This document shows positions 1 to 64,000 of a DNA stretch of 64,000 nt, piece after piece. Within the stretch, counting starts at the first letter, position 1. Each line of letters begins with the position of its first letter. Where the stretch lies: positions 1 through 64,000 of IMG/VR virus record IMGVR_UViG_3300037258_000282; one strand, written 5' to 3'. The notes under the pieces were generated by a model. The model was not told the origin of the DNA, searched no databases, and saw nothing but the letters and a program-made list of their open reading frames with translations. The stretch comes from a virus. The position numbers and the translations under genes are program-made.

Positions 1-50
1 AGAATGTCCTTCGGACCGAGAATTTATTTTGAAAAAACTCAAGATTCCTA

Positions 51-79
51 TTGACTCGATATAGAGATCCTGATAAGGT
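51..79 (+). promoter_or_regulatory. Sigma70-type promoter of first ydcK-like gene
   Basis: TTGACT at 51-56, a 17-bp spacer and TAAGGT at 74-79 lie just upstream of the AGGAGG ribosome site at 93-98. The same block, almost base for base, recurs at 1431-1459. Upstream at 6-30 is a short GTCC/GGAC hairpin followed by a T-rich run, possibly a weak terminator. Confidence 0.6.
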
Positions 80-104
80 ATCTCTATTGGATAGGAGGTT
101 CGAC

Positions 105-605
105 ATGGCTAAGCACTTCGAGTTCACCGGTGAGACTCTACTCCACTCTGGAGTCACTCTCAGAAGGATTCGGGCTACTCAAGATATTCCAGTCTGTGGA
201 GTCAAGGCCGGAGACCTCGGGGGATGGATCGAGAGGGAAGATAACTTATCGGACTCCGGATGGGTCTCCGGGAACGCCAAGGTCTATGGGAGCGCCAAGG
301 TCTACGAGCGCGCTTGGGTCTACGGGAACGCTTTGGTCTCCGGGGACGCTCGGGTCTTCGAGAGCGCGGAGGTCTATGGGGACGCTTGGGTCTTCGGGAA
401 TGCTCAGGTCTATGGGAGCGCTCGGGTCTTCGTGGACGCGAAGGTCTTCGAGAGCGCTCGAGTCTATGGGAACTCTCTGGTCTCCGGGGACGCTTGGGTC
501 TACGGGAACGCTCAGGTCTACGGGAGCGCTCGGGTCTTCGGGCAGGTCTTCGGGAGCGCTCAGGTCTATGGAAACTCCTGGGTCTCCAGGGGCGCGCGAA
601 GGTGA
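105..605 (+). CDS. YdcK-like hexapeptide-repeat protein, copy 1
   Basis: A 166-residue protein. The N-terminal domain (about residues 1-55) carries the family signature RRIRATQDIP...GDLGGWIE. The rest is a run of six-residue units of the form A-x-V-(Y/F/S)-G-x, which should fold as a left-handed parallel beta helix like YdcK and other hexapeptide acyltransferase-like proteins. No catalytic residue can be named and the function is unknown. ATG 105 is chosen because AGGAGG sits six bases before it and the paralogues start with the same MAKHFEFTGETL. The 18-bp coding units are so alike that other frames are open too. Confidence 0.85.
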   Translation: MAKHFEFTGETLLHSGVTLRRIRATQDIPVCGVKAGDLGGWIEREDNLSDSGWVSGNAKVYGSAKVYERAWVYGNALVSGDARVFESAEVYGDAWVFGNAQVYGSARVFVDAKVFESARVYGNSLVSGDAWVYGNAQVYGSARVFGQVFGSAQVYGNSWVSRGARR

Positions 606-646
606 GCGCGAACTGATAAGGTATCTCTATTGGATGGAGGTTCGAT

Positions 647-1279
647 ATGACTAAGCACTTCGAGTTCACGGGTGAGACTCTACTCCACCATGGAGTCACT
701 CTCAGAAGGATTCGGGCTACTCAAGATATTCCGAATGGAGGAGTCAAGACCGGAGACCTCGGGGGATGGATCGAGCGCGAGGACAACCTCTCGGACTCCG
801 GATGGGTCTTTGGAGAGGCCAAGGTCTTCGGGAGCGCTCGTGTCTATGGAAACTCCTGGGTCCATGGGCGCGCTCGGGTCCATGGGCGCGCTCGGGTCTA
901 TGGGCGCGCTCAGGTCTACGGGGACGCCATGGTCTATGGGGACGCTTGGGTCTTTGGAGAGGCCAAGGTCTACGGGCGCGCTCGGGTCTATGGGGACGCT
1001 TTGGTCTCCGGGGACGCGGAGGTCTATGAGAGCGCTCGGGTCTTCGGGAGCGCTCAGGTCTCCGGGCGCGCTCGGGTCTTCGAGAGCGCTCAGATCTTCG
1101 GAAGCGCGGAGGTCTATGGGAGCGCTCAGGTCTACGGGGACGCATGGGTCTTCGAGCGCGCTCAGGTCTTCGGGAGCGCTCGGGTCTTCGAGAGCGCTCA
1201 GGTCTTCGGGAGCGCTCAGGTCTCCGGGGACGCGGAGGTCTATGGAGACACTAGTGTCTCCAGGGGCGCGCGAAGGTGA
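647..1279 (+). CDS. YdcK-like hexapeptide-repeat protein, copy 2
   Basis: A 210-residue paralogue of the gene just upstream, with the same N-terminal domain and more hexapeptide units. It begins at ATG 647 after GGAGG at 636-640. The 3' end (GGGGCGCGCGAAGGTGAGCG) is shared with copy 1, as expected of a recent tandem duplication. The copies differ mainly in number and order of 18-bp units, suggesting change by recombination or slippage. Function unknown; family assignment firm. Confidence 0.85.
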   Translation: MTKHFEFTGETLLHHGVTLRRIRATQDIPNGGVKTGDLGGWIEREDNLSDSGWVFGEAKVFGSARVYGNSWVHGRARVHGRARVYGRAQVYGDAMVYGDAWVFGEAKVYGRARVYGDALVSGDAEVYESARVFGSAQVSGRARVFESAQIFGSAEVYGSAQVYGDAWVFERAQVFGSARVFESAQVFGSAQVSGDAEVYGDTSVSRGARR

Positions 1280-1293
1280 GCGCGAACTCCTAG

Positions 1294-1345
1294 GTCTCTA
1301 GGTCAGAGACTTGGTCAGAGCTCTAGGTCGGATCCTGATAGAGTC
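1294..1345 (+). repeat. Short copy of the 12-bp TTGGTCAGAG repeat
   Basis: Two to three units of the GACTTGGTCAGA/GCTCTAGGTC 12-mer sit between copies 2 and 3 of the ydcK-like genes. The same unit forms longer arrays at 2504-2568 and 4078-4335. Confidence 0.6.
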
Positions 1346-1430
1346 TTCTCTCTGGTGGGAACGCTGGTACTAGGTCACTCCAGAATGTCCTCCGGACTGA
1401 GATTTATTTTGAAAAAACTCAAGATTCCTA

Positions 1431-1459
1431 TTGACTCGATCGAGAGATCCTGATAAGGT
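1431..1459 (+). promoter_or_regulatory. Promoter of third ydcK-like gene
   Basis: TTGACT at 1431-1436, 17-bp spacer, TAAGGT at 1454-1459. The whole leader from about 1382 to 1484 is a near duplicate of bases 1-104, so promoter and gene were copied together. Confidence 0.6.
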
Positions 1460-1484
1460 ATCTTCCATTGGATGGAGGTTCGAC

Positions 1485-2072
1485 ATGGCTAAGCACTTTG
1501 AGTTCACCGGTGAGACTCTCGTAACTATCGATGGCGTCACCCTCCGTAGGATCAGGGCTACTCGGGATATTCCAATCCATGAGGTAGAGACCGGAGACCT
1601 CGGTGGATGGATCGAGAGAGAAGATAACCTCTCGGACTCCGGATGGGTCTTTGGAAGCGCTAAGATCTATGGGGACGCTTTGGTCTCCGGAGACGCTCGG
1701 GTCTTCGGGAGCGCTCGGGTCTTCGGGAGCGCTCTAGTCTTCGGGAGCGCTCAGGTCTTCTGGAGCGCTCAGGTCTATGGGAGCGCTCTAGTCTATGGGG
1801 ACGCTCAGGTCTATGAAGACGCTTGGGTCTTCGGGAATGCTCGGGTCTATGGAGACGCTCAGGTCTACGGGGACGCTCGGGTCTATGGAGACGCTTGGGT
1901 CTTCGGGAGCGCTCGTGTCTATGGGAACTCCCGAGTCTATGGGGACGCTTTGGTCTCCGGGGACGCGGATGTCTATGAGAGCGCTCGAGTCTATGGGGAC
2001 GCTCAGGTCTATGGGAACTCTCAGGTCTCCGGGGACGCGGATGTCTCTGGGAACTCGAAGGTCTACTTCTGA
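1485..2072 (+). CDS. YdcK-like hexapeptide-repeat protein, copy 3
   Basis: A 195-residue paralogue with the same N-terminal domain (MAKHFEFTGETL, GDLGGWIE) and about 22 hexapeptide units. ATG 1485 follows GGAGG with the same spacing as the other copies, and the gene has its own promoter. It ends in a different tail (GNSKVYF) from copies 1 and 2. Predicted left-handed beta helix; biological role unknown. Such genes are frequent in phages and prophages but their job has not been settled to my knowledge. Confidence 0.85.
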   Translation: MAKHFEFTGETLVTIDGVTLRRIRATRDIPIHEVETGDLGGWIEREDNLSDSGWVFGSAKIYGDALVSGDARVFGSARVFGSALVFGSAQVFWSAQVYGSALVYGDAQVYEDAWVFGNARVYGDAQVYGDARVYGDAWVFGSARVYGNSRVYGDALVSGDADVYESARVYGDAQVYGNSQVSGDADVSGNSKVYF

Positions 2073-2503
2073 GGATTACACGCAACTATAGCGCTGGGGC
2101 TAGATCAGCTTCGATCAGTCCCCATCCGCTCTATGGCTTCTAAGTCACTACTATAGCGCAGACCGAGGAAGGCTGGTCCGACTCTTAGTATGACTCTACG
2201 GCAGTATGACGCCTATGTAGGGCCGGTGGTCTCGGATAACCGGCGGTAGCACCCTTGGTCTTCTTCCGTATCGACGGAAGGTCATGTCTGAGTCTCGCAC
2301 TCTCGGTCTGGCCCTCCGTAAGGAACGCTCGTAAGCTGGGTGACGCGCAAGAGAGTTGGTCGCGTGACTGATAGACTGCACCTCGCCGCCTTTGGTGTTT
2401 CTCAACCAGAGGGACGAGGTATTTATACGATCGCGCATGTCTGTTCGGCCATATCCATGCCCGAGTACCACAAGGCCGAGGCGCGTATATGGCTCTCTTG
2501 AGC

Positions 2504-2568
2504 TCTTGGTCAGAGACTTGGTCAGAGACTTGGTCAGAGACTTGGTCAGAGCTCTAGGTCAGAGGATG
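2504..2568 (+). repeat. Tandem 12-bp repeat (GACTTGGTCAGA)
   Basis: About five direct units of GACTTGGTCAGA with a final GCTCTAGGTCAG variant. The array follows GCGCGTATATGGCTCTCT, an 18-base string that also precedes the larger array at 4078, so the repeats and their flank are duplicated as a block. Confidence 0.8.
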
Positions 2569-2778
2569 AAGACCCGAGTCAATAGGAATTTTGAGCTTAA
2601 GCTAGCTTCTTACCGTGCCCTCACCGACGTTCTCATAATGTTCCACACTTACTGGAATCTTCCGCTTCTTCTACAAGAAGGGCGCCGCGGCACTTCCAGA
2701 TACCCAATGGAGTCAATGACTTAGAAGATCTGAGTGGGGGAGGCCTCTTCGCGCGATTCTAGCCGTAGTACCCTACCT

Positions 2779-2800
2779 CTCGCGCAGAGAGCGCGAGTTT
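2779..2800 (+). terminator. Terminator-like hairpin
   Basis: CTCGCGC (2779-2785) and GCGCGAG (2791-2797) form a perfect 7-bp stem with a 5-base loop, followed by TTTCT. The T run is short, so this may be only weakly terminating. Confidence 0.4.
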
Positions 2801-3122
2801 CTACGAGAAATGTGTTAGAATCACTAACGATTACAACTTCATTTTTTGGGCATTTTGGGCACTTTTCTGACCGTACGGCATCGACGACGGCGAGAACTTA
2901 TGCATAGATTCTCAAGATTCCTATTGACTCGGCCGAGAGAGGATGCCTTCCATTGACCAACTCTCCGCGGTCAGGAGCGCCATATATCTCTAACCGCGTC
3001 GGATCAAAACCGTTGACAATCTCATAGAACCACCGTATTATATTCGCGCGGTCGAAAGTCTCGGAGACCGGAAACTCTGAGACTGGAGCCAAAAAAAACT
3101 TTAAGTACGACGCCTATTTTAG

Positions 3123-3151
3123 TTGACTTAGATTCGTGAGAGTGATATGAG
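3123..3151 (+). promoter_or_regulatory. Sigma70-type promoter
   Basis: TTGACT (3123-3128), 17-bp spacer, TATGAG (3146-3151), about 100 bases before the gene at 3253. Confidence 0.5.
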
Positions 3152-3252
3152 TATAGAGTGATTCGGTACAGACTCAGGTGAGTCAGTTCCGATTAGGTCA
3201 TATCGACCAGCCGGCTCAGTAGAGTTCCGGTTCATTATGAGGAGTAAGTGAG

Positions 3253-3819
3253 ATGGGTGAACACGTGACGAAGCAGAAGATCGCCATTCGAGTCATGGGC
3301 GAGTGCGCGGATAAGATCATGGATGAGACCCTCGTCCAGATGTGCCGAGCGATCGGCGGAGAGTTCCTCGGGCCCTCCGGCGAGCCGACTCCCCACGGTC
3401 TCCTGAAGGCCCGGGGATACTACTGGCACCTCACTCGAACCGGTCAGGCGCCGGGGACCTTCATCCCCCTTCCCAAGGGTCGCGGAGCCCGAAAGTTCTC
3501 GGACCCGGACTACCATCCGCTGGTCTCCGAGACGAAGCCCAATCGGGTCAAGAAGTCCTCGATCAAGTTCGAGGTGTCTTCCTCGGCCCTGGGCGCGGTC
3601 CTCGAGCACGCCTCTCACCAGGAGGGATTCGTCCCATCCCCGGTCGAGGTCGAAGTGTCCTCTGAGACTCCAGAGATCGAGAAGACTTCAGAGCTCAAGA
3701 AGACCATCAGGTCCGGCGCTAAGAAGACTCCGGAAGAGATCTCTGAGATGCGCAAGGCCGCGATGACCAAGATCAACGCGGCTCGGGCCAAGGCCAAGAG
3801 TGAGAAGATCGCGGCCTGA
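3253..3819 (+). CDS. Conserved-looking hypothetical protein
   Basis: A 188-residue protein that I do not recognise. The first half is compact with an RGYYWHLT segment around residues 53-60; the second half is charged, with a K/R/A-rich tail (residues 125-188) that may bind nucleic acid or be disordered. It starts at ATG 3253, preceded by GAGGAG, and has its own promoter at 3123. Third positions are strongly G/C-rich, as in the DUF2786 gene downstream. A 13-bp perfect hairpin follows the stop. Confidence 0.7.
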   Translation: MGEHVTKQKIAIRVMGECADKIMDETLVQMCRAIGGEFLGPSGEPTPHGLLKARGYYWHLTRTGQAPGTFIPLPKGRGARKFSDPDYHPLVSETKPNRVKKSSIKFEVSSSALGAVLEHASHQEGFVPSPVEVEVSSETPEIEKTSELKKTIRSGAKKTPEEISEMRKAAMTKINAARAKAKSEKIAA

Positions 3820-3832
3820 TGAAGACTCCAGG

Positions 3833-3867
3833 GGACCAGAGTACCTAAAGAGCCGGTACTCTGGTCC
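3833..3867. terminator. Strong inverted repeat after the 3253 gene
   Basis: GGACCAGAGTACC (3833-3845) pairs perfectly with GGTACTCTGGTCC (3855-3867). There is no T run, so it may stabilise the 3' end rather than terminate by itself. Confidence 0.5.
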
Positions 3868-4077
3868 AATCGGCGCTCTAGAGCTAGCTCGAACCGAAGC
3901 GTCTCGGGTCGAGCATGCTCGAGCACTCTACTTCGAGCACTCTACTTCGAGATCTCCTTGGGAGTTGGTCCAATGGTGGGTGGAGTCATACTCGTCAGGT
4001 ACGTAGGGGCGGTAGTTATAACTCTAGTGTTGGTGGGACTCTGGGTAAGCGCGTATATGGCTCTCTCGTGGTCGCGT

Positions 4078-4335
4078 GAGATCTCTAGGTTGATCTCTAG
4101 GTTGATCTCTAGGTTGAGGACTTGGTCATAGCTCTAGACTATTGGTCAGAGACTTGGTCAGAGCTCTAGGTCATAGCTCTAGGTTGATCTCTTGGTCAGA
4201 GCTCTAGCTCTAGCTCTAGGTCAGAGACTTGGTCAGAGACTTGGTCATAGCTCTAGGTCATAGCTCTAGGTTGATCTCTTGGTCAGAGCTCTAGCTCTAG
4301 CTCTAGGTCAGAGACTTGGTCATAGCTCTAGTCGC
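4078..4335 (+). repeat. Long 12-bp tandem repeat array
   Basis: About twenty units of a degenerate 12-mer (ATCTCTAGGTTG, GACTTGGTCAGA, GCTCTAGGTCAT variants). Larger blocks repeat as higher-order units: the string from GTTGATCTCTTGGTCAGAGC onward appears twice, near 4183 and 4270. There are no unique spacers between units, so it is not CRISPR. The repeat could be a protein-binding array, a recombination substrate or slippage product; the sequence does not say which. Confidence 0.85.
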
Positions 4336-4507
4336 GTTTCAGTTCGCGCGCGCGAGCTTATCTTAAGTAACTTGAGTTTAATCCCCGGGTCCTATCTAGA
4401 ATCGACCAGATCTATGGTCCGCATCCGCTCTACGATCCGCTCCGCTCTATTCAACTTTACTCTAGTCATGGCGATCACGATCGGTCCGCATCCTCGACCG
4501 CGTGGGA

Positions 4508-4560
4508 GACGAACTCTCTTGAGCTCTCTTGATCTCTCTTGATCTCTCTTGATCTCTCTT
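4508..4560 (+). repeat. Short tandem array of TTGATCTCTC
   Basis: Four to five direct units of CTCTTGATCT, then unrelated sequence. Adjacent at 4597-4636 and 4739-4770 are arrays of the 11-mer CGTCCCCTCCG. Confidence 0.7.
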
Positions 4561-4781
4561 CGAGATCTTTATGAATTACTTCATTCTGATATATCTCGCG
4601 TCCCCTCCGCGTCCCCTTCGCGTCCCCTCCGCGTCGCCTCGACCGGTGTGCCAGTTCAGTTCCGTTCCGAGTCATATCCTCCGCTCTCTTCCCGCTGGAG
4701 TCCGCTCTCTTCCGGAAGAGTCCGACTGATCTTTTCTCCCCTCCGCGTCCCCTCCGCGTCCCCTCCCCGCGCTTTTTTCCA

Positions 4782-4810
4782 TTGACTGCCATCGACATCA
4801 GTGATAGGAT
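4782..4810 (+). promoter_or_regulatory. Promoter of the DUF2786 gene
   Basis: TTGACT (4782-4787), 17-bp spacer, TAGGAT (4805-4810). It stands 24 bases upstream of the start codon. Confidence 0.65.
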
Positions 4811-4833
4811 CTAAGAGCGATGAGGAGTAGGTC

Positions 4834-5556
4834 ATGAAGGTGACGTTTACCGATCAGATCCGAGACAAGATCCGAAAGCTTCTCTCCACGGCCGCCGAGG
4901 GTTCCGGGGCGTCTGAGTCCGAAGTCGCGTACGCGCTTCGAGTCGCCTCCGTCCTCATGGCGCGGCACGGCATCGACCGAGAGTCCGTTCTCGACTCTCC
5001 GGATCCAGGCGCGACCTGGGGAGGCTACCGGAGGATCGACTACTACGTCGTCTCCCTCGCCGCCGGAGCCGCGTACCTCTACGGGTGTCGAGTCGTCTCG
5101 GCGAGGCATCCCGGGGGAGCCCTCTTCGTCAAGTTCGCCGGGAGGAGCGACAACATCTTCGCCGCCGAGGTGACTCTCGACTACATCACTCGCCAGGTCA
5201 ACTCGCTCTGCCTCGCCTCCACTCCGAAGGGGCTCACTCCCTCCGAGATCGGAAAGTTCCGGCGATCGTTCAAGCGCGCGGCCTCGGCGCGAGTCGCCGT
5301 CCGAGCGCGGAAGTTGGCCTCCGAGATCTCCGAGACCTCCTCCGAGACCTCCTCCGAGACCTCCGGAGGATCGTCTCGCGCCCTGGTCCTGGTCGACTAC
5401 CTCAGGCGGATGACGGAGGAGGCCTCCGCGCTGGTCGCGACTCTCGGAGTCGCCCCATCCCGGGCGCCGCGCCCAGTCAAGTACTCTCATGGGACCGCGG
5501 AGGGACTCAGGGCCGGAGACAAGGTCTCTCTTCGTCAGGAGGTTGGTCGTGGCTAA
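4834..5556 (+). CDS. DUF2786-type protein
   Basis: A 240-residue protein. Residues about 5-50 match the DUF2786 pattern: a helix with DKIRKLLSTA, then SESEVAYALRVASVLMARHGI. The C-terminus has the HGTAEGLRAGDKVSL segment usual at the end of these proteins. A Thr/Ser/Glu repeat (ETSSETSSETS) at about 165-175 is encoded by 12-bp direct repeats. The molecular function of the family is not established. The stop overlaps the start of the next gene, so the two are probably translationally coupled. Confidence 0.8.
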   Translation: MKVTFTDQIRDKIRKLLSTAAEGSGASESEVAYALRVASVLMARHGIDRESVLDSPDPGATWGGYRRIDYYVVSLAAGAAYLYGCRVVSARHPGGALFVKFAGRSDNIFAAEVTLDYITRQVNSLCLASTPKGLTPSEIGKFRRSFKRAASARVAVRARKLASEISETSSETSSETSGGSSRALVLVDYLRRMTEEASALVATLGVAPSRAPRPVKYSHGTAEGLRAGDKVSLRQEVGRG

Positions 5557-6052
5557 GCGCTTCGAGTTCACCGGAGAGACTCTCGTCGACGGTGAAGTTA
5601 CACTTCGTAGGATCAGGGCTACTCGAGATATACCCGAGTACGCCATCGCCGCCGGAGATCTCGGGGGATGGATCGAGTGCGAGGACAACCTCTCGGACTC
5701 CGGATGGGTCGGGGAAGAGGCCAAGGTCTTTGGAAACTCTCGGGTCTTCGGGAGCGCTTGGGTCTACGGGAGCGCTCAGGTCTTTGGGAGCGCTCATGTC
5801 TTCGGGAGCGCTCGGGTCTATGGAAACTCCTGGGTCTTTGGGCGCGCTCTAGTCTCTGGGGACGCTCAGGTCTCCGACGAGGCAAAGGTGTACGAGGACG
5901 CTATGGTCTCTGACTCAGCCCAGATCTACGGCTCCTCCGAGATCTTTGGGAGCGTTCGGGTCTATGAGTACGCTAGAATCTGTGGAGATTCCCGGGTCTC
6001 TGGGGACGCCTTAGTCTGTGAAAGCGCTGAGATTCACGATCTCTCGAATTGA
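5549..6052 (+). CDS. YdcK-like hexapeptide-repeat protein, copy 4
   Basis: A 167-residue hexapeptide-repeat protein with the same N-terminal domain as copies 1-3 (AKRFEFTGETL, GDLGGWIE). The start is most likely GTG 5549, six bases after AGGAGG at 5537-5542 and overlapping the stop of the DUF2786 gene, which implies coupling. It has fewer perfect repeat units than copies 1-3, and its C-terminus is more diverged, suggesting an older copy. Confidence 0.8.
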   Translation: MAKRFEFTGETLVDGEVTLRRIRATRDIPEYAIAAGDLGGWIECEDNLSDSGWVGEEAKVFGNSRVFGSAWVYGSAQVFGSAHVFGSARVYGNSWVFGRALVSGDAQVSDEAKVYEDAMVSDSAQIYGSSEIFGSVRVYEYARICGDSRVSGDALVCESAEIHDLSN

Positions 6053-6077
6053 CGTCGACTTAGGAACCTGATAGGAT
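6049..6077 (+). promoter_or_regulatory. Promoter of fifth ydcK-like gene
   Basis: TTGACG (6049-6054) overlaps the stop codon of the preceding gene; 17-bp spacer; TAGGAT (6072-6077). Confidence 0.6.
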
Positions 6078-6103
6078 GCCTTCCATTGGATAGGAGGTTC
6101 GAC

Positions 6104-6631
6104 ATGGCTAAGCACTTCGAGTTCACTGGTGAGACTCTCGTCGACGGTAAAGTTACACTTCGTAGGATTCGGGCCACCCGAGATATACCCGAGCATGATG
6201 TGATGAATGGAGACCTCGGGGGATGGATCGAGATGGAAGATAACTTATCGGACTCCGGATGGGTCGGGGAAGAGGCCAAGGTCTCCGGGAGCGCTCGGGT
6301 CTACGGGAGCGCCTGGGTCTCCGGGGACGCTCGGGTCTATGGAAGCGCTAAGGTCTACGGGAGCGCTCTGGTCTTCGGGGACGCTCTGGTCTTCGGGTAC
6401 GCTCAGGTCTTTGGGCGCGCTCTAGTCTCTGGGTACGCTCAGGTCTTCGGGTACGCTAGAGTCTATGGCATCGCTCTAGTCTTCGGGGATGCTCGGGTCT
6501 ATGGAAACTCCTGGGTCTATGGGAGCGCTCGGGTCTACGGTTCTGCTGAGATCGCCTCCACCATTCAGATCTCTGGGGACGCCTTAGTCTTCGGCGACTC
6601 TCTGATCGATAGATCGACTGCGGGAGAATAA
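6104..6631 (+). CDS. YdcK-like hexapeptide-repeat protein, copy 5
   Basis: A 175-residue paralogue with MAKHFEFTGETL at the start and hexapeptide units to about residue 155. AGGAGG precedes ATG 6104 with the same spacing as in copies 1 and 4. It shares its 5' part (VDGxVTLRRIRATRDIPE) most closely with copy 4. Predicted left-handed beta helix; no function known. Confidence 0.85.
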   Translation: MAKHFEFTGETLVDGKVTLRRIRATRDIPEHDVMNGDLGGWIEMEDNLSDSGWVGEEAKVSGSARVYGSAWVSGDARVYGSAKVYGSALVFGDALVFGYAQVFGRALVSGYAQVFGYARVYGIALVFGDARVYGNSWVYGSARVYGSAEIASTIQISGDALVFGDSLIDRSTAGE

Positions 6632-6635
6632 GAAG

Positions 6636-7067
6636 ATGGCAAAGACCATGAAGATCACTGATGTCGTGAAGTTGATCGAGGAGATAAGCCCTCTCGTGGA
6701 GTCGTCTTCGAGGGATCTCGCCGAGATCAAGGAACTTCAGGAGAGAGTGAAGCCATACTTGGCCAAGCTTAAGGAGATCTCGACGGCGATCGACTCTCTA
6801 GAGAGCTACGATCCAGACGAGACCTTCTCGATTCACGGAAAGCGCTATCAGGTCGAGGCCGGCATTCGAGAGCACACTCGAGAGATCGTCGACGTGCAGA
6901 AGATCTTGAGTATACTCGGCACTGAGGTGTTCATGTCTATCTGTAAGGTCGCCTTGAAGGACGTCGACGACCACTTTGGCCGAAAGGAGCAGGAGGAGTA
7001 CGGAATCGTGCGGACTAACCGCACGGTCCGAAGGATCAAGATATCCAAGTACTCACCTTCCAGTTGA
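6636..7067 (+). CDS. Hypothetical protein, helical N-terminus
   Basis: A 143-residue protein that I do not recognise. Residues about 8-65 look like one or two long helices with coiled-coil character (EIKELQERVKPYLAKLKEI). It starts four bases after copy 5 ends, with AAGAAG before the ATG, so it is probably in the same transcript. Its stop codon overlaps the -35 box of the next promoter. Confidence 0.7.
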   Translation: MAKTMKITDVVKLIEEISPLVESSSRDLAEIKELQERVKPYLAKLKEISTAIDSLESYDPDETFSIHGKRYQVEAGIREHTREIVDVQKILSILGTEVFMSICKVALKDVDDHFGRKEQEEYGIVRTNRTVRRIKISKYSPSS

Positions 7068-7092
7068 CATCACCCCTCGGGTGGTGTAGTAT
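7064..7092 (+). promoter_or_regulatory. Sigma70-type promoter
   Basis: TTGACA (7064-7069), 17-bp spacer, TAGTAT (7087-7092). A CACCCCTCGGGTGGTG inverted repeat fills the spacer, a possible operator. Confidence 0.7.
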
Positions 7093-7114
7093 CATGAGCG
7101 ACGGGAGAATTACG

Positions 7115-7354
7115 ATGGTGGTCAAGAGATACGAGTCTATGTCAGTCTCAACCCAGTGGCCCAACTACGGAGCTAAATACTCGGTGGAAGACGGGCGGGC
7201 GGTCGGATGGCTCTTCGCGGTCTACTCCGATCGGTGGATGAAGCTCTCGTCGTTCAACGTTCGAGTTCGAGACTCGTCGTTTAGAGTATCACTGGGCGAC
7301 GCGGACACGGTAGGCTTTCGAGTCTTACCCTCGGATAAGGTGAAGGTCGCGTGA
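7115..7354 (+). CDS. Small hypothetical protein
   Basis: A 79-residue protein, unrecognised, with alternating hydrophobic residues that suggest a beta-rich fold. ATG 7115 is preferred: it follows GGGAG at the right distance, while the in-frame ATG 7094 lies inside the expected transcription start region of the promoter at 7064-7092. The stop overlaps the next start (GTGA). Confidence 0.6.
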   Translation: MVVKRYESMSVSTQWPNYGAKYSVEDGRAVGWLFAVYSDRWMKLSSFNVRVRDSSFRVSLGDADTVGFRVLPSDKVKVA

Positions 7355-7554
7355 CTCAGGACTCTACCTCTCGACTCATCTTCATAACTCCCGAGAGGCT
7401 CGTCGAGCTTCGTCGAGAGGGCATGAAGTATCACCCAGCGACACCGACGCTAGAAGACCTGGGAAGAAAGAACGCGGTATATCTTCGCGTTCCTGGGTAC
7501 GGCACGTTTCGAGTCGCCAACACTTCTCCGTGGTGGAAATCAAGGAAGAAGTGA
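7351..7554 (+). CDS. Small hypothetical protein
   Basis: A 67-residue protein starting at GTG 7351, overlapping the previous stop by four bases, so translation is likely coupled. It contains YLRVPGYGTFRVANTSPWW in the C-terminal third and a basic tail. I do not recognise it. Confidence 0.6.
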   Translation: MTQDSTSRLIFITPERLVELRREGMKYHPATPTLEDLGRKNAVYLRVPGYGTFRVANTSPWWKSRKK

Positions 7555-7591
7555 ATGTATAAGTCAACCTCTGATCAGTGGAGCGCACTAG

Positions 7592-7876
7592 GTGAGCAAT
7601 CGCAAGGTCAATAGAGACGAGACTATGAGCAACTACCATCAGCGTAGGCTCGATGGCGCGATAAGATATGCGGCCGCGGATAAGAGCGACCCGTTCGCCC
7701 TGGCGAGAGCTCTAACTCACCTATCGAACGGTATCTGCTCTCGCGCGGAGGATGGGACTCCCGGACACTACGACGCCGAGAAGGGAGTCGAGACTCGGTA
7801 CCTGCCTCTCTCAGAGGGTCAGGAGACTCCGGAGTCGTATGTCGTCGACTCATACTCGAGGAAGGTGAGACCGTGA
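7592..7876 (+). CDS. Small hypothetical protein
   Basis: A 94-residue protein from GTG 7592, or 83 residues from ATG 7625 (MSNYHQRR). Neither start has a decisive ribosome site. No family recognised. Its stop overlaps the start of the 36-residue membrane protein downstream. Confidence 0.55.
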   Translation: MSNRKVNRDETMSNYHQRRLDGAIRYAAADKSDPFALARALTHLSNGICSRAEDGTPGHYDAEKGVETRYLPLSEGQETPESYVVDSYSRKVRP

Positions 7877-7983
7877 GTGTCCGGGTCGATAAATACTCTC
7901 TACTCACCGATCCGATCTTCTGGCTCATCGTCTGCTCGATGGGAGCGATGATCTGGGGAGTCTTGTTCGGTCCGATCGGATGA
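7873..7983 (+). CDS. 36-residue membrane protein
   Basis: GTG at 7873 overlaps the previous stop (GTGA). The product has a short polar N-terminus and one hydrophobic segment (residues 14-34: DPIFWLIVCSMGAMIWGVLF), so a single-pass small membrane protein is expected. Four-base overlap with a real upstream gene is the main argument that it is translated. Function unknown. Confidence 0.55.
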   Translation: MSVRVDKYSLLTDPIFWLIVCSMGAMIWGVLFGPIG

Positions 7984-7986
7984 AGT

Positions 7987-8036
7987 GCCCAGGTAGTTTA
8001 AACTGGCTCTCAGTTCGAGTCTGAGTCTGGGCTCCA
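7987..8036 (+). pseudogene. tRNA remnant lacking anticodon arm
   Basis: GCCCAGG (7987-7993) pairs with TCTGGGC (8026-8032), followed by T and CCA. A perfect T arm (CTCAG/CTGAG) is present, and TAGTTTAAACTGG resembles the 5' half of a D arm, but there is no room for an anticodon stem-loop. Total length is 50 bases. Probably an internally deleted tRNA gene. Confidence 0.65.
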
Positions 8037-8140
8037 GTAAAGGGAGTGCGTTTGATGAACCCTTATATGTTAGGTAGGCTGATAATCAGCTTAATCGAAC
8101 TAGCGGTGCGGTGGGTTATCTATGGATAAATAGTACCGCT

Positions 8141-8202
8141 GGTGGCGTATTGCTCTGTTGTCAACCGGTTTCAGGCGAGTTCGATTCTCGTCGCCACCGC
8201 CA
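8141..8202 (+). tRNA. tRNA-Asp(GTC)-like, lacking a D arm
   Basis: Acceptor GGTGGCG pairs perfectly with CGCCACC, then G73 and CCA. The T arm is canonical (GCGAG TTCGATT CTCGT). An anticodon-type loop TTGTCAA gives GTC (Asp), but the stem is weak, and only TATTG stands where the D arm should be. At 62 bases it is either a minimal tRNA or a deletion derivative. GATAAATA, a late-promoter-like motif, is at 8125-8132. Confidence 0.5.
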
Positions 8203-8209
8203 AGTTTAA

Positions 8210-8283
8210 GTGCGATTCGTCCAATGGCAGGGCCCGCGGCCGATTACCGCGAGACAGGGGTTCGATTCCTCTATCGCATACCA
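8210..8283 (+). tRNA. tRNA-Ile(GAT) with C33
   Basis: Acceptor GTGCGAT/ATCGCAT, A73, CCA encoded. Anticodon stem CGCGG/CCGCG is perfect. The loop CCGATTA puts GAT at 34-36 but has C instead of the near-universal U at position 33. T arm AGGGG/CCTCT. Confidence 0.75.
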
Positions 8284-8288
8284 AGTAG

Positions 8289-8313
8289 AAAGGCCCAGGT
8301 CGGACCTGGGCCT
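8289..8313. terminator. Hairpin between convergent genes
   Basis: AAGGCCCAGGTC and GACCTGGGCCTT form a 12-bp stem with a one-base loop between a plus-strand tRNA and a minus-strand gene. It lacks a long T run on the plus strand but could act in both directions. Confidence 0.6.
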
Positions 8314-8321
8314 TCTGGTAT

Positions 8322-8438
8322 CTAGAATATCCCGCAGTAGTGAAGAAGTAGGACTAGACACGTTCCGAGCACGATCGTCTTACCGAGCAGATCGCAGAAC
8401 TTCTCTATCGAAGTGTTGGGATCTGACTCAGGAAGCAT
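8322..8438 (-). CDS. 38-residue membrane protein
   Basis: ATG 8438 overlaps the end of the gene upstream on the same strand, out of frame. The product has a polar N-terminus and a hydrophobic C-terminal half (residues 20-38, KTIVLGTCLVLLLHYCGIF), consistent with a single membrane pass. Function unknown. Confidence 0.5.
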   Translation of the reverse strand: MLPESDPNTSIEKFCDLLGKTIVLGTCLVLLLHYCGIF

Positions 8439-8673
8439 ATCGCTCAAATCTCGCGAGTTTCTCGGAATACTCGATCTCGTCTAGTATCTCACTCCGAGAC
8501 TCATACGCGCCCTCTTCCCATGCTCTGAAAAACGCGGAGTCTAGTATGTACGGGTTAATGTCTTCCATGAAGGAGATGTCCGTACTTCTAGTTATCTTGT
8601 AGTTCTTCCTAAAACCGTTGAAGCCCTGCATGAAGCACACTTGGTACTCTCTAGGGCTTATCTTGACCGGCAT
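8428..8673 (-). CDS. RMF-like small protein
   Basis: An 81-residue protein. The pattern FMQGFNGFR ... NPYI ... AWEEGAYES recalls ribosome modulation factor, whose family has G-x-x-G-R followed by CPY and W-x-x-GW-x-x-G. The resemblance is partial and no Zn or other site is visible, so this is a tentative reading. ATG 8673 follows GGGAG, and a promoter lies at 8700-8728. If correct, it would act on the host ribosome. Confidence 0.45.
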   Translation of the reverse strand: MPVKISPREYQVCFMQGFNGFRKNYKITRSTDISFMEDINPYILDSAFFRAWEEGAYESRSEILDEIEYSEKLARFERYAS

Positions 8674-8699
8674 AGAACTTCTCCCAACTTATTTGGAAT

Positions 8700-8728
8700 A
8701 GCATATCACCGATAGACGCATATGTCAA
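8700..8728 (-). promoter_or_regulatory. Minus-strand promoter of the RMF-like gene
   Basis: On the minus strand, TTGACA (8728-8723), 17-bp spacer, TATGCT (8705-8700). Confidence 0.6.
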
Positions 8729-8851
8729 CTGGTCCTTATCCCCCAGAGAGGGTCGTAGAGGACCGCGTATCTCCGATGGTATGTTTACACCTCTCTGATC
8801 GCCTCCTCGGCTCTCCGATCCTCTCTAGGGATCATCATCTCTGGGAGTCAG

Positions 8852-8880
8852 TTGACACGGGCACTCTAATTTGTTATATA
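8852..8880 (+). promoter_or_regulatory. Promoter P1 of the AAA ATPase gene
   Basis: TTGACA (8852-8857), 17-bp spacer, TATATA (8875-8880). A tiny open frame, ATG 8889 to 8918, lies between P1 and P2. Confidence 0.65.
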
Positions 8881-8916
8881 TAACACCATGGAGAGGATCA
8901 CTCTTCCATACCAGAG

Positions 8917-8945
8917 TTGACAACACCACTCAAGTGTGTTAGTAT
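8917..8945 (+). promoter_or_regulatory. Promoter P2 of the AAA ATPase gene
   Basis: TTGACA (8917-8922), 17-bp spacer, TAGTAT (8940-8945), 22 bases before the start codon. Two near-consensus promoters in tandem suggest strong early expression. Confidence 0.65.
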
Positions 8946-8967
8946 TTAACCACAGTGGAGTTCAGTT

Positions 8968-9831
8968 ATGCCCGTAACAAACTCAAAGAAGGACGTCTCT
9001 GCCCAAAATGGGACCGCCGCGGCTCTCGCTGAGATCGCGGTCGAGATGCGAAACCAGGCGCCGGTTGGAAATGAGACCGATCAGCAGATCGCCGAGCGCC
9101 TCGAGGAGCGCTTTACCGTACTCGACATCCTCGTGGAGGCATCCATCACTGGAGACGCCCGCGCCCTGATAGTCTCCGGCCCTCCGGGAGTCGGTAAGTC
9201 TTTCACGGTCGAGCAGCACATGAGGGAATACGATCCCGCGGGAGACGTTCATACCATCATCAAGGGCTTCGTTCGAGCATCCGGCTTGTTCAAGACTCTG
9301 TACAACTATCGCCATCCCGGCAACGTCATCATCTTCGACGACGCCGACTCGGTGTTCTTCGACGATAACTCACTGAACATCATCAAGAGCGTCTGCGATA
9401 CTACGGGCACGAGGCGGGTCTCCTGGCTCTCCGAGTACGAGTTCATCGACGCCGAGGGCGAGGCCATCCCGAATACCTTCGAGTTCGAGGCTACGGTAAT
9501 ATTCATCACGAACCTCGACTTCGACTTCTTGGTCGACCGAAATCACCGGCTCGCGGAGTCGCTGAAGGCCCTGATGTCGAGAGCTCACTACCTCGATATG
9601 TCGATGAAGACTCGGCGAGACTACCTGGTCCGCATCAAGACCGTCGTCGAGGCCGGACTCCTGGGAGACTTCTCAGTTCAAGAGCGAAGTGAGATCATGG
9701 GCTTTATAGAGGCCAACTATTTGAAGATTCGAGAGCTCTCTCTTCGCATGGCCATCAAGGTTGGTCACCTCCGAAAGAGCTCTCCGAGTAACTGGAAGAG
9801 GATCGCTCTTCTAACGACCTGCAAGGCGTAA
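8968..9831 (+). CDS. AAA+ ATPase
   Basis: A 287-residue protein with Walker A SGPPGVGKSF at about residue 69-78 and Walker B NVIIFDDADS at about 113-122; ITNLDF at about 176 is the sensor-1 type strand. The size fits the single-domain AAA ATPases common in T4-like phages, whose substrate is usually unknown. GTGGAG precedes ATG 8968. It stands alone on the plus strand under two tandem promoters. Confidence 0.85.
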   Translation: MPVTNSKKDVSAQNGTAAALAEIAVEMRNQAPVGNETDQQIAERLEERFTVLDILVEASITGDARALIVSGPPGVGKSFTVEQHMREYDPAGDVHTIIKGFVRASGLFKTLYNYRHPGNVIIFDDADSVFFDDNSLNIIKSVCDTTGTRRVSWLSEYEFIDAEGEAIPNTFEFEATVIFITNLDFDFLVDRNHRLAESLKALMSRAHYLDMSMKTRRDYLVRIKTVVEAGLLGDFSVQERSEIMGFIEANYLKIRELSLRMAIKVGHLRKSSPSNWKRIALLTTCKA

Positions 9832-9866
9832 GAGTTACTCCTCGGAGAGGAGCGGTCGCTCCTATC

Positions 9867-9874
9867 CATAAATA
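9867..9874 (+). promoter_or_regulatory. Late-promoter-like motif CATAAATA
   Basis: CATAAATA, one base from the T4 late consensus TATAAATA, lies 29 bases before the gene at 9903. Confidence 0.4.
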
Positions 9875-9902
9875 TAACCTCTCTGGAGAGGACTATGGTG
9901 GT

Positions 9903-10094
9903 ATGTATAGGTACAAGGTGTTGGTAAACTATAAGGTAATCGATAGGAAGGCGTCGGACTACGGGTGCGTGCTCGAGTCTGCGCGGAAGTTCACGTGCTT
10001 TTCTGACGCCGTCGCGTGGATACGTGACTTTAGAGCGATGTCCAATACGTATCAGATGGTGGGAAAGCCAACTGTTGAAGCTATCTCTCAGTGA
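9903..10094 (+). CDS. Small hypothetical protein
   Basis: A 63-residue basic protein from ATG 9903. No family recognised. First gene of a short run of small genes (9903-11032) between the ATPase and the tRNA region. Confidence 0.6.
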   Translation: MYRYKVLVNYKVIDRKASDYGCVLESARKFTCFSDAVAWIRDFRAMSNTYQMVGKPTVEAISQ

Positions 10095-10101
10095 AGGATG
10101 A

Positions 10102-10503
10102 ATGAAGATGGATTTAAATTTTAATGAGTTGAGTCAAGTCTATTGGAAGGTCGTGGGTCGCGCAGGTGACAGGCTGATCTTGACTCGAGGAACGGATAAA
10201 TTGGTAGTAAATATAGTCTCCTACGACAACGCCGGCGCGCCGGGCGAGAAGACGTCCGCTCAACCTAAGTGTGAGGAGTGGTACTTCACGGACTATCCCC
10301 TCGACGACAGCAGTGAGTGCGGCTTTTCAACTTCCGCGTTCACCGTCGAAGATGCCATCGACAACTTGAATAAGACTCTCAGGATCAAGAAGGATGACGT
10401 TGACACACGGGATGATATGGAATATATCTATAAGATGGTTGGTAAGATGAAGAAAGCCGTCTCGTTCTCACTCGTTACGCCAACTTCGGATGGAGAGATC
10501 TAA
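10102..10503 (+). CDS. Hypothetical protein
   Basis: A 133-residue protein, ATG 10102 after AAGGA. It has a W-x-V-V-x-R...L-I-L start and an EEWYFTDYPLDD segment in the middle. The following gene shows a similar layout (W-V-V, L-L-L, DWIFV) and the two may be distant paralogues. No function can be given. Confidence 0.65.
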   Translation: MKMDLNFNELSQVYWKVVGRAGDRLILTRGTDKLVVNIVSYDNAGAPGEKTSAQPKCEEWYFTDYPLDDSSECGFSTSAFTVEDAIDNLNKTLRIKKDDVDTRDDMEYIYKMVGKMKKAVSFSLVTPTSDGEI

Positions 10504-10504
10504 C

Positions 10505-10828
10505 ATGAACTTACCTAGGGGAAGTCATTGGGTCGTAGATGAGAGCCACCCCGACGGGACTCTTCTACTGAAAAGTTCTGAGCCGAACGTCTGCTACTCC
10601 ATCGTCAAGATCGTCAGCAGCGATGAAAGGAGTGACTGGATCTTCGTGAGCGATAATGAAAAGGTTGAGCTAACATGCCTCGACTGCACTCTTCAAGAGG
10701 CGCTAGCGTCGCTTCAGAATGAGGCTGAATATGTCAACGACATCAGCGGAGTATACAAGTTCCACTCAAAAGTCAATATGAGGATCGTGTACGAGATCGA
10801 GGATGTTGACGTCTCCGAGAAGGCGTGA
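10505..10828 (+). CDS. Hypothetical protein
   Basis: A 107-residue acidic protein. ATG 10505 is preferred to the upstream in-frame ATG 10490, which lies inside the preceding gene; GGAGAG stands just before. It may be a distant paralogue of its upstream neighbour. Its last codons overlap the promoter of the next gene. Confidence 0.65.
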   Translation: MNLPRGSHWVVDESHPDGTLLLKSSEPNVCYSIVKIVSSDERSDWIFVSDNEKVELTCLDCTLQEALASLQNEAEYVNDISGVYKFHSKVNMRIVYEIEDVDVSEKA

Positions 10829-10834
10829 TAGAAT
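10806..10834 (+). promoter_or_regulatory. Sigma70-type promoter
   Basis: TTGACG (10806-10811), 17-bp spacer, TAGAAT (10829-10834). Confidence 0.65.
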
Positions 10835-10861
10835 CTTCTCAGGAATTATCGGAGGTTCGAG

Positions 10862-11032
10862 ATGACGGCGTTCGTAGAAGTTCAAATTCACGGCTCCTGG
10901 GTCGTGGCTTCGTCGACCATCAACAAGGCTCAGTTCGTGCTGACTGAGATGGAGAGAGTAAAGCGGTCGTATCCGACTTCCAGAGTTCGAGCCGTCGACG
11001 AAAATGGAAGAATCGTCGACATCCTCGGCTGA
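10862..11032 (+). CDS. 56-residue hypothetical protein
   Basis: ATG 10862 is preceded by a strong GGAGG at 10851-10855 and by the promoter at 10806-10834. The product has a short beta-like start (FVEVQIHGSWVVAS), a helix, and ends RVRAVDENGRIVDILG, a tail seen in other small phage proteins. Function unknown, but start, promoter and composition all support a real gene. Confidence 0.7.
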   Translation: MTAFVEVQIHGSWVVASSTINKAQFVLTEMERVKRSYPTSRVRAVDENGRIVDILG

Positions 11033-11042
11033 GGTTCTGGAG

Positions 11043-11270
11043 AGTCAGTCATAAATAGATTGACTCTTCGGAGTTCGGGCAGGCACCCCGAATCGACAAA
11101 ACTGTCGGCACGCTTGGTGGACTAGTCGCTGTACTCACAGACACTGGTCGCGAATCAAGTATGTTAGAGACGTCAACCCTGTGAACACGGGAGCAGGGCC
11201 TGCGTTCTCGCCCTCTGGACCTGGATCCGGAGTCTCGGTGGCTTCCCTGGAAGCGCGACCGAGCTTTTTA
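11043..11270 (+). ncRNA. Possible structured non-coding RNA
   Basis: This 230-base stretch has no good reading frame but many stems: AGAGTCA/TGACTCT (around 11041-11067) bracketing a CATAAATA motif, TTCGGG/CCCGAA (about 11076-11092), CGAC/GTCG (11094-11107), and a terminator at 11234-11269. It directly precedes tRNA-Lys. It could be an RNA or only the processed leader of the tRNA transcript. Confidence 0.3.
11234..11269 (+). terminator. Rho-independent terminator-like hairpin
   Basis: CTCGGT (11234-11239) pairs with ACCGAG (11258-11263), with an inner GCTTCC/GGAAGC stem, followed by CTTTTT. It stands only 5 bases before a tRNA gene. Confidence 0.6.
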
Positions 11271-11273
11271 ATT

Positions 11274-11349
11274 GGGTCCATAGCACAATGGGTAGTGCGC
11301 CGTCCTTTTAAGTCGAGAGACCTCAGTTCGAACCTGGGTGGACCCACCA
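11274..11349 (+). tRNA. tRNA-Lys(TTT)
   Basis: Acceptor GGGTCCA/TGGACCC, A73, CCA encoded. Loop CTTTTAA gives TTT; one mismatch in the anticodon stem. D arm GCAC/GTGC and T arm CTCAG/CTGGG are good. Confidence 0.85.
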
Positions 11350-11353
11350 GTAC

Positions 11354-11446
11354 GGGAAGGGCAAGTAAGGTCAAGCTGGTGCTGATGGGCCACTGTAAAT
11401 GGTCTCCCTCTGCGGCAAGGTGTTCGATTCATCCCCCTTCCCACCA
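11354..11446 (+). tRNA. tRNA-Tyr(GTA)
   Basis: Acceptor GGGAAGG/CCTTCCC, A73, CCA. Loop CTGTAAA gives GTA. The long variable arm expected of bacterial tRNA-Tyr is present. Confidence 0.85.
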
Positions 11447-11453
11447 ATCTCTG

Positions 11454-11482
11454 TTGACAAAAGCTCTAGATGGTGATATCGT
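11454..11482 (+). promoter_or_regulatory. Sigma70-type promoter
   Basis: TTGACA (11454-11459), 17-bp spacer, TATCGT (11477-11482). The -10 box is weaker than in the other promoters here. Confidence 0.5.
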
Positions 11483-11504
11483 AGAGCGATAGTATGGAGT
11501 TACG

Positions 11505-11762
11505 ATGATACTGCGCGCTATATCGATCGCTCTGGCCCTCGCGGTTCAGCACTCTGATATCTACCGCGGGACCGCAGAGGCCTGCAACGTCTCTGGATAC
11601 TACGAGGAGCTCAGCCTCGAGTATCCCTCGGAGTCGTACTGCGAGAGATCAATGATGATGGACCTACCGAGCTGGATCTCTCTGCTCGACTCCTCGGGCC
11701 ACGGTAACTTCCAGCTCCAGGGAGGATGGCGGTGCCGAAAGATCTCGGACTCTGACGCGTGA
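11505..11762 (+). CDS. Small hypothetical, possibly exported protein
   Basis: An 85-residue protein from ATG 11505, with GGAG seven bases upstream. It begins with a hydrophobic stretch (MILRAISIALALA) that could be a short signal sequence, and has three cysteines (about residues 27, 46 and 77). No family recognised. Its stop overlaps the next start (GTGA). Confidence 0.55.
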   Translation: MILRAISIALALAVQHSDIYRGTAEACNVSGYYEELSLEYPSESYCERSMMMDLPSWISLLDSSGHGNFQLQGGWRCRKISDSDA

Positions 11763-12265
11763 GTGAGATCTGGGTCGTATCAGACACACACTTCGGTCAC
11801 TCAAACATCATCAAGTACTGCTTCAGACCGTTCTCCTCCGCGGAGGAGATGGATGAGGAGATGATAGAGAGGTGGAATAAAGTCGTGACTCCAGAAGATC
11901 ACGTCTATCACCTCGGTGACGTCTACTTCTCGAAAGACTCAAACTTCCAGTATCGTCTCAACGGAAAGAAGAGACTCATACTTGGAAATCACGATAATGG
12001 AAAAGACGATACGCTTCTCAAGATGTTTCAAAAGATCATGGTCTGGAGGATGTTTCCAGACTTAGGACTTCTCTTGACTCACGTGCCGTGCCATCCAGAC
12101 GGACTGTCATTCAAGGACCTAACTAACGTTCACGGCCACATCCACGAGAAGATCGTGACTCGATACACTGAATATGAAAATAGACCAGATCCTAGGTATA
12201 AGAACGTCTCGGTGGAGCAGATCGACTACACTCCAGTGAATATCGAAGCGCTCAGGACCAGATAA
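11759..12265 (+). CDS. Calcineurin-like metallophosphoesterase
   Basis: A 168-residue phosphoesterase. The metal-binding motifs are in order: SDTHFGH (residues 8-14), GDVYF (about 53-57), GNHDNG (about 75-80), LTHVP (about 103-107) and VHGHIHE (about 122-128). This is the small bacterial YfcE-like type often seen in phages; the substrate is unknown. GTG 11759 overlaps the previous stop. It lies among tRNA genes and could act on nucleic acid ends or cyclic phosphates, which is speculation. Confidence 0.85.
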   Translation: MSEIWVVSDTHFGHSNIIKYCFRPFSSAEEMDEEMIERWNKVVTPEDHVYHLGDVYFSKDSNFQYRLNGKKRLILGNHDNGKDDTLLKMFQKIMVWRMFPDLGLLLTHVPCHPDGLSFKDLTNVHGHIHEKIVTRYTEYENRPDPRYKNVSVEQIDYTPVNIEALRTR

Positions 12266-12275
12266 ATAGATCTAT

Positions 12276-12351
12276 GGGTGCGTAGCTCAATTGGTAGAGC
12301 GGCTGACTCTTAATCAGCAGGCAGTCGGTTCGATCCCGACCTCACCCTCCA
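12276..12351 (+). tRNA. tRNA-Lys(CTT)
   Basis: Acceptor GGGTGCG/CTCACCC with one mismatch, T73, CCA. Stem GCTGA/TCAGC and loop CTCTTAA give CTT. A GATAAATA motif at 12262 precedes it. Confidence 0.85.
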
Positions 12352-12369
12352 TATATACGACGGCTGAGC

Positions 12370-12442
12370 TCGGGTGTAGCTCAACTGGTAGAGCAACCGA
12401 CTGTTAATCGGTAGGCTGTAGATTCGAATTCTACCTCCCGAG
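12370..12442 (+). tRNA. tRNA-Asn(GTT)
   Basis: Acceptor TCGGGTG/CTCCCGA with one mismatch at 6-67, G73. Loop CTGTTAA gives GTT. CCA is not encoded. Confidence 0.85.
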
Positions 12443-12469
12443 CTCAGCCGTCATATAAGTATATCTTTC

Positions 12470-12547
12470 GGTGTAGTGCGTCGGAAATGGATACGGCACA
12501 GTCTGCAAAACTGATATATGTGGGTTCAAGTCCCATCTACACCTCCA
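12470..12547 (+). tRNA. tRNA-Cys(GCA)
   Basis: Acceptor GGTGTAG/CTACACC, T73, CCA. Loop CTGCAAA gives GCA. T arm GTGGG/CCCAT. Confidence 0.85.
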
Positions 12548-12551
12548 ATAT

Positions 12552-12628
12552 CTCCGCGTAGCTCAACTGGAGGAGCACTCGGCTACGAACCGAGAGGAAT
12601 GCGGGTTCGAGTCCTGCCGCGGAGGCCA
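12552..12628 (+). tRNA. tRNA-Arg(ACG)
   Basis: Acceptor CTCCGCG/CGCGGAG, G73, CCA. Stem CTCGG/CCGAG, loop CTACGAA gives ACG. Confidence 0.9.
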
Positions 12629-12649
12629 CTTCAACTAGAGAGGTAAAAT

Positions 12650-13009
12650 ATGCCTAAGAAGAGTGATAAAGACGAGACCGTATCGGATGCCGTGGAAGAT
12701 ACCACTGTAGATACCGTGGAGGATACCACCACGCACATTTTTCCAATCGACCACACTCCAGAGCTGATCGACTTTAGTAGAGTTAGAGCATACGAGCTGC
12801 GTGATAGGCTTAACCTGCCTCACGACTACTCGTTCATAAGCGACATCTCTCCCACTACAGAAGTCGATCTAATGCTCGCGACGATCGGGCAGTCCAACTT
12901 TGTCTCTGTATCAAGACATAGACTCTCGGCGCAGATCACGCTTCTGATGGGATTCATCTCCCCGGAGGGAAGGTCTAACCTGGCGAGATACGTATCAGAC
13001 AGATCGTAA
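12650..13009 (+). CDS. Hypothetical protein
   Basis: A 119-residue protein with an acidic, Thr/Asp/Val-rich low-complexity N-terminus (residues 8-30) and a more ordered C-terminal part. AGAGAGG precedes ATG 12650. It sits between two tRNA genes and its stop is one base from the next. No family recognised. Confidence 0.65.
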   Translation: MPKKSDKDETVSDAVEDTTVDTVEDTTTHIFPIDHTPELIDFSRVRAYELRDRLNLPHDYSFISDISPTTEVDLMLATIGQSNFVSVSRHRLSAQITLLMGFISPEGRSNLARYVSDRS

Positions 13010-13010
13010 C

Positions 13011-13085
13011 GCGGGTATAGCTCAATGGTAGAGCGCCTCGGTGCCACTAAGGAAGCTCGGGTTCGATTCCCGATACCCTGCTCCA
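13011..13085 (+). tRNA. tRNA-Gly(GCC)
   Basis: Acceptor GCGGGTA pairs with TACCC-GC with one bulged T on the 3' side. Loop GTGCCAC gives GCC. T arm TCGGG/CCCGA, CCA encoded. The bulged acceptor and imperfect anticodon stem are unusual. Confidence 0.75.
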
Positions 13086-13129
13086 CATCATAGAGAGGTT
13101 AGCGCACTTATCGGTTGCACTGAGTAAGA

Positions 13130-13204
13130 CCCGTCCTTCGTTCAATGGCAGGACGCCAGTTTGTGGAGCTGGATACCAGAGTTCGATTCTCTGAGACGGG
13201 ACCA
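13130..13204 (+). tRNA. tRNA-His(GTG), alphaproteobacterial type
   Basis: Loop TTGTGGA with stem CCAGT/GCTGG gives GTG. Acceptor begins with C paired to G72, there is no G at -1 (the base before is A), and position 73 is A. Most bacteria use G-1 and C73; the A73 form without G-1 is known from many Alphaproteobacteria. One C is bulged in the acceptor stem. Confidence 0.85.
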
Positions 13205-13205
13205 G

Positions 13206-13281
13206 GCCGCTCGGGAGGTGGAGGTCATCTCATCGCTCTCATAAGGCGAAGAACGGAGTTCGACTCTCCGGGGCGGCACCA
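13206..13281 (+). tRNA. tRNA-Met(CAT)
   Basis: Acceptor GCCGCTC/GGGCGGC, A73, CCA. Stem TCGCT/GGCGA, loop CTCATAA gives CAT. Base 8 is G rather than the usual T. Could be elongator Met or a lysidine-type Ile. Confidence 0.8.
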
Positions 13282-13282
13282 G

Positions 13283-13290
13283 TATAAATA
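13283..13290 (+). promoter_or_regulatory. Late-promoter-like motif TATAAATA
   Basis: A perfect TATAAATA. The 150 bases that follow up to the next tRNA contain only a 28-codon frame (13351-13437) without a ribosome site. Confidence 0.45.
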
Positions 13291-13447
13291 TTGTAAAAAT
13301 ACTGGAGTCTCACATTGCTGTCTTTATCGTGGACTAAACTCTACGATCACATGGCCAGAAGGATGGCTAATAAGCACGAGGTAAAGCATCACATGGGGCA
13401 TTCAACGTTCACTATACATAGATCAGACTTAAAGTAATCTTAGTTTT

Positions 13448-13523
13448 GAGTGACGTGCTGGTATGGTTATAGCGCTGACCTGAAGAGTCAGACAATCAGG
13501 TTCGATTCCTGAGTCACTCACCA
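13448..13523 (+). tRNA. tRNA-Phe(GAA)
   Basis: Acceptor GAGTGAC/GTCACTC, A73, CCA. Stem CTGAC/GTCAG, loop CTGAAGA gives GAA. Confidence 0.9.
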
Positions 13524-13525
13524 GA

Positions 13526-13614
13526 GGACAGTCTACCGGAGAGGTCTCCGGACCCGTTTGCTAAACGGTGGGCTCTCGGAAGGGAGTGCGTTTCGAGTAC
13601 GCGGCTGTCCTCCA
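13526..13614 (+). tRNA. tRNA-Ser(GCT)
   Basis: Acceptor GGACAGT/GCTGTCC, T73, CCA. Loop TTGCTAA gives GCT. Long variable arm as expected for serine. Confidence 0.85.
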
Positions 13615-13620
13615 TGAGAT

Positions 13621-13691
13621 ATGGGTCGAGTGTTATGGTACACGCAGGTCTCCAAAACCTTGAATAGGGGGTTCGATTCCTCCGGCCCGTG
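13621..13691 (+). tRNA. tRNA-Trp(CCA)
   Basis: Acceptor ATGGGTC/GGCCCGT, G73. Loop CTCCAAA gives CCA. The 3' CCA is not encoded. Confidence 0.85.
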
Positions 13692-13735
13692 CATTGAGTT
13701 GATATAGTGATAAGAAAGTGATATATAGAGAGAAT

Positions 13736-13826
13736 GGAGTGCGTATCTGGCCGGTGATGCCAGCATCGTCTTGAAAACGATAGGAGGCCTAGAGCCCAGG
13801 GGTTAAATTCCGCCACCACTCCGCCA
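13736..13826 (+). tRNA. tRNA-Ser(TGA)
   Basis: Acceptor GGAGTGC/CCACTCC, G73, CCA. Stem TCGT/ACGA, loop CTTGAAA gives TGA; long variable arm. The T loop reads TTAAATT instead of TTCxAxT and the T stem is imperfect, so C56 is missing. Confidence 0.75.
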
Positions 13827-13834
13827 TTTAATAT

Positions 13835-13912
13835 CCGGCGTTTGTTTAATTGCACTAATACACCTGTTTTTCAAGCAGAGAGATATGGGTTGGAGTCCCA
13901 TACGCCGGACCA
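13835..13912 (+). tRNA. tRNA-Glu(TTC)
   Basis: Acceptor CCGGCGT/ACGCCGG, A73, CCA. Loop TTTTCAA gives TTC. The T loop is TTGGAGT (G56 for C56) and the D loop lacks the usual GG. Confidence 0.7.
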
Positions 13913-13949
13913 AGACTACCAAGACTACCAAGACTACCAAGACTACCAA
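13910..13949 (+). repeat. Four 9-bp repeats between tRNA-Glu genes
   Basis: Four direct copies of CCAAGACTA start at the 3' CCA of one tRNA and run to the 5' end of the next. Looks like slippage at the CCA end. Confidence 0.85.
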
Positions 13950-14026
13950 GCGACGTTCTTCTAACGGCCTAGGAAACCAGGTTCTCAGCTTGGGGAATAT
14001 GGGTTCGAGTCCCATACGTCGCGCCA
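13950..14026 (+). tRNA. tRNA-Glu(CTC)
   Basis: Acceptor GCGACGT/ACGTCGC, G73, CCA. Stem CCAGG/CTTGG, loop TTCTCAG gives CTC. T arm ATGGG/CCCAT. Confidence 0.8.
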
Positions 14027-14041
14027 AAAAGTGAACCGAAG

Positions 14042-14695
14042 ATGGATATATTCACGATGAGCCCTAAAGTACTCACCCTGATAGGTGACGTTCACGGAAA
14101 ATTTGGTCGATACGAGACCATAATAAAGAAACTGACCAATACCGTTCAGGTCGGAGACATGGGCGTTGGATTCACGTCTTCGATAACTGGAGACCATTAT
14201 ACCAACCCACCGCACCGCGGTATGGTTTCTGGCAACCATCGCTTCATACGTGGAAATCACGACAATCCCCGGGTATGCTCTCGTCAGTCTCAGTGGATAC
14301 CAGATGGATACGTAGAGACAAGTCCATCCGGAGTCAAGATAATGTATGTCGGAGGGGCCTTCTCGATAGATCGAATGTGTAGGACTGAGGGGTTTGACTG
14401 GTGGGCCGACGAGGAGTGCTCGTACGTCGAGTTCATGAAGATCATCTCGGCCTACGAAAACTTCAAGCCGGACATCATGATCACGCACGACGCTCCAGAC
14501 TTAGCGCGATCTCAGATGTTTCTATCCGGAAGAATAGAAAGCACTAGAACTTCCGCCGCTCTTCAAAACATGTTTGACATTCATCAGCCATGCGAACATT
14601 TCTTTGGTCACTGGCACATAAACAAGACTGAGAAGATCGCGGGCACTAAATTTACCTGCCTGGGAGAGCTGTCCACACTTGAGCTCTCCATATAG
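14042..14695 (+). CDS. Calcineurin-like metallophosphoesterase
   Basis: A 217-residue phosphoesterase with motifs in order: GDVHGK (about residues 15-20), VGDMG, RGNHDN (about 75-80), ITHDAP (about 147-152) and FGHWHI (about 193-198). It resembles Ser/Thr-phosphatase-like phage enzymes. ATG 14042 gives the listed length; ATG 14057 (MSPKVLTLIG) is an equally possible start since no strong ribosome site is seen for either. Second such enzyme in the tRNA region. Confidence 0.85.
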   Translation: MDIFTMSPKVLTLIGDVHGKFGRYETIIKKLTNTVQVGDMGVGFTSSITGDHYTNPPHRGMVSGNHRFIRGNHDNPRVCSRQSQWIPDGYVETSPSGVKIMYVGGAFSIDRMCRTEGFDWWADEECSYVEFMKIISAYENFKPDIMITHDAPDLARSQMFLSGRIESTRTSAALQNMFDIHQPCEHFFGHWHINKTEKIAGTKFTCLGELSTLELSI

Positions 14696-14698
14696 TGG

Positions 14699-14727
14699 TT
14701 GACAGATGCCAACTCACGTAATATAGT
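14699..14727 (+). promoter_or_regulatory. Promoter upstream of tRNA-Val
   Basis: TTGACA (14699-14704), 17-bp spacer, TATAGT (14722-14727), followed directly by GATAAATA at 14730-14737. Early and late signals may both serve the tRNA block 14748-15184. Confidence 0.65.
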
Positions 14728-14747
14728 GAGATAAATAGAAAGTTTCG

Positions 14748-14822
14748 GCCCGTCGCGCAGACTGGGATTGCAGGTGTTTTACACGCATCTTAAGTAGTGT
14801 TCGATTCACTAGACGGGTACCA
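14748..14822 (+). tRNA. tRNA-Val(TAC)
   Basis: Acceptor GCCCGTC/GACGGGT, A73, CCA. Stem GGTGT/GCATC, loop TTTACAC gives TAC. Confidence 0.85.
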
Positions 14823-14850
14823 AGTTTCCGCTAGCCGTGGCGGTTAGTAT

Positions 14851-14923
14851 TGCGCGGTGGACAAGTAGTTAAGTCGTTTGTCTCATAATCAAAAGATCGG
14901 GAGTGCAATTCTCTCCCGCGCAA
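14851..14923 (+). tRNA. tRNA with CAT anticodon (Met or Ile2)
   Basis: Acceptor TGCGCGG/CCGCGCA, A73, no CCA encoded. Loop CTCATAA gives CAT. T loop TGCAATT has G at position 55. With another CAT tRNA at 13206, one may be the AUA-reading lysidine tRNA-Ile. Confidence 0.7.
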
Positions 14924-14930
14924 CAAATAG

Positions 14931-15009
14931 CTGGGCGTAGGGGAGTCTGTCCGTCCCTGCCTCCCTTGGAAGGAGGAGACCGCTGGTTAAAATCCAGCCG
15001 CCCAGACCA
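14931..15009 (+). tRNA. tRNA-Pro(TGG)
   Basis: Acceptor CTGGGCG/CGCCCAG, A73, CCA. Stem CCTCC/GGAGG, loop CTTGGAA gives TGG. T loop TTAAAAT lacks C56. Confidence 0.8.
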
Positions 15010-15013
15010 ATAC

Positions 15014-15089
15014 GTTCTCGTAGTTCAACTGGATAGATCGCCGGCCTCCTAAGCTGGACGTGTGGGTTCGAGTCCCGCCGAGAACACCA
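15014..15089 (+). tRNA. tRNA-Arg(CCT)
   Basis: Acceptor GTTCTCG/CGAGAAC, A73, CCA. Stem CCGGC/GCTGG, loop CTCCTAA gives CCT. Confidence 0.9.
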
Positions 15090-15096
15090 CTGCATA

Positions 15097-15184
15097 GGGT
15101 ACCGGGACTGCATGGGGTGGTCGCCGTGGTCGCCTCACTTGCAATGAGGAGTTCAGCAGGGTCCGATTCCCTGGGTATCCACCA
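15097..15184 (+). tRNA. tRNA-Ala(TGC) with enlarged D region
   Basis: Acceptor GGGTACC/GGTATCC, A73, CCA. Stem CCTCA/TGAGG, loop CTTGCAA gives TGC. About 29 bases lie between acceptor and anticodon stem, some ten more than normal; an ACTGCAT repeat at 15089 and 15108 suggests a small duplication. Confidence 0.7.
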
Positions 15185-15201
15185 GATTACTGGAGTTTGA
15201 T

Positions 15202-15648
15202 ATGAGGAATTGCTGGGTATTCGACATAGACGGAACGGTCGCCAACGGCGATCACCGAAAGTACCTGCTCAGCACTCTGAGCGGACAGAGAAAGTGGGAC
15301 GAGTGGTATAAGCTGGCCTACCTCGATCTGCCGCACCGAGACATAATAGACTTTACTCACGTGGCAAAGATGATATCAATGCCGGTCATGATGTGTACCG
15401 GTCGGCAAGATGAATGCCGCGAGACTACGGTCAGATGGCTATACGATCATTACGTCATATACGACCGCCTGTACATGCGCACTACTGGAGATCATCGAGA
15501 CGACGCCGTCATCAAGCTAGAGTTGGTCAACCAGATGAAGAGTGATGGATTCAACCCCGTGCTCGCTTTTGAAGACCGAGATAGAGTCGTCAAGATGTGG
15601 AGGGACCTCGGAGTGCGGTGCCTTCAGGTCAACTACGGAGACTTCTAG
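15202..15648 (+). CDS. Pnkp-type 3'-phosphatase (HAD)
   Basis: A 148-residue HAD-family phosphatase. DIDGTVAN at residues 8-15 carries the catalytic Asp pair; CTGRQDECRETTVRWL at about 65-80, MRTTGDHRDDAVIK at about 98-111 and FEDRDRVVKMWRDLG at about 124-138 match the phosphatase domain of T4 polynucleotide kinase. The kinase domain is absent. The likely role is removal of 3' or cyclic phosphates from broken RNA, for instance cleaved tRNA, alongside the RNA ligase at 30569. Starts at ATG 15202 directly after a tRNA. Confidence 0.85.
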   Translation: MRNCWVFDIDGTVANGDHRKYLLSTLSGQRKWDEWYKLAYLDLPHRDIIDFTHVAKMISMPVMMCTGRQDECRETTVRWLYDHYVIYDRLYMRTTGDHRDDAVIKLELVNQMKSDGFNPVLAFEDRDRVVKMWRDLGVRCLQVNYGDF

Positions 15649-15843
15649 ATGAAACCCATAACTTGCTATACCGCGTGTCACCTCATTCAAGAGTCGCTCG
15701 ATCCAAATCCACTTATGATGACGAGATACATTCCAAGTAGATATGCCGACGTAGGTAGAGTCATAACGCTGGCGGATGACGCCGAAAACATCTGGACTGT
15801 TTCCGAAGTATTCGATACCGTATACTGTCACGAGGTGGATTGA
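15649..15843 (+). CDS. Small hypothetical protein
   Basis: A 64-residue protein that begins right after the phosphatase stop, in the same operon. It shares a layout with the next gene (RY...D/Y...V-I-x-L-x-D...W/Y-x-V...H-x-V), so the two are probably paralogues. Function unknown. Confidence 0.6.
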   Translation: MKPITCYTACHLIQESLDPNPLMMTRYIPSRYADVGRVITLADDAENIWTVSEVFDTVYCHEVD

Positions 15844-15845
15844 AG

Positions 15846-16040
15846 ATGGACGCATTCAGCGTTTATGTTCTCTGCACTCTCAAGCGAGAGGGTGACGTGT
15901 CCGGACACATCACTCACAGATACCTCAGTAGGTGGGACGCGGTTTACGGAAAGAAGATCATCTTAGAGTCTGATAACTCGGCTTCCTACGTCGTCATAGA
16001 CGTACACGAGCAGACCCATCAGCACAACGTTTATAAATAA
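15846..16040 (+). CDS. Small hypothetical protein, paralogue of neighbour
   Basis: A 64-residue protein. ATG 15846 is chosen over the upstream TTG that overlaps the previous stop. Similar in pattern to the 64-residue protein just before it. A TATAAATA motif (16032-16039) overlaps its stop and precedes the tRNA-Gln group. Confidence 0.6.
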   Translation: MDAFSVYVLCTLKREGDVSGHITHRYLSRWDAVYGKKIILESDNSASYVVIDVHEQTHQHNVYK

Positions 16041-16045
16041 AGTAT

Positions 16046-16121
16046 TCCTCGATCCTCTAATGGTAGGAGTCCAAGCGTTGAACTTGGGGAATGCGGGTTC
16101 GAGTCCTTGCTCGAGGAGCCA
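16046..16121 (+). tRNA. tRNA-Gln(TTG) with G33
   Basis: Acceptor TCCTCGA/TCGAGGA, G73, CCA. Stem CCAAG/CTTGG is perfect; loop CGTTGAA gives TTG but has G at position 33. The T stem has one bulged T. Confidence 0.7.
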
Positions 16122-16125
16122 TATA

Positions 16126-16202
16126 GCGCTGGTAGCCCAACTGGTAGAGGTGCCTGTCTTAGAAACAGGAGGTTGTGAGTTCGAATCTCACGCGGCGCAC
16201 CA
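16126..16202 (+). tRNA. tRNA(TAG), class I; decodes CUA Leu
   Basis: Acceptor GCGCTGG/GCGGCGC with one mismatch, A73, CCA. Stem CCTGT/ACAGG, loop CTTAGAA gives TAG. Bacterial tRNA-Leu has a long variable arm, but here the variable region is only AGGTT. Confidence 0.75.
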
Positions 16203-16276
16203 GTCCTTATAGTACAGTGGCAGTACAGATCCTTTGTACGTATCAGACTCCAGTTCGATTCTGGGTGAGGGCACCA
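16203..16276 (+). tRNA. tRNA-Thr(TGT)
   Basis: Acceptor GTCCTTA/TGAGGGC with wobble pairs, A73, CCA. Loop TTTGTAC gives TGT; one mismatch in the anticodon stem. It follows the preceding tRNA with no spacer. Confidence 0.8.
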
Positions 16277-16277
16277 A

Positions 16278-16351
16278 GTCGCGTTAGCTAAATGGCAGAG
16301 CAACCACCTCGTAAGTGGTAGACCGGAGTTCGATTCTCCGCCGCGGCACCA
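16278..16351 (+). tRNA. tRNA-Thr(CGT)
   Basis: Acceptor GTCGCGT/CCGCGGC, A73, CCA. Stem ACCAC/GTGGT, loop CTCGTAA gives CGT. Confidence 0.85.
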
Positions 16352-16352
16352 G

Positions 16353-16376
16353 GCCTACTTCGTAGGTCTTTTTTTA
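16353..16376 (+). terminator. Rho-independent terminator of the tRNA block
   Basis: GGCCTAC TTC GTAGGTC followed by seven T. It stands between the plus-strand tRNA block and the convergent minus-strand genes. Confidence 0.85.
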
Positions 16377-17021
16377 TTCCCGAAATACTGACACTACTCT
16401 CTCTACGAATGAGCTCACGTCTTTCTTGAAGACTTGAACTGGCTCATGATCGGCGCATATCAGGACTACGAACTGTCGCACGGGGATTTGATATAGGTGC
16501 GAGAACATCATGGAATAGCACGCAGACTGTAGAAAATATGACTCAATGCGTTCCTCATCCTTGAGTCTTAGAGACGTCTTAAAGTCCACTACGGTAGGCT
16601 CGCCGTCATAGTAACACACCAGGTCGGCGGTCCCCGCGCATCTTAAAAACTTGGAGTAGAGTGGAAGCTCTATTCCCAGTACCGAGCTGACGCGCTCCCT
16701 GAGGTGTCTGGCCGCGCCCTCGAAGGCGTAGAGGTGCACTGGGTTGGCAGACCCGATGTCTTTATTGCTCATGAATTTCTCGGCCAGCGAGTGCACGATG
16801 GTTCCCCTCGCGGCGGCCCTCTTCATTATCAGATCTGCCTGCTCGTTCCCGACTCTCTCGCGCCACGAGACTAGCCAGCTCTTGTCGAGCTTCTCTCCGA
16901 GAACAGTCGTCACAGACTTAAAGCGCATTCCAGATGGAAGGGCGTAGTAGCGCTTCCCGTCGACCTCCACTCTCTGAAGATCGACGGGAGTCACTAACTC
17001 GTGCTTAAAGTTTCCTAGCAA
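16374..17021 (-). CDS. PD-(D/E)XK exonuclease
   Basis: A 215-residue nuclease. The core is HSLAEKF (about residues 77-83), then AGTADLVCYY (about 128-137) and TVVDFKTS (about 143-150), i.e. the D...D-x-K motif, with a downstream Q-x-x-C/A-Y (QSACY) typical of RecB/Cas4-type and phage exonucleases. Probably processes DNA ends during recombination or host DNA degradation. A TTG start at 17021 overlaps the end of the PhoH gene. Confidence 0.75.
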   Translation of the reverse strand: MLGNFKHELVTPVDLQRVEVDGKRYYALPSGMRFKSVTTVLGEKLDKSWLVSWRERVGNEQADLIMKRAAARGTIVHSLAEKFMSNKDIGSANPVHLYAFEGAARHLRERVSSVLGIELPLYSKFLRCAGTADLVCYYDGEPTVVDFKTSLRLKDEERIESYFLQSACYSMMFSHLYQIPVRQFVVLICADHEPVQVFKKDVSSFVERVVSVFRE

Positions 17022-17764
17022 GTTATTCCCAGCTCATCCTTGGTGATAAGGTACTCGCGCACTAGGCCACTCCTCACTATATCGGCGTGAGTGAAGTCTA
17101 CGCACGTAAACGACTCGAGGTGCTCGACTATCTTCATAAAGTCTCTCAGTCCAGATCGGTCTCGCTGAGAGGTAAAGTCAGACTGATGGAAGTCTCCACA
17201 GAATATGATCCGACAGTTCTTGCCCACTCGCGTGATGATGGAGTCTAACTCGTGTAGTGTCAGATTCGCGATCTCGTCGACTATGACTATCGCGCCTGAG
17301 ATGGTGGTCCCTCTGACGAATGAAGTTGGTAGAAACTCAACTAAGTGCTTGGACTTTAGATACTCATAGGCGTCGCCGCGCCCGAATATCTCAGAGCATA
17401 TCGGATAGTACGGCGCCTCATACGACATCATCTTCTCTCTCGCGTTCCCCGGCATAAAGCCGATATCCCTCGTGGGTACGGCCGACCTGACTATCACTAG
17501 TTTTTTATACTCTGAATTTTTGTTGAGTATCTCATCTAGAGCTAGATATATCGATATGAAGGACTTACCAGTTCCGGCCGCGCCGTGAAGCATCAGGTTC
17601 TTTCCATCGCGGTAGGCGTCAAAAGTACGCCTCTGATTGTGAGTCAGAGGCGAGAAGTGTTTGAGCTCAAAGTTTATCTTCTGCTGAAGGGTAGTGGGAG
17701 TAGTTCCTTGCCTGGCAAGTTTTCTTCTCTCCTTTCTGGTAGGTACGTGAGACTCTTCTTTCAT
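17015..17764 (-). CDS. phoH: PhoH-like ATPase
   Basis: A 249-residue P-loop protein of the PhoH family: Walker A HGAAGTGKSF (about residues 63-72), Walker B IVIVDEIANL (about 151-160) and GDFHQSD further on. PhoH-like genes are widespread in phages; an RNA helicase or RNA-metabolism role is proposed but unproven. ATG 17764 follows AAGGAGAG; an in-frame GTG 12 codons earlier has no ribosome site. Confidence 0.85.
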   Translation of the reverse strand: MKEESHVPTRKERRKLARQGTTPTTLQQKINFELKHFSPLTHNQRRTFDAYRDGKNLMLHGAAGTGKSFISIYLALDEILNKNSEYKKLVIVRSAVPTRDIGFMPGNAREKMMSYEAPYYPICSEIFGRGDAYEYLKSKHLVEFLPTSFVRGTTISGAIVIVDEIANLTLHELDSIITRVGKNCRIIFCGDFHQSDFTSQRDRSGLRDFMKIVEHLESFTCVDFTHADIVRSGLVREYLITKDELGITC

Positions 17765-17824
17765 TCGCTCTCTCCTTCTCTTATCTTGAGGATTTGTCAC
17801 GAACTCATGATCGATCTCTGTGCC

Positions 17825-18064
17825 CTAGAAAGTCTCTACCGTGCTCCTTCTCAGTCCGCGAGAGTTAGCCTTCTTGATTCCCTTCAATAGGTCTCTGAAC
17901 CCCTGCTCTGGCTTCTTAGACACGCCTGACACGATGCCTGGAAATCCATATACGAGTTGAGTGATGCGTGGATTCTTCTCCATGAACTCGCCTCTCTCGG
18001 AGATGGACATCTCGAGAAGAAACTCATCGCCCGTTAGGACGTCGCGAAAGAGATACTCAGGCAT
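17825..18064 (-). CDS. FmdB-like phage protein
   Basis: A 79-residue protein. MPEYLFRDVLTGDEFLLEMSI, NPRITQLVY and KPEQGFRDLLKGIKK match the layout of small FmdB/regulatory-like proteins common in T4-like phages; the zinc-ribbon cysteines seen in bacterial FmdB are absent. Its ATG overlaps the stop of the upstream gene. Function unknown. Confidence 0.6.
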   Translation of the reverse strand: MPEYLFRDVLTGDEFLLEMSISERGEFMEKNPRITQLVYGFPGIVSGVSKKPEQGFRDLLKGIKKANSRGLRRSTVETF

Positions 18065-18491
18065 TCTGCGTCGGCTGAAAGAGTCCCGGGAGGGCGGCTA
18101 GAACGTGGTCCTTAGTTATTCCTCCGACGTGAAGCTTCTTACACTTGATCGCGCAGAGGAGGGCGGCGTCCTCTGGAGCCACGGCTTCCAGCATCTCGAT
18201 GAACATCGCCTCGCGCTTGATCTTGGGAATATTAGGATACATTCCCTCGATGAAGTAGCCGATCTTTCGAGCGTCGTGAATCAAGACGTTCTCTTGATCT
18301 GGAAGCTTCGACGGCGTATACGGTGGATCTTCCTCTGGAACCGCGAACTTGATCGATGGATCGAATGCGGCCTGTAGGACCACCCGAAGAACGTAGGAGT
18401 CGTTTGCCTTGAGGGCGTCGATCTTCTCCTGTGTCTTCTTCAGTCTACTAACTTTCTTCAAGAACTCTGCTACACCTATTCTAGTAGCCAT
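18057..18491 (-). CDS. Conserved T4-like phage protein (DUF6433 type)
   Basis: A 144-residue protein. The pattern of an N-terminal helix (FLKKVSRLKKTQEKIDALK), DPSIKF and a C-terminal half rich in helix is that of a conserved protein found next to RNase H in marine and rhizobial T4-like phages. ATG 18491 with AGAGGAG five bases before is preferred to the upstream ATG 18506. No biochemical role known. Confidence 0.6.
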   Translation of the reverse strand: MATRIGVAEFLKKVSRLKKTQEKIDALKANDSYVLRVVLQAAFDPSIKFAVPEEDPPYTPSKLPDQENVLIHDARKIGYFIEGMYPNIPKIKREAMFIEMLEAVAPEDAALLCAIKCKKLHVGGITKDHVLAALPGLFQPTQNA

Positions 18492-18502
18492 GTCAACTCC
18501 TC

Positions 18503-19384
18503 TCACTGACCTACGTAAAAATCATTCAGCCCCGCGAGGAGCTGGTTCAACTTAAACTTCAGTAGATAGCCGTGCATCCTGTTAGTTGGCTTGGATGCCT
18601 GCTCATGATACTGAGATATAACTGCCTCCGAGATAGCCGGTGGTATCTCTCTCAAGTCTATTATCTTTCGATTCCTATGATAGTTCCTTCGAACTAGCTC
18701 GGTGTATTTATCAGGATCGACCGCTAGCAGCTCTGATAATCTCTTCTGAGTCATCGCCTTCTGCTTCTGTCCGATCACTAAGCAGTTGTCTGGCGAGAGA
18801 ACGTTTGGAACGCCGTCTCCGGCATCTCCCCTCAGCACGTGCTCGTGCAGGTAGCTCGCTGGGTCTGGATGAGTGATGAATTTTTTCTTTATCGGATTGA
18901 ACTGCCTGACGTAGTCCATAACGTGCAGCTGTATGAAGTCCTTGTCGGATGAGAGTATGAGTATATCATCTGGCACTATCTGACCTGGACGAATCCTATA
19001 TTGGTGAGTCATGCACATAGTAGCTATGACGTCGTCGGCCTCGGCTGAAGCGACGGCTATGACTCTATATGGCGCGTATTCCTTGAGCTCATCGCGAATC
19101 AAGCCGAGAGACTTGAATATAGCGCTCCAGTCTAGTTCTGACGAGTCTCTGCTCTTCTTCCTGTTGGCCTTATAGTATGGAAAGTACTGCTTCCTCCACT
19201 GATTTGGAGAGTCGCAGCACACGATGAGCTCTCCGAACTCTCGCCCTAACTTAGCCTTATATGAGCGAATGCTGTTGAGAATCATATGTCTCAACATCGG
19301 CTCTTCTACCTGAGCATTAGTATGATTGCCAAGCTGCATCATCAGGTTGGCGATCATCACTTGAGTTAAATCTAGAAGTATCAT
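18503..19384 (-). CDS. rnh: RNase H, T4 type (5'-3' exonuclease)
   Basis: A 293-residue FEN-family nuclease. DLTQ at residues 5-8, FGELIVCCDSP around 50-60, the basic YKANRKKSRD region around 73-82, AEADDVIA (about 116-123), LSSDKDFIQL (about 143-152) and GDAGDGVPN (about 186-194) are the expected acidic and helical-arch motifs. Removes lagging-strand RNA primers. Length is close to T4 RNase H (305). Confidence 0.85.
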   Translation of the reverse strand: MILLDLTQVMIANLMMQLGNHTNAQVEEPMLRHMILNSIRSYKAKLGREFGELIVCCDSPNQWRKQYFPYYKANRKKSRDSSELDWSAIFKSLGLIRDELKEYAPYRVIAVASAEADDVIATMCMTHQYRIRPGQIVPDDILILSSDKDFIQLHVMDYVRQFNPIKKKFITHPDPASYLHEHVLRGDAGDGVPNVLSPDNCLVIGQKQKAMTQKRLSELLAVDPDKYTELVRRNYHRNRKIIDLREIPPAISEAVISQYHEQASKPTNRMHGYLLKFKLNQLLAGLNDFYVGQ

Positions 19385-19389
19385 GTCAT

Positions 19390-19797
19390 CTACTCATCTG
19401 ACTTATCTGACTTATCTTCTAAGAGATCGTCTATATTGAGAGACTTGGGCATGTCGTACATCATGTCAGGATCGTCGCTCTCAACAAACAGAGCGTCTGC
19501 TATCTTCTGCACCGGATGATATATCCCATAGTGCCTGAATAGAAGTGATCGAATAGACTCAGATATGAGAATGCTATCCTTGGGACCGGTACTCTCACTA
19601 AAGTTAAAGCCCGCGACGTAAAGCTGGCTGAACAGCATGGGAATCAGCGCTTCCATCACCGCGTGAACGTGATAGACTTTCATGGCCTCCACGCCATTAT
19701 CTATCTTCTCGGGAGTGAGAGGACCAGTCGCAGAATTCTTTATCTTTGAGAGCGTTATTACGTTGTTATTAGATCCAGTAGGTCCACTTTTAGTCAA
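19390..19797 (-). CDS. Hypothetical protein
   Basis: A 135-residue protein, unrecognised. The middle is helical (KVYHVHAVMEALIPMLFSQLYVAGFNF) and the last 15 residues are an acidic DDLLEDKSDKSDE tail. Its TTG start overlaps the stop of the HddA-like kinase, so it is translated with the sugar cassette, but the neighbour of RNase H may be coincidental. Confidence 0.6.
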   Translation of the reverse strand: MTKSGPTGSNNNVITLSKIKNSATGPLTPEKIDNGVEAMKVYHVHAVMEALIPMLFSQLYVAGFNFSESTGPKDSILISESIRSLLFRHYGIYHPVQKIADALFVESDDPDMMYDMPKSLNIDDLLEDKSDKSDE

Positions 19798-20788
19798 TTA
19801 ACACCACCGTACTTCCACTTTCAGTAAATTTAAAGTCATATACCCTACACTCAGGAAACTTGCCCAATAGCTCTGCCGCGAGTGCCTCTCTGTCTAAAGT
19901 ATAGAATAAGAAAAATCCGCCTCCCCCAGCTCCCACTAGCTTCCCTCCGATCGTCCCACTCACGCCCTTTGCGGTGGCGTATATTGAGTCAAAGTAACTT
20001 CCCGATATATCTGGAACAAACTTCTTCTTACTTTCCCACGACTCGTCGAATAGGTGTCCGATGGTATCAAATTCTTCGTGAAGCATGGCGTGCGCCGCGA
20101 CGTGAACTCGATCTCTGTTAGAGAGAGCCTCAGTAAATTTTCGCGGATCGTCGAAAGCGACAGACTGTTTCTGAAGTATGTCGTTGGCTGATCGCTCTTT
20201 TCCAGTATAGAGGAGGAGGAGGTTAGACTTAAGAACGTATAGTGAGGGCTTCGAGATACCCGAGTTTTCTCGGACTACCCTACCATCTCCCTTGAGAAAC
20301 CTAAGGTAGTTGATACCACCAAATGACGCGGCGTACTGATCCTGCTTTCCCACCGGGTAGCCGCACATCTCCATCTCGACGTGACACGCTAGGTCTGCCA
20401 GCATGACTTTGGAAGCAGACTCCATGCCCCACATCATGTAGCACATGGCGTTGATGAGTCCCACGGTAAAGCTAGACGAAGATCCGAGCCCAGAACCTCT
20501 CGCCATTATATCCGAGATCGACGAGATTGTCAATTCTTTCTTCACGCCGAAGTGGCGGAGAGTCTCTCGAGTTATCGAGTGCTTCATGTCATCTATGACT
20601 GAGACTTCTTGAATGTCGTCGACCAGCATAGTCTTTATTCCAGTATGCTTAGTCTCATGAACGAAAGTATAGATGTACTTGTCGATAGTTATGGATAAGG
20701 CAGCTCCCTCCTCACGGGAATAGAATGCCGGTAGATCGGTTCCGCCGCAGAATAGAGCCAGCCTAAGTGGAGTCTTAGTCACTATCAC
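19790..20788 (-). CDS. hddA: GHMP kinase, heptose-7-phosphate kinase type
   Basis: A 332-residue GHMP-family sugar kinase. PLRLALFCGGTDLPAF at residues 7-22, the ATP loop MARGSGLGSSSSF at about 93-105 and KLVGAGGGGFFLF near residue 280 match D-glycero-D-manno-heptose 7-phosphate kinase (HddA). It would phosphorylate a heptose 7-phosphate at C1. Last enzyme of a seven-gene overlapping operon; its GTG start overlaps the preceding stop (GTGA). Confidence 0.8.
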   Translation of the reverse strand: MIVTKTPLRLALFCGGTDLPAFYSREEGAALSITIDKYIYTFVHETKHTGIKTMLVDDIQEVSVIDDMKHSITRETLRHFGVKKELTISSISDIMARGSGLGSSSSFTVGLINAMCYMMWGMESASKVMLADLACHVEMEMCGYPVGKQDQYAASFGGINYLRFLKGDGRVVRENSGISKPSLYVLKSNLLLLYTGKERSANDILQKQSVAFDDPRKFTEALSNRDRVHVAAHAMLHEEFDTIGHLFDESWESKKKFVPDISGSYFDSIYATAKGVSGTIGGKLVGAGGGGFFLFYTLDREALAAELLGKFPECRVYDFKFTESGSTVVLID

Positions 20789-22446
20789 GATATTCTTCCC
20801 GTGGCGGTGTCGAGAAACATAGTTTGATTCTGGGGAATCTTTCTACTATTCAAGCTGGGGTACTGCTTGATGAGCTCGAGAAGCATCGCCGACCACCTGA
20901 AGTGCGCTTGACTTGGGGAATACCTCCTGTCTGCATACTCCTTCACGAACTGAAGCTTCTCGGCGGTTGGCTTCGGCCAGTACTTAAGGGCTCTCTCGGC
21001 GATGTAGAGTCTAAAGGAAAACAACTCAGCGTGTCTGTTGAGATCTGCCGACCCATCGTACATGAAGTTCATTCCTCCGGACGTATCGATAAGTCCACCG
21101 AAGTTTGGATGCACGGAGATCATCCCAGCTGACATAGCCTCGATCATAGATCGGCACGCCGTCTCTGGCCACACGCAGGGATAGGTGTGGATGTGGTAGT
21201 TCAGAAGCCTCTCTCGCATCTCATCGTACGGCGTGTACCCATAGTAGGTGCACTGTGGGTGGGCTCTTATCTGGTCAAATAGCTGCTTAAACGGTTCGTC
21301 CCTGACGCCCCACCCATACATCTCGAAGGAGGAGTGAACGTGAAGATGCAGAGTAGGGTCTCTCTCGGCGTGCGCCGCGAAGACTGGAAAAAGTATATTC
21401 AGGCCCCTATGCGGAGTCGAGAAGTACGCCAGGTCTAGCCTGTCTTTAGCGCGAGCCACCTTAGCTGGAATATCGACTGAGATCGGGTGGATTCCGTTCT
21501 CTATCACTACGCACTGCTCTGTATAGGGAATACCGAGTTCAACCTGAAACCTCTGGTACTGCCAGTTAGAGATAAACACTATCTTGTGAAATCTCTTCCT
21601 AAAATCGGGATCCTTGAGCTTCACGCACTCAGGATCAGAGGGCATGTCGTGCACGGTCAGTATGCGGATCTTATCTTCTTTAAGTTCCCGTATCCTCGTG
21701 GGAATGATCTGAACGTGCTCGAGAAGTTCTCTGGGTATCCCACCGCTGTAGAGGAACCGCATGAAGAGCTCAGTCCCGCCGTTAGAATTAACGTTAGTCT
21801 CGTTAGTCTCCATTAGGTCTACGCAGGTAGTCGTGAGTTGAACTCTCTCAGTTCCAGCCTCGTCGCATACTATGAAGGCGGCCTTATGCTCTTGAAAGTC
21901 ACCCATCCCAGCGATGTCTCGTAGGTCTCCATAGTGCCTTCCGACGCACTGAGCTTTTAACCCTGCGGCCTCGAGAAACTCATTGAACGCCTTAAACTCA
22001 CCTTCCTCCCAGCCCTCATATCCCATGATCTCGTCGAATATGAGTAGAGTTCCAGGGCGTATCATCGGACCGCAGTGCTTGAATATGGTCTTAGCCGACG
22101 AGTATAGGTCTGAGTCTATGTGAATGAGGGCCGCAGTCTCTCCGGCATGATCTTGAATGAACTTAGGAAGAGTATCCTCAAACCATCCCACGTGAAGCTC
22201 TACGTTCTCTGGTAGGTCGGTCGGGATATCGCACGCGAAGGCTCCCTTCTCGTGAAAGGACCAGCTCTCGGGAATGCCTTGAAATGAGTCAAACCCGTGT
22301 ACGATCCTGCTCTTGTCATAGAGAGCGAGGGCCTTGATGGTATCGCCTGTGGCCACTCCGAACTCTAGTATGAGTCCGTTCTTGTGTAGATATCGCTTAT
22401 ACGCTCCAAAGAATACCGAGGGAGCCTCCTCAATATCACTTATCAT
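20785..22446 (-). CDS. Methyltransferase-glycosyltransferase fusion
   Basis: A 553-residue two-domain protein. Residues about 1-200 are a class I methyltransferase of the TylF/MycF sugar O-methylase type: LEFGVATGDT, HGFDSFQGIP, and IHIDSDLYSS for the metal/SAM site. Residues about 205-553 are a GT-B glycosyltransferase: NSNGGTELF, FISNWQYQRF, YFSTPHRGLN, and the donor-site ETACRSMIEAMSAG near the end. It may methylate and transfer the sugar made by the neighbours. ATG 22446 is chosen over a TTG four codons upstream. Confidence 0.8.
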   Translation of the reverse strand: MISDIEEAPSVFFGAYKRYLHKNGLILEFGVATGDTIKALALYDKSRIVHGFDSFQGIPESWSFHEKGAFACDIPTDLPENVELHVGWFEDTLPKFIQDHAGETAALIHIDSDLYSSAKTIFKHCGPMIRPGTLLIFDEIMGYEGWEEGEFKAFNEFLEAAGLKAQCVGRHYGDLRDIAGMGDFQEHKAAFIVCDEAGTERVQLTTTCVDLMETNETNVNSNGGTELFMRFLYSGGIPRELLEHVQIIPTRIRELKEDKIRILTVHDMPSDPECVKLKDPDFRKRFHKIVFISNWQYQRFQVELGIPYTEQCVVIENGIHPISVDIPAKVARAKDRLDLAYFSTPHRGLNILFPVFAAHAERDPTLHLHVHSSFEMYGWGVRDEPFKQLFDQIRAHPQCTYYGYTPYDEMRERLLNYHIHTYPCVWPETACRSMIEAMSAGMISVHPNFGGLIDTSGGMNFMYDGSADLNRHAELFSFRLYIAERALKYWPKPTAEKLQFVKEYADRRYSPSQAHFRWSAMLLELIKQYPSLNSRKIPQNQTMFLDTATGRIS

Positions 22447-23464
22447 CTCGATGTTCAATACGCTTTCCCTTTTTATATATTACGTCTACCACGCTCACGG
22501 CCTTCAAGGCGCTAGTTAAGTCAGGAATCGCGTGTATTCCCGAGTTTATAGCTTCATAAAAAGCTAGATGCTCTCTCTCCCAGCTCCTGTCATCTCCGGG
22601 ATACTCAAAGATGGTAGTCTCAGGATAGCCGAACTCATCTGGTCTAACGTAGAGGTGGCAGCGCTCGACTCCGTAGCTGCTTCCAAGTCCCTCTACCTCT
22701 ACCTTACCCTTTCGACCGAACACTTCGAATGAAAACTTATTCTTCCATTCCGTGCACGAGACGTGAGCGAACACGGTATGACCGGCATCATCTCTGAGAG
22801 TCATAAACGCGTTGTCGTCGAGCTCTTGCTTCCAAAACGAAGTCGTGGCGAATCCATCTATGGAGGTAAAATTAGCATCGTTGAGAAACCACGCGGCGAG
22901 ATCTATAACGTGAACTCCCTGCTCGAGAAGCTCTCCACCGGCGGCTACAGATGGATCTCCCCTCCACTCACTCTCATATCCCAGGCGCCCTCCGTGGCCG
23001 TATCTTGCCCGAATGTGCATCACCTCTCCGATGATACCACTATCTACCAACTTCTTCGCTTTGTCAACGGCCGGATGGAATCGATGGTTGAATCCAACTT
23101 GAACCACTGTGCCGACCGGCTTATCGTTGAAGAGCTTTCTGATCTCCTCCGGAGAGCCGGAGACTGGCTTCTCTACCAGAACGTGCTTACCCGCCGTCAT
23201 CGCGGCCCTCGTTATCTCAGTCAGGGTCGAGTGTGGAGTAGAAACTATAACAGCGTCGATTCGATGGTCGTTGATTATGTCCATGTAGTTAGAGGTGTAG
23301 AGAACTCGAGGGTGCCCTAACTTAGCTCTGTTGAACGCCACCTCGGAGTAGTTTGACTCTTCGAGGTCGCACATTCCAACGAGGTGCCCTCCCGCGAGTT
23401 GAATAGCGCGCTTCTTTCCTACCGCCCCACATCCTATCAGTCCTAGTTTAACAACGCTCTTCAC
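22436..23464 (-). CDS. Gfo/Idh/MocA-family oxidoreductase
   Basis: A 342-residue NAD(P)-dependent sugar oxidoreductase: LGLIGCGAVGKKRA at the N-terminus (Rossmann), STPHSTLTEIT, and HVLVEKPVSG, the catalytic EKP motif. GTG 23464 is selected because GAGGAG lies six bases before and the codon overlaps the stop of the SDR gene (GTGA). It probably oxidises or reduces a nucleotide sugar in this cassette. Confidence 0.8.
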   Translation of the reverse strand: MKSVVKLGLIGCGAVGKKRAIQLAGGHLVGMCDLEESNYSEVAFNRAKLGHPRVLYTSNYMDIINDHRIDAVIVSTPHSTLTEITRAAMTAGKHVLVEKPVSGSPEEIRKLFNDKPVGTVVQVGFNHRFHPAVDKAKKLVDSGIIGEVMHIRARYGHGGRLGYESEWRGDPSVAAGGELLEQGVHVIDLAAWFLNDANFTSIDGFATTSFWKQELDDNAFMTLRDDAGHTVFAHVSCTEWKNKFSFEVFGRKGKVEVEGLGSSYGVERCHLYVRPDEFGYPETTIFEYPGDDRSWEREHLAFYEAINSGIHAIPDLTSALKAVSVVDVIYKKGKRIEHRDDK

Positions 23465-24237
23465 TTCAATCTCCTCATAGTGCACAGATCATCGTCGTAG
23501 GTCAGGCTCCTAACGAACTCGCGATCCGAAAGATCGTCGAACGTCGCGGATAGTAGTTTTCCCGTAAACTGCAGCGCGTGATCTGTAAGAAGGGCGTCTA
23601 TCATCCTAACTGGAGCATTAAAATTGAGATCACTTACCGAATCGAGCTTCTTCCGTAGGTCATCTCCCAAGAGATGTGAGCTCTCTCTGGCCTGATCCAC
23701 GAACTGGCTGGGCATCAATCCTGGAGCAACACAGTTTATCAATATGCCTCGATCGAAGAAGTCCTCACAGACCGCCTCGACGAATCGAGCTAATCCATAC
23801 TTAGCGGTCGTGTAGGCTACCGAACCAGACTGATGGACGGACGCGCCGCCGCCGAACAGTAGGATTATCCTTCCTCCCCTCACTCCCTCAGACATCCTCG
23901 CAGCCACCTTCTTCGTAAGAAGCAGCGGGGCTATCAGGTTTATGTTGATGGTCTCGAAGATATCTGTCGTAGAGCAGTCTAGGATCGACCCAATATGCCC
24001 GTAACTACCAACCGTACATACTAGATGAGTCACGTCGAACGGAAGGTTCTGAAGGAACGAGTCCACTTCTCCTGGATTGGAGATGTCTACTGACTCTGTT
24101 CTGACCAAAGTAGGTGAGGGGGCGGCGCGCCTAGCCACACACGCGATATTGCTGAACTGCTGTACAGAAGAGTTGGCATAGAACTTAGCTAACTCAAGGC
24201 CTAGACCGGAGCTAGCTCCAGCGATGAGTAGGTTCAT
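23461..24237 (-). CDS. Short-chain dehydrogenase/reductase
   Basis: A 258-residue SDR. Cofactor motif AGASSGLGLE at residues 6-15, Ser-containing HQSGSVAYTTAKYG with the YxxxK catalytic pair near residues 144-148. It overlaps its neighbours by four bases on both sides. Likely a sugar or nucleotide-sugar reductase, by context only. Confidence 0.8.
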   Translation of the reverse strand: MNLLIAGASSGLGLELAKFYANSSVQQFSNIACVARRAAPSPTLVRTESVDISNPGEVDSFLQNLPFDVTHLVCTVGSYGHIGSILDCSTTDIFETININLIAPLLLTKKVAARMSEGVRGGRIILLFGGGASVHQSGSVAYTTAKYGLARFVEAVCEDFFDRGILINCVAPGLMPSQFVDQARESSHLLGDDLRKKLDSVSDLNFNAPVRMIDALLTDHALQFTGKLLSATFDDLSDREFVRSLTYDDDLCTMRRLK

Positions 24238-24956
24238 GGTATGGTATATTCAGACTTAGCCGCGTCGTCGAAGAACATCTTCACGGTCTCGAGCGAGAAC
24301 ATCCAGAGAGTCTTAGAGAAATTATCGTTCATCTTCTTGATGAGCGCGGGAGTCATCGTGATGATGTCGCACCCAGAATTACTCGCGAGGACGTAATCGA
24401 AGGCCTGACGAGGAGATGCCCAGAGCAGCTTGGTCTTCGATGACTGTGCCGCGATCTCAGTGGAGGCTTGTTTCATGATTGGAGTGGGATCGATTCCCGC
24501 GTCGGCGATCCTACCGGCGAATACCGATAGGATCGACGGCGTGTCTGAGTCTTTCAGCCAGTCAATGACGCTCTGAATCTGGTAGGGAGCCATGACGGCC
24601 GTGACGTTGACTAGAATACCCTCAAAGGCGAGGTCCCTGACGACCGACTCAGTCGACTCACCCTTCGTGTTAGTAATGGGTATCTTCACAAAAACTTTAT
24701 ACTCCTCCGCCAGATCCTGGATATACCTGGCCTGCACTACCATGTCGCCTAACTCGTCGGCGAATACCTCGAGTGAGAGCGTCGTCGTGGGCCTGGCGCG
24801 CTTGAGATATTCAATGATTCCTCGGGCGAACGGTAGGTACTCCCTCACGCCGGCCTGCCTCATTAGCGACGGATTCGTCGTGAACCCAGAGATGCACGGA
24901 TCTCTCGCGGCCTCAACGATCCCATTCCAGTCTGCGCCATCTGCGTAAAGTTCCAT
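24234..24956 (-). CDS. Transaldolase, TalC type
   Basis: A 240-residue class I aldolase of the small transaldolase/fructose-6-phosphate aldolase group. DGADWNGI, SGFTTNPSLM, LSLEVFAD and VFVKIPIT (Schiff-base lysine near residue 89) are the family motifs. Cyanophages carry TalC to redirect pentose phosphate flux; here it could supply the C7 ketose for the heptose enzymes beside it. An in-frame GTG four codons upstream (24968) is an alternative start. Confidence 0.85.
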   Translation of the reverse strand: MELYADGADWNGIVEAARDPCISGFTTNPSLMRQAGVREYLPFARGIIEYLKRARPTTTLSLEVFADELGDMVVQARYIQDLAEEYKVFVKIPITNTKGESTESVVRDLAFEGILVNVTAVMAPYQIQSVIDWLKDSDTPSILSVFAGRIADAGIDPTPIMKQASTEIAAQSSKTKLLWASPRQAFDYVLASNSGCDIITMTPALIKKMNDNFSKTLWMFSLETVKMFFDDAAKSEYTIP

Positions 24957-24961
24957 CGTCC

Positions 24962-25543
24962 TCACCAAGTTGTATTATTTACTTGTAAATCTGGGTGCGA
25001 CACCAGGCAGTGCCACACTATCGCCTGAAACTCCTCGGCATGTGGAGTCACTCTCCTCGACTCAAAGGCTGGAACTACGATGACGCAGTGACCCTTCTCA
25101 ACCACGTAACCGTCTGGTCTTCCAACGATTCCCATGATGGTCGCGCCGCGGGCCAGCGCGCAGTCTATCGCCTCGATCAGCGATAGAGAGATTGCTCGAG
25201 CCTTAGATCCTCCTCCGACCGACAGCACGAAGAGGATGTCTCGCTCGTCGACGCGCATCTTCGCCAGATACTGAGAGAAGATCTTACTTAGACCTGAATC
25301 ATTGGCCGTGGCGGTCAGCATGGCCACGTTGTCAGATGGGCATATCGTCTGAATGTCGCACAATTTCTGAAGGTCGTTCGCCATATGAGAGGCGTTCGCC
25401 GCGGAACCGCCGAGTCCGATGACGAACACTCTACCCATCTTATTTCTAGTATGTTGAAATAGTTGGACCATATCCTCAATCTTATTGACAGATATTGAGG
25501 ACGCGATCTCGACCACTTCAGCCATATATTTATCTGTAAACAT
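24962..25543 (-). CDS. gmhA: SIS-domain isomerase, GmhA type
   Basis: A 193-residue SIS protein. VFVIGLGGSAANASHMANDLQ (around residues 39-59) and LFVLSVGGGSKARAI match phosphoheptose isomerase GmhA, which turns sedoheptulose 7-phosphate into D-glycero-D-manno-heptose 7-phosphate. The RRVTPHAEEFQAIVWH end carries the family's conserved Glu and His. ATG 25543 or the TTG just before it is the start; neither has a good ribosome site, and the gene overlaps its neighbour. Confidence 0.8.
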   Translation of the reverse strand: MFTDKYMAEVVEIASSISVNKIEDMVQLFQHTRNKMGRVFVIGLGGSAANASHMANDLQKLCDIQTICPSDNVAMLTATANDSGLSKIFSQYLAKMRVDERDILFVLSVGGGSKARAISLSLIEAIDCALARGATIMGIVGRPDGYVVEKGHCVIVVPAFESRRVTPHAEEFQAIVWHCLVSHPDLQVNNTTW

Positions 25544-25997
25544 CAAGGGACTCGTTTCTAGTTGCCACTCGTTTTCTTATCGAGGATGATGATAGACTAT
25601 GAAGCCTCTCGGGAGTATATACGATCTCTATACCCCTGGTCCGGCATATGCTCTCACCAGTCAGAATGTTACCGTAGTATTCCATGCCGATGAATCGAGC
25701 GTTTATCGGTTCGATGCTCAGGATATTCTCGAGATCTTGCTCAGTCTCATAGGGAATAACCTGATTCACTTGATAAAGAGAGGAAATCATCTTATACCTC
25801 TCATATACCGTCATCACCGGCTTATTCTTACACTTGCGCTCTATAGATGGATCGACGTGAAGTCCTACGATGAGACGCCCGCATCTATCAGAGCAGAAGT
25901 CCAGCATGGAGACGTGACCTGGGTGAAGTAGGTCGAACGCCCCGCAGGTGAATCCGCACTCATAGTCATAGTCGTCACGAGTGCCCTTAATAACCAT
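25530..25997 (-). CDS. HldE/TagD-like nucleotidyltransferase
   Basis: A 155-residue cytidylyltransferase-superfamily enzyme. GAFDLLHPGHV at residues 19-29 is the HxGH nucleotide site; SSSSIRKR at about 139-146 is the ISSTxI/KxR-like C-terminal motif. This fold activates heptose 1-phosphate with ATP in HldE or glycerol 3-phosphate with CTP in TagD; which applies here is not visible. First gene of the sugar operon proper. Confidence 0.8.
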   Translation of the reverse strand: MVIKGTRDDYDYECGFTCGAFDLLHPGHVSMLDFCSDRCGRLIVGLHVDPSIERKCKNKPVMTVYERYKMISSLYQVNQVIPYETEQDLENILSIEPINARFIGMEYYGNILTGESICRTRGIEIVYTPERLHSLSSSSIRKRVATRNESLDVYR

Positions 25998-26259
25998 CGA
26001 CCCGCTCTACGTAGCTGACGTTGTCTACTATAAACGAGCGCCACGCCTGCTTCTGAATGTTCCAGACAGCGATATGGCGCTTGTTGCTCTCATGGAATTC
26101 AGTCTCTGCCTTGAGAAGAGATGCGTCGACTGGAGGCAGCTTAGCAGGATCCAGCGTACAGATCATATCTGACTCAGTCCCATCCAGCTTAGTGAAGTAG
26201 ACCTTCATGACGTTGATGCGTAGATCTTTCAGAAGTGAATCTCTATTATAATTTCCCAT
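25987..26259 (-). CDS. SH3-barrel-type phage protein
   Basis: A 90-residue protein. LLKDLRINVMKVYFTKLDG, CTLDPAKLPP and VWNIQKQAWRSFIVD match the small SH3-like beta-barrel proteins (DUF2693-like) common in T4-type phages. ATG 26259 follows GAAGGATGAG; a TTG five codons earlier is less likely. Function unknown. Confidence 0.65.
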   Translation of the reverse strand: MGNYNRDSLLKDLRINVMKVYFTKLDGTESDMICTLDPAKLPPVDASLLKAETEFHESNKRHIAVWNIQKQAWRSFIVDNVSYVERVDGY

Positions 26260-26263
26260 GTTC

Positions 26264-26524
26264 TCATCCTTCAATTAAAAACTTAGCAGAGCTCTTGCTC
26301 TCCCTAGAGAGCAGTTCGTTGAGCTGCTGGTACCCACCGATATTATAGTCATCGACGACCACGACCGGATAAGTCTTGACTTCAGGAAAGGTCTCGAGAA
26401 GCCACTCTCTAGTAAAGTCCTCTCCAAGAGTCATTATAGTAAATGAGATACCCTTGCTCACTAGAAGTAGCTTCGCTCTGTCGCAGTACGAGCAGTTCAG
26501 TCTAGTATATAGAGTGACGTTCAC
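26264..26524 (-). CDS. Glutaredoxin
   Basis: An 86-residue glutaredoxin with active site CSYC at about residues 11-14 in a NVTLYTRLNCSYCDRAK start, followed by TYPVVVVDD (cis-Pro) and GGYQQLNELL. A likely reductant for the class II ribonucleotide reductase encoded at 33232. GTG 26524 overlaps the stop of the small gene upstream (GTGA). Confidence 0.85.
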   Translation of the reverse strand: MNVTLYTRLNCSYCDRAKLLLVSKGISFTIMTLGEDFTREWLLETFPEVKTYPVVVVDDYNIGGYQQLNELLSRESKSSAKFLIEG

Positions 26525-26649
26525 GAAAGTCTCTCTTTCCAATACGCCTCGACTGAATATCGATCAGTTGGAATGTAGCCCTCTAATACCATGTCTAGAG
26601 CCACGAGCAGCTCGAGCAGCTCGAGCTCTAACCAATCATTCTTCTTCAT
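26521..26649 (-). CDS. 42-residue hypothetical protein
   Basis: ATG 26649 opens a 42-codon frame whose stop overlaps the glutaredoxin start by four bases. The product has an L/E-rich helix (WLELELLELLVALDMVLEG) then a Tyr-rich tail. The coupled overlap is the evidence for translation; the Leu/Glu repeat comes from direct DNA repeats of GAGCTGCTC. Confidence 0.5.
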   Translation of the reverse strand: MKKNDWLELELLELLVALDMVLEGYIPTDRYSVEAYWKERLS

Positions 26650-26741
26650 GCCTATATCATCCTCTCTTTTTTAGTCCCTTGTTCCAAGGTATATTTACAA
26701 TCCAGACATACAAATGTATTTTTTCAAAACCCAAGTTTTAA

Positions 26742-26763
26742 ATAAAAAATATCCTAAGATATT
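26742..26763 (-). terminator. Terminator of the YkuK-like gene
   Basis: On the minus strand AATATC-TTA-GGATATT is followed by a run of T, just after the stop at 26769, in an AT-rich gap. Confidence 0.65.
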
Positions 26764-26768
26764 GATAT

Positions 26769-27254
26769 TTAAATCATTTTCCTCTCTCCAAGGATCTCCT
26801 TAAGTCTGTCCGCTCCATAAGAAGCCGCATGAGCGTCAGGCTTTATCATGGGAATGATGTTAGTCATACCCCTGACGTACCCGATCGCCTCGTCTACTAT
26901 ACAAGACGACCCGAACATCTTTGAGCCGTTTATGTCCATATGTATCTCGGCGTGACGGTTTCCGATAGCGTCTGCGATGTCGATATACATCTGAGCCGAG
27001 AGCATCACCTCGCGCATGAGGCGAAGCTTAGGTCGATCTATTCGAGAGTCAAAGTCTCGCTCGGTCAATATGGTGCCGAATAACCTGCAGCCCTTGCATC
27101 CGTCGATATGCACGACGATCGCGGTCATGTAATCCGCGTACCAGACTCCCTTGTACTTATGTCTCTCAGAGTCTGTACCAACGTATATCTTGGTCTCGTC
27201 AGATGTCGAGGCGATATACTCACACGCCTCGTTGATGTCAAACTTTTTTTTCAT
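26769..27254 (-). CDS. YkuK-type RNase H-like protein (DUF458)
   Basis: A 161-residue protein. YVGTDSERHKY at about residues 24-34 and HMDINGSKMFGSSCIVDEAIGYVRG (around 104-128) are the signature strands and helix of the DUF458/YkuK group, predicted RNase H-fold nucleases. Activity not demonstrated to my knowledge. It follows the stator-like cassette. Confidence 0.7.
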   Translation of the reverse strand: MKKKFDINEACEYIASTSDETKIYVGTDSERHKYKGVWYADYMTAIVVHIDGCKGCRLFGTILTERDFDSRIDRPKLRLMREVMLSAQMYIDIADAIGNRHAEIHMDINGSKMFGSSCIVDEAIGYVRGMTNIIPMIKPDAHAASYGADRLKEILGERKMI

Positions 27255-27257
27255 ATG

Positions 27258-27794
27258 TTACTTCGCTGGCTGATCCGGGCCCCTATTAGTATAGTCTAGT
27301 ACCTGTCCGTTGTCTGTCGTCTCCGGTTTGACTCCATAGACTCTCTTCTGATAGTCTCCATTCCATGGATCGGCGTACATCCTGTCGTCGAGCCTCTTTT
27401 CTTCCAGATCGGTATCTGTTATGACTGCCGTAGCATTTTCAGCCTGCATGACGGCCTTTAGAGCGGCCTCTAGTTCTGGAGTCTTCACGTAGGAGTATAG
27501 GCGAAGAGTCGATCCGGTATTAACCAGCACGTATATACTATGATCATCTGCGTGCACACTTACGATCTGATATCCCTTCTCAGATGTGTCGTTCCAAAAT
27601 GGAAACTTTATATCTGGCTTAGGCATCCCATACATCTGACTAAGAAGCACGAAGAGAACGAGCATAAAGGCCGCGCAGGATGGAACTATCGTCACTCTGA
27701 ACCAAGACTCTATCCTAATCGCTAGAAACGCGAGAAAGAACACTATCGCGGTCATAATCAAGCAGTACGCGAATGAGATAGTAAAGAAGTTCAT
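27258..27794 (-). CDS. Two-TM membrane protein of stator-like cassette
   Basis: A 178-residue protein with two N-terminal membrane helices (about residues 6-27 and 36-54) and a soluble C-terminal domain of about 115 residues. No family recognised. It overlaps the 3' end of the ExbD/MotB-like gene by four bases and ends the cassette that starts at 29066, so its product likely belongs to the same membrane complex. Confidence 0.65.
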   Translation of the reverse strand: MNFFTISFAYCLIMTAIVFFLAFLAIRIESWFRVTIVPSCAAFMLVLFVLLSQMYGMPKPDIKFPFWNDTSEKGYQIVSVHADDHSIYVLVNTGSTLRLYSYVKTPELEAALKAVMQAENATAVITDTDLEEKRLDDRMYADPWNGDYQKRVYGVKPETTDNGQVLDYTNRGPDQPAK

Positions 27795-28456
27795 CGCAGC
27801 GATCCCCGAAGTGGCCTATATGCCGTGTTGACTGAATTTTGAATCAGGTGGTGGTCGGAGTCTATGACGAAGTCGAATACCGTAATCTCCTCGCCCTCAG
27901 TCTCCAGCTCGAACTCTTTAGTTATGATAGTCTTATCTGGAACTATATTCACGCTAGTGCCGGCACTATTAGCGAACTGCGAGAAGGTTATCGTCATCCT
28001 CGCCTTGATCGGCATCGGAACCGGAGGATGCGGCTTGTTCGTCGCGCTTATATCGTCGTTGTCGTGCTGCTTGAAGTATACGGCATTGAAGGTCCACTCT
28101 CCAGGAACTAACTCATTGGCGCACTGTATCTCATACATCATATGCGATGGATTGAGATGAAACCCGAGTATGTCTCTGAATAGGTGGAGGGTCTTACCGT
28201 GCATGTTGGTAAAGCCCACTGAACCACGATCGTCGGGGGACTTTCCCCAGAGGTCGAGGTCGACGTCCCTGTCATTAGGCCACGAGAGCTCCGCGCATAG
28301 CGTGCCGAGCACTCTCGCGTCCTTGGGAGTCGCGTGCGGAACGACCATCATGAGTACTAGAAGTATCACCATCATTCCGAGCACTGATATCAGCGTGTCC
28401 GATAAGACTACGCCAAACATCTCGGTGACGTCGCTCTTCGATCCTCTCTCTTTCAC
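27791..28456 (-). CDS. ExbD/TolR/MotB-like protein with beta domain
   Basis: A 221-residue protein with one N-terminal helix (about residues 17-40). The Asp in VVLSDTLISVLGMM lies at the start of this helix, where ExbD, TolR and MotB keep their proton-carrying Asp. The periplasmic part (DVDLDLWGKSPDD, LHLFRDILGF, VPGEWTFNAVYF) resembles DUF2135/YfaP-type beta-sandwich domains rather than the OmpA-like peptidoglycan-binding domain of MotB. Proposed partner of the TolQ/ExbB-like protein encoded just upstream. Confidence 0.6.
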   Translation of the reverse strand: MKERGSKSDVTEMFGVVLSDTLISVLGMMVILLVLMMVVPHATPKDARVLGTLCAELSWPNDRDVDLDLWGKSPDDRGSVGFTNMHGKTLHLFRDILGFHLNPSHMMYEIQCANELVPGEWTFNAVYFKQHDNDDISATNKPHPPVPMPIKARMTITFSQFANSAGTSVNIVPDKTIITKEFELETEGEEITVFDFVIDSDHHLIQNSVNTAYRPLRGSLR

Positions 28457-28462
28457 TGGCCC

Positions 28463-28906
28463 TCACTCCTCGGTCGTGATGGCGAACAGAAGAGTCTCTG
28501 TCCATATATAGCACACTATGCCGAGGATAGTAGTGTTGAATAGAGTCTTTAGCGACTGAAGGACGAATGGAATGGCCTTCGTGATGTCCGATAGGTCGGC
28601 GACTCCGAGATGAGCCACCGCGGAGGCCAGTCCTATCAAAGTTCCAATGATGCCCACGAACAGAAACTTCGGCGCGATAAACTCCATGTATCTGCTCCAC
28701 CTACTCTCGGCCGAACCCCAGTAGCCGATGTTTCGAGTCGCCGCGGCGACTGACATGCAGACAACTATGGTCATCATTCCCATCATCAGGAAAGAGACGT
28801 GAGAGACGTCGTTGATGAACAGAGGTTGAACTATACCGTAGATCGCTCCAAGACCAAACAGTGATAGCGATAGGGCGTTGATAAGTAATACTTTAACAGT
28901 TTTCAT
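28463..28906 (-). CDS. MotA/TolQ/ExbB-like membrane channel protein
   Basis: A 147-residue protein, almost entirely membrane helices (about residues 5-27, 36-58, 73-95 and 115-142). FLFVGIIGTLIGLASAV and LKTLFNTTILGIVCYIW correspond to the two conserved channel helices of the ExbB/TolQ/MotA family (GLLGTV-x-G and T-T-x-x-G-L). It lacks the long cytoplasmic loop and tail of MotA and ZorA. Next to a single-TM partner with a membrane Asp, a proton-driven stator is the best reading. Confidence 0.65.
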   Translation of the reverse strand: MKTVKVLLINALSLSLFGLGAIYGIVQPLFINDVSHVSFLMMGMMTIVVCMSVAAATRNIGYWGSAESRWSRYMEFIAPKFLFVGIIGTLIGLASAVAHLGVADLSDITKAIPFVLQSLKTLFNTTILGIVCYIWTETLLFAITTEE

Positions 28907-28919
28907 CCTGAAGTTTTCC

Positions 28920-29066
28920 TCATATACCGATCGCAGCGCACGCCAGGGCAGCTACTGCTAGAATCGCGGCTATTCCAAGTGCCATCAGAGACGCCTTATG
29001 GCTTCCCGCGCTGCATGAATACCGAACTAACGCTAGAGCTAATATGGCGAGTGTTATTCCTCTCAC
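28920..29066 (-). CDS. 48-residue two-TM protein leading the stator cassette
   Basis: GTG 29066, with GGAG upstream and a near-consensus promoter at 29085-29113, opens a 48-codon frame with two hydrophobic segments (residues 3-14 and 27-48). It ends 14 bases before the TolQ/ExbB-like gene. Being the first frame after the promoter supports it; no homologue recognised. Confidence 0.55.
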   Translation of the reverse strand: MRGITLAILALALVRYSCSAGSHKASLMALGIAAILAVAALACAAIGI

Positions 29067-29084
29067 CTCACTCTCCGCGGTTTC

Positions 29085-29113
29085 ATATTATATCCAAGTG
29101 TCGACAATGTCAA
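29085..29113 (-). promoter_or_regulatory. Promoter of the stator-like cassette
   Basis: Minus strand: TTGACA (29113-29108), 17-bp spacer, TAATAT (29090-29085). One of the best matches to consensus in the window. Confidence 0.75.
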
Positions 29114-29145
29114 CATCAAGCACTCCAATCTAGTAGACTTATTTA

Positions 29146-29153
29146 TATAAATA
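29146..29153 (+). promoter_or_regulatory. Late-promoter motif TATAAATA
   Basis: A perfect TATAAATA 24 bases before the plus-strand gene at 29177, the spacing expected of a T4-type late promoter. Confidence 0.6.
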
Positions 29154-29176
29154 ACCAAAAAGAGTGGAGAGTATCT

Positions 29177-29677
29177 ATGAAGTTAGCAGACGCCATGTCA
29201 AGCATCAAGTCTGGCGATATATTCGCATTCGCCAATGAGACTTCTGTCGTTGATAGACTCATATCTCTATGGACTCGCTCTCCGTACGATCACGTAGCGA
29301 TCGCGTACTGGAAGAGTGGAGTCCTGCAGTTGGCGCAGGCGACATACGGAGCTGGATGTACGTTAGTACCAGCCCAGCCATCTGCTATATCGAGCCATAC
29401 CGGTACGTGCTACTGGCTCGCCAATAATCTGGCCTGGAATGCCGCGGCAGACGCGGCGCTCAATGGTGCCATAGGACAGCCATACTCATTTCTCGCGGAG
29501 ATCGAAGTCGGTCTAGACCTGGAGCCGGCCGCGAACCAGTACATATGCTCGATCTATGCCGCCGACATCCTTACTCCCGCGGGTCTAACTATCTCTCGTC
29601 GCGGCTGCACTCCAGCCACCGTAGTGGCGGCGTGCCTAGGCCGTGGGTCAAAGATGACTCAGATCACTCAGTCGTGA
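29177..29677 (+). CDS. YiiX/NlpC-P60-like permuted papain-fold protein
   Basis: A 166-residue protein. GDIFAFANE at residues 13-21, WTRSPYDHVAIAYW (about 32-45) with the catalytic-type His, and YICSIYAADIL (about 129-139) with a Cys match the permuted NlpC/P60 (YiiX) group, hydrolases acting on peptidoglycan amides or lipids. It is alone on the plus strand behind a TATAAATA motif, so it is probably a late gene. ATG 29177 is taken because upstream in-frame codons lie within the promoter. Confidence 0.65.
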   Translation: MKLADAMSSIKSGDIFAFANETSVVDRLISLWTRSPYDHVAIAYWKSGVLQLAQATYGAGCTLVPAQPSAISSHTGTCYWLANNLAWNAAADAALNGAIGQPYSFLAEIEVGLDLEPAANQYICSIYAADILTPAGLTISRRGCTPATVVAACLGRGSKMTQITQS

Positions 29678-30168
29678 TCGTACTCTTCGGTCACGATACC
29701 ATCCCGAGTACATATGACTAGAACGCTGTCGCCGAACGCGCTCTCAAAGACTTCTGCCGGAACGAAGTGAATCATCTCGGTGATCTTCTGAACCTCAGCG
29801 CAGACTTCGTCGAACCTCGGATAGATAGTCTTATAGAGCTTAAATTTCTCAACCCTCTTCACGGCCCAGTCAGTACCCTTAGCCGCCTCGTCGCAGATCC
29901 ACTCGCCGAGATTCACAAATGGAAAATCAAAATCACCGGCTTCGTACTCAGCATCATCCAGATGCGAAAATTGGATGTCGCCGATTCCGAATACGCAAGT
30001 GTCGCCGTCATTGAAGTATGGTGTATACTGAGTCCACTTGACGGACTTTACCTCTGGAAAGTCTGTCAGAAACTTCACTATCCTCTCTCCAACGATAGCC
30101 TGAGCTTTCTCATTGAATCGCTCGCAAGCCTCCTTGTAGTCCTTTATAATATCGTAAAGTTCATTCAT
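29668..30168 (-). CDS. Conserved phage hypothetical protein
   Basis: A 166-residue acidic protein. KSVKWTQYTPYFNDGDTCVF and the later GDSVLVICTRDG recur in phage proteins of unknown function, from memory. Convergent with and overlapping the 3' end of the YiiX-like gene by ten bases. Confidence 0.65.
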   Translation of the reverse strand: MNELYDIIKDYKEACERFNEKAQAIVGERIVKFLTDFPEVKSVKWTQYTPYFNDGDTCVFGIGDIQFSHLDDAEYEAGDFDFPFVNLGEWICDEAAKGTDWAVKRVEKFKLYKTIYPRFDEVCAEVQKITEMIHFVPAEVFESAFGDSVLVICTRDGIVTEEYDHD

Positions 30169-30568
30169 CTTTCATTACCTCGTCAATAGTGTTACATGTT
30201 CCTGAGTCTCTACTCAACTTCTCATACGTTCTCTTACGTCGAGATCTCTGCGTGCCGGACATCCAGGGCTGAAGCTTCATATTATTCAAGTAGCTCTCAA
30301 GAGTAGGAATAAATCCAAGGTCCTCTATCACGTGATCCTCCGCGACCTGACGCGTAGAATACTGCTTATCTTGAGAGTTTATTCTCACCGATCCAAAGGC
30401 GCGCTCGACGACGAACACTCCGAACGCTGAGTGCAGCACCGCCCTATGCCTATGATCTGGAACGGCGGCCTTAGACGAGTCCATGAACTCGTGAATGTCG
30501 AGATAATCCTCCATGCGACCGCCGTACTTTCTGGCAGATGACTTAGAGTGAATATATGGATTCACCAC
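30161..30568 (-). CDS. DUF6915-like protein
   Basis: A 135-residue protein with HSKSSARKYGGRMEDYLDIHEFMDSSKA at the start, DHRHRAVLHSAFGVFVVE and VAEDHVIEDLGFIPTLESYL, the layout of a widespread small family (DUF6915) in phages and bacteria. Function unknown. GTG start next to the RNA ligase stop. Confidence 0.7.
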   Translation of the reverse strand: MVNPYIHSKSSARKYGGRMEDYLDIHEFMDSSKAAVPDHRHRAVLHSAFGVFVVERAFGSVRINSQDKQYSTRQVAEDHVIEDLGFIPTLESYLNNMKLQPWMSGTQRSRRKRTYEKLSRDSGTCNTIDEVMKDE

Positions 30569-31621
30569 TCATTCTCCCTCTCCCAGGAGGAACTTGTTTG
30601 ATATCACCTTGAAAGACTGCGACGGACAATCTATGCTCTTAAACACCAGTCCCTCTGCTACGGGATGACTGATAGATACAGTTGAGTCTGCCTCATCGAG
30701 AAACGACTGGTGATCGCGATAGGAGCTTAGATATTGATGAAAGTGAAGTATCGGAACGTGCCTCATAGCGGCCCCGCGCTCCTCCAGAAGAGCCATAAAT
30801 GAGTATCTACTCACGGCGTCTAGATAACTCTGAGTAGATATGTCCCAAATATCGAACACGTAGAGCTCGTGATCGGAGAGTTTCTCACGGTTTCCCTGTA
30901 TCCCAGGACCCATTACCTCTCCCTGAACCGCGATGTCGCGCCCAATCGTCCCCAGAGCTTCTAAGAGTCCGGACTTTCTCACGACCTTCCATAATGTAGA
31001 ATCAGACTCTAGTAAGTCTAAGTTGCGCGAGCAGACGCCGACATTATCAGCATAATAGTACGCCGTGCATGAGGTCCCATCCAACTTGATCGAAACTTCA
31101 AATGGTCCCATCGAATACTTCGCGAGCTTCGAGTATACGTTCTGAATCCTCTCCTGGTCCGTCTTGGGAATGAAGGCTGGAAAGCTTCCTCGAGCTAGGC
31201 CGTTAAATTCTAGAGAGAGCGATCTCTCGTACTTCTGGACGCCGAGAGACTCAGTCAGGTCGTCTCCATAGACCTCCGCAATTACGTCTGGAAAATTTTC
31301 CCGGATATCGGAGAGTGGTACTATCAGCCCCTGAGACAGTTGTCCCCTGAGTCTTATCGTCTTGATGCGAAAACCGTCGCCAAGGTGGCGTGTAGACTTA
31401 AAGGAGGAGGGACGAAGAAACTCGAATAATGGATGGACTCGAATGAACGAGTCGATCTCGAAGTAAACGCAGAGATCACCCGCAAAGAAATTATTGCTCT
31501 TCTGAGTTACTACCTCCCAGCCGTCGTCGATCGTCGCGACCACTATGCGATCGGCTCCTGGGATCGGCTCGACGCTGGTTATTCGGCGGACTGACGCTAA
31601 CTTACGAGTCACTTCAGACAT
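30569..31621 (-). CDS. RNA ligase, DraRnl/TIGR02306 type
   Basis: A 350-residue nucleotidyltransferase-fold ligase. The N-terminal OB-like domain (about residues 1-150, ending FIPKTDQERIQN) precedes the catalytic KLDGTS motif (Lys near residue 178), VQGEVMGPGIQGN (motif III/IIIa) and VAEGLVFKS (motif IV). This is the arrangement of Deinococcus Rnl5-like ligases. Together with the 3'-phosphatase at 15202 it could repair nicked tRNAs. Confidence 0.85.
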   Translation of the reverse strand: MSEVTRKLASVRRITSVEPIPGADRIVVATIDDGWEVVTQKSNNFFAGDLCVYFEIDSFIRVHPLFEFLRPSSFKSTRHLGDGFRIKTIRLRGQLSQGLIVPLSDIRENFPDVIAEVYGDDLTESLGVQKYERSLSLEFNGLARGSFPAFIPKTDQERIQNVYSKLAKYSMGPFEVSIKLDGTSCTAYYYADNVGVCSRNLDLLESDSTLWKVVRKSGLLEALGTIGRDIAVQGEVMGPGIQGNREKLSDHELYVFDIWDISTQSYLDAVSRYSFMALLEERGAAMRHVPILHFHQYLSSYRDHQSFLDEADSTVSISHPVAEGLVFKSIDCPSQSFKVISNKFLLGEGE

Positions 31622-31643
31622 AATAACAAACCATTTTATAGTT

Positions 31644-31717
31644 TGGAGCGGGCTACCGGAATCGAACCGGTTTAGTTAGCTTGGAAGGCTAATGATCAAC
31701 CAATAACCCAAACCCGC
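31644..31717 (-). tRNA. tRNA-Gly(TCC)
   Basis: Read on the minus strand: acceptor GCGGGTT/AGCCCGC, T73, CCA. Stem TTAGC/GCTAA, loop CTTCCAA gives TCC. T arm ACCGG/CCGGT. Confidence 0.9.
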
Positions 31718-31730
31718 GTAGTTATATTTA

Positions 31731-31820
31731 TCACTTCTTGTTCGATCTGCGCTTCTTGCGCTTAGACGAACCTATCTTCCTGCGCCCCTTTCGTGGACGA
31801 TTCTTATGAGCATGAGGCAT
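31731..31820 (-). CDS. 29-residue highly basic peptide
   Basis: ATG 31820 opens a 29-codon frame between two tRNA genes. More than half the residues are K or R (KNRPRKGRRKIG, SKRKKRRSNKK). It resembles ribosomal-protein tails or small phage nucleic-acid-binding peptides. There is no strong ribosome site, so translation is uncertain. Confidence 0.45.
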   Translation of the reverse strand: MPHAHKNRPRKGRRKIGSSKRKKRRSNKK

Positions 31821-31841
31821 CGTTAAACTCTTTCAATAATG

Positions 31842-31918
31842 TGGTGCCCGGAGTGGGACTCGAACCCACACTGTGCGGGGTTTAAATCCGCTGACACTAC
31901 CAATTGGCCTATCCGGGC
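31842..31918 (-). tRNA. tRNA(TAA), class I; decodes UUA Leu
   Basis: Minus strand: acceptor GCCCGGA/TCCGGGC, A73, CCA. Stem GCGG/CCGC, loop TTTAAAC gives TAA. The variable region is only ACAGT instead of the long arm of bacterial tRNA-Leu, as in the TAG tRNA at 16126. A shift of one base would read TTA (ochre suppressor) but breaks the stem. Confidence 0.75.
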
Positions 31919-31957
31919 TTATCGCTTTAACTAGGTCTTAAGTTCAATGCTAGCCTG

Positions 31958-32194
31958 TCATCTGCGTTTCCACTCGCGTATCACTCTAACTATATCTTTA
32001 GGAGAGACCATCTCGCACTTAGCCTCAATCTCACTGACTCTACTCTTGGGAATATCGTAGTGTGGAAACCCCGGTGTGTTATGAAACCAACACCTCTTGA
32101 TGCTGAGATCGTGGGCCATCTTAGTCAAGTTCTCAAAGGAGAACGGGACGCATATTAGATGTCTCCGACCATCAGTGAGATATCGCAATGTCAT
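31958..32194 (-). CDS. DUF4031-like protein
   Basis: A 78-residue protein. HLICVPFSFENLTKMAHDL, CWFHNTPGFPHYDIPKSR match the small DUF4031 family found in phages and bacteria. The ATG at 32194 lies at the expected transcription start of the promoter at 32201-32229, so the message may be leaderless. Function unknown. Confidence 0.65.
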   Translation of the reverse strand: MTLRYLTDGRRHLICVPFSFENLTKMAHDLSIKRCWFHNTPGFPHYDIPKSRVSEIEAKCEMVSPKDIVRVIREWKRR

Positions 32195-32200
32195 AGGCGA

Positions 32201-32229
32201 ATACTATAACGCTTCGGATGATCTGTCAA
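32201..32229 (-). promoter_or_regulatory. Promoter of the DUF4031-like gene
   Basis: Minus strand: TTGACA (32229-32224), 17-bp spacer, TAGTAT (32206-32201). The start codon follows six bases after the -10 box. Confidence 0.7.
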
Positions 32230-32233
32230 CTGC

Positions 32234-32386
32234 CTATATGTGAAATATCTTCCCGCATCTGACGCACTTCAATTTAGAGAAGTGACAGGGATACCGATCC
32301 GCAGAGTCATGATAATCGTGATAGTCGTGAACGTCGTCGGACATCTCGCACACCATAGCTTCAGAGAGCCTCAGGTATGCCAGCAT
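32234..32386 (-). CDS. 50-residue protein with Cys/His zinc-like motif
   Basis: A small frame from ATG 32386 overlapping the end of the upstream nuclease gene. It has an H/D repeat (DDVHDYHDYHDSAD) and ends CHFSKLKCVRCGKIFHI, a plausible zinc knuckle. A longer frame continues upstream inside the nuclease gene, but ATG 32386 is the natural start. Confidence 0.5.
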   Translation of the reverse strand: MLAYLRLSEAMVCEMSDDVHDYHDYHDSADRYPCHFSKLKCVRCGKIFHI

Positions 32387-32834
32387 CGATCCCGTCGGCT
32401 TGCGTAGGTCCGACCGGCTCAAGTGCTTTCCATTGAGCCAGGTCTCTAATCTGGCTCTTACGTACTCTAGCGAGGATCCAAGAATTGTAGTAAGAGTCAC
32501 TCTCTAGTACTCTCCTGTCAACTTGCTCGCACAACTCGAGGTAAGTGGCAGCACTCTTGGATGCGCAAAGGTGCAGCACCTGTCGAAGAAAAATACCGCG
32601 GCCAAAAACTTCAACATCTCTCAGTAACTCCTCGTTGGACCCATAGTAGTCCTTCCAGTCGGACTCTACCTTATATCTCTTTTTCTTCTTCTTGACCATC
32701 TTGGTCTTAGAGAAGAAAAAGCTTTTCTTCCCGATGTACATTCTACCCGTTCTAGAGTTAGTTATCAGGTATACGAAGCTGACTGCTCCATATGGAACCT
32801 CCTCGAGTGGAGTTCCACTATACGTCCACGACAT
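32361..32834 (-). CDS. GIY-YIG-like endonuclease
   Basis: A 157-residue protein. FVYLITNSRTGRMYIGKKSFF near residues 20-40 is the GIY-YIG signature (YLI...YIG) followed by a Lys-rich stretch (KKKKKRYKVESDWKDYYGS) and FLRQVLHLC. T4-like phages carry such free-standing nucleases as Seg-type homing enzymes or DNA-repair-like proteins. ATG 32834 is preferred because homologues start shortly before the GIY strand. Confidence 0.7.
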   Translation of the reverse strand: MSWTYSGTPLEEVPYGAVSFVYLITNSRTGRMYIGKKSFFFSKTKMVKKKKKRYKVESDWKDYYGSNEELLRDVEVFGRGIFLRQVLHLCASKSAATYLELCEQVDRRVLESDSYYNSWILARVRKSQIRDLAQWKALEPVGPTQADGIDAGIPEAL

Positions 32835-32888
32835 CTCAAGATATTCCCCACGGGTATAACGAATCATTATACCCGATAGGAATATTTA

Positions 32889-33095
32889 TCAGCTATCCGG
32901 ATGAACCTCGTAGTAAGCTTCGTCGAACGCCGGAGACCAGCTGCCGACGCATTCGTCTAGACCATCCGCGTCGTAGTTCTCAAACGCCTTGATGACTTCA
33001 GTATATAGGTTTACTCTCTCATCGTACTTGGAGATAGTCTCATCGATGATCTGAATAAGTTCTTCTATGAGAGTCGAACCAGAAGACCAACCCAT
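32889..33095 (-). CDS. Conserved small phage protein
   Basis: A 68-residue acidic protein: MGWSSGSTLIEELIQIIDE, YTEVIKAFENYDADGLDECVG, AFDEAY. This pattern is common to small uncharacterised phage genes. Start ATG 33095 overlaps the stop of the gene upstream (TAATG). Confidence 0.65.
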   Translation of the reverse strand: MGWSSGSTLIEELIQIIDETISKYDERVNLYTEVIKAFENYDADGLDECVGSWSPAFDEAYYEVHPDS

Positions 33096-33235
33096 TACTG
33101 CGCGAACCTCTCTTCTTGAGTTAGACTGATCCAGTAGTTCCAGGAGACCTCGTCGCCACTTGAGAGAACTACTACGTACTCTCCATCTCTATACCGAACG
33201 TTGGCGACGTGAACTCTACTCTTCCTGTCTATCAT
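33095..33235 (-). CDS. 46-residue hypothetical protein
   Basis: ATG 33235 overlaps the RNR stop (ATGA) and its TAA overlaps the next ATG, so it is embedded in an overlapping operon. The short product has beta-like segments (RVHVANVRYRDGEYVVVLSSG). Function unknown. Confidence 0.6.
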   Translation of the reverse strand: MIDRKSRVHVANVRYRDGEYVVVLSSGDEVSWNYWISLTQEERFAQ

Positions 33236-35193
33236 ACCTCGCATCCTCCAGCTCCCGTGCAGGCCAGCTCATGTGATGATGTAGTAGTGTCCTCTAACTC
33301 ATACTCTGGGAGCTTCTTCCAGTCTATCTTCTCGGGCATCTGAGCTACTAGTTGGTCGTATTCTTCACGCGAGCACGCCGAGAATGGAGCCTGTCGATAC
33401 GTGTGCCCGTCCTCTTCCGCGGGAAGGAACGACACTCCAGAGAGCCACTCGAAGTTCTCATAGCACCAGGCTCCAACCGCGAGCCACTCACTCTCTCGAA
33501 CCGACACTGTGATAGACGGCTTGTGCTCGCACCAATACTTCTGATATATCAACCAGAGCTCGAGATGGCTGATGGCGTCGACATCGCTCTTAAATATTGA
33601 GTCACAAGGTGATTTCAGTGGAAACTTAAACACCACGTTTCTCTGGTTATAGAAGTCTATCTCATGTGGAACACCCGCGTCGATCATGAACTTAGTTACT
33701 GGATCGTTGGTCGAGTTTCTAACGTGCCTGATGTAGAACGCCGAGTGCGCCGGATGAATTCCAGAAGAAGTTCCATTCAGAGCAGAGGAAGTTCCAGATG
33801 GCTTGACGCACGTTATAGCCACAGAAGAGTTGATGCCTATCTTAGAAGCTAGTTCCCTGTTGACTACTATCGCCCCACGCTTAAGTCTCGTGAGCAGACT
33901 CACGAGAGCGGGCCTAGGCCCGTATCCATTAGTTAGAATATTGTCGAATATTCCCGTGAGAGATACTCCGAGAAGTCGCTCATCCTCGCAGTTTCGCTGC
34001 CACTTCTTGTTGATGAAGCGAAAGTTAGAGAGACACGCCTGAAACGTTCCTAATATCGTAGCTATCCTGATCTTTCTAACCAGCGACTCTTCCGTGTCAT
34101 CTGGACGAATTATCACCTCAGTTAGGTTACAGAATTCTAATTCCCTCAAGATTATCTCGACGCAAGGATTTGTCCCAAATTCATGATCTGGATCTCTGAG
34201 CCTATAGAGCTCTTCTCCAGCATCTTGGTTTAGTAACTTCCTAAAGTCATTAGCGTTATTAATCACGGTTCTCATGGCTGGTCTAGAGATTATACCCCGC
34301 TCACCGGACTTAGACTCATAGAGTGAGATCCACTCTCGCATGAACGTCCCAATGTCTGGCTTTGATTCGTAGACCGCCGAGTTATTGGAGAGAGATCTCT
34401 GGTTATCCTTTACCCACCACTGTCCCTTCTTACAGTCTCTCATCCTATCATCCGAGAGATCGGACAGGGATATGAGGGCCGATCTCCTGACTCCACCTAC
34501 GACGACGATCTCGGCGATCTTACACACTAAGTCGTGACACTCTATCGTCGATAGCTTCCTTCCGGCGGCGCGGCGAAAGAGGGCGGCGGAGAACGTCAGT
34601 AGGTCGACGAGAGGATCTGGTCCCGACGCTCGACCACCGAAGATCTTCAGCTTAGCTCCCATCGGTCGTATCTTCGACACGTCGTACTTGGGTATCTGAC
34701 CTACGGCCAGCAGCGACATCCACTCACGAAAGCCCTTGGCCCATCCAGTTCTAGAGTCCTCAAACACTATCACGGTATCTGACTCGTAGAATTCATCTGG
34801 AAGAGTGGGAAGCTTTGAGATGTACTGCTTCTCAACCGAGAAGCCCATGCCTGAGCCAAGCATGAGAGTGTAGAGAGTCTCGTCGAACGACCTCAGCGAG
34901 TCGATTGGAATATACGCGCAGTTGAAAATAGCGCCCGGGTCTCTCTTTAGAGCCGGCCCTGCCGTCATGAGTCCACGCATGGACGGCATCCCCTCGTGAT
35001 CTAGGACAGCCTGCTCGAGTTCGGGCCTATAGCTTGAGAAATCAAAGGCATACTCCTCTCGCATGAACGACTCCATAAAGTCGAAGTAGCGAGCGACAGT
35101 CTCGGGCCAAGTCTCTCTCCTCTTCTCACGGTCGAGATACTTAGCGTATCTCGACACGTAGATGAACTGCTGATAGACTGAGTCCTCGTACAT
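33232..35193 (-). CDS. nrdJ: Class II (B12-dependent) ribonucleotide reductase
   Basis: A 653-residue reductase of the monomeric adenosylcobalamin-dependent type. PSMRGLMTAGPAL, ALKRDPGAIFNCAY, YTLMLGSGMGFSVE, NPCVEIILRE (finger loop) and VAITCVKPSGTSSALNGTSSGIHP are characteristic; the last three residues CEV and CTGAGGC provide the C-terminal redox cysteines. It supplies deoxynucleotides and needs host B12, in keeping with an alphaproteobacterial host. ATG 35193 follows AAGGAG. Confidence 0.9.
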   Translation of the reverse strand: MYEDSVYQQFIYVSRYAKYLDREKRRETWPETVARYFDFMESFMREEYAFDFSSYRPELEQAVLDHEGMPSMRGLMTAGPALKRDPGAIFNCAYIPIDSLRSFDETLYTLMLGSGMGFSVEKQYISKLPTLPDEFYESDTVIVFEDSRTGWAKGFREWMSLLAVGQIPKYDVSKIRPMGAKLKIFGGRASGPDPLVDLLTFSAALFRRAAGRKLSTIECHDLVCKIAEIVVVGGVRRSALISLSDLSDDRMRDCKKGQWWVKDNQRSLSNNSAVYESKPDIGTFMREWISLYESKSGERGIISRPAMRTVINNANDFRKLLNQDAGEELYRLRDPDHEFGTNPCVEIILRELEFCNLTEVIIRPDDTEESLVRKIRIATILGTFQACLSNFRFINKKWQRNCEDERLLGVSLTGIFDNILTNGYGPRPALVSLLTRLKRGAIVVNRELASKIGINSSVAITCVKPSGTSSALNGTSSGIHPAHSAFYIRHVRNSTNDPVTKFMIDAGVPHEIDFYNQRNVVFKFPLKSPCDSIFKSDVDAISHLELWLIYQKYWCEHKPSITVSVRESEWLAVGAWCYENFEWLSGVSFLPAEEDGHTYRQAPFSACSREEYDQLVAQMPEKIDWKKLPEYELEDTTTSSHELACTGAGGCEV

Positions 35194-35392
35194 ATCTTCT
35201 CCTTGAAAAATAAAATAAGCGCGACTGAGACGATGCAATCGTGTCTGTCGGGCGCGGAAATCTATATTATGATTGTATTACAGTGGAAACATTAATGGGA
35301 TGGGCCCACGTCAGGAGAAGAGACGCAACCATCGGAACTTTACTGAGTGCCCTCACTGCGATCCTCTTTCTTCTCTCGATCTCTAAGACTCA
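35194..35392. other. Gap upstream of the RNR gene
   Basis: About 200 bases without a clear gene. A 35-codon plus-strand frame (35295-35402) encodes one hydrophobic segment but has no ribosome site and opposes all neighbours. No consensus promoter was found. Confidence 0.4.
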
Positions 35393-35680
35393 CTATTTAT
35401 AGTCTGGGGTGAACTCTTCCATCGGAACTATGGTAGTCACAGCTCCGTGGCTGGAGATCGTGATATCTAGTATGATTCTTAACTCCGGAATGAACAAATC
35501 TGCCCGAAGTTCATTGCGATCGATCACTTCTGGAGGATTATTTGTCTCATCGCACACTACTTTATAACCAAATACTTCAAGCAAATTATTCGAAATTTTT
35601 TTTCTCGTGATCGAATCATTTAGCTCGCCGTATGACATATCAAGTATCTCGTCAGCCGACTTCTGAATGATAGACATCAT
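35393..35680 (-). CDS. Conserved phage hypothetical protein
   Basis: A 95-residue protein, start ATG 35680 or 35677. KKISNNLLEVFGYKVVCDETNNPPEVIDRNELRADLFIPELR is reminiscent of small T4-like phage proteins of unknown role. Acidic, with no membrane segment. Confidence 0.6.
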   Translation of the reverse strand: MMSIIQKSADEILDMSYGELNDSITRKKISNNLLEVFGYKVVCDETNNPPEVIDRNELRADLFIPELRIILDITISSHGAVTTIVPMEEFTPDYK

Positions 35681-35698
35681 GATATCACTTACCAATTT

Positions 35699-35902
35699 CT
35701 ACTCCACATTAACATAGCCTAAAAACGGGCCGCCATATATACACCTGACTCTCGCGTCTCTCAATGTCTCGAGCCAACATCTCTGACAGATCGCGCACTT
35801 TCCAGATTCTAAAGCTTGCTTGGTGACTTTGTCGACTACTCTTACTCGCGGATCGTCAAAAGTGAAGTCAACTTCTATTCCATCAAACCTACGCAGTCTC
35901 AT
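35699..35902 (-). CDS. Small protein with clustered cysteines
   Basis: A 67-residue protein from ATG 35902, overlapping the end of thyX. It contains CAICQRCW (three cysteines in six residues) and a further Cys, possibly a metal site. No family recognised. Confidence 0.55.
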   Translation of the reverse strand: MRLRRFDGIEVDFTFDDPRVRVVDKVTKQALESGKCAICQRCWLETLRDARVRCIYGGPFLGYVNVE

Positions 35903-36806
35903 CAGGAATGGTCTTTCTGTATTGAATCCATCCGTGGCAAAAATTACCACTCAAGTGAGGATTAGCTGGAACGCCGGACGGAGTGAGATCGTCGGCTTTA
36001 GCCTGATGCTCGGTGGGAGACGCGTGCATAGGTTTCTCTCTAACGAACTTGTCGTGAAGCTCTATCGCCCTCTCCAAGTTCATATCAAAGCCATCTACCG
36101 TCTTATATGAAGTAGATCCGCATCTAGCTACAGAAAGCGCTATCGCGTTCCTATCAGACGCGAGAGCTGGTATTCCATCAGAATCTTCAATATGCAAGTC
36201 GTCAATACTAACAAACGGCCAGTGCCAGCGTCCTGGTGGTAGTACGTTGACTTGCGCGAAACCCATCGCCTTCCTGATCTCGCCCGCGAGTAGGCGGAAA
36301 TGCGGCTCCGCCGCCTCGTGATCTCTGAGAGCAAAGAAGTTTGACCATTCCGTAGACGTGACTACCACCGTGATGTGGGAAAACGGCTCAAGCAGGCGGT
36401 TGATTATCTGCTTGTGATATCCTAACCGAGCGTAGCGCTGGGCCTTCTTAACCGCATAGTCTCTCGCCTCGAGCCACTCTTCCTCGGCGTCGAAGACTGT
36501 TCGGTACCCATAATCTTCCTTAGACTCATCGTCTTCCATAAATTCGATATGTGGGCGGTGACCAATACCCTGCATGCCGGGTTTATTCATTCCCCACACG
36601 AGCGGTACGAATGGATCGCTCATGACGTCTTCGATAAGTTTTGCTACGGGAATAGCTCGACTAGACGCCGAGTTCCTCGACATCACTCTATGAGTCATAA
36701 ACTCAGAGTGAATGCACCTGGGATAGCGGAGCAGTAGCGTATCTATCCTAGAGTTAGTCAGGGCGTGTCGAGAGGCCAAGATGCTTTTAGCAGTGATAGT
36801 CGTCAA
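35889..36806 (-). CDS. thyX: Flavin-dependent thymidylate synthase ThyX
   Basis: A 305-residue ThyX. The signature HRVMSRNSASSRAIP (residues about 40-54) is the RHRxxSxNxxSxR motif with its first Arg replaced by Thr-His context; LEPFSHITVVVTSTEWSNFFALR matches the substrate region. It makes dTMP using FAD and folate. TTG 36806 overlaps the primase stop (TTGA) with GGAGAAAGA before it. Confidence 0.85.
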   Translation of the reverse strand: MTTITAKSILASRHALTNSRIDTLLLRYPRCIHSEFMTHRVMSRNSASSRAIPVAKLIEDVMSDPFVPLVWGMNKPGMQGIGHRPHIEFMEDDESKEDYGYRTVFDAEEEWLEARDYAVKKAQRYARLGYHKQIINRLLEPFSHITVVVTSTEWSNFFALRDHEAAEPHFRLLAGEIRKAMGFAQVNVLPPGRWHWPFVSIDDLHIEDSDGIPALASDRNAIALSVARCGSTSYKTVDGFDMNLERAIELHDKFVREKPMHASPTEHQAKADDLTPSGVPANPHLSGNFCHGWIQYRKTIPDETA

Positions 36807-37825
36807 ATCTTTCTCCAGTCTGCGAGTCGCATTCTCGCCGATAATCCGTTAAACGTGTTTTCCTTAAGAATAAATTGAAAGTTAGTGCTCTCATCAGCGA
36901 GAAACATATCGTTGACGTCCTTATACGCGTGAAGATACTCCGGCCATATGGCCACAGAATATCCAAAGTCTATCGCCTTTGAGATCTTTCTTACCGTATC
37001 GGCAGATCTAGGCTCGTTGTCATAAACGATGACTAAGTTAGTCCTGGGAAATGACCGACAAGACGACGCGAGGTCTCCGCCGAGAGTGGCTATCGAGTTC
37101 TCAACGAACATCGAGTCGATCGGTCCTTCAAACACGTATATAGTCTTGTCTCTATCTACAGTATCTAAGCCATAGATAGAAGTAGACTCACCATCAAGCA
37201 TCGTGGTGATGTATTTAATAGAACCATGAGTACTTAAGAGCGCCCTACCCTGAAAGCCAAATAGCTTTCCCTCCTCTGATAGGAGTGGTATGAGTAGACG
37301 AGTCTCGTCTAAAGAGAGAGCTCGATCTGAGAACTTTCCAGGCAATAGAGAATTAGTAAATCCCATGAAGTTTGGACACTCGTATAGTTTAGTCCAATAC
37401 TTCTTGGGTATCTTCCTACTCTCGACGAAGTGAAGAGTTTTCGAAGTTGACTCTAAGACTGACACTCGCTTAAGTCGCTTGAGGCATCCCATGTCGTCGA
37501 ATCGAGGAGGGGCGTATTCAACAGTCGCGATCTTAGGGAGGGCCTCCCTCTTGTCTCTCAGTAGATCGAGAGAGTACTCTCCATAAGAGACTGGATCAAA
37601 ATCTTTGAGAAAGGTGGAAAACCTCCTGGAGGCGCAGCCGTTGTGACAGTGAAAGAACCACTGCCCGTCGCGAGTATGAAAGTAGGCGCGAGCCTTAGTC
37701 TTTGATCTCTTGGAGTCTCCGCAGAAGCAGCAGCGAAAGTTATAGAGAGAGTCACTCTTCCTGCTGAATCTCTCTAACTTTACGGACACCTGATTTATGT
37801 ACTTAACGTCTACCCAGGAGCTCAA
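36803..37825 (-). CDS. 61: DNA primase, T4 gp61 type
   Basis: A 340-residue primase. The N-terminal zinc ribbon CCFCGDSKR...FHCHNGC is at about residues 31-61; TOPRIM follows with VFEGPIDSMFV, TLGGDLAS and LVIVYDNEPRSAD. Primes lagging-strand synthesis with the gp41 helicase at 47726. The start is a TTG at 37825 behind a promoter at 37852-37880. Confidence 0.85.
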   Translation of the reverse strand: MSSWVDVKYINQVSVKLERFSRKSDSLYNFRCCFCGDSKRSKTKARAYFHTRDGQWFFHCHNGCASRRFSTFLKDFDPVSYGEYSLDLLRDKREALPKIATVEYAPPRFDDMGCLKRLKRVSVLESTSKTLHFVESRKIPKKYWTKLYECPNFMGFTNSLLPGKFSDRALSLDETRLLIPLLSEEGKLFGFQGRALLSTHGSIKYITTMLDGESTSIYGLDTVDRDKTIYVFEGPIDSMFVENSIATLGGDLASSCRSFPRTNLVIVYDNEPRSADTVRKISKAIDFGYSVAIWPEYLHAYKDVNDMFLADESTNFQFILKENTFNGLSARMRLADWRKI

Positions 37826-37851
37826 TCACGTATCTCTCATATTGAGATACT

Positions 37852-37880
37852 AATCTATACCTCTACCATCGATTTGTCAA
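37852..37880 (-). promoter_or_regulatory. Promoter of the primase-thyX operon
   Basis: Minus strand: TTGACA (37880-37875), 17-bp spacer, TAGATT (37857-37852). Confidence 0.7.
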
Positions 37881-37883
37881 TAT

Positions 37884-38471
37884 TCACTTACTCACGTGAT
37901 CCGGGACCTCTGCTGGAGACGCTCCCCGTCTGACCTGAAGTTCTAGCTCTAGACTCTTTATCCTATCCTGAGCCGCAGCCAGCATCTCCGCGTCGTGCTT
38001 ATCCTCCAACTGAGTAGCTCTCGTCTCATCCCTGTTGATCCTCTCGCGCATGAGCTTTATCTCGCTGTTGAACGTGTCTGAAGTCACTGCTACTCTTGAG
38101 AAGTCCTTAAAATCTGACACGACCTGGCGAAGATCGTCGTTGATAGGCTTAAGTATGGCCGCGATAAGTCCGATAACTACTATAGCGACTCCGGCGGCGG
38201 TCGCCCAGAACGCGAGCCAGTTAGTGGACCGCGCCGAGTTCCAAGCGGCCGACTGAGTCTCTATCTTGGTGACTATATCCTTGATGGACTCAGAGATAGA
38301 CTCAGCCATGCCATGCATCTGAGACGAGAAGTCCTTCTGAACGTCATCAATCTTATCTGAGAGAGTTAGAAAATTGCGCTCGGCTCCAGACACTCTCTCA
38401 GAGAGCGCCCCGAGATTTATACTTCCCTCGGCCCAAGTGTTCTCGTAGTTGGTCCTACCGACGATCGGCAT
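37884..38471 (-). CDS. Coiled-coil membrane protein
   Basis: A 195-residue protein: helical N-terminus (residues 20-80), one membrane segment (about 88-108, WLAFWATAAGVAIVVIGLIA), then a coiled coil to about residue 180. Unrecognised; likely membrane anchored. The general plan (amphipathic helix, TM, coiled coil) is seen in unrelated phage proteins, so function is open. Confidence 0.6.
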   Translation of the reverse strand: MPIVGRTNYENTWAEGSINLGALSERVSGAERNFLTLSDKIDDVQKDFSSQMHGMAESISESIKDIVTKIETQSAAWNSARSTNWLAFWATAAGVAIVVIGLIAAILKPINDDLRQVVSDFKDFSRVAVTSDTFNSEIKLMRERINRDETRATQLEDKHDAEMLAAAQDRIKSLELELQVRRGASPAEVPDHVSK

Positions 38472-38481
38472 CTTACTCTCC

Positions 38482-38664
38482 TCATTTTACTCTTGACAGC
38501 TTCTTAATCTTAACTATATCAGACAGCTTCTTGCGCTTGATGGGACGCGCTATTAGAAGTGGGTCGAACGTCTGAATAGGACCTGATGAGGACGAGGAGG
38601 CGCCCATGGAGTTAGTTGGAACTCCAGACTCAGTCTCAGCTATGATCTCTCTATCTTCTCTCAT
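38482..38664 (-). CDS. Small hypothetical protein
   Basis: A 60-residue protein with a Ser-rich stretch (NSMGASSSSSG) and a basic tail (IKRKKLSDIVKIKKLSRVK). Its start overlaps the upstream gene stop by four bases. Unrecognised. Confidence 0.6.
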   Translation of the reverse strand: MREDREIIAETESGVPTNSMGASSSSSGPIQTFDPLLIARPIKRKKLSDIVKIKKLSRVK

Positions 38665-39053
38665 ATGCCTCTGAGTCTCTCTACTATCGCCTGTTCCATC
38701 GCTATGAATCTGGTATCCACTAACAGTTCGTCTCCTACGTTACGAATCTCATTCTGCATCACGTCGAGCAGTATAAGGAACGGCTTGACGTACTTCATCT
38801 GATCCTTCAACTTTAAGTATAATATCTTACATAAGACCACTGGACCAAAGCAGTTATTAAGTATTATGATGTGGTTGAGGATCAATCTCTCTTTGAGACT
38901 TCCGCCCTCGACGTACCGCGTTATCAACTTCTTTATGTATTTTACCCTGTTTATATCTTCCATCACGTCCTCTATCGAGGAGAACTTTACGTCTCGATAG
39001 TGGCGAACGCAGAAAAGGAGGAAATTATCTTCGACTAACTTTTCTTCGTTCAT
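38661..39053 (-). CDS. Conserved phage protein (DUF7207 type)
   Basis: A 130-residue helical protein. NFLLFCVRHYRD, LKERLILNHIIILNNCFGPV and PFLILLDVMQNEIRNV match a conserved protein located among structural genes of T4-like phages. No function known. Confidence 0.6.
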   Translation of the reverse strand: MNEEKLVEDNFLLFCVRHYRDVKFSSIEDVMEDINRVKYIKKLITRYVEGGSLKERLILNHIIILNNCFGPVVLCKILYLKLKDQMKYVKPFLILLDVMQNEIRNVGDELLVDTRFIAMEQAIVERLRGI

Positions 39054-39056
39054 ATC

Positions 39057-39338
39057 TTAGAACGTCGACAGTGCCGCTCTCATCCAAGTATTAGATGAAG
39101 TGCACATATAAATGTAGCCAGAGTCATACGCGAAGTTTCCTGCGTTACCCACTGACGCGGAATTTGCTGGAGCTGAGTTGGAGATTATCACGTTGGCGCA
39201 GAGATTCGCTAACATTATCTGCCTGAGAGTGGCGTTAGCGTTCACTCCATTGGCGTTGTATATCACGAGCACCATGTCAGTAGCCGCCAGATTTGCGGCT
39301 ATTGGAAGCTCATCTACTGCTACTGGATTCTGGGCCAT
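39057..39338 (-). CDS. Putative virion-associated protein
   Basis: A 93-residue Ala/Asn-rich protein. SGYIYMCTSSNTWMRAAL is a common end of short phage structural and tail-fibre-like repeats. It directly follows the 446-residue structural-type gene, in the same direction. Confidence 0.5.
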   Translation of the reverse strand: MAQNPVAVDELPIAANLAATDMVLVIYNANGVNANATLRQIMLANLCANVIISNSAPANSASVGNAGNFAYDSGYIYMCTSSNTWMRAALSTF

Positions 39339-39341
39339 ATA

Positions 39342-40682
39342 TTAGACTGACCCACCGCCGGTATTGGCCACCGCCGAGATTATGTTGAGCAAGTCAGAAT
39401 AGAGTATCGCGTTGGCCGTGGAGTCCGCCGAGAAGGCGCCCTGCTTGCCGATAGTTCCAAGAGCTACGAGAGTCTCATAGTGGACTCTGTTAGCTCTTCC
39501 TCCTGCCACGAGAGTGAACACGTTCGCTCCATTCGAGGCGAAGAAAGATAGAGGCGCGGCGATGTTACCGTGAACTAGAGTTATTCCACTTCCTAGGTTG
39601 AACGTTGGAGTGAAGGTGTCGACCAATGGACCAACTCCATTTCCGTGGGCACCTGAAGCGTTGGAATATACTAGAGTATACGCGGAGGCGACGTTCGTGA
39701 ACCGAGATCCGGCATTCACTACTCCAAAGGATAGGTTTCCTCCGGTGGAGTTGGTCGTGACGTTGACGACCGCCGGAATTCCAAGCGTCGGCCACGTCAG
39801 CGGATATATGGTGATCAGATCTCCGTTGGTATAGGAGGTGACGTTAGTAGTTCCATTAGACCACGTCATTCCCTTCACGTTTCCATAGATCGCTCCGTTG
39901 GCATTGGCCGTGAAGCCGTATCCAGCGTTGCTTATGGTAAACTGAAGGTTTCCTCCAGTAGAGTTAGTCGTAAATGAGATGACGGCGTTGGCCTCGCCTC
40001 CCACGGCAGTTCCCTGCAAGTTGGCGACAGGCGACGCGATGATGAGCAGATTTGAGTTGCTCCATCCAGTAGCAGTTCCCGTGAGATATACGGAGTTGAC
40101 TACAGACGTCTGTGCTACGGCCGGCGTATTGTTACTAAATCCGAAGCCAGGATTAGCTATCGCGAATGATACCGGACCGCCGATCGAGTTTGTGGTCACT
40201 AGAGCGAGACCATTCGCTCCCGACGGGGATATTAAAGTCAATCCCATATTGTTGATATATGGACCAGGAGTGTTCGCGTTAGTGTTTACGTATGCGCCGT
40301 GAACTATGTTGACCTCGGCGATTGGTCCAGTACCGGCTCGACGAATATTCCAACCAGTGTGAGTTATGAGAGACCCAGAGCCACCGGTATTCGACGCTAC
40401 GGTCGAGTGAAGATTCGCAGAATGAGCGGTATTGACGCCGATGATTCCAACGGCGATTCCAGATAGGAACGCGCCTGGAGTAGTATTCTCGAACATCTGA
40501 ACGTCGACGTTAGCTCGCGAACCCGCGTACGTGTTTCCGAGGTGGGCGTTGGCGCCGTGTGGGGCTCCATTAGGAGCCCCCTTGACATAGACGTATGTCC
40601 CTAGCGGCGCGCCAATCGTAGTTTCTATCGTAGTCGTGCTGTTGGCCACGACGGAATTTGAGTTTAATCCCCACCCGCTCAA
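39342..40682 (-). CDS. Probable structural protein, Gly/Asn/Ser-rich
   Basis: A 446-residue protein of low Lys/Arg and high Gly, Asn, Ser and Thr content, with internal repeats around TTNSTGGNLQFTISNAGYGF (three related copies, near residues 165, 245 and 315). Such beta-rich repeats suit a capsid decoration, fibre or appendage protein. A TTG start with AAGGAG upstream and a TATAAATA motif (40712-40719) support late expression. Confidence 0.6.
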   Translation of the reverse strand: MSGWGLNSNSVVANSTTTIETTIGAPLGTYVYVKGAPNGAPHGANAHLGNTYAGSRANVDVQMFENTTPGAFLSGIAVGIIGVNTAHSANLHSTVASNTGGSGSLITHTGWNIRRAGTGPIAEVNIVHGAYVNTNANTPGPYINNMGLTLISPSGANGLALVTTNSIGGPVSFAIANPGFGFSNNTPAVAQTSVVNSVYLTGTATGWSNSNLLIIASPVANLQGTAVGGEANAVISFTTNSTGGNLQFTISNAGYGFTANANGAIYGNVKGMTWSNGTTNVTSYTNGDLITIYPLTWPTLGIPAVVNVTTNSTGGNLSFGVVNAGSRFTNVASAYTLVYSNASGAHGNGVGPLVDTFTPTFNLGSGITLVHGNIAAPLSFFASNGANVFTLVAGGRANRVHYETLVALGTIGKQGAFSADSTANAILYSDLLNIISAVANTGGGSV

Positions 40683-40711
40683 GTGCGTCTCCTTAGGTTG
40701 TGATTTCTTAT

Positions 40712-40719
40712 TATTTATA
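40712..40719 (-). promoter_or_regulatory. Late-promoter motif TATAAATA
   Basis: A perfect TATAAATA on the minus strand, 30 bases upstream of the structural-type gene. Confidence 0.6.
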
Positions 40720-40747
40720 CCATTTGGAGACTTAACTTAGAACTCAG

Positions 40748-40939
40748 TCACTGAGTCATCATGTCGAGCACGTACGCAGACTGCTTGGATATCTTCCTCG
40801 CGACTCCATCAACTATGAGTATGTGGTGATCCTTATCGTACCTGAGATCGTGATAGTCGTGGATAACGCGCATAGCGGCCTCGTGATTACCGGCCGCTAT
40901 GATCTTCTTGATTAGATCTACCTTCTTTTCGTCAGTCAA
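40748..40939 (-). CDS. Small hypothetical protein
   Basis: A 63-residue protein; start overlaps the upstream stop. DYHDLRYDKDHHILIVDGVARK is beta-like and charged. Unrecognised. Confidence 0.55.
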   Translation of the reverse strand: MTDEKKVDLIKKIIAAGNHEAAMRVIHDYHDLRYDKDHHILIVDGVARKISKQSAYVLDMMTQ

Positions 40940-41186
40940 CGCTCTCGACTATCCTTCCAAACTCTCGCTCGATCGACTCCTTGTCGTCTGGCTTTTCAGC
41001 TTCCATGTAGCTTGAGTAATACTCACCCACCACGTCAGTTGGAATTCCATGAGTTTTTCCCGTATCTGGATGAATCAAATGAATAAACCCAAATTCGTCA
41101 GTCTTACCCATCTTAACCTGAGCCATAAGGCTTGGAGTATCTGGCCTCTCTAGGTCGAGAGATCCCATGTACTGTCTCTTTACCAT
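40932..41186 (-). CDS. Small hypothetical protein
   Basis: An 84-residue protein with FGFIHLIHPDTGKTHGIPTDVV in the middle and an acidic C-terminus. Unrecognised; probably part of the virion gene group. Confidence 0.55.
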   Translation of the reverse strand: MVKRQYMGSLDLERPDTPSLMAQVKMGKTDEFGFIHLIHPDTGKTHGIPTDVVGEYYSSYMEAEKPDDKESIEREFGRIVESVD

Positions 41187-41207
41187 TCACCACACCGTAA
41201 GTTAAAC

Positions 41208-42683
41208 TCACTTACTCTTCTTAGAGTCCGTCAGCGCGTTTGTTGGAACACCATCTACTATCTTGTCGCCTCGACCCTTTCCGACCTGAGGACCATCGTC
41301 GTCTCGCTGAGAGCCTGGCTTCGCCTCGACCAAACCAGCCATACCGGCGATCTCGTCCCTATAGAACGTTACTCCATCTATCACTAGATTGATCTCCTCC
41401 GTGATATTCTGACAGTCTGATAGAACTCCCGTGACGTACGTCGAGATATCTTCTTTCTCTACCGCCTGATTCGCGCTCTCCTTGAATGTCTTTTTCACCT
41501 TAGACTTATAGTCTCTTACGCTGGTCTTACCACCGGCGTCGGCTTTCGAGTATGGAACCATCTCCCTGGCCTTATTCCTGGCGTCTCTGTGATCTGACGC
41601 GATGACGGCATGAACGAATCCATCTTCTGGTATGTTCATCCAGGACTTCTTGTGATGAACTATGAATATGCGACCAGAATCAGCAGAAGCTTCCTCGGTG
41701 GCCTTGACCTTAGTCTGCCCGGAATATTTCGCGAGAGCCGACTTAATTCCCTTCTCTCGCCCAGCGATGGACTTCTTAGCGTGATCGGCGGCCCACTTAT
41801 CCTGAGGGTCCTCTGATCCCTTTAGAGCCGCCGCGGTCTTCTTCTTCGCCGCGACGTCATCCCTCGCGCCACCTATGTAGCTATCAAGTTTACCATGAGA
41901 TATCTCATCTACCTGCTCAACTTCTTCCTTCACGGCCGACTTCTTCTTATCGTCGACACTCTTTGGCTCCATCTTTCCAGACGCCACGTAGTTAGCGAAT
42001 CGAGCGTTCGAGTTATGCTTAGCGTATCTCGCCAGCGTCTGTCTCGTCAGCTCTATCAGAACGTCCGACCTCGACATTCCCTCGAACATCCTCTTGGTGG
42101 TATCGGCGATCTCTCCCTGGAGCTTCTTCGCGCGCGACTCATTCTCCTTTCCCTCGAGATCGTCAGTATTGAGATCTACAGTAGCCTCGTCAAACTCACC
42201 GCGCGTGATATTCTTATCAGAAGTGCCGTTCTTGTTCTTTCTTGCGGCATCCGCGGTGATATCAGCCTTGAGCTTCTTGTCGGCCTTAGTCTTGGCGGCC
42301 TCGTCTACGATTTTATCATTTGTCTTTGGATCGGTGTCGACCTTCGTCTTGCCGGTGGTCTTCAGTATCTTACCCTTCTTACCGTCCTCTATGTCGGCGA
42401 CTTTCTTGTCGTTCTTAACCATAGAATCGTCAGAGTCTTTATCATCGGAGCTCTTGGAATCGTCGTCATTCTTTCCAAATGGAGGCTTCTTGGAGTCCTT
42501 ATCCTTAGAGTCCTTAGAGTCCTTATCCTTGGAGCTCTTATCTTCCTTTCCAAATGAAGGCTTCTTGGAGTCCTTATCCTTGGAATCCTTACCCGACTCG
42601 TCCTTCTTTTCAAACTTCTCGCTTAGAACTCCACTCACGGCGGCAATTAGGCTTTGCGGCAGGCCAAACATAGACTTAGGCAT
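41208..42683 (-). CDS. Lys/Asp/Ser-rich protein, possible head-core component
   Basis: A 491-residue protein. Residues about 22-100 are a KDSKDKDSKKP repeat coded by direct DNA repeats at 42480-42600; the whole is about one third K, D and S. VEQVDEISHGKLDSYIGGARDD near residue 250 resembles a helix-turn motif seen in other large phage proteins. Composition and position suggest an internal or scaffold protein, but I cannot assign it. A GATAAATA motif at 42724-42731 precedes it. Confidence 0.55.
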   Translation of the reverse strand: MPKSMFGLPQSLIAAVSGVLSEKFEKKDESGKDSKDKDSKKPSFGKEDKSSKDKDSKDSKDKDSKKPPFGKNDDDSKSSDDKDSDDSMVKNDKKVADIEDGKKGKILKTTGKTKVDTDPKTNDKIVDEAAKTKADKKLKADITADAARKNKNGTSDKNITRGEFDEATVDLNTDDLEGKENESRAKKLQGEIADTTKRMFEGMSRSDVLIELTRQTLARYAKHNSNARFANYVASGKMEPKSVDDKKKSAVKEEVEQVDEISHGKLDSYIGGARDDVAAKKKTAAALKGSEDPQDKWAADHAKKSIAGREKGIKSALAKYSGQTKVKATEEASADSGRIFIVHHKKSWMNIPEDGFVHAVIASDHRDARNKAREMVPYSKADAGGKTSVRDYKSKVKKTFKESANQAVEKEDISTYVTGVLSDCQNITEEINLVIDGVTFYRDEIAGMAGLVEAKPGSQRDDDGPQVGKGRGDKIVDGVPTNALTDSKKSK

Positions 42684-42729
42684 ATGATCTTCCTTCTGAG
42701 ACGTCGGGTTAGTGATGACTCAGTATTTA

Positions 42730-43314
42730 TCACTCCTTTGCTTTAATGGACTTTAGTCGCCGCCGGACGTCCCTATACATCTCAGCTACCTTACTTTCTA
42801 TCATCGCCTCCGGCGCGCCCTGACGAAAAGTGTCAAAGTCATTCCTATCGGCGGCCTCTCTCATCATCGTGCCAGATATAATGTCTCTGCCTGGAATAAG
42901 AATTGAGTCTATAAACTTAAAGTCATAGAATCCGTGAGGGTAGGCGTTCCCATTATACTTCTTCAGTAATTCGTAGTACTCGTCGCGTCGATCTTCGCCA
43001 CTGACTACTACGAAGATCCTGCACCCATCTGCATATATCTTAGATGCGTGGTGAAGTATAGATGGAGAGTCGTGCGACGACTCTGAGATCTTAACTTGGT
43101 CTCCAAACGTAAGGCGACCGTACTTAAGTTTCTGCTTCACCGTCAGGGGGTTTTTCTTAGAACTCACCGCGTGAGACACTATGATGTTGTACTTGCCGCC
43201 GTTTTTTTCGGCTAGTGACTTCGCCTTAAGTACTCCAAGCTCGTGACCCTTAGTCCAAGGTTGTGCCCTGCCCCACCATAGGGTCTGATACTCACGCCCT
43301 ACGTCAGTCATCAA
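42730..43314 (-). CDS. NMN-adenylyltransferase-like enzyme
   Basis: A 194-residue HIGH-superfamily nucleotidyltransferase. GRAQPWTKGHELGV at residues 15-28 corresponds to GRFQPxHxGH, and GRDIISGTMMREAA near residue 145 to the ISGTxxR motif of NadM/NadR and cytidylyltransferases. The first His of HxGH is replaced by Thr (WTKGH). Substrate unknown; NAD synthesis is a guess. Coupled to the ligase-like gene upstream. Confidence 0.7.
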   Translation of the reverse strand: MMTDVGREYQTLWWGRAQPWTKGHELGVLKAKSLAEKNGGKYNIIVSHAVSSKKNPLTVKQKLKYGRLTFGDQVKISESSHDSPSILHHASKIYADGCRIFVVVSGEDRRDEYYELLKKYNGNAYPHGFYDFKFIDSILIPGRDIISGTMMREAADRNDFDTFRQGAPEAMIESKVAEMYRDVRRRLKSIKAKE

Positions 43315-44498
43315 TCTCTCTTGGAATGCTTGGCAAAATTCATCTTAGAAAACTCCGAGCGATCGACTAACTTGACGCTGTCTCCGCGTCTATTAGTCGC
43401 CACGACTCCCTCTGGGGCAGTCGGCTTACCGTCGATACTTCTCGCGTACCCACCACCGCGGCCCAGTACTTTAACTAGTACGTTCTTGGCTTTCTGAAGA
43501 TGGCCGTGTAACTTCAACATACTATCAAAGTGTTTGGAATTGTCAACGGCACGCTGAATCTTACTCGCGTATCCCTGAGCCTTCCTCTGCCTTCCAGACT
43601 CCGTCTTAAGTTTTTCTACCGCGCTCTTTGACTTATCTGTGAGAAAATTGATGTATCCATTCAGTGACGGCTCTTTTCCATTTCTGATAGAGTCGTTGAC
43701 GTGGGCTTCGATAGAAGATCCGTGATCCCTCAGAATATCAGGTGTCTCGGGCTTCATCTTCCCATATTCTCCGGTAGCTAGAGCCCGGTGAAATAGGAAC
43801 TCTCTCTGCTCGTCAGGCGAGTAGCTAGATGGATTTATCTTAATATTATTAGACATCCGGTGTACGTCAGGATGATCTTGAAACTTCGAGTGGTCCGACT
43901 CCTCCATGGGTTCGGCCCTCATCTGATGCGGCTCTCCCCTTCCCACGTACTTAGTGTGAATGGCGATGCCGAATTTAGATCTACCAACCTTCTTTCCCTC
44001 GGCGGAATCTTTGGGTACAGAATAAGTTATGAGGTTGGGAGTAAATGAAGTGTTGGCGCCATCGACTATCCTATCAAGTGAGGAGTGCATCACGTCTCCC
44101 TGGTACACTCCTCCCGTAGGTGGCATTATCTTAGGTAAGTGTCTGAGAGCAAACTTCAGCTTGTCAGTCAGACCGCTACCCGGGCCGTGATTGTTATGAA
44201 TGTCGGCGTTGGTATAGTTGATCTTAGGCTTCGAGTTAAACGCTGACTTCGTTGCTACGAAGAACTGACCGGACCTAGGATGAGTGCCAAATACTAGAGA
44301 AGGAGACCCATCCAGCTTCTCAGAGACGTGAATCTTACCATCATGTCCGAGAAGCTTTCTATGAACTCCATCGAGAAACTCAGCGGCTAGCCCCACTCCA
44401 GAGTGGCCACCGCGAATAGGAAGATCTTCTAGATGAGTGAGGTGCTTGAGCGGCGCGGCGACTCGCTCCTCAGTAACAAATTCTTGAAAACTCTTCAT
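43311..44498 (-). CDS. Ligase-fold protein (DUF6267 type)
   Basis: A 395-residue protein. VSEKLDGSPSLVFG (Lys near residue 61) is motif I of the nucleotidyltransferase/ligase superfamily; GGVYQGDVMHS, APEGVVATNRRGDSVKLVDR supply motifs III-V. It begins MKSFQEFVTEE, like N-terminal peptides that direct T4-type internal proteins into the head, so it may be packaged; this is inference. Downstream gene overlaps its stop. Confidence 0.65.
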   Translation of the reverse strand: MKSFQEFVTEERVAAPLKHLTHLEDLPIRGGHSGVGLAAEFLDGVHRKLLGHDGKIHVSEKLDGSPSLVFGTHPRSGQFFVATKSAFNSKPKINYTNADIHNNHGPGSGLTDKLKFALRHLPKIMPPTGGVYQGDVMHSSLDRIVDGANTSFTPNLITYSVPKDSAEGKKVGRSKFGIAIHTKYVGRGEPHQMRAEPMEESDHSKFQDHPDVHRMSNNIKINPSSYSPDEQREFLFHRALATGEYGKMKPETPDILRDHGSSIEAHVNDSIRNGKEPSLNGYINFLTDKSKSAVEKLKTESGRQRKAQGYASKIQRAVDNSKHFDSMLKLHGHLQKAKNVLVKVLGRGGGYARSIDGKPTAPEGVVATNRRGDSVKLVDRSEFSKMNFAKHSKRD

Positions 44499-45448
44499 TT
44501 TTTTCTCAAAGCCTTGTTTATGTCTATGGAAGTATTCCTCTTCGTCGCCATATATACACCGACCCTTCCTCCCGTGTCAACATTATTTGCGCCGAGGCGG
44601 TGCTCGCACATTATCTTACATTCCACCGCCTCCGACATATAGTTGTTTCTCGCGTTAGAGTAGATGTTGTCTGCCGTGAATTTGTATATTCCCGAGCTTA
44701 TCTTCTTCAGTCCCACGCTTGACCCGTGAAGTACGGCCTGAACGTTGTCGATACCATACTTCTTTCCATGATCCATCCCGTACATAGACTTATGTATCAG
44801 ATCTCTATCTGGTGAATAATCACTATTTAGTCCAAAGTGATATGCCGGATATCCAGGTGGAAGCCACTTCTGTCCAGGAATAGTCATATCTCTTTTTATG
44901 ATGAACTTACTCACGGCGATCCTCATTCGCTCGAAGTGCATCTTATCGCACACTCCGGCAAACTGCTGAAACGTCTTTGCCTTGAGAGATAAGAAGATCA
45001 CGTGCTTCATCCCATTGACTAAGATGACGTCACACTTATGTCCGGCCACAGCGTCCGTTACTCCAGTTACCGAGAACTTCTTTCTCCCGATTATGATCGC
45101 TATAGGTCGCCCACCATTTTCCGCGACGGCCTCGGCCACCGCTACTCCGAGGGCGGCTTTCTGACTCTTCTCGATGGCCATGACGTTGTCTCTATTCTTT
45201 GGAAGCTTTGGCTTATCCAGCATAGAGATGCGCTCCGTAACCACGATCTCCCCATAGGAGAGGTCTGCGATGAAGTATCTATCGCCGTCGAGTCTGACAT
45301 TAGATACTCGAACTTGGGACTTGTATGGTATGACTGACCTTTTTCCCTTAAAGAGATAGGTCGTCATATTCATCAGGTCCTCAGTAAAGTACTTAGTCGC
45401 GTGGCTCACCGCGCGCGGACTCTCACTGTTAGCGTATATGGTTCCCAT
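44495..45448 (-). CDS. Hypothetical protein, nuclease-like pattern
   Basis: A 317-residue protein I do not recognise. HKCDVILVNGMKHVIFLSLKAKTFQQFAG near residues 137-165 has the spacing of a PD-(D/E)XK nuclease core (Asp, then S-L-K), but there is no other support. ATG 45448 follows GGAG. It overlaps the ligase-like gene by four bases. Confidence 0.6.
   Translation of the reverse strand: MGTIYANSESPRAVSHATKYFTEDLMNMTTYLFKGKRSVIPYKSQVRVSNVRLDGDRYFIADLSYGEIVVTERISMLDKPKLPKNRDNVMAIEKSQKAALGVAVAEAVAENGGRPIAIIIGRKKFSVTGVTDAVAGHKCDVILVNGMKHVIFLSLKAKTFQQFAGVCDKMHFERMRIAVSKFIIKRDMTIPGQKWLPPGYPAYHFGLNSDYSPDRDLIHKSMYGMDHGKKYGIDNVQAVLHGSSVGLKKISSGIYKFTADNIYSNARNNYMSEAVECKIMCEHRLGANNVDTGGRVGVYMATKRNTSIDINKALRKK
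44551..44580 (-). promoter_or_regulatory. Promoter of the ligase-like gene
   Basis: Minus strand: TTGACA (44580-44575), 18-bp spacer, TATATA (44556-44551), inside the upstream coding region. Confidence 0.5.
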
Positions 45449-45484
45449 CAACTTATCTCCATGATATGAATCGTGATTATCTGA

Positions 45485-45513
45485 TTGACACCCACATAAG
45501 TAAGTGATAGATT
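45485..45513 (+). promoter_or_regulatory. Plus-strand promoter of the 45.5-kb island
   Basis: TTGACA (45485-45490), 17-bp spacer, TAGATT (45508-45513), directed into the only plus-strand genes of this region. Confidence 0.6.
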
Positions 45514-45640
45514 TGCCTTCGTTGAAGGCGGCTTCTACTCACGAGACGATGCCATGGAGGCGCCTGTTGCGCTACGTACCAACCGTGATACAGCACGCAA
45601 CTACTATGAGATGCTGGATACATTCCGAATGGAGGCATGA
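45500..45640 (+). pseudogene. 5'-truncated gene fragment
   Basis: From 45500 to the TGA at 45638 a frame encodes a protein-like sequence (FAFVEGGFYSRDD..., NRDTARNYYEMLDTF), but it has no ATG, GTG or TTG before ATG 45554 and a stop at 45497. If translated from 45554 it gives 28 residues. Its codon choice (GGC, CGT, GCA) differs from the neighbours. Probably the 3' end of an acquired gene. Confidence 0.5.
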
Positions 45641-45643
45641 TAT

Positions 45644-45844
45644 ATGCGCCTCGGCAGCATTCAGCGTGATGTTGTGGCCTACCTCACTCGGTGCAGCGAG
45701 AAGCGCGGTGTGATTCGCTCTACAACTAAAGCTGATGAATTTCAGGGCTATGATCTTGAACAGGTAGAGCGCGCTCTTACTGGCCTCATGCGTCGTGGCA
45801 TCGTTCGACGCGAGGGCATTTGGTATGTTTTGGCGAAGTGGTAG
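45644..45844 (+). CDS. Small winged-helix DNA-binding protein
   Basis: A 66-residue protein whose whole length fits a winged helix: RDVVAYLTRCSE (H1), LEQVERALTGLMRRGIVRREGIWYVL (recognition helix and wing). GGAGG stands eight bases before ATG 45644. Likely a transcription regulator. Codon usage (CGT, GGC, GCT) is unlike the surrounding phage genes, and it is the only plus-strand gene between 29.7 and 55.6 kb. Confidence 0.65.
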   Translation: MRLGSIQRDVVAYLTRCSEKRGVIRSTTKADEFQGYDLEQVERALTGLMRRGIVRREGIWYVLAKW

Positions 45845-45976
45845 ATGCCAACACCAGTCTTCGATCGGGAGGACTTATCGTTCCCTCGGCCTACATCGAA
45901 GCGATACACTAGAGTCGACTCTAGTGTATCGTCGCGCTCTTCATCTCATACCTATTTCCCTGCGCGTCGAACATGA
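45845..45976 (+). pseudogene. Possible 3'-truncated gene start
   Basis: ATG 45845 follows the stop of the winged-helix gene (TAGATG). MPTPVFDREDLSFPRPTSKRY looks like a genuine protein start; after about residue 24 it runs through the palindrome at 45902-45931 into the minus-strand gene and loses protein character. Probably the 5' end of an acquired gene cut at the palindrome. Confidence 0.35.
45902..45931. terminator. Perfect 30-bp palindrome between convergent genes
   Basis: CGATACACTAGAGTC and its exact complement meet at 45916/45917. It lies at the junction of the foreign island with the minus-strand ADP-ribosyltransferase-like gene, overlapping the latter's last codons. It could be a bidirectional terminator or mark the insertion junction. 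Confidence 0.7.
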
Positions 45977-46526
45977 ACCTATCGATGATTCTAATTCTAT
46001 TAGCATAGTATGAGATGTATACATCGTGCAGCGCCGTACCCATGTTGCTGCCACCGTTATATCTCAGAGAGTCATACCCTAATCTCTTAAGTAACTCTCT
46101 GGCTCTCGCAGTCTGAGTCATTCCCTGGGATATTCCCTTGAATACCTGCTCTCCAGTGAGAGTCAGCGCTCCATCTGACAGCTGTCCTAGAACCAGGTAC
46201 TTATCTGCCCCGGAAGATAGGAGTCCAGCCCCGCGCGCGAAGCTCTCCATCTCACTTCTAGTTGAGAACATCTTCTTAATATTGGAGGAGGGAATATAGT
46301 TGTCGACGTCGAAGCACTTGTCTATCAGAAGATCTACCTTATACACTATGCGATCTCCGCCAGATTTTCTGGCCATGGATCTCGCGTAAGTATAGGCGAC
46401 GTCGGCAGTGTTCGTGAAGTAGGCCACTCCACCCCCGTAATAGTCATTTATTACGCGAGCCTTACCCTGATCGAACTGAGAGAACGATGAGTTAGTTCCA
46501 TGAAATAGAGTCTCAGTCTTACTCAC
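45921..46526 (-). CDS. Putative ADP-ribosyltransferase
   Basis: A 201-residue protein. LFHGTNSSFSQFD (residues 7-19), YGGGVAYFTNTADVAYTYARSMA (about 30-52) and GYDSLRYNGGS...DVYISYYANRIRII near the C-terminus follow the ART fold used by many phage and bacterial ADP-ribosyltransferases (H-G-T, Y-F-T, then a late acidic/aromatic strand). The catalytic Glu is not obvious. T4-like phages modify host RNA polymerase with such enzymes; the target here is unknown. Confidence 0.55.
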   Translation of the reverse strand: MSKTETLFHGTNSSFSQFDQGKARVINDYYGGGVAYFTNTADVAYTYARSMARKSGGDRIVYKVDLLIDKCFDVDNYIPSSNIKKMFSTRSEMESFARGAGLLSSGADKYLVLGQLSDGALTLTGEQVFKGISQGMTQTARARELLKRLGYDSLRYNGGSNMGTALHDVYISYYANRIRIIDRFMFDAQGNRYEMKSATIH

Positions 46527-46717
46527 GCGCGCTTTAACTCTCTAAGCATGAAAGTCGGAGTGAACCCCTGAAACCCAGTAGAATTACTGATCTTCACTCC
46601 AACTCTCGCTCCACTGTAAGTATCAAACTTACGTAGAACTTGAGAGGTTAGGTTCTCAAAGATGTCGTAGAACTTCTTATTTCCATCTACTCTCTTACGG
46701 ATGATATAGCTTCCCAT
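46523..46717 (-). CDS. Small hypothetical protein
   Basis: A 64-residue basic protein. Overlaps the next gene by four bases. Unrecognised. Confidence 0.55.
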   Translation of the reverse strand: MGSYIIRKRVDGNKKFYDIFENLTSQVLRKFDTYSGARVGVKISNSTGFQGFTPTFMLRELKRA

Positions 46718-46718
46718 G

Positions 46719-46961
46719 TTAAGTATCCATATCTCTCTTAAAGTAAAACTCTTTGGTCTGACAATTCAAGACGATGTTCATCACGTAGTTATAACCAGGT
46801 GCAAGCTTAGGGGACGCCACCTCGCACAGATAGTAGTCCATATCTCCAATCCAAGAAGCCTTAAGTATTCTAAGATCTTCTCTTGGATAAGTGAGTAGGA
46901 ATATCAAGAAGTCTCGAGTTACCTCGACCGTACATCTACCCCAGTTGTCCTCTACTCTCAT
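46719..46961 (-). CDS. Small hypothetical protein
   Basis: An 80-residue protein with ASWIGDMDYYLCEV in the middle, ATG 46961. Unrecognised. Confidence 0.55.
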   Translation of the reverse strand: MRVEDNWGRCTVEVTRDFLIFLLTYPREDLRILKASWIGDMDYYLCEVASPKLAPGYNYVMNIVLNCQTKEFYFKRDMDT

Positions 46962-46971
46962 GATGCTCTTC

Positions 46972-47586
46972 CTAATCTATGTAGAAGCGCCCGTTTATAT
47001 CGGCGCCATTTCGACCACGCTGATAGATGTAGTTAGTAAATGTCTCAACATCTCTCTGCGCCATCGTGGAATAGCCCTTTGTTCCATACTTTAAGATACG
47101 CCTGAGAGTAGCATTTGGGTAAGTGACTGTATTTAGACTTATGTTCTTGCGCAGAACATCACGAATCGCGGCTCTCGACGTGATAAGCCTACCATCAGAT
47201 ATGGCCGACATCCCGGCGACTATATCGAATGAGGAAAGCAGAGCCTCAGCGGTGTCAAAGTTGTGTTCCTCGACGAACTGTACCTTAGCGTCCTTGAACT
47301 TAAAGTTAGATAACTTTCCTTCCGGGCACTTGAACGTGCACTTAGCTCCGGCCTCTATTAAAACTTCTCGTGCCTTATCGGCGGCTACTTTATGCTTGAA
47401 GAATATGTCGTAGTCTACGACTACCTCGCTCTCGTCGAACAGCTTTCTAAGCGCCCCTCCCGCGAGGATCACTCCATAATTGAACTGAGAGAATATCTGA
47501 GAGAGCTCAATAAGCGTCGGCCATCCCCTCTTCTCAAGTATCACTCGAGTAGAATTTACATTAAACGTGATAAAGTTCATTGACAT
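46972..47586 (-). CDS. Nucleotidyltransferase-like protein
   Basis: A 204-residue protein. GVILAGGALRKLFDESEVVVDYDIFF (about residues 38-63) has the GG...D-x-D pattern of the pol-beta superfamily, which includes CCA-adding enzymes and poly(A) polymerases; the rest matches small phage members of this group. CCA repair of the tRNAs would be attractive, but the signature does not settle this. Start ATG 47586 or 47580. Confidence 0.6.
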   Translation of the reverse strand: MSMNFITFNVNSTRVILEKRGWPTLIELSQIFSQFNYGVILAGGALRKLFDESEVVVDYDIFFKHKVAADKAREVLIEAGAKCTFKCPEGKLSNFKFKDAKVQFVEEHNFDTAEALLSSFDIVAGMSAISDGRLITSRAAIRDVLRKNISLNTVTYPNATLRRILKYGTKGYSTMAQRDVETFTNYIYQRGRNGADINGRFYID

Positions 47587-47729
47587 AGGTCCATGTATCT
47601 ACTGGCAAGCTCAACGATGATCTTGAGCTTTTCTGGTTCTATAACGCAGGAATCTCCCGAGTACATAGACTCATCGACGAGAGTCCTAGCCCAGGCCAAT
47701 ATCTCCTCGATCTCTTCGTCACCAATCAC
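47577..47729 (-). CDS. 50-residue hypothetical protein
   Basis: GTG 47729 overlaps the helicase stop (GTGA) and the frame ends overlapping the next start. The product is acidic and helical (EIEEILAWARTLVDES, LKIIVELASRYMDL). The double overlap supports it. Confidence 0.6.
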   Translation of the reverse strand: MIGDEEIEEILAWARTLVDESMYSGDSCVIEPEKLKIIVELASRYMDLCQ

Positions 47730-49117
47730 TTAAACTCGCTGAATTTGTCTTTAAGCTTACCTTTATGTCGCTCGGCGTCGTGAGTTCCAAATGTAGTCTT
47801 ATCCATGACCGGCGAATCGTCTTCCTGACCAGATTGATCTATATTGTACATTCGCATCTTCGCTCGATCAGTGCCGATGAAGAACTTCTTCTTTCTATTC
47901 GGATCGGAGTACCTATTCTTCAACTGCTTTGCCATCAACTGATCTATCTCAGTCAACTCGTCAGTCGCGATCAAGGCCATCATGAAGTCAGCGGTCGCGG
48001 GAAGACCAAATGAGTCCGAAGTATTCTCAAGACCAAAGTCTGAGTCCGTATATCCAGTCCTGTTTACCTGAGTGGCCGTCACGATCGGGACGCCGAACTC
48101 CACGGCTAGACCTCTGATCTCTTCGGCTATGGACTTCACGTACGTATACGTGTTGATCGACCCACTGAGCTTCAGTCTAGACGAAGCGCAGATATTAAGA
48201 TAGTCGATATAGATGATCGACGGAGAGAAGTTCTTCTTAGTCTTAAGCTCATTTAAGAGATATCGAAAGTGAGAGCTTCCGGCCGCGGCGGTGGGATACT
48301 CCTTGATTATGAGCTTTCCCTTGACTTTCTCTCGGAGTCTAGCGATCTTTCGATCGTAGACGTCCTTAGAAGTCTTCCTCAGTTCAGAGAGTGGAATATC
48401 CAAGAGATTAGCGTCGATCCTCTCGGCGATCCTCTCCTCAGCCATCTCCATAGTGATGTAGAGTACGTCGAACCCGCGAGATAAGTTATAGGCGGCCTGG
48501 TGGCACATCAGCATGGACTTTCCAACGCCGACTCCAGCCATGTATACGTTCAGAGTCTTGACCGAGAACCCACCCTCAGTGATCTCGTTCATTATATCAA
48601 TGTCAAACGGGACCTTCTTCTCTCTGGCGTGGTAGAACTCGTATCTCTTCTCTGCGTCGTCTATGAAGTCATGACCGATGGAAGTATCAAACGACACGGC
48701 GAGAGCGTCAGATAATATCTTAGGTATGGCGCCCTTATCAGACTTCGCGTCCTTACCGTCGATTATCTGGATCGACTGCATGATCGCGTTGTAGACCGCG
48801 CGCTCTTGGCAAAATTTTTCAGTGGAGTCTACGAGCCACTCTAAGTCTGGTCTCCTTTCTGGCTCCTTGGAGATCTCCTCAACTATAGAGACCGCCTCCT
48901 TGAATATCTGCTCCGTAAGTGAGACATTCGTTAGGTCTATCGCGACAGCTTCGATAGATGGTATCTTATTGTACTTTATGAAGTATGATGTTATTACCTC
49001 ATATACTACTCTCTCTGCCTTATTGGAGAAGTACTCTGAATTTAGAAATGGGATTATCCTGCGTGAGTACTCTTGGTTAGAGACCAACCCTGAAAGTATT
49101 ACCTTCTCTACTGCCAA
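47726..49117 (-). CDS. 41: Replicative DNA helicase, gp41 (DnaB family)
   Basis: A 463-residue helicase. Walker A MAGVGVGKSMLMCHQAAYN (about 193-211), VLYITMEMAEERI, Walker B SIIYIDYLNICAS (about 297-309) and VTATQVNR are the DnaB motifs H1-H4. Length fits T4 gp41 (475). Works with primase gp61 (36803). Confidence 0.9.
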   Translation of the reverse strand: MAVEKVILSGLVSNQEYSRRIIPFLNSEYFSNKAERVVYEVITSYFIKYNKIPSIEAVAIDLTNVSLTEQIFKEAVSIVEEISKEPERRPDLEWLVDSTEKFCQERAVYNAIMQSIQIIDGKDAKSDKGAIPKILSDALAVSFDTSIGHDFIDDAEKRYEFYHAREKKVPFDIDIMNEITEGGFSVKTLNVYMAGVGVGKSMLMCHQAAYNLSRGFDVLYITMEMAEERIAERIDANLLDIPLSELRKTSKDVYDRKIARLREKVKGKLIIKEYPTAAAGSSHFRYLLNELKTKKNFSPSIIYIDYLNICASSRLKLSGSINTYTYVKSIAEEIRGLAVEFGVPIVTATQVNRTGYTDSDFGLENTSDSFGLPATADFMMALIATDELTEIDQLMAKQLKNRYSDPNRKKKFFIGTDRAKMRMYNIDQSGQEDDSPVMDKTTFGTHDAERHKGKLKDKFSEFK

Positions 49118-49316
49118 TATCAGATCCTAGCGTAAAGTCTTCGGCAACCCCCTCTATCATACTGAGGCGCGCTCCAGAATAAGTTCTTACATTGCTGTCA
49201 AATGCGTCCGATAAGATAAGCACTATCTTCGCGGCGCCCTCTTCTCCAAGGATGCTGGCTACTCTCCTACCATCGTCGGAAATAAACTCAGATATAATGT
49301 ATTTATCGTATGACAT
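49077..49316 (-). CDS. Hypothetical protein in gene 40 position
   Basis: A 79-residue protein that overlaps the helicase start by about 40 bases. It lies between uvsX and gene 41, where T4 has gene 40, but I see no basis to call it gp40. SEFISDDGRRVASIL is the most distinctive part. Confidence 0.5.
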   Translation of the reverse strand: MSYDKYIISEFISDDGRRVASILGEEGAAKIVLILSDAFDSNVRTYSGARLSMIEGVAEDFTLGSDIGSREGNTFRVGL

Positions 49317-49461
49317 CGCTCATATCTACTCCGACCATCTCTGTCATGGCAGGCCAAAAAGGGATTGGATCTACTGGAGTTCCTGTATTAAGATAGATGT
49401 TAAGAAACCTATTAGGAAAATCTTGCTGCCAGATATCCCCAATGTATGACGTTATGCACAT
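49303..49461 (-). CDS. 52-residue conserved-type phage protein
   Basis: ATG 49461 with AAGAGAG upstream. The start MCITSYIGDIWQQDFPNRF resembles small phage proteins with a C-x-T-x-Y-I-G-D-I-W motif. It overlaps the following gene by 14 bases. Function unknown. Confidence 0.6.
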   Translation of the reverse strand: MCITSYIGDIWQQDFPNRFLNIYLNTGTPVDPIPFWPAMTEMVGVDMSDVIR

Positions 49462-49466
49462 CTCTC

Positions 49467-49994
49467 TTATTCATCCTCAGTAGTGTCTGATATCATCTTG
49501 ATGTTACCGATAGCATATTTATTATCGAGATACACCTTAAAGTCGGTTCGATCAAAGATGTATTTCCAAAGCGAGGAAGATTTCTCGGCCATCTTGACCT
49601 TCACGTTCATATCTTCGATGACCTCGCCAGTCTCCCTGTCTACCGGCGCGACCCACCCGTTCTTAGTGGAGATCAAGTACTTACCCTCGAGAGCCTGCTC
49701 GACTAGTCCCGACCACCTATTCATTCCATCTTCAAATGTTATCTTGATGGGTATCTGGGACTTCTCCTTGAGAAAGCGAGACTTCTCAATGTTGATAATA
49801 AAGTCAAAGCCAAGCAGCTCCTTATCGGTGTTCTTATCCTGCCTCCTAGACACTATCCATATCGTATCGGCTCCAAAGTACACCCCCGTGTTATGACATA
49901 CGACACCATTCTCAAGTACGTACTGCTGGTTGCGTTCAACAGATATATCATACACTGACTGGTGCCCGACAGGTCTTATACTTTTTATTTTCAA
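49467..49994 (-). CDS. uvsX: UvsX C-terminal part with C-half of split intein
   Basis: A 175-residue protein. Residues 1-35 are a C-intein: VYDISVERNQQYVLENGVVCHN ends in the HN of intein blocks F and G, followed by Thr as the first extein residue. From residue 36 on it is the C-terminal third of UvsX (TGVYFGADTIWIVSRRQDKN...). TTG 49994 is preceded by AGAGGAAG. Trans-splicing with the product of 50030-50956 would give an intact UvsX of about 355 residues. Confidence 0.85.
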   Translation of the reverse strand: MKIKSIRPVGHQSVYDISVERNQQYVLENGVVCHNTGVYFGADTIWIVSRRQDKNTDKELLGFDFIINIEKSRFLKEKSQIPIKITFEDGMNRWSGLVEQALEGKYLISTKNGWVAPVDRETGEVIEDMNVKVKMAEKSSSLWKYIFDRTDFKVYLDNKYAIGNIKMISDTTEDE

Positions 49995-50029
49995 TTATCT
50001 TCCTCTTACAGTTATCGTCATGCCATCTC

Positions 50030-50956
50030 TTAACATATCATCAGTTTATCACGATCACTTATATCAGATACCAACTTCCACGATCCGTCATCCATCATAA
50101 ATTGATGGTCTTCAGAAACTGTTACCTTATATCCATCTTCAAACTCAACTTCGAAGCACCGTGGAGTTCCATCGCATAGAGTTTCTGGATTCCACACATG
50201 AGTAACTTGCATATCACCATCTAGCGTAACTACGCTGCTGCCCACACTCATACATTCCATAGGAAGTAGCGTACCATCGGCCATTTTCACTCTCGTTCCA
50301 GCGGCAACGCAACCACCAGATACCACCGGCTTTGAGTACATCTCCTGCGTCTGATACGTGTGGTTGATGACGACCATCGGTATGTTCTTCATCGGAAGGT
50401 GCGGAGTTACTATCCTGAACAGACTCTTGAGCTGCTTAGCTCGCGTCATATCGGCCGAGGACTTCTGATCCATCGCGTCCTCGACTTCCTTCTTCGACGC
50501 GATATTTCCAATCGAGTCGACCATGATGAAAACGCGATCGCCCTTTTTTAGCTTGGCGAGTTGAGCCGCGATATCAAACTTCAGCTCCTCGATATTGGTC
50601 ACGGGAGTGAGGACGACAGACTTCAGCGATATACCAAACATATCAAAGTATGACTTCGGCGTGCCGAACTCATTGATATAGAACAATATCACTCCATCTG
50701 GATACTTCTTTAAGTACTGAGACGCCAGGAACAAAGCGAAGCCAGACTTGAAGTTCTTTGACACTCCGGCGATTACCGTAAGTCCGGCCGTAAGTCCACC
50801 GTCGACCGAACCCGAGAGGGCCAAATTTATCATCGGCACCGACGTGGGAATGACGTCCCGATCGTTGAATATATCTGAATTTTCCAAAATATCAGTCGTG
50901 CTAATAGTGGAAGTTTCCAGTATCTTTTGCTGGAGGGTCAACTTTTCTGCTGCCAA
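50030..50956 (-). CDS. uvsX: UvsX N-terminal part with N-half of split intein
   Basis: A 308-residue protein. Residues 1-215 are RecA/UvsX: VIAGVSKNFKSGFALFL (Walker A), VFIMVDSIGNI (Walker B), VVINHTYQ, ending PVVSGG at the L2 region. From Cys 216 an N-intein begins: CVAAGTRVKMADG (block A) and TVSEDHQFM (block B, TxxH), stopping after about 93 residues at LMIC. Only 35 bases separate it from the C-half gene. TTG start behind the promoter at 51001-51029. Confidence 0.9.
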   Translation of the reverse strand: MAAEKLTLQQKILETSTISTTDILENSDIFNDRDVIPTSVPMINLALSGSVDGGLTAGLTVIAGVSKNFKSGFALFLASQYLKKYPDGVILFYINEFGTPKSYFDMFGISLKSVVLTPVTNIEELKFDIAAQLAKLKKGDRVFIMVDSIGNIASKKEVEDAMDQKSSADMTRAKQLKSLFRIVTPHLPMKNIPMVVINHTYQTQEMYSKPVVSGGCVAAGTRVKMADGTLLPMECMSVGSSVVTLDGDMQVTHVWNPETLCDGTPRCFEVEFEDGYKVTVSEDHQFMMDDGSWKLVSDISDRDKLMIC

Positions 50957-50957
50957 G

Positions 50958-51767
50958 TTACGACCTGTCCTTATCTGATAGGATGTTTGGATTGATTACT
51001 ACTATATCACTTCTGCCTGGAAGTGTCAACTTCTTTTGGAGTCCTGAGTTTGCCGCGAGGAGAAGTACGATAGCAAGCGGGTCGAATACTGACACTATGA
51101 CTACTATCAGGTATCTCACGGTCTTATCTAGAGCCGCCTGAGAGTTTTCAGAAAATAGAAGTTGAGCAACGTATAGAAGTGGGCCGGCGTCAGCTGACGC
51201 TTGGCTTACCTTAGACCTCGCGGCGATCAGCTCCTCGCTGTACTGCTGAGACGCGGTGAGGTGCTTATTTCTAGAATCCACTAGAGCTTGCCGAGTCTTG
51301 CGCTGACTCAGCTGCTCTCTAAGTGATAGAGACGCTCGATCGTTCTTGACGAGACTCTCTATAGCCTTATCTATCGCATCTATCTGAGTCTGTTCATCGT
51401 CTATGTAAGTCTTCTCACCTGAGACCTTAGCCTCAAGCAGTTGAATCTGCTCGACGTTACCTATGTTGGCCACTATGACGTGCTCGATGTGGGCCTTGGC
51501 TAGAAACCCATATACTCCCACGTCAGTTATGACTGACAGAACGCATATCGCCGCGATGAGATATGAGCGTATCGCGACAGAGGCCACCGGCCAGTTATGT
51601 TGAACCCACGACGCCGCGACCAGCTTTCCGGCCCCGAGGACGACGCCCATTATAGTCACGGGCCAGTAGGCGCCGACGAAGAGAGTGGTAAGTCCCTGAA
51701 TCGAGAAATACTCAGCTACGCCAGATAGACAGATCGCGACTATGAGGGCTATCGCGCTTACTATCAT
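50958..51767 (-). CDS. Membrane protein with coiled coil
   Basis: A 269-residue protein: three or four N-terminal membrane helices (residues about 2-20, 25-48, 68-90), a long coiled coil (about 105-205) and another helix (about 218-240). A protein of this plan is common in the uvsX neighbourhood of T4-like phages outside the enterobacteria. Function unknown. Confidence 0.65.
   Translation of the reverse strand: MIVSAIALIVAICLSGVAEYFSIQGLTTLFVGAYWPVTIMGVVLGAGKLVAASWVQHNWPVASVAIRSYLIAAICVLSVITDVGVYGFLAKAHIEHVIVANIGNVEQIQLLEAKVSGEKTYIDDEQTQIDAIDKAIESLVKNDRASLSLREQLSQRKTRQALVDSRNKHLTASQQYSEELIAARSKVSQASADAGPLLYVAQLLFSENSQAALDKTVRYLIVVIVSVFDPLAIVLLLAANSGLQKKLTLPGRSDIVVINPNILSDKDRS
51001..51029 (-). 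promoter_or_regulatory. Promoter of uvsX
   Basis: Minus strand: TTGACA (51029-51024), 17-bp spacer, TATAGT (51006-51001), inside the end of the membrane-protein gene. Confidence 0.7.
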
Positions 51768-52138
51768 TCGGCGATTAACTTTTCCATCTTCTCAACGAAC
51801 GCCTGAATGGCTGAGACTCTCTGAGAGCCGGGCCAATACACGTAGTCTTTCTCTGAATCCGCACCCAGAGCGCTGAGGAGGGGCATGATCGCCTCATGAA
51901 GATTTCCAAGCTTTTGCTTAGTCACGTCGGCGACCGTAGTGACCGTTTCAAGATGAGCCTGAAGCTCTCTTTCCTTCTGCTTAACCTCACCCTCAGTCAT
52001 GAGTGAGAAGCCAAACGCGTTGTTTGAATCGTAAGTCTGTTCCACTTTTTTTCCTATCTCCATTTTCTCTTCTTTATGATCTTCGCAGTTGCACACTTTA
52101 TACAGCCCGCACGAGCATCCTCCGCCTCGATCATACAT
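51764..52138 (-). CDS. Conserved T4-like phage protein
   Basis: A 124-residue protein from ATG 52138. The N-terminus has CSCGLYKVCNCED, a cysteine cluster; the rest (FGFSLMTEGEVKQKERE, KDYVYWPGSQRVSAIQAFVEKME) matches a small protein widespread in T4-like phages of marine and soil bacteria. In-frame upstream starts (52189, 52270) lie within the preceding gene. Confidence 0.6.
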   Translation of the reverse strand: MYDRGGGCSCGLYKVCNCEDHKEEKMEIGKKVEQTYDSNNAFGFSLMTEGEVKQKERELQAHLETVTTVADVTKQKLGNLHEAIMPLLSALGADSEKDYVYWPGSQRVSAIQAFVEKMEKLIAE

Positions 52139-52145
52139 AGCCACG

Positions 52146-52502
52146 TCAAGCTCCGGCGATTGGTTTAAAAGATTCAGGAAGAATGACATTTGGCGGACTT
52201 CCCCTGAAGAAATGGGCAATATCTGTCGGGGTATATCCCGCGAGGCCGCACCCGATCGCTGTAACCTCAAATGTCATCTCCGTATGCTCTCTAGCGAACT
52301 CAATGAAATCTCTAACATATCTCTCTATCCAATCAAGTGGAAGAGTCCTGAGGTTCGCGTCCTTAGTAGGTATGCCATACGATCTACCCATCAGTCCAGT
52401 AGACCGTCCGTACACCGCGCCCTTGTACTTTTTAGCGTAGAGCGCGGCGCCCTTTCCGTGCCTTCCAGCCAGATTGGAGCCGAAGACGAAGATACTCTCC
52501 AT
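52146..52502 (-). CDS. A1S_2505-type (macro-domain-like) protein
   Basis: A 118-residue protein. IFVFGSNLAGRHGKGAALYA at the start, YGIPTKDANLRTLPL, and VTAIGCGLAGYTP match a small family often found in phages and annotated as macro-domain-like. ADP-ribose binding is suspected from the fold but not shown. Start overlaps the polymerase stop (TGATG). Confidence 0.7.
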   Translation of the reverse strand: MESIFVFGSNLAGRHGKGAALYAKKYKGAVYGRSTGLMGRSYGIPTKDANLRTLPLDWIERYVRDFIEFAREHTEMTFEVTAIGCGLAGYTPTDIAHFFRGSPPNVILPESFKPIAGA

Positions 52503-53611
52503 CAGAAGAACCTCTCAAGAGAACTCTTCTTCTCGAGAGTCCAACCGATCACGTCGACTATAGACTTAAGTGGCTCAAGAAACGCCTTATCAAACTGAAG
52601 GTTTCGATCTATGAAGTCCTCAAGTCCAAATTCAACCGGCATCCTCTCAGCTATCGATATCACGTTCTCACCTATTGGGTTTGGAAGTCTAAGGTACGCG
52701 AACTTCACCTTATCGCCATCCGATATGGGCTGAATAGTCTTGAGCCCATGCTCCCGACATAGGTGATTGAAGAGTAGAGCTCCCCTGACGGCAATTGGAG
52801 TCTTATCTCCGTATATCCTCTTATTGTCTGAGTACTTATCCATTCCGTTCACCGACCGGGGAAACGCTATGTCTTCAAACTTCAGTGCGTTGAACTCATC
52901 TCTGAACTTGTCGATAAACGCATATAGCTCTTCCTGACTTCCATGTAATATTATTCCTATGGCCTTCTTAATATTGTCTCGACAGACGTGTGGAGTTGAA
53001 GAGCGCACGGCCTCTATTCCAGACATCTTGATCTCAGGAGGATCGCACTTAACTCCCTCGATGTCCAGGGCTGAGAGAATATACATCTTTTTAGCTTTCC
53101 AGATAGATCTTCCAGCTATGGTTTCTCTCTTCATGTGCATCTTCTGCTGATATGCGCCCATTCTATGTTGAAGTTCGGCGTATATCTTTTCGAGCTTCGG
53201 GGCGATCTTCTCGCTTACGAACCTATCTAGGGCCGCGGTTATCTCGTACTTGTCTTTATCTCGACCTATCAACTCCACGATAGAGTCTAATTCAAGATAG
53301 ATGGAATCAGTATCGGATGCCACGACATAGTCTATTCCAGAAGTCTTGAGTAGAACGTTGATATACTGGTTGAGCTTCTTTTCTGTCCACCTGATCGTAA
53401 GCTGACCTGAAGAAGTCACTGCCTCAGCGTGGTTGAAGTCAAACCAGCGAAAATATTGATTCGCGAGCTAGAGCGCGCCGTAGAACGAGTTGAGAGATGT
53501 CTTCATAGATAACTGAAGATTGTGATACTTCGAGATCTCATTTTTCAACTGTTCACGACGCGCTAAAAGCTCCTCCTTTCTCAAGGCGCTAACCTTTTGC
53601 ACTTCCGTCAT
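52502..53611 (-). CDS. 43: DNA polymerase gp43, C-terminal part, interrupted by amber codon
   Basis: From ATG 53611 (ribosome site GGGAGGTGAT) the frame codes for a coiled N-terminus then LNSFYGAL, the core of polymerase motif B, and meets TAG at 53470-53468. The same frame continues ANQYFRWFDFNHAEA, then SDTDSIYLEL (motif C, metal site) to the end at 52502. Reading straight through would give 369 residues. The arrangement CTC-TAG-CTC means a hop between the two CTC codons restores the consensus exactly. Without bypass only a 47-residue peptide results. Confidence 0.85.
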
Positions 53612-53636
53612 CTATCACCTCCCTCTTAAGTATAGA

Positions 53637-55088
53637 TCAAAGTTTAACTAACTCAGCGTTTACCACCGCCAGCTCCTTCTTGGCGTTGAGCATTAGCTTC
53701 TTATACTTTACTCGTCCATCGTATAGCTTCTGCATGATCTCTGGAAGAAAACCAGACTTGTCCTTCCTATACGCGCAACCATTCGCGGCAAACGAGAAGC
53801 TCTTCCTATCATACTCTGATAGTGGATCTTCGCCCGTAAGCAGTTCATCTATCTTCGGAAAATTATGATACCTAGTTGAGAACATCTCCGGTGAGATATT
53901 GTACTCCATAATTAAATGTGGGTAGAGTGAGTCCAAATCGAGAGACACGACCCACCTAGACTCACCTATCTTCGGCTCCTTGACGTATCCTCCCATGAGG
54001 GAGTCAAACATCGTAGACTTCTTCACCGGAGGAATCACTATACCCTGGTTCATCAAGTGAGAGTGTATGATCATATCAGACGGGCGAAGGGTGGTGAGAG
54101 TATCTATATAGTTGACTTTAGCCAAGTACGCGTAGGCTACGACCTGCTCCAAAAACTTAAGCTTCTCCTCCAGCTTCTCGACTAGAATGCAGTCCCTCAC
54201 GTTGTAGTCTATATACTTCGTAAAGTCTGCTCGGTATATATCCATGAGGTTTCCATACTCAGAGTAGTCCAACTTCTGCTCGTTGAGCTCGACCTTGGAG
54301 ATATAGTCTAGCTTATACGACTCAGAGTTTCCAAACTTAAACTTTCTATAGAGCTGATAGTAGTCCAGAACACTGACTCCAACTATCACGTAGCTGTGAT
54401 TGGTCTTATTGTGGAACGCTACCTCATTTATATCCAAGATCTTCCACGGTGAGAGTCTAAGAGTCCACGACTCACCTATAACCGCTCGTATCCTATTGAT
54501 AAGATATGGAATGTCGAAGAACTCTATGTTCCATCCAGTCACTATATCTGGGGATATAGACTCCCAGCACCTCACTACCATCTGGAGAAGCTCTATCTCA
54601 TCGTGGCACTTCACGTACTCGATCGATGGATCAGTTCCGAGATACTCCTCGCACCCAAATACCATAGACTTACCGCGAAACCTCAGAGTCACTGCCGTGA
54701 TCTCTTGGTCCGCTCGAACTATCGATGGAAATCCTGAGTCAAACTTACACTCCAAGTCTAGAGTGATAGTTCTTATCATAGAGAAGTCGTGCTCTATTAA
54801 GTCTGGAAACTTATCGTATATGTAGAGGTATTGAAAGTTATCCAGCCCGTAGATCTCAAAGTTATCGACGTCTTTGTACTTATCTACGAACGCCTTAGCG
54901 TCCTTGATGCTCGAAAAGTTCATCTTCCCAAACTTACGACCATCTAAAGATCTATACTCTCCCGTTGGAGATGGAACGAACAGGTAGGGCTCGTACTCTA
55001 CGCATTCCTTGACGCGCAGTCCCTTGTCGTATCCGCGGTAAAATATCTTGTTACCGCGCTTAAGTACAGAAGTGTAGAATTCTACCAC
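53637..55088 (-). CDS. 43: DNA polymerase gp43, N-terminal part
   Basis: A 483-residue protein with the exonuclease and palm start of a family B polymerase: TITLDLECKFD (Exo I), VTGWNIEFFDIPYLINR (Exo II), YNVRDCILVEKLEE (Exo III), and VVSLDLDSLYPHLIM (motif A). It ends in the fingers helix; a stop, a 25-base gap and a new ribosome site lead to the C-terminal part. Split gp43 is known from Aeromonas T4-like phages. GTG start overlaps the small gene upstream. Confidence 0.9.
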   Translation of the reverse strand: MVEFYTSVLKRGNKIFYRGYDKGLRVKECVEYEPYLFVPSPTGEYRSLDGRKFGKMNFSSIKDAKAFVDKYKDVDNFEIYGLDNFQYLYIYDKFPDLIEHDFSMIRTITLDLECKFDSGFPSIVRADQEITAVTLRFRGKSMVFGCEEYLGTDPSIEYVKCHDEIELLQMVVRCWESISPDIVTGWNIEFFDIPYLINRIRAVIGESWTLRLSPWKILDINEVAFHNKTNHSYVIVGVSVLDYYQLYRKFKFGNSESYKLDYISKVELNEQKLDYSEYGNLMDIYRADFTKYIDYNVRDCILVEKLEEKLKFLEQVVAYAYLAKVNYIDTLTTLRPSDMIIHSHLMNQGIVIPPVKKSTMFDSLMGGYVKEPKIGESRWVVSLDLDSLYPHLIMEYNISPEMFSTRYHNFPKIDELLTGEDPLSEYDRKSFSFAANGCAYRKDKSGFLPEIMQKLYDGRVKYKKLMLNAKKELAVVNAELVKL

Positions 55089-55252
55089 TTGTCTCTACTC
55101 TCATTTTTAGTCACGATATCGACGTACATCATGATCGTAAGTATAGATAGAGCCATGAAGATATACAGACATGCCATCGCGACGTGGGGCTCCATAGGAT
55201 TGACCTGAGCTATCCCTCGACTAGCGAGAACGTGTCCACCTATCATATTCAC
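55082..55252 (-). CDS. 56-residue membrane protein
   Basis: GTG 55252 (or ATG 55246) opens a frame with one hydrophobic segment (about residues 24-44, VAMACLYIFMALSILTIMMY). Its stop overlaps the polymerase start. Function unknown. Confidence 0.5.
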   Translation of the reverse strand: MNMIGGHVLASRGIAQVNPMEPHVAMACLYIFMALSILTIMMYVDIVTKNESRDKW

Positions 55253-55293
55253 GTCGAGACTCTCTCATACAATAATATATCACATATATCGAT

Positions 55294-55506
55294 CTAGTGA
55301 AAGGTCTTTCCTAGAGTCTCCTCAGAGCTGACTACGAGCTTATTACCATCTGGCTCGTAGAAATATAGAGGTGACATCTCTATGTTTCTCCACATCTCGC
55401 CGATCTCCAGGGCCCGAACGAAGGCGTTGTTCGACTCGTCTGGAAACCGCTTGAGATACTCAGTGGCATAATACGTGACGCTCTGCTCGCTGACTTTATA
55501 ATACAT
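55294..55506 (-). CDS. Small hypothetical protein
   Basis: A 70-residue protein, ATG 55506. No family recognised; soluble and acidic. Confidence 0.55.
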   Translation of the reverse strand: MYYKVSEQSVTYYATEYLKRFPDESNNAFVRALEIGEMWRNIEMSPLYFYEPDGNKLVVSSEETLGKTFH

Positions 55507-55573
55507 CGGACTAGAGTCTATGTCTCAGTCAGGATTTGAAATATTAGTATCAACCATGACATGTCCCTCCTAG

Positions 55574-55582
55574 CGCTTGATA
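55574..55582 (+). promoter_or_regulatory. Late-promoter-like motif GATAAATA
   Basis: TTGATAAATAA lies about 45 bases before the spanin genes, the only plus-strand genes nearby. Confidence 0.4.
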
Positions 55583-55619
55583 AATAATCCGAGGCCAACA
55601 CTAATGGAGATAATATCCC

Positions 55620-55991
55620 ATGATATCGATTTTGTCACTACTCACTAACAAGTTCGTCGGCTATGTGGTAACCTTTTTTCTGGTGTCCGGCCTACTAGTC
55701 AGTGGATATTTATACTGGAAGAGCACGGTAGAGGCTGGGGCGCTCGATAAGTTCAACCAGGCTCAGATGGCTCAGGTCGTAGCGGACAACGTTAAGCTAG
55801 CGGCTCAACTGAAGCAACTCCAGAGCGATCAAAATGCTATCGCTTCGACTCTCTCTGCAAAGAACTCTGATCTCGACGCTTCCATCAAGGCCAAGCTGAA
55901 GAACCTGAGCTCTGCCCCAAACGTTAAGGCCGATAAGCTCGCCTCCAAGATACTACGCGATCTAATCGCAAGTCTTCCTCCCACCAACTGA
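55620..55991 (+). CDS. Inner-membrane spanin (Rz-like)
   Basis: A 123-residue protein with a single N-terminal membrane helix (about residues 13-32, VGYVVTFFLVSGLLVSGYLY) and then a long coiled coil (about 40-95). Followed after seven bases by a small lipoprotein gene, the classic order of a two-component spanin pair. It would join inner and outer membranes at lysis. Confidence 0.75.
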   Translation: MISILSLLTNKFVGYVVTFFLVSGLLVSGYLYWKSTVEAGALDKFNQAQMAQVVADNVKLAAQLKQLQSDQNAIASTLSAKNSDLDASIKAKLKNLSSAPNVKADKLASKILRDLIASLPPTN

Positions 55992-55998
55992 GGTATCC

Positions 55999-56283
55999 AT
56001 GTTCAACTTAGTTAAGTACCTGCCTATACTAGGGCTCCTTGGTCTAGGAGCCTGCGAGACCACTCAGGCTAACTTAATTGAGACCCAATTTAAGGTCGCC
56101 GTACCACCGGCAGTGATGTATGACTGCAAGGTAGCCAAGAGACCAGCCGATCCCCAGACTCTCACTGATATAGAAGTCGGAAAATATATAGTTCACCTCT
56201 ATCACAACAACGTCAAGTGCAAGCAGTCTATCGACGCTATTAAAGACTTCGAGACTAAGGCATCTCAAGACGTTGGTAAGTGA
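55999..56283 (+). CDS. Outer-membrane spanin lipoprotein (Rz1-like)
   Basis: A 94-residue protein with a signal peptide ending in the lipobox LGLGAC (Cys 19), so it is lipidated; a short periplasmic domain follows with two more cysteines. VMYDCKVAKRPADPQTLTD and VHLYHNNVKCKQS fit o-spanins of T4-like phages outside the enterobacteria. Confidence 0.75.
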   Translation: MFNLVKYLPILGLLGLGACETTQANLIETQFKVAVPPAVMYDCKVAKRPADPQTLTDIEVGKYIVHLYHNNVKCKQSIDAIKDFETKASQDVGK

Positions 56284-56285
56284 GA

Positions 56286-56642
56286 TCAGTCATACGCGGG
56301 AACAATATCATCGTTTCCCCGCGTATCTGATTCATTTTCCACCACTATATACTTAGCTTTTGGATTAAACATCGCGTAGGCGCCGAGTATCTTTCTAGCT
56401 CGGTGAAGCCTCTTTATCACGTCATTTAGAGTTTCATGACAGGCTAAGTCATTATGCCCGCTCTGCAGATCCACGAGAACTGCCTCGAGATTAGAGTCTA
56501 TAGCTCTATCCACGTGTATCATGACATTATTCCCAGACTCATCTGGAACGAAGTGAGTCTCAAGCTCTGGAAATAGAGCCGATCGAATTTTGTCTAGCTC
56601 GACGTTGGGTCTCTTCGATCGAAACCACCGCATCCATCTCAT
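56286..56642 (-). CDS. Conserved phage hypothetical protein
   Basis: A 118-residue protein: VELDKIRSALFPELETH, IHVDRAIDSNLEAVLVDLQSG and DVIKRLHRARKILGAY follow the pattern of small proteins next to regA in non-enteric T4-like phages. Start overlaps the regA stop. Confidence 0.6.
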   Translation of the reverse strand: MRWMRWFRSKRPNVELDKIRSALFPELETHFVPDESGNNVMIHVDRAIDSNLEAVLVDLQSGHNDLACHETLNDVIKRLHRARKILGAYAMFNPKAKYIVVENESDTRGNDDIVPAYD

Positions 56643-57046
56643 CTCTTCACTCTACCTATAGTGTACTTCGACTCGAGAATATAGTCCCTCTTCTCTGAGA
56701 AGGATATAACCTTAATCTGAGACATATCGGCGAGCGGAGAACTGATCTTCTTCAGAGACTGCTCTGGAATTTTAACCAATCCCCACTCTGCTAGAAGCCT
56801 AACTATTCTGTTGCGTCTGGCGATGTCGTCTTCAGTAAAGTTAGTCTCTCGATCGTCGAGAGCGAACATCTCCTTAAATGATACGATAAAGTACCTACCG
56901 CGGCGATGGAAGATGTGGCAGGACTGAAAGAGTTTCTTCTCTCGCCTAGAAAGAATACCTACTCGCGAGAGAGTCTCCTTGATCTTTAAGAAGTCTTCTG
57001 GATCTATCATAACCTCTACTAGAGACTCAAAAACTGTCTCATTCAT
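56639..57046 (-). CDS. regA: RegA translational repressor
   Basis: A 135-residue RegA. KKLFQSCHIFHRRGRYFIVSFKEMFALD in the middle and ARRNRIVRLLAEWGLVKI are the family core. RegA binds the start regions of early messages, including its own operon. Located, as in T4, beside the clamp-loader genes. Confidence 0.85.
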   Translation of the reverse strand: MNETVFESLVEVMIDPEDFLKIKETLSRVGILSRREKKLFQSCHIFHRRGRYFIVSFKEMFALDDRETNFTEDDIARRNRIVRLLAEWGLVKIPEQSLKKISSPLADMSQIKVISFSEKRDYILESKYTIGRVKR

Positions 57047-57416
57047 CTAACTCCAGCCTTTTCTTGATTATTTTCTTCTGCTCCGGAGTAAGTATCCTAC
57101 ACGCTTCGCGGGCTCTTACTGTACTATATTTATAGTACAGTCTAACTTGCTCCAAGTATGGCTCGAGTAAGCCCTCTTTCTTCTTAGCAAATCTTCTTCC
57201 GCGGGGAATGGAATTGAATAGATAGTCGTACTGAAGCTGATTGTCCAGTCCGTACCTCAGGTTCATCTCATTCGAGTATAGAACCGTGTCTGGAAACGCC
57301 GACAGAGATCTGTTCATGCGCCACGCGGAATATCCGGTAATGTCACCCACACGGTTCTTCGTGTGGATGGAGTTCTCAAACCGCCAGTCGTATTCATACC
57401 GACTCTCTGACATCAC
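57039..57416 (-). CDS. 62: Clamp-loader small subunit gp62
   Basis: A 125-residue protein. WRMNRSLSAFPDTVLYSNEMNLRYGLDNQLQYDYLFNSI with the following basic RGRRFAKKK is the gp62 signature in T4-like phages. It forms the loader with gp44 encoded at 57670. Shorter than T4 gp62 (187), as in many non-enteric relatives. Start overlaps the upstream stop. Confidence 0.8.
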   Translation of the reverse strand: MMSESRYEYDWRFENSIHTKNRVGDITGYSAWRMNRSLSAFPDTVLYSNEMNLRYGLDNQLQYDYLFNSIPRGRRFAKKKEGLLEPYLEQVRLYYKYSTVRAREACRILTPEQKKIIKKRLELDE

Positions 57417-57607
57417 GTCATTCTAATCAAGGCGTCAGTGATCGTAACACCTGGAGTCTCTTCATCACGCCATATGCCAGTGGAAGCGTCTCCACCCGCC
57501 CTGATAACGACCCAGTACCTGACTCTGTATGGAAGCAGCATATACGCGACGTACATGCAGAAGCTGTCCCATAACTCATCCAACTTAGAGACCACCTGCC
57601 AACTCAT
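57413..57607 (-). CDS. Conserved small phage protein
   Basis: A 64-residue protein: RVRYWVVIRAGGDASTGIWRDEETPGVTITDAL is a recurring small phage motif. It overlaps the start of gp62. Function unknown. Confidence 0.65.
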   Translation of the reverse strand: MSWQVVSKLDELWDSFCMYVAYMLLPYRVRYWVVIRAGGDASTGIWRDEETPGVTITDALIRMT

Positions 57608-57669
57608 CTTTGAACCTCATGCAAAACCAGTTACTATAAATGGTCAATATCTTTCAAGCATTAAAAAAG

Positions 57670-58617
57670 CTAAAGCGGCGTGCACTCGACCATAACTTCC
57701 GTGATAAATGCCAAGAGATTGACCTCCTGGTCTGCGACGAAGGCCGATTGATACTGATACTTTGAGAGAGTGAGTATAAGCATAGGGATGGACGCCTGGG
57801 TGAAGTAAGTGGAGCACTGCTCGTAGAACTTCCTGTATATTCCCACGACGTCGTTATTCATGTTCTGGATCACCCACTGCCTGGCGCTGGAGTAATCCTT
57901 GTTCTTGATGTATATAATCAGCTCTGAGAATACCTCGTCCGTCATGCGAGCGAGTATTCCCGTGTCGATCGTGCCAGACGCTGAGTAAGTCTGGAGCTCA
58001 TTTAGCACTCTTCTCCAGTCTGGAAAATGCTTGGTGATGAGCTCTGCGACTATCGGCTTTTCAAACTTCACTCCCTCGTTGGATAGGATCGCGCAGGTCC
58101 TATGAAAGAAGGCCGACGCCATCTTTGCCTTCTCTTTGGAGTCGAAAGTAAACTCTACGAGAGAGCACCTCGAGTGAAGAGCTGGAATGATCTTATTCTT
58201 ATAGTTGCAGGTAAACATGAACCCGCAATTTCCAGAATACTCCTCCATAAAGTTTCGGAGAGCGGGCTGCGTTGAATTTGGATTGAGAAAGTCGGCCTCG
58301 TCGAGTATGACGTACTTCCTACCCCCGGTAAGTGACACTGAGGAAGCAAAGTTCGCGATCTGATTTCTCAGAGTGTCGATGTTTCCGTCGAGAGATCCAT
58401 TTATCACCATATAGTCTATGCCGAGCTGCTCGCACATAGCTCGCGCCGTGGTGGTCTTTCCTACTCCAGATGTACCCGCGAGGATCAGGTTCGGAATGGC
58501 CCCATTCTTGATGAACTCTCTAAACGACACTTTTATGCGATCTGGGAGTATGGTATCATCGATAGTCTGAGGTCTATACTTTTCTACCCAGAGAAATTCA
58601 TCAGGATTCGATTGCAT
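57670..58617 (-). CDS. 44: Clamp-loader ATPase gp44
   Basis: A 315-residue AAA+ clamp loader. WVEKYRPQTIDDTILP at the N-terminus, LILAGTSGVGKTTTA (Walker A, about 40-54), YVILDEADFL (Walker B, about 103-112), then TCNYKNKIIPALHSRCSLVEF with sensor 1 and the arginine-finger SRC. Loads the gp45 clamp. Confidence 0.9.
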   Translation of the reverse strand: MQSNPDEFLWVEKYRPQTIDDTILPDRIKVSFREFIKNGAIPNLILAGTSGVGKTTTARAMCEQLGIDYMVINGSLDGNIDTLRNQIANFASSVSLTGGRKYVILDEADFLNPNSTQPALRNFMEEYSGNCGFMFTCNYKNKIIPALHSRCSLVEFTFDSKEKAKMASAFFHRTCAILSNEGVKFEKPIVAELITKHFPDWRRVLNELQTYSASGTIDTGILARMTDEVFSELIIYIKNKDYSSARQWVIQNMNNDVVGIYRKFYEQCSTYFTQASIPMLILTLSKYQYQSAFVADQEVNLLAFITEVMVECTPL

Positions 58618-58798
58618 CGGGGTAAGTCCTTCTCAGATAATCACGATCCTGCTGAAGCATGCTCATGAGAGTGCCCATAGTATCATACTCTCGCCGATAC
58701 TGCTTACTGTCTCGAAGTTGGAAAAAACCGCGATATAGCGCGGCGATCGAATTTTCGATCAGTTCTTCGGTGGCGTCGGCTGGCTCTTCAGTAGTCAT
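58601..58798 (-). CDS. Small conserved protein between gp44 and gp45
   Basis: A 65-residue acidic helical protein (SIAALYRGFFQLRDSKQYRREYD). It overlaps the gp44 start by 17 bases. Similar small frames lie here in related phages; function unknown. Confidence 0.6.
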   Translation of the reverse strand: MTTEEPADATEELIENSIAALYRGFFQLRDSKQYRREYDTMGTLMSMLQQDRDYLRRTYPDAIES

Positions 58799-58809
58799 GA
58801 CAGGTCTCC

Positions 58810-59475
58810 TCAGGCGTACTGCGACTTTTCCTCAAGTGCGATATAATACTGAAGTTTTCTAGACTTAGACGTGAAGTGCGATATTCCCTCACAGATCGTC
58901 ACGTCGTATGCATCTGGAAGCATCTTCAGGTTATCGTACCTGAAGATAGCTCTGAACTTCTTTTGCGTCTCTCCGACCACTAGCGAAAAAGTGTCTCCAA
59001 ATGAGTTCTTAATGTCGAGAGCCGTAATAGTTACGGTGTTACCATCGCCTATTATCGCCAGGTCTGAAAGCCCCATCACGGCGTGAGCCTTGGCGATCGA
59101 CGGAAGGACATCCTCGTTAAGTGAGAACTTCACCACCGCGGGTGGAAGATTGAGGCCATCGGCTTCCGGTGGCATGGGCTTGACTCGTGGATCTCCGTAG
59201 ACGTAAGTCAGCGACCAGCTTTCGGCATCAGATATCTTTACAGTCTTATCTCCAAACTCTAGATCGGGATCAGACATGAGAGACATCGACGACAAAAACC
59301 TGTCGAGCTTCGAGATCGCAAAGGTCGTCGGAAAGTTCGTAGCCACCTCGGCTACTCCAAATATGCTTTTTGAAGCCGAAAGCGTCTTGAGAATTCGACC
59401 CTCTCTAATCAGAATCATGGGATTGATAGCAGCGAAATTCCTCAGTACTACCAGCGTATCTTGATCTATCTTCAT
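58810..59475 (-). CDS. 45: DNA sliding clamp gp45
   Basis: A 221-residue clamp of T4 gp45 type (T4: 228). Two similar halves; LRNFAAINPMILIREG at the N-terminus, FDLERFLSSM-like KLDRFLSSMSLM and FRYDNLKMLPDAYDVTICEGISHF are conserved. Serves as processivity factor and, in T4, late-transcription activator. Just upstream are a strong promoter and a perfect palindrome. Confidence 0.85.
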   Translation of the reverse strand: MKIDQDTLVVLRNFAAINPMILIREGRILKTLSASKSIFGVAEVATNFPTTFAISKLDRFLSSMSLMSDPDLEFGDKTVKISDAESWSLTYVYGDPRVKPMPPEADGLNLPPAVVKFSLNEDVLPSIAKAHAVMGLSDLAIIGDGNTVTITALDIKNSFGDTFSLVVGETQKKFRAIFRYDNLKMLPDAYDVTICEGISHFTSKSRKLQYYIALEEKSQYA

Positions 59476-59487
59476 ATGTTTCTCGCT

Positions 59488-59517
59488 CTCTATGATATAT
59501 CGCGATATATCATAGAG
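59488..59517. promoter_or_regulatory. 30-bp perfect palindrome in the gp45 leader
   Basis: CTCTATGATATATCG and its exact complement meet at 59502/59503, 13 bases upstream of the clamp start codon and downstream of the promoter, so it would be in the 5' leader RNA. A second, imperfect copy (ATGATATAacataATATATCA) lies at 59522-59542. It may be an operator, or an RNA hairpin that controls clamp translation. Confidence 0.7.
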
Positions 59518-59534
59518 TCTCTATGATATAACAT

Positions 59535-59563
59535 AATATATCACCAACCTACCGCGGTGTCAA
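59535..59563 (-). promoter_or_regulatory. Promoter of the gp45-gp44 operon
   Basis: Minus strand: TTGACA (59563-59558), 17-bp spacer, TATATT (59540-59535). Confidence 0.75.
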
Positions 59564-59564
59564 C

Positions 59565-59990
59565 TCACTTATTTCTAGAACTATATGCGGAGTTTATAAC
59601 TCCGGCGTGGATCGCCCAGGGCCACTTATCGTTGATTAGAGCGGCGGCATCGTCACCATCTAACTCTATCCTATCTGACATAGAGTGCTCTAGAAGTGAG
59701 ATGTAGTGCTCATACCTACTTGAGACATCCACTGGGGCTATAGTAGAGAAGAACTTATTATAGGCATCTTGTATATTATTTGCAGTTGCCGAGCCCTTCA
59801 AACTAGCCTTAGCTACCTTGATGAGTTTTTTCAAAAGTTCCTCGCGATCTTTGTAATACACATTGACGGCAGTATCATACTGCTCAGATCGTAAGGACTG
59901 ATGCTTCTTAAGTTGAAGCAACAGCACGTCCTTGTCATATATCGCCCGGATGTTTAAGTTTCCAGTATCTCGCGTTGAATCGATATGCAT
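59565..59990 (-). CDS. Hypothetical protein upstream of gp45
   Basis: A 141-residue protein, helical, K-rich in the middle (KDREELLKKLIKVAKASLKG). ATG 59990 with GGAG nine bases before is preferred to ATG 60005. T4 has rpbA near gene 45, but I see no clear similarity. Confidence 0.6.
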   Translation of the reverse strand: MHIDSTRDTGNLNIRAIYDKDVLLLQLKKHQSLRSEQYDTAVNVYYKDREELLKKLIKVAKASLKGSATANNIQDAYNKFFSTIAPVDVSSRYEHYISLLEHSMSDRIELDGDDAAALINDKWPWAIHAGVINSAYSSRNK

Positions 59991-60009
59991 CGTGTTACAC
60001 TCCATTTCT

Positions 60010-61293
60010 TTAGATTATCTTACCATACGCGGCATGTCCAGCATCCCATAGTCTAGTATATCCTGCCGCGATCATGTTTTCAACTTCGGTCTTATCTTCA
60101 TCAAAATTAGGAAGAGAATTCTTTAACTTATGTTTTTGACATGAGTATCTCGACGCTCTATCCCCAGTAGTCGAGTTAAAGTATTGATAAGACGGACTAG
60201 TCTCTTTAATTAAAGAAAAACCCAGAGTTTCATATACCGCACCGGTGAAGAACCTCCTATCACAGTAGCTGATCATGCTACCAGACACTCTCTTAGAGAT
60301 CTCTGACATCATCTTAGCCGGACCACCAACCACAGTAGTTCCGATCGCACTAGCAAGTCTTAGAAGTTCTAGGTCAAATCTCTTATTAAACCTAGGTCTT
60401 CCAACCGTCATCACGGATACTAAACTTTTCTTATGGAGAAGTCCGACTGCTAGAGAGTGTCCCACACTTCCCTGTACGTGATTCTCCTCCAAAAAGTTAC
60501 TCGCCACTCTCTTGTCTAATACCTCTATCTCACACTCTCTAGCCCATATCCTAGAGTTACGCCCCAGTGATGAAGTGATAATAGACTTAATCTTATCAAA
60601 GTTTTCGTCTATCTCATAGTCATATGGCTGAAGTAGTCTTATTCCTAACTCTCTGCACTTAAAAAACTTATCTCTATGATAGAACTTAAATTCATCACCA
60701 GAGTGCCAGTAGGCCCCATTTACCTCTATAGCTAACTTATTCGACCCAACGTATATGTCCAACTCTTTTGGAGAGATTATAGTCCTATCGTTAGTAGAAT
60801 ACTCTACTCCAATTGACGAGAGTAGGTCTCTAATCTTTCTCTCATATCTAGACTCAACTCTACTCTTATCTAACTCTATCTCGTTGAGATGCATGTACCT
60901 CTCAATGCAAGTTCTCTTCACTCCCAGAACGGTTCCTATCTCGGAGCAAGATAGACCACTACCATGGTATAGCTCTTGAAGCTGAGACCTCGAGAAATTT
61001 TTCTTTCTAAGAGATGAATTGTGTGTCACTCCGTATCTCTCGAGTAAAGTTCTAGAGCTCTTCTCTCTTACGGCGTCGACCTCAAATGCCGACCTAAACC
61101 CATGCCTCGCCGCGGTAGTATTCATTCTCTGATGAGAGTTATTCCAACTCTCATCCCCATGGCGTCGGAGTGAGGTCTCCCTCCTCTTAGATATCGTATC
61201 AGGATGCCTCATTGAGCATGAGGTAGAGCAAAACTTACTTGAGGTTCTACCATTAAGCTCCACGTCGCACGTGAGGCATCGCTTAAGTGGCAA
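60010..61293 (-). CDS. Vsr-like (EDxHD-type) homing endonuclease
   Basis: A 427-residue protein. N-terminal zinc motif (C6, C9, C22, C26), DNA-binding repeats of the NUMOD kind (RHGDESWNN, RHGFRSAFE, RYGVTHNSS), a helix-turn-helix (CSEIGTVLGVKRTCIERYM), then a Vsr-type nuclease core LAIEVNGAYWHSG with HRDKFFKCRELGIRLLQ. Related enzymes accompany split-intein genes in phages. It probably moved into the clamp region as a free-standing homing gene. TTG start overlaps the end of the upstream gene. Confidence 0.75.
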   Translation of the reverse strand: MPLKRCLTCDVELNGRTSSKFCSTSCSMRHPDTISKRRETSLRRHGDESWNNSHQRMNTTAARHGFRSAFEVDAVREKSSRTLLERYGVTHNSSLRKKNFSRSQLQELYHGSGLSCSEIGTVLGVKRTCIERYMHLNEIELDKSRVESRYERKIRDLLSSIGVEYSTNDRTIISPKELDIYVGSNKLAIEVNGAYWHSGDEFKFYHRDKFFKCRELGIRLLQPYDYEIDENFDKIKSIITSSLGRNSRIWARECEIEVLDKRVASNFLEENHVQGSVGHSLAVGLLHKKSLVSVMTVGRPRFNKRFDLELLRLASAIGTTVVGGPAKMMSEISKRVSGSMISYCDRRFFTGAVYETLGFSLIKETSPSYQYFNSTTGDRASRYSCQKHKLKNSLPNFDEDKTEVENMIAAGYTRLWDAGHAAYGKII

Positions 61294-62407
61294 GTCCCGC
61301 GCTCTTCTTGTTCTTCTTAGCCCTGCGAGCCAACTTCTCCTGCTGCTTTGATGGTACAGCCGCGGAGTCGATCTTGTCTGGAACCGGCAGCTTGTTCAGC
61401 TTCGATGGGTCGGCGGTAGCGGCGGCGCCGATCGCGGCCAGGTCAGCGAGAGAGCCACCGAAGATATACGTACCGACGTGACTCATCTGCATCCACGGGC
61501 AGAGCCAGGTCTTGAGCCCGATCGCGTGTGCTTTCTGACAAAACCAATAATCTTCAGACAGATATCTCTTCGTCGACGCCTCTCGTCGCATATTGAAGTT
61601 CTTTATCATGTCATATATGACTGAACCAACGGACGACTCAGGAGCATCCGAACCTACTGGAAATTGTAGATACTCTTCGATCTGATTCTTAAGTTCGAGA
61701 GGATCTGGAACGTCCATCTCGGCCTGAAAGAACTGCATGATAGGACGCGAGCCATCGAAGTGCTGAGTCCTAACGTGATCCGGCCTATAGAAGTACTGCG
61801 GATAGCTCTCGCAGAACTTATCCATGGCCTCGCGCTTCATCATCATGAAGCCAGTTCCGATCTCAAGTACTTCAGCGGGCTCCGAGATGAGTATATTTCC
61901 AGTTCCACCCTTGGGATTAAAGACGTAGTCACCCACGAACTTCTCTAGAGTCTGCGGGTCTTTATCTGCGAATCCCTTATCTACCGCGGTCTTGATCTTC
62001 TCCCAGGAGATACACTTCTTCGGGTATGGTCCTCCGACGATATCATAGTCATTGCCCTCCATATTCTGAAGAGCCATGAGGGCCAGAACGTCCTGCGGGT
62101 TGAAGCCGATATCGGCGTCGATGAACATCATGTGACCAAACGGGCGCTTCTCAACTTCAACACCCTCTTGGTTCTGGACGTTGATCGTCATGCGCATGAA
62201 CTCATCGCAGCAGTAGTTTCGCGCACGAGGAATAAGCGACTCGTTGAACAAGAAGTGAAACACCAGAGGTATGTTGTAGTGCTTAAACATCGCGGACATA
62301 TCGGCGCATGATTTAGCAAATATTCCAGAACACATTCCACCATACATAGGCGTGGATACGAACAGGCCTCTCTTCTGAAGCTTACTAATATCTAGAGGTA
62401 TCTGCAA
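61283..62407 (-). CDS. GT-A fold glycosyltransferase
   Basis: A 374-residue protein. FNESLIPRARNYCCDEF near residue 52, GHMMFIDADIGFNPQDV (DxD, about 90-106) and GTGFMMMKREAMDKF with EDYWFCQKAHAIGLKTWLCPWMQMSHVG match a glycosyltransferase common in T4-like phages. The acceptor may be modified DNA or virion protein. TTG start; Lys/Ala-rich C-terminal tail (about 340-374). Confidence 0.7.
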   Translation of the reverse strand: MQIPLDISKLQKRGLFVSTPMYGGMCSGIFAKSCADMSAMFKHYNIPLVFHFLFNESLIPRARNYCCDEFMRMTINVQNQEGVEVEKRPFGHMMFIDADIGFNPQDVLALMALQNMEGNDYDIVGGPYPKKCISWEKIKTAVDKGFADKDPQTLEKFVGDYVFNPKGGTGNILISEPAEVLEIGTGFMMMKREAMDKFCESYPQYFYRPDHVRTQHFDGSRPIMQFFQAEMDVPDPLELKNQIEEYLQFPVGSDAPESSVGSVIYDMIKNFNMRREASTKRYLSEDYWFCQKAHAIGLKTWLCPWMQMSHVGTYIFGGSLADLAAIGAAATADPSKLNKLPVPDKIDSAAVPSKQQEKLARRAKKNKKSAGLAT

Positions 62408-62410
62408 GGC

Positions 62411-62707
62411 TTACTTTACTCCCTTATTCTGGCTGAGCTCCATCGCGTGTAGAGCGAATAGTATGAAATGCATCGCCTTGAAGGCGTCTTTTCGAGCGGC
62501 CGCGTAATCGCCCTTTTTTCCCAATCTCCAGAGATACTTCATGGCAGTATCCCTCGAGCTAGTAACGGCAGATCCGAGAGCTATCCAGGCGTCCATGCAC
62601 TGAATCGCGTCTCCAGAACTATCTGTAGAATAATGCTCAGAATAAGTAGAGTCTACGATGGCCTTAAGCTGAGCTATCGTCTGATCTTCAGAGTACCTAT
62701 AGTTCAT
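62411..62707 (-). CDS. DUF3310-like protein
   Basis: A 98-residue protein. IALGSAVTSSRDTAMKYLWRLGKKGDYAAARKDAFKAMHFILFAL matches the C-terminal helices of DUF3310 phage proteins, sometimes annotated as nucleotide kinases without proof. Overlaps the methyltransferase by four bases. Confidence 0.65.
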   Translation of the reverse strand: MNYRYSEDQTIAQLKAIVDSTYSEHYSTDSSGDAIQCMDAWIALGSAVTSSRDTAMKYLWRLGKKGDYAAARKDAFKAMHFILFALHAMELSQNKGVK

Positions 62708-63906
62708 AAAAATATCTCCAAGTTGGATTTTATATCATCCATATCATCAAGTGACTTACTCGCGTTATGCTGGAACACGTAACTTGAGTTGATCATGTTA
62801 CGACGACCCTCTAGATAAGCCCTCACTTCTAGAGCCATATCTCTCGCGGTACTCACCGGAACATTTTGACAGATATGATTCACTGACTTTTCTGGGTCGA
62901 GCAGTTCAAAATCCAATGGTAAGTTCATTATGGTCATCGCCTCGCGATAGCTGATGTACCTATCTTGGTGGGGATGAGTCAGCATAGTTGGATAGTGTCC
63001 CACGAAGGCGCCTATGTGCCCCTTAGGTACGATGGTTCCTCGCCTCATTATGGAACCACCGGCCTGGAGTTTCTCATGCCTCCGAAGGCACCTGTCGCGC
63101 TCCTTGGGATATCCATTAGATCCCATCCACTCGGCTATCTCTGGATACGCGTGAGTCTTCTCTATGAATGAGACGATATCGTTGTTTCGTATTTTTGCGG
63201 ATGGAACTAGGTTGAAGAACTCTAGATGAGATATACCACCGTACATGTGCTCCAGAACAAACCGATAGTATGGATCTCTAGATGGGATCTTCCCATTGAT
63301 AGGGGTTGTCTGAAAGTTTGATCTACCGGCGGAAAGTATGGTATCCTCGATCTTCTCATGCTCTCGACTGAAGTACGACAGCTCCGGGCAGCGATCGCCC
63401 TTCCAAAAGAAGAAGAAAGCTCGAGAGCGAACTTGCGGCATCCCATGTAGTATAGACTTGGTCGAGTATACGGACATCGCGTAGCCGGCATCGTGAGCTA
63501 TCGCCCGCATACGCTCTCTGATGTCTTTACCGATATTTCCCGCGAATCCCGGCGCGTTCTCTCCCCAGAATACCTCTGGACTCATCTCAGTCAAGACATA
63601 CTGAGTCGTCTTAATCAACCACTTGTTGTTTTGATTGCTAGTTCCATATCCATGAGACAACTGAGATAAACCGGCGCATGGACACACGCTTCCAACGACG
63701 TCGAGCTTACTCGGCTTACCCCCGTCATCTAGAACGACGTATGGTACTTTAGCTCCCAGATTTTTCTCATAGTAGTTGATGAGATGCCTGTCGTTACCAT
63801 AAAATGGCTTGAACGATATAAGCTCTTCGGATAGTCTTCCGAAAGCCATATCGGAGCCCAGCGTCAGCCCACCTATAAGAGGAATTATGGTGCCGTGCTT
63901 AATCAT
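62704..63906 (-). CDS. DNA (cytosine-5) methyltransferase
   Basis: A 400-residue C5 methyltransferase. LIGGLTLGSDMAF at the N-terminus is motif I-like; VCPCAGLSQLS (motif IV, catalytic Cys near residue 76), WGENAPGF (motif VI ENV-type) and MPQVRSRAFFF (motif VIII QxRxR) are present. Protects phage DNA or alters host methylation. It lies beside a glycosyltransferase. Confidence 0.85.
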   Translation of the reverse strand: MIKHGTIIPLIGGLTLGSDMAFGRLSEELISFKPFYGNDRHLINYYEKNLGAKVPYVVLDDGGKPSKLDVVGSVCPCAGLSQLSHGYGTSNQNNKWLIKTTQYVLTEMSPEVFWGENAPGFAGNIGKDIRERMRAIAHDAGYAMSVYSTKSILHGMPQVRSRAFFFFWKGDRCPELSYFSREHEKIEDTILSAGRSNFQTTPINGKIPSRDPYYRFVLEHMYGGISHLEFFNLVPSAKIRNNDIVSFIEKTHAYPEIAEWMGSNGYPKERDRCLRRHEKLQAGGSIMRRGTIVPKGHIGAFVGHYPTMLTHPHQDRYISYREAMTIMNLPLDFELLDPEKSVNHICQNVPVSTARDMALEVRAYLEGRRNMINSSYVFQHNASKSLDDMDDIKSNLEIFL

Positions 63907-64000
63907 TAAAAAATGTACTCAAATCTGCCCTATCCATCACTTTGGAAAGATCCATTACTGTAGTTCTCTTCTTTCCCTCAAAGACCGAAAAGATCTTATC
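63906..64000 (-). CDS. 3' end of a gene cut by the window edge
   Basis: The last 30 or so codons of a minus-strand gene (KIFSVFEGKKRTTVMDLSKV..., ending FFND). Its TAA overlaps the ATG of the methyltransferase gene. Too short to identify. Confidence 0.6.

Follow-up and report, generated by a model that had tools for sequence, protein, structure and literature searches.

A TAG-led insert at one motif B codon of the split gene 43 of T4-like phages, read as a mobile cassette that would carry a minimal translational bypass in place of an intron

The gene 60 of phage T4 encodes a topoisomerase part, is associated with the HNH endonuclease mobA and contains a coding gap of 50 nt that ribosomes bypass between two Gly GGA codons (PMC3014915; PMC5009743). 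The gene 60 insert is thought to protect against the endonuclease and is possibly the remnant of an intron (PMC3014915; PMC5009743). A 2010 review on T4 asked whether other genes of T4-related phages use bypassing (PMC3014915), and a 2016 recoding review stated that shorter-gap counterparts of gene 60 had long been presumed, while no natural in-frame stop-hop was known (PMC5009743; the literature searched here was open-access). Synthetic stop-hops, in which matching codons surround a stop and nine nucleotides are decoded as one amino acid, were described by Weiss and colleagues, as far as the account in the recoding review goes (PMC5009743). In Magnusiomyces mitochondria, 81 bypass sites go together with relaxed decoding (PMC5009743). 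In another case, the DNA polymerase gene of Aeromonas phage 25 is split by a Seg endonuclease located between genes 43A and 43B, and the split polymerase is active (PMC2988022).

Here, we describe an interruption of gene 43 in a virus known from metagenomic sequence. The DNA analysed, called the window below, is a stretch of 64,000 nucleotides (positions 1 to 64,000) of the IMG/VR record IMGVR_UViG_3300037258_000282, which is 152,589 bases long. Gene 43 lies on the minus strand of the window and is split in two. The gene 43A (53637..55088) is an ORF ending in TGA that encodes the N-terminal part of a family B DNA polymerase, with the exonuclease domain and the first part of the polymerase domain (PF03104, E 1.6e-24; PF00136, E 1.3e-10). 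It is followed by a short junction (53612..53636) carrying the Shine-Dalgarno-like AGAGGGAGGTGATAG, where relatives have a gene for a GIY-YIG homing endonuclease, intact or as a remnant, that is gone in the window. The gene 43B (52502..53611) encodes the C-terminal part, starts with an ATG behind a strong ribosome-binding site and consists of 47 codons, a TAG and 321 open codons. The motif B, NSFYGAL, is encoded at 53471..53491 and ends in codon 47, the putative take-off codon CTC (53471..53473). The in-frame TAG at 53468..53470 (codon 48) would form a coding gap of 3 nt, and the putative landing codon CTC at 53465..53467 aligns with residue 570 of the RB69 polymerase, whose structure is solved. 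The frame thus reads MTEVQKVSALRKEELLARREQLKNEISKYHNLQLSMKTSLNSFYGAL, the stop, and then LANQYFRWFD..., and the CTC-TAG-CTC arrangement given in a preliminary description of this DNA is confirmed at 53473-53465. The segment past the TAG aligns with solved T4-type polymerases (E 3.5e-49) and holds the catalytic motif SDTDSIY at 53297..53317, so that the stop does part motif B from this motif, as that description had said. By protein, the window gp43 is of the T4 type, with at most 43% identity; among GenBank phages, there is no near relative at the DNA level.

The TAG terminates 28 of the 161 long ORFs of the record and is therefore an ordinary stop in this genome, for which reason reassignment of TAG was rejected. 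ARAGORN counts 24 tRNA genes in the window, fewer than the 29 tRNA-like genes noticed at first, and the remainder of the record adds two tRNAs and a tmRNA; a suppressor tRNA with a CTA anticodon, reported as missing from the window, is missing from the whole record. Both the normal use of TAG and this lack of a tRNA speak against read-through, in which a near-cognate or suppressor tRNA would read UAG and give GAL-X-L-ANQYFRW, with two extra residues. Another CTT-TAG-CTT stands at the end of a gene 44-like ORF (57670-58617, minus strand), where the TAG apparently serves as an ordinary stop; matched flanks may therefore be insufficient for hopping on their own, and this ORF is a natural control for that point. 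No other PolB-like sequence is present in the whole record, which therefore lacks a second intact gene 43, named in the preliminary description as evidence that would speak against its reading.

The same interruption was found in other phages. When viral contigs were scanned with the C-terminus of 43B, 80 relatives were obtained, among them L062, which reads YGAL, a stop and then LGNRYFRW. Scans with degenerate patterns, either for a stop in motif B or for the 43B N-terminus, added L083, L084, L085/86/88/89, L123, L126/L140/L148, L128, L153 and L232, the last being one find of a broad scan for TAGC plus a gap, in which most of the matches listed were unrelated. In total, at least ten T4-like lineages (the window and nine others) carry a TAG-led insert at one codon of motif B, so the comparison of gene 43 among relatives, proposed earlier as a check, extends the interruption to nine further lineages. 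The gap is 3 nt in the window, in L062 (CTT-TAG-CTT), in the two lineages L083 and L085/86/88/89 (CTT-TAG-CTC) and in the two lineages L084 and L123 (CTT-TAG-CTA). It is 4 nt in L128 (CTT-TAGC-CTT), 6 nt in L153 (CTT-TAGTGA-CTC) and L232 (GGC-TAGCTA-GGC), and 8 nt in L126/L140/L148 (CTG-TAGCGAAT-CTG), for which there are three assemblies. The gap is mostly TAG alone, and TAG follows straight after the take-off codon in all ten lineages. A further scan for NxxYGA-CTN-TAG gave no additional lineage, a scan of bacterial and archaeal genomes for the interrupted motif gave 0 hits, and no cultured carrier was found among GenBank phages.

Because nine other lineages share the interruption, the TAG is not a matter of chance or error. 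An assembly error or a decayed gene might be considered, as these are metagenome contigs and several lineages have one contig each (L128 and L153 among them, with Ns in L153). Two of the ten lineages, however, occur in three or more contigs, and between L126 and L148 there are 9 differences in 4,528 aligned positions, none of them in the gap. Judged from codon comparison, both sides of the insert are under purifying selection (for the 15 codons past the landing codon, pS 0.96 and pN 0.23), the other replication genes are intact, and neither the window record nor eight other carrier records hold a second PolB, which makes error or decay the least probable of the explanations weighed here. The selection on the codons immediately past the stop also speaks against termination followed by reinitiation, which would give three polypeptides, namely 43A, a 47-residue 43B-N and a 43C from an internal start. 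In favour of it, the gene has already been split once, and Aeromonas phage 25 has an active gp43 in spite of its split (PMC2988022), but the first ATG, GTG or TTG lies 2, 3, 16, 18, 22, 31, 35 or 47 codons past the stop depending on the lineage, without conservation. Reinitiation would also leave the matched codons unexplained and is thus very unlikely.

The matched codons are a regular feature of the carriers. The flanks are CTN...CTN in all carrier lineages except L232, where they are GGC...GGC; in five of the ten lineages the take-off and landing codons are identical, and in the other five their first two bases are equal. Each of the take-off codons other than CTT (CTC, CTG and GGC) is paired with an identical landing codon, and TTG or TTA, used for the motif B Leu in 17 of 49 uninterrupted relatives, occurs in none of the carriers. 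The identity of the two codons, noted first for the window, holds there and is not strict in the family, since CTT/CTC and CTT/CTA pairs occur, which would require wobble. The matching flanks could also partly reflect a duplication at the origin of the insert. In having matching codons around a stop, gene 43B resembles the stop-hops of Weiss and colleagues as summarised in the recoding review (PMC5009743); those were synthetic, whereas this insert is natural, conserved and in an essential gene. Like the sites of Magnusiomyces mitochondria, the inserts are short, apparently skipped in translation and sometimes imperfectly matched, but only one site is concerned, which lies in a phage gene and includes a stop codon.

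The protein sequence itself points to a hop. Against a profile of 56 uninterrupted polymerase sequences, the hop product of the window scores 131.6 bits and the read-through product 122.4-122.7 bits, and in every carrier the hop product, with the expected family sequence GAL-ANQYFRW in the window, scores 8-11 bits above the products of read-through or frameshifting. No stop-free gene compared has extra residues between YG and GN. The gaps of 4 nt (L128) and 8 nt (L126) alter the frame, and a hop restores both the frame and the family sequence; stop suppression cannot yield the polymerases of L126 or L128. Read-through is consistent with the 3-nt and 6-nt gaps, which remain in frame, and with the wholly open downstream sequence, but it cannot explain the 8-nt form, found in three contigs, or the 4-nt form, would need two consecutive stops to be read in L153, and would cost about 9 bits for two residues present in no uninterrupted relative. 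Read-through is therefore unlikely. Another explanation combines a single-base frameshift in L128 (+1 at CUU UAG C, of the RF2 kind) and in L126 (-1) with read-through in the other lineages. The CUU UAG C of L128 does resemble the shift site of the RF2 gene, and the shifted frames are open. However, the polymerase tree places L084 and L128 as close sisters; with gaps of 3 and 4 nt, they would need different mechanisms, and frameshifting would add 2 to 4 residues in motif B, where the hop scores 9-11 bits better; this explanation is even less likely than reinitiation. A mini-bypass, as proposed at first for the window alone, is thus supported by the 4-nt and 8-nt gaps, the matching codons and the advantage in bits as the only reading that fits all ten lineages. 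On this comparative anatomy, gene 43B is probably expressed by programmed translational bypassing.

Signals that might assist the hop were also considered. The CGCG/CGCG stem described earlier around the TAG exists as letters, but it is absent from the predicted minimum-energy fold and not conserved, and across the carriers no consistent stem-loop was found, with z-scores mostly near zero. A hairpin was accordingly rejected as a bypass stimulator. The 43B N-terminus is conserved, and a similar one is present in split polymerases without the stop; it is therefore not specific to bypass, and a stimulating effect of the nascent peptide is not separable from what goes with the split.

The insert is accompanied by a homing endonuclease in most of the carriers. 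A Seg-type GIY-YIG endonuclease (PF19835, E 7e-6; phrog_314, E 2e-40) is intact between 43A and 43B in L083, L089, L084, L123 and L128, truncated in L062 and L232, and absent from the split in the window and L126; further relatives of this endonuclease sit at unrelated loci. In L083 and L089, the DNA that reaches from the end of 43A across the endonuclease to the insert is 96-100% identical, apart from one 50-base bin of 90% and two of 94%, while the flanking DNA is about 75% identical. This tract stops 8 nt past the T of TAG, at TAGCTCGG, where identity drops at once, and so the insert was transferred as a unit with the endonuclease. Such a tract is what a recent homing event with the insert as downstream border leaves behind, and this conversion border implies that the endonuclease would cleave there. 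On the polymerase tree, the bypass state requires 7 changes. Splitting and stop are separable, since L011 (5349-5903) and L012 (5319-5876) have an HNH endonuclease at the 43A/43B split and no stop in motif B, and in the cyanophages S-CREM2 and ACG-2014f gene 43 is split but lacks the stop. In L084, L128, L062 and L123, the last codons of the endonuclease ORF (e.g., AAAGGATGGATATG) include the start codon of 43B and its ribosome-binding site, which links the two genes translationally. In L084 (5245-6030, minus strand) and L128 (3077-3799, plus strand), 43A is itself divided by another endonuclease-like ORF, which lies on the opposite strand, and the polymerase would there come from three ORFs plus the bypass.

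In Aeromonas phages, the same codon holds an intron. The GenBank annotation of phage 25 gives 43B a group I intron as a further interruption, and in phages 25, phiAS4 and Aes508 the intron lies within the same motif B Leu codon, with predicted splice points in ...TAYGGNGCNT^intron^TNGGTAAC. Rfam RF00028 confirms group I introns in the three phages (64-73 bits), and in all three a GIY-YIG endonuclease sits where 43A and 43B are split in the carriers. The region of the window has no match to a group I intron (Intron_gpI), and this identity was rejected for its insert. The carriers thus share with phage 25, which has seg43(25) and a group IA2 intron (PMC2988022), the Seg-type GIY-YIG endonuclease at the split and the same Leu codon, whereas a self-splicing intron of about 300-400 nt in the one stands against 3-8 nt apparently skipped by the ribosome in the other. 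In the same endonuclease-split gene, one codon therefore holds either an intron removed from RNA or a gap of 3-8 nt that is apparently skipped.

Further elements were observed in the window and its relatives. In Aes508 (L284, 3810-6567), gp43B contains a split intein in addition to the group I intron, and the two intein halves enclose a VSR-like endonuclease ORF. The UvsX of the window (49467-50956, minus strand) is encoded by two ORFs that end and begin in intein halves, a naturally split intein, and a gene 41-like helicase ORF of L153 (10738-12066, minus strand) continues into an apparent N-terminal intein half. A 427-residue ORF of the window (60010-61293, minus strand) with DUF7487 and Vsr-like matches is probably, from these matches, another homing endonuclease. 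The tmRNA is permuted and of alphaproteobacterial type (RF01849, RF04321; L117:11655-11942, minus strand; record about 135355-135642), which suggests an alphaproteobacterial host for the window phage.

The likeness to gene 60, first noted for the codon arrangement, is stronger than it had appeared because the 43B insert moves with a homing endonuclease. In both systems, the gene is split by a free-standing homing endonuclease, the insert lies about 46-48 codons into the downstream gene, and TAG stands immediately behind the take-off codon. They differ in the gap (50 nt in gene 60, 3-8 nt in 43B), in the codons (Gly GGA, mostly Leu CTN), in the genes concerned (topoisomerase and HNH, DNA polymerase and GIY-YIG) and in the stem-loop, none being detected in the 43B carriers. 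We propose that a ribosome would translate 47 codons of 43B and arrive at CTC, with UAG then occupying the A site. The peptidyl-tRNA-Leu would release the take-off CTC, the mRNA would shift by 6 nt, the tRNA would re-pair with the landing CTC and decoding would restart at GCG, giving the exact family sequence GAL-ANQYFRW. As to origin, a Seg-type GIY-YIG homing endonuclease would have split gene 43 into 43A and 43B and presumably cuts the uninterrupted motif B. The TAG insert would be the protective part of the cassette that spoils the endonuclease site, the bypass would keep the polymerase alive despite it, and the window phage would since have lost the endonuclease. We infer the hop efficiency, the cleavage site and the replacement of intron by bypass from sequence comparison, and the best reading of the locus is a mobile cassette that would carry a minimal translational bypass in place of an intron.

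These phages probably carry a family of mobile cassettes in which a homing endonuclease spreads with a minimal stop-hop of 3-8 nt, and this hop has taken the place of a group I intron at that codon or given way to one. These would be the first natural stop-hops, with variable gap length and frame tolerated, and bypassing of the gene 60 type would have arisen repeatedly as a by-product of homing endonucleases. If the hop is confirmed, the 43B family would answer the points raised in both reviews (PMC5009743; PMC3014915), provide a nine-nucleotide system for the release and recapture of mRNA by the ribosome with natural gap variants of 3, 4, 6 and 8 nt, and give a second, independent tie of bypassing to homing endonucleases. 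The occurrence of an intron and an apparent bypass at one homologous site would make it directly testable whether bypass gaps are derivatives of introns or stand-ins for them.
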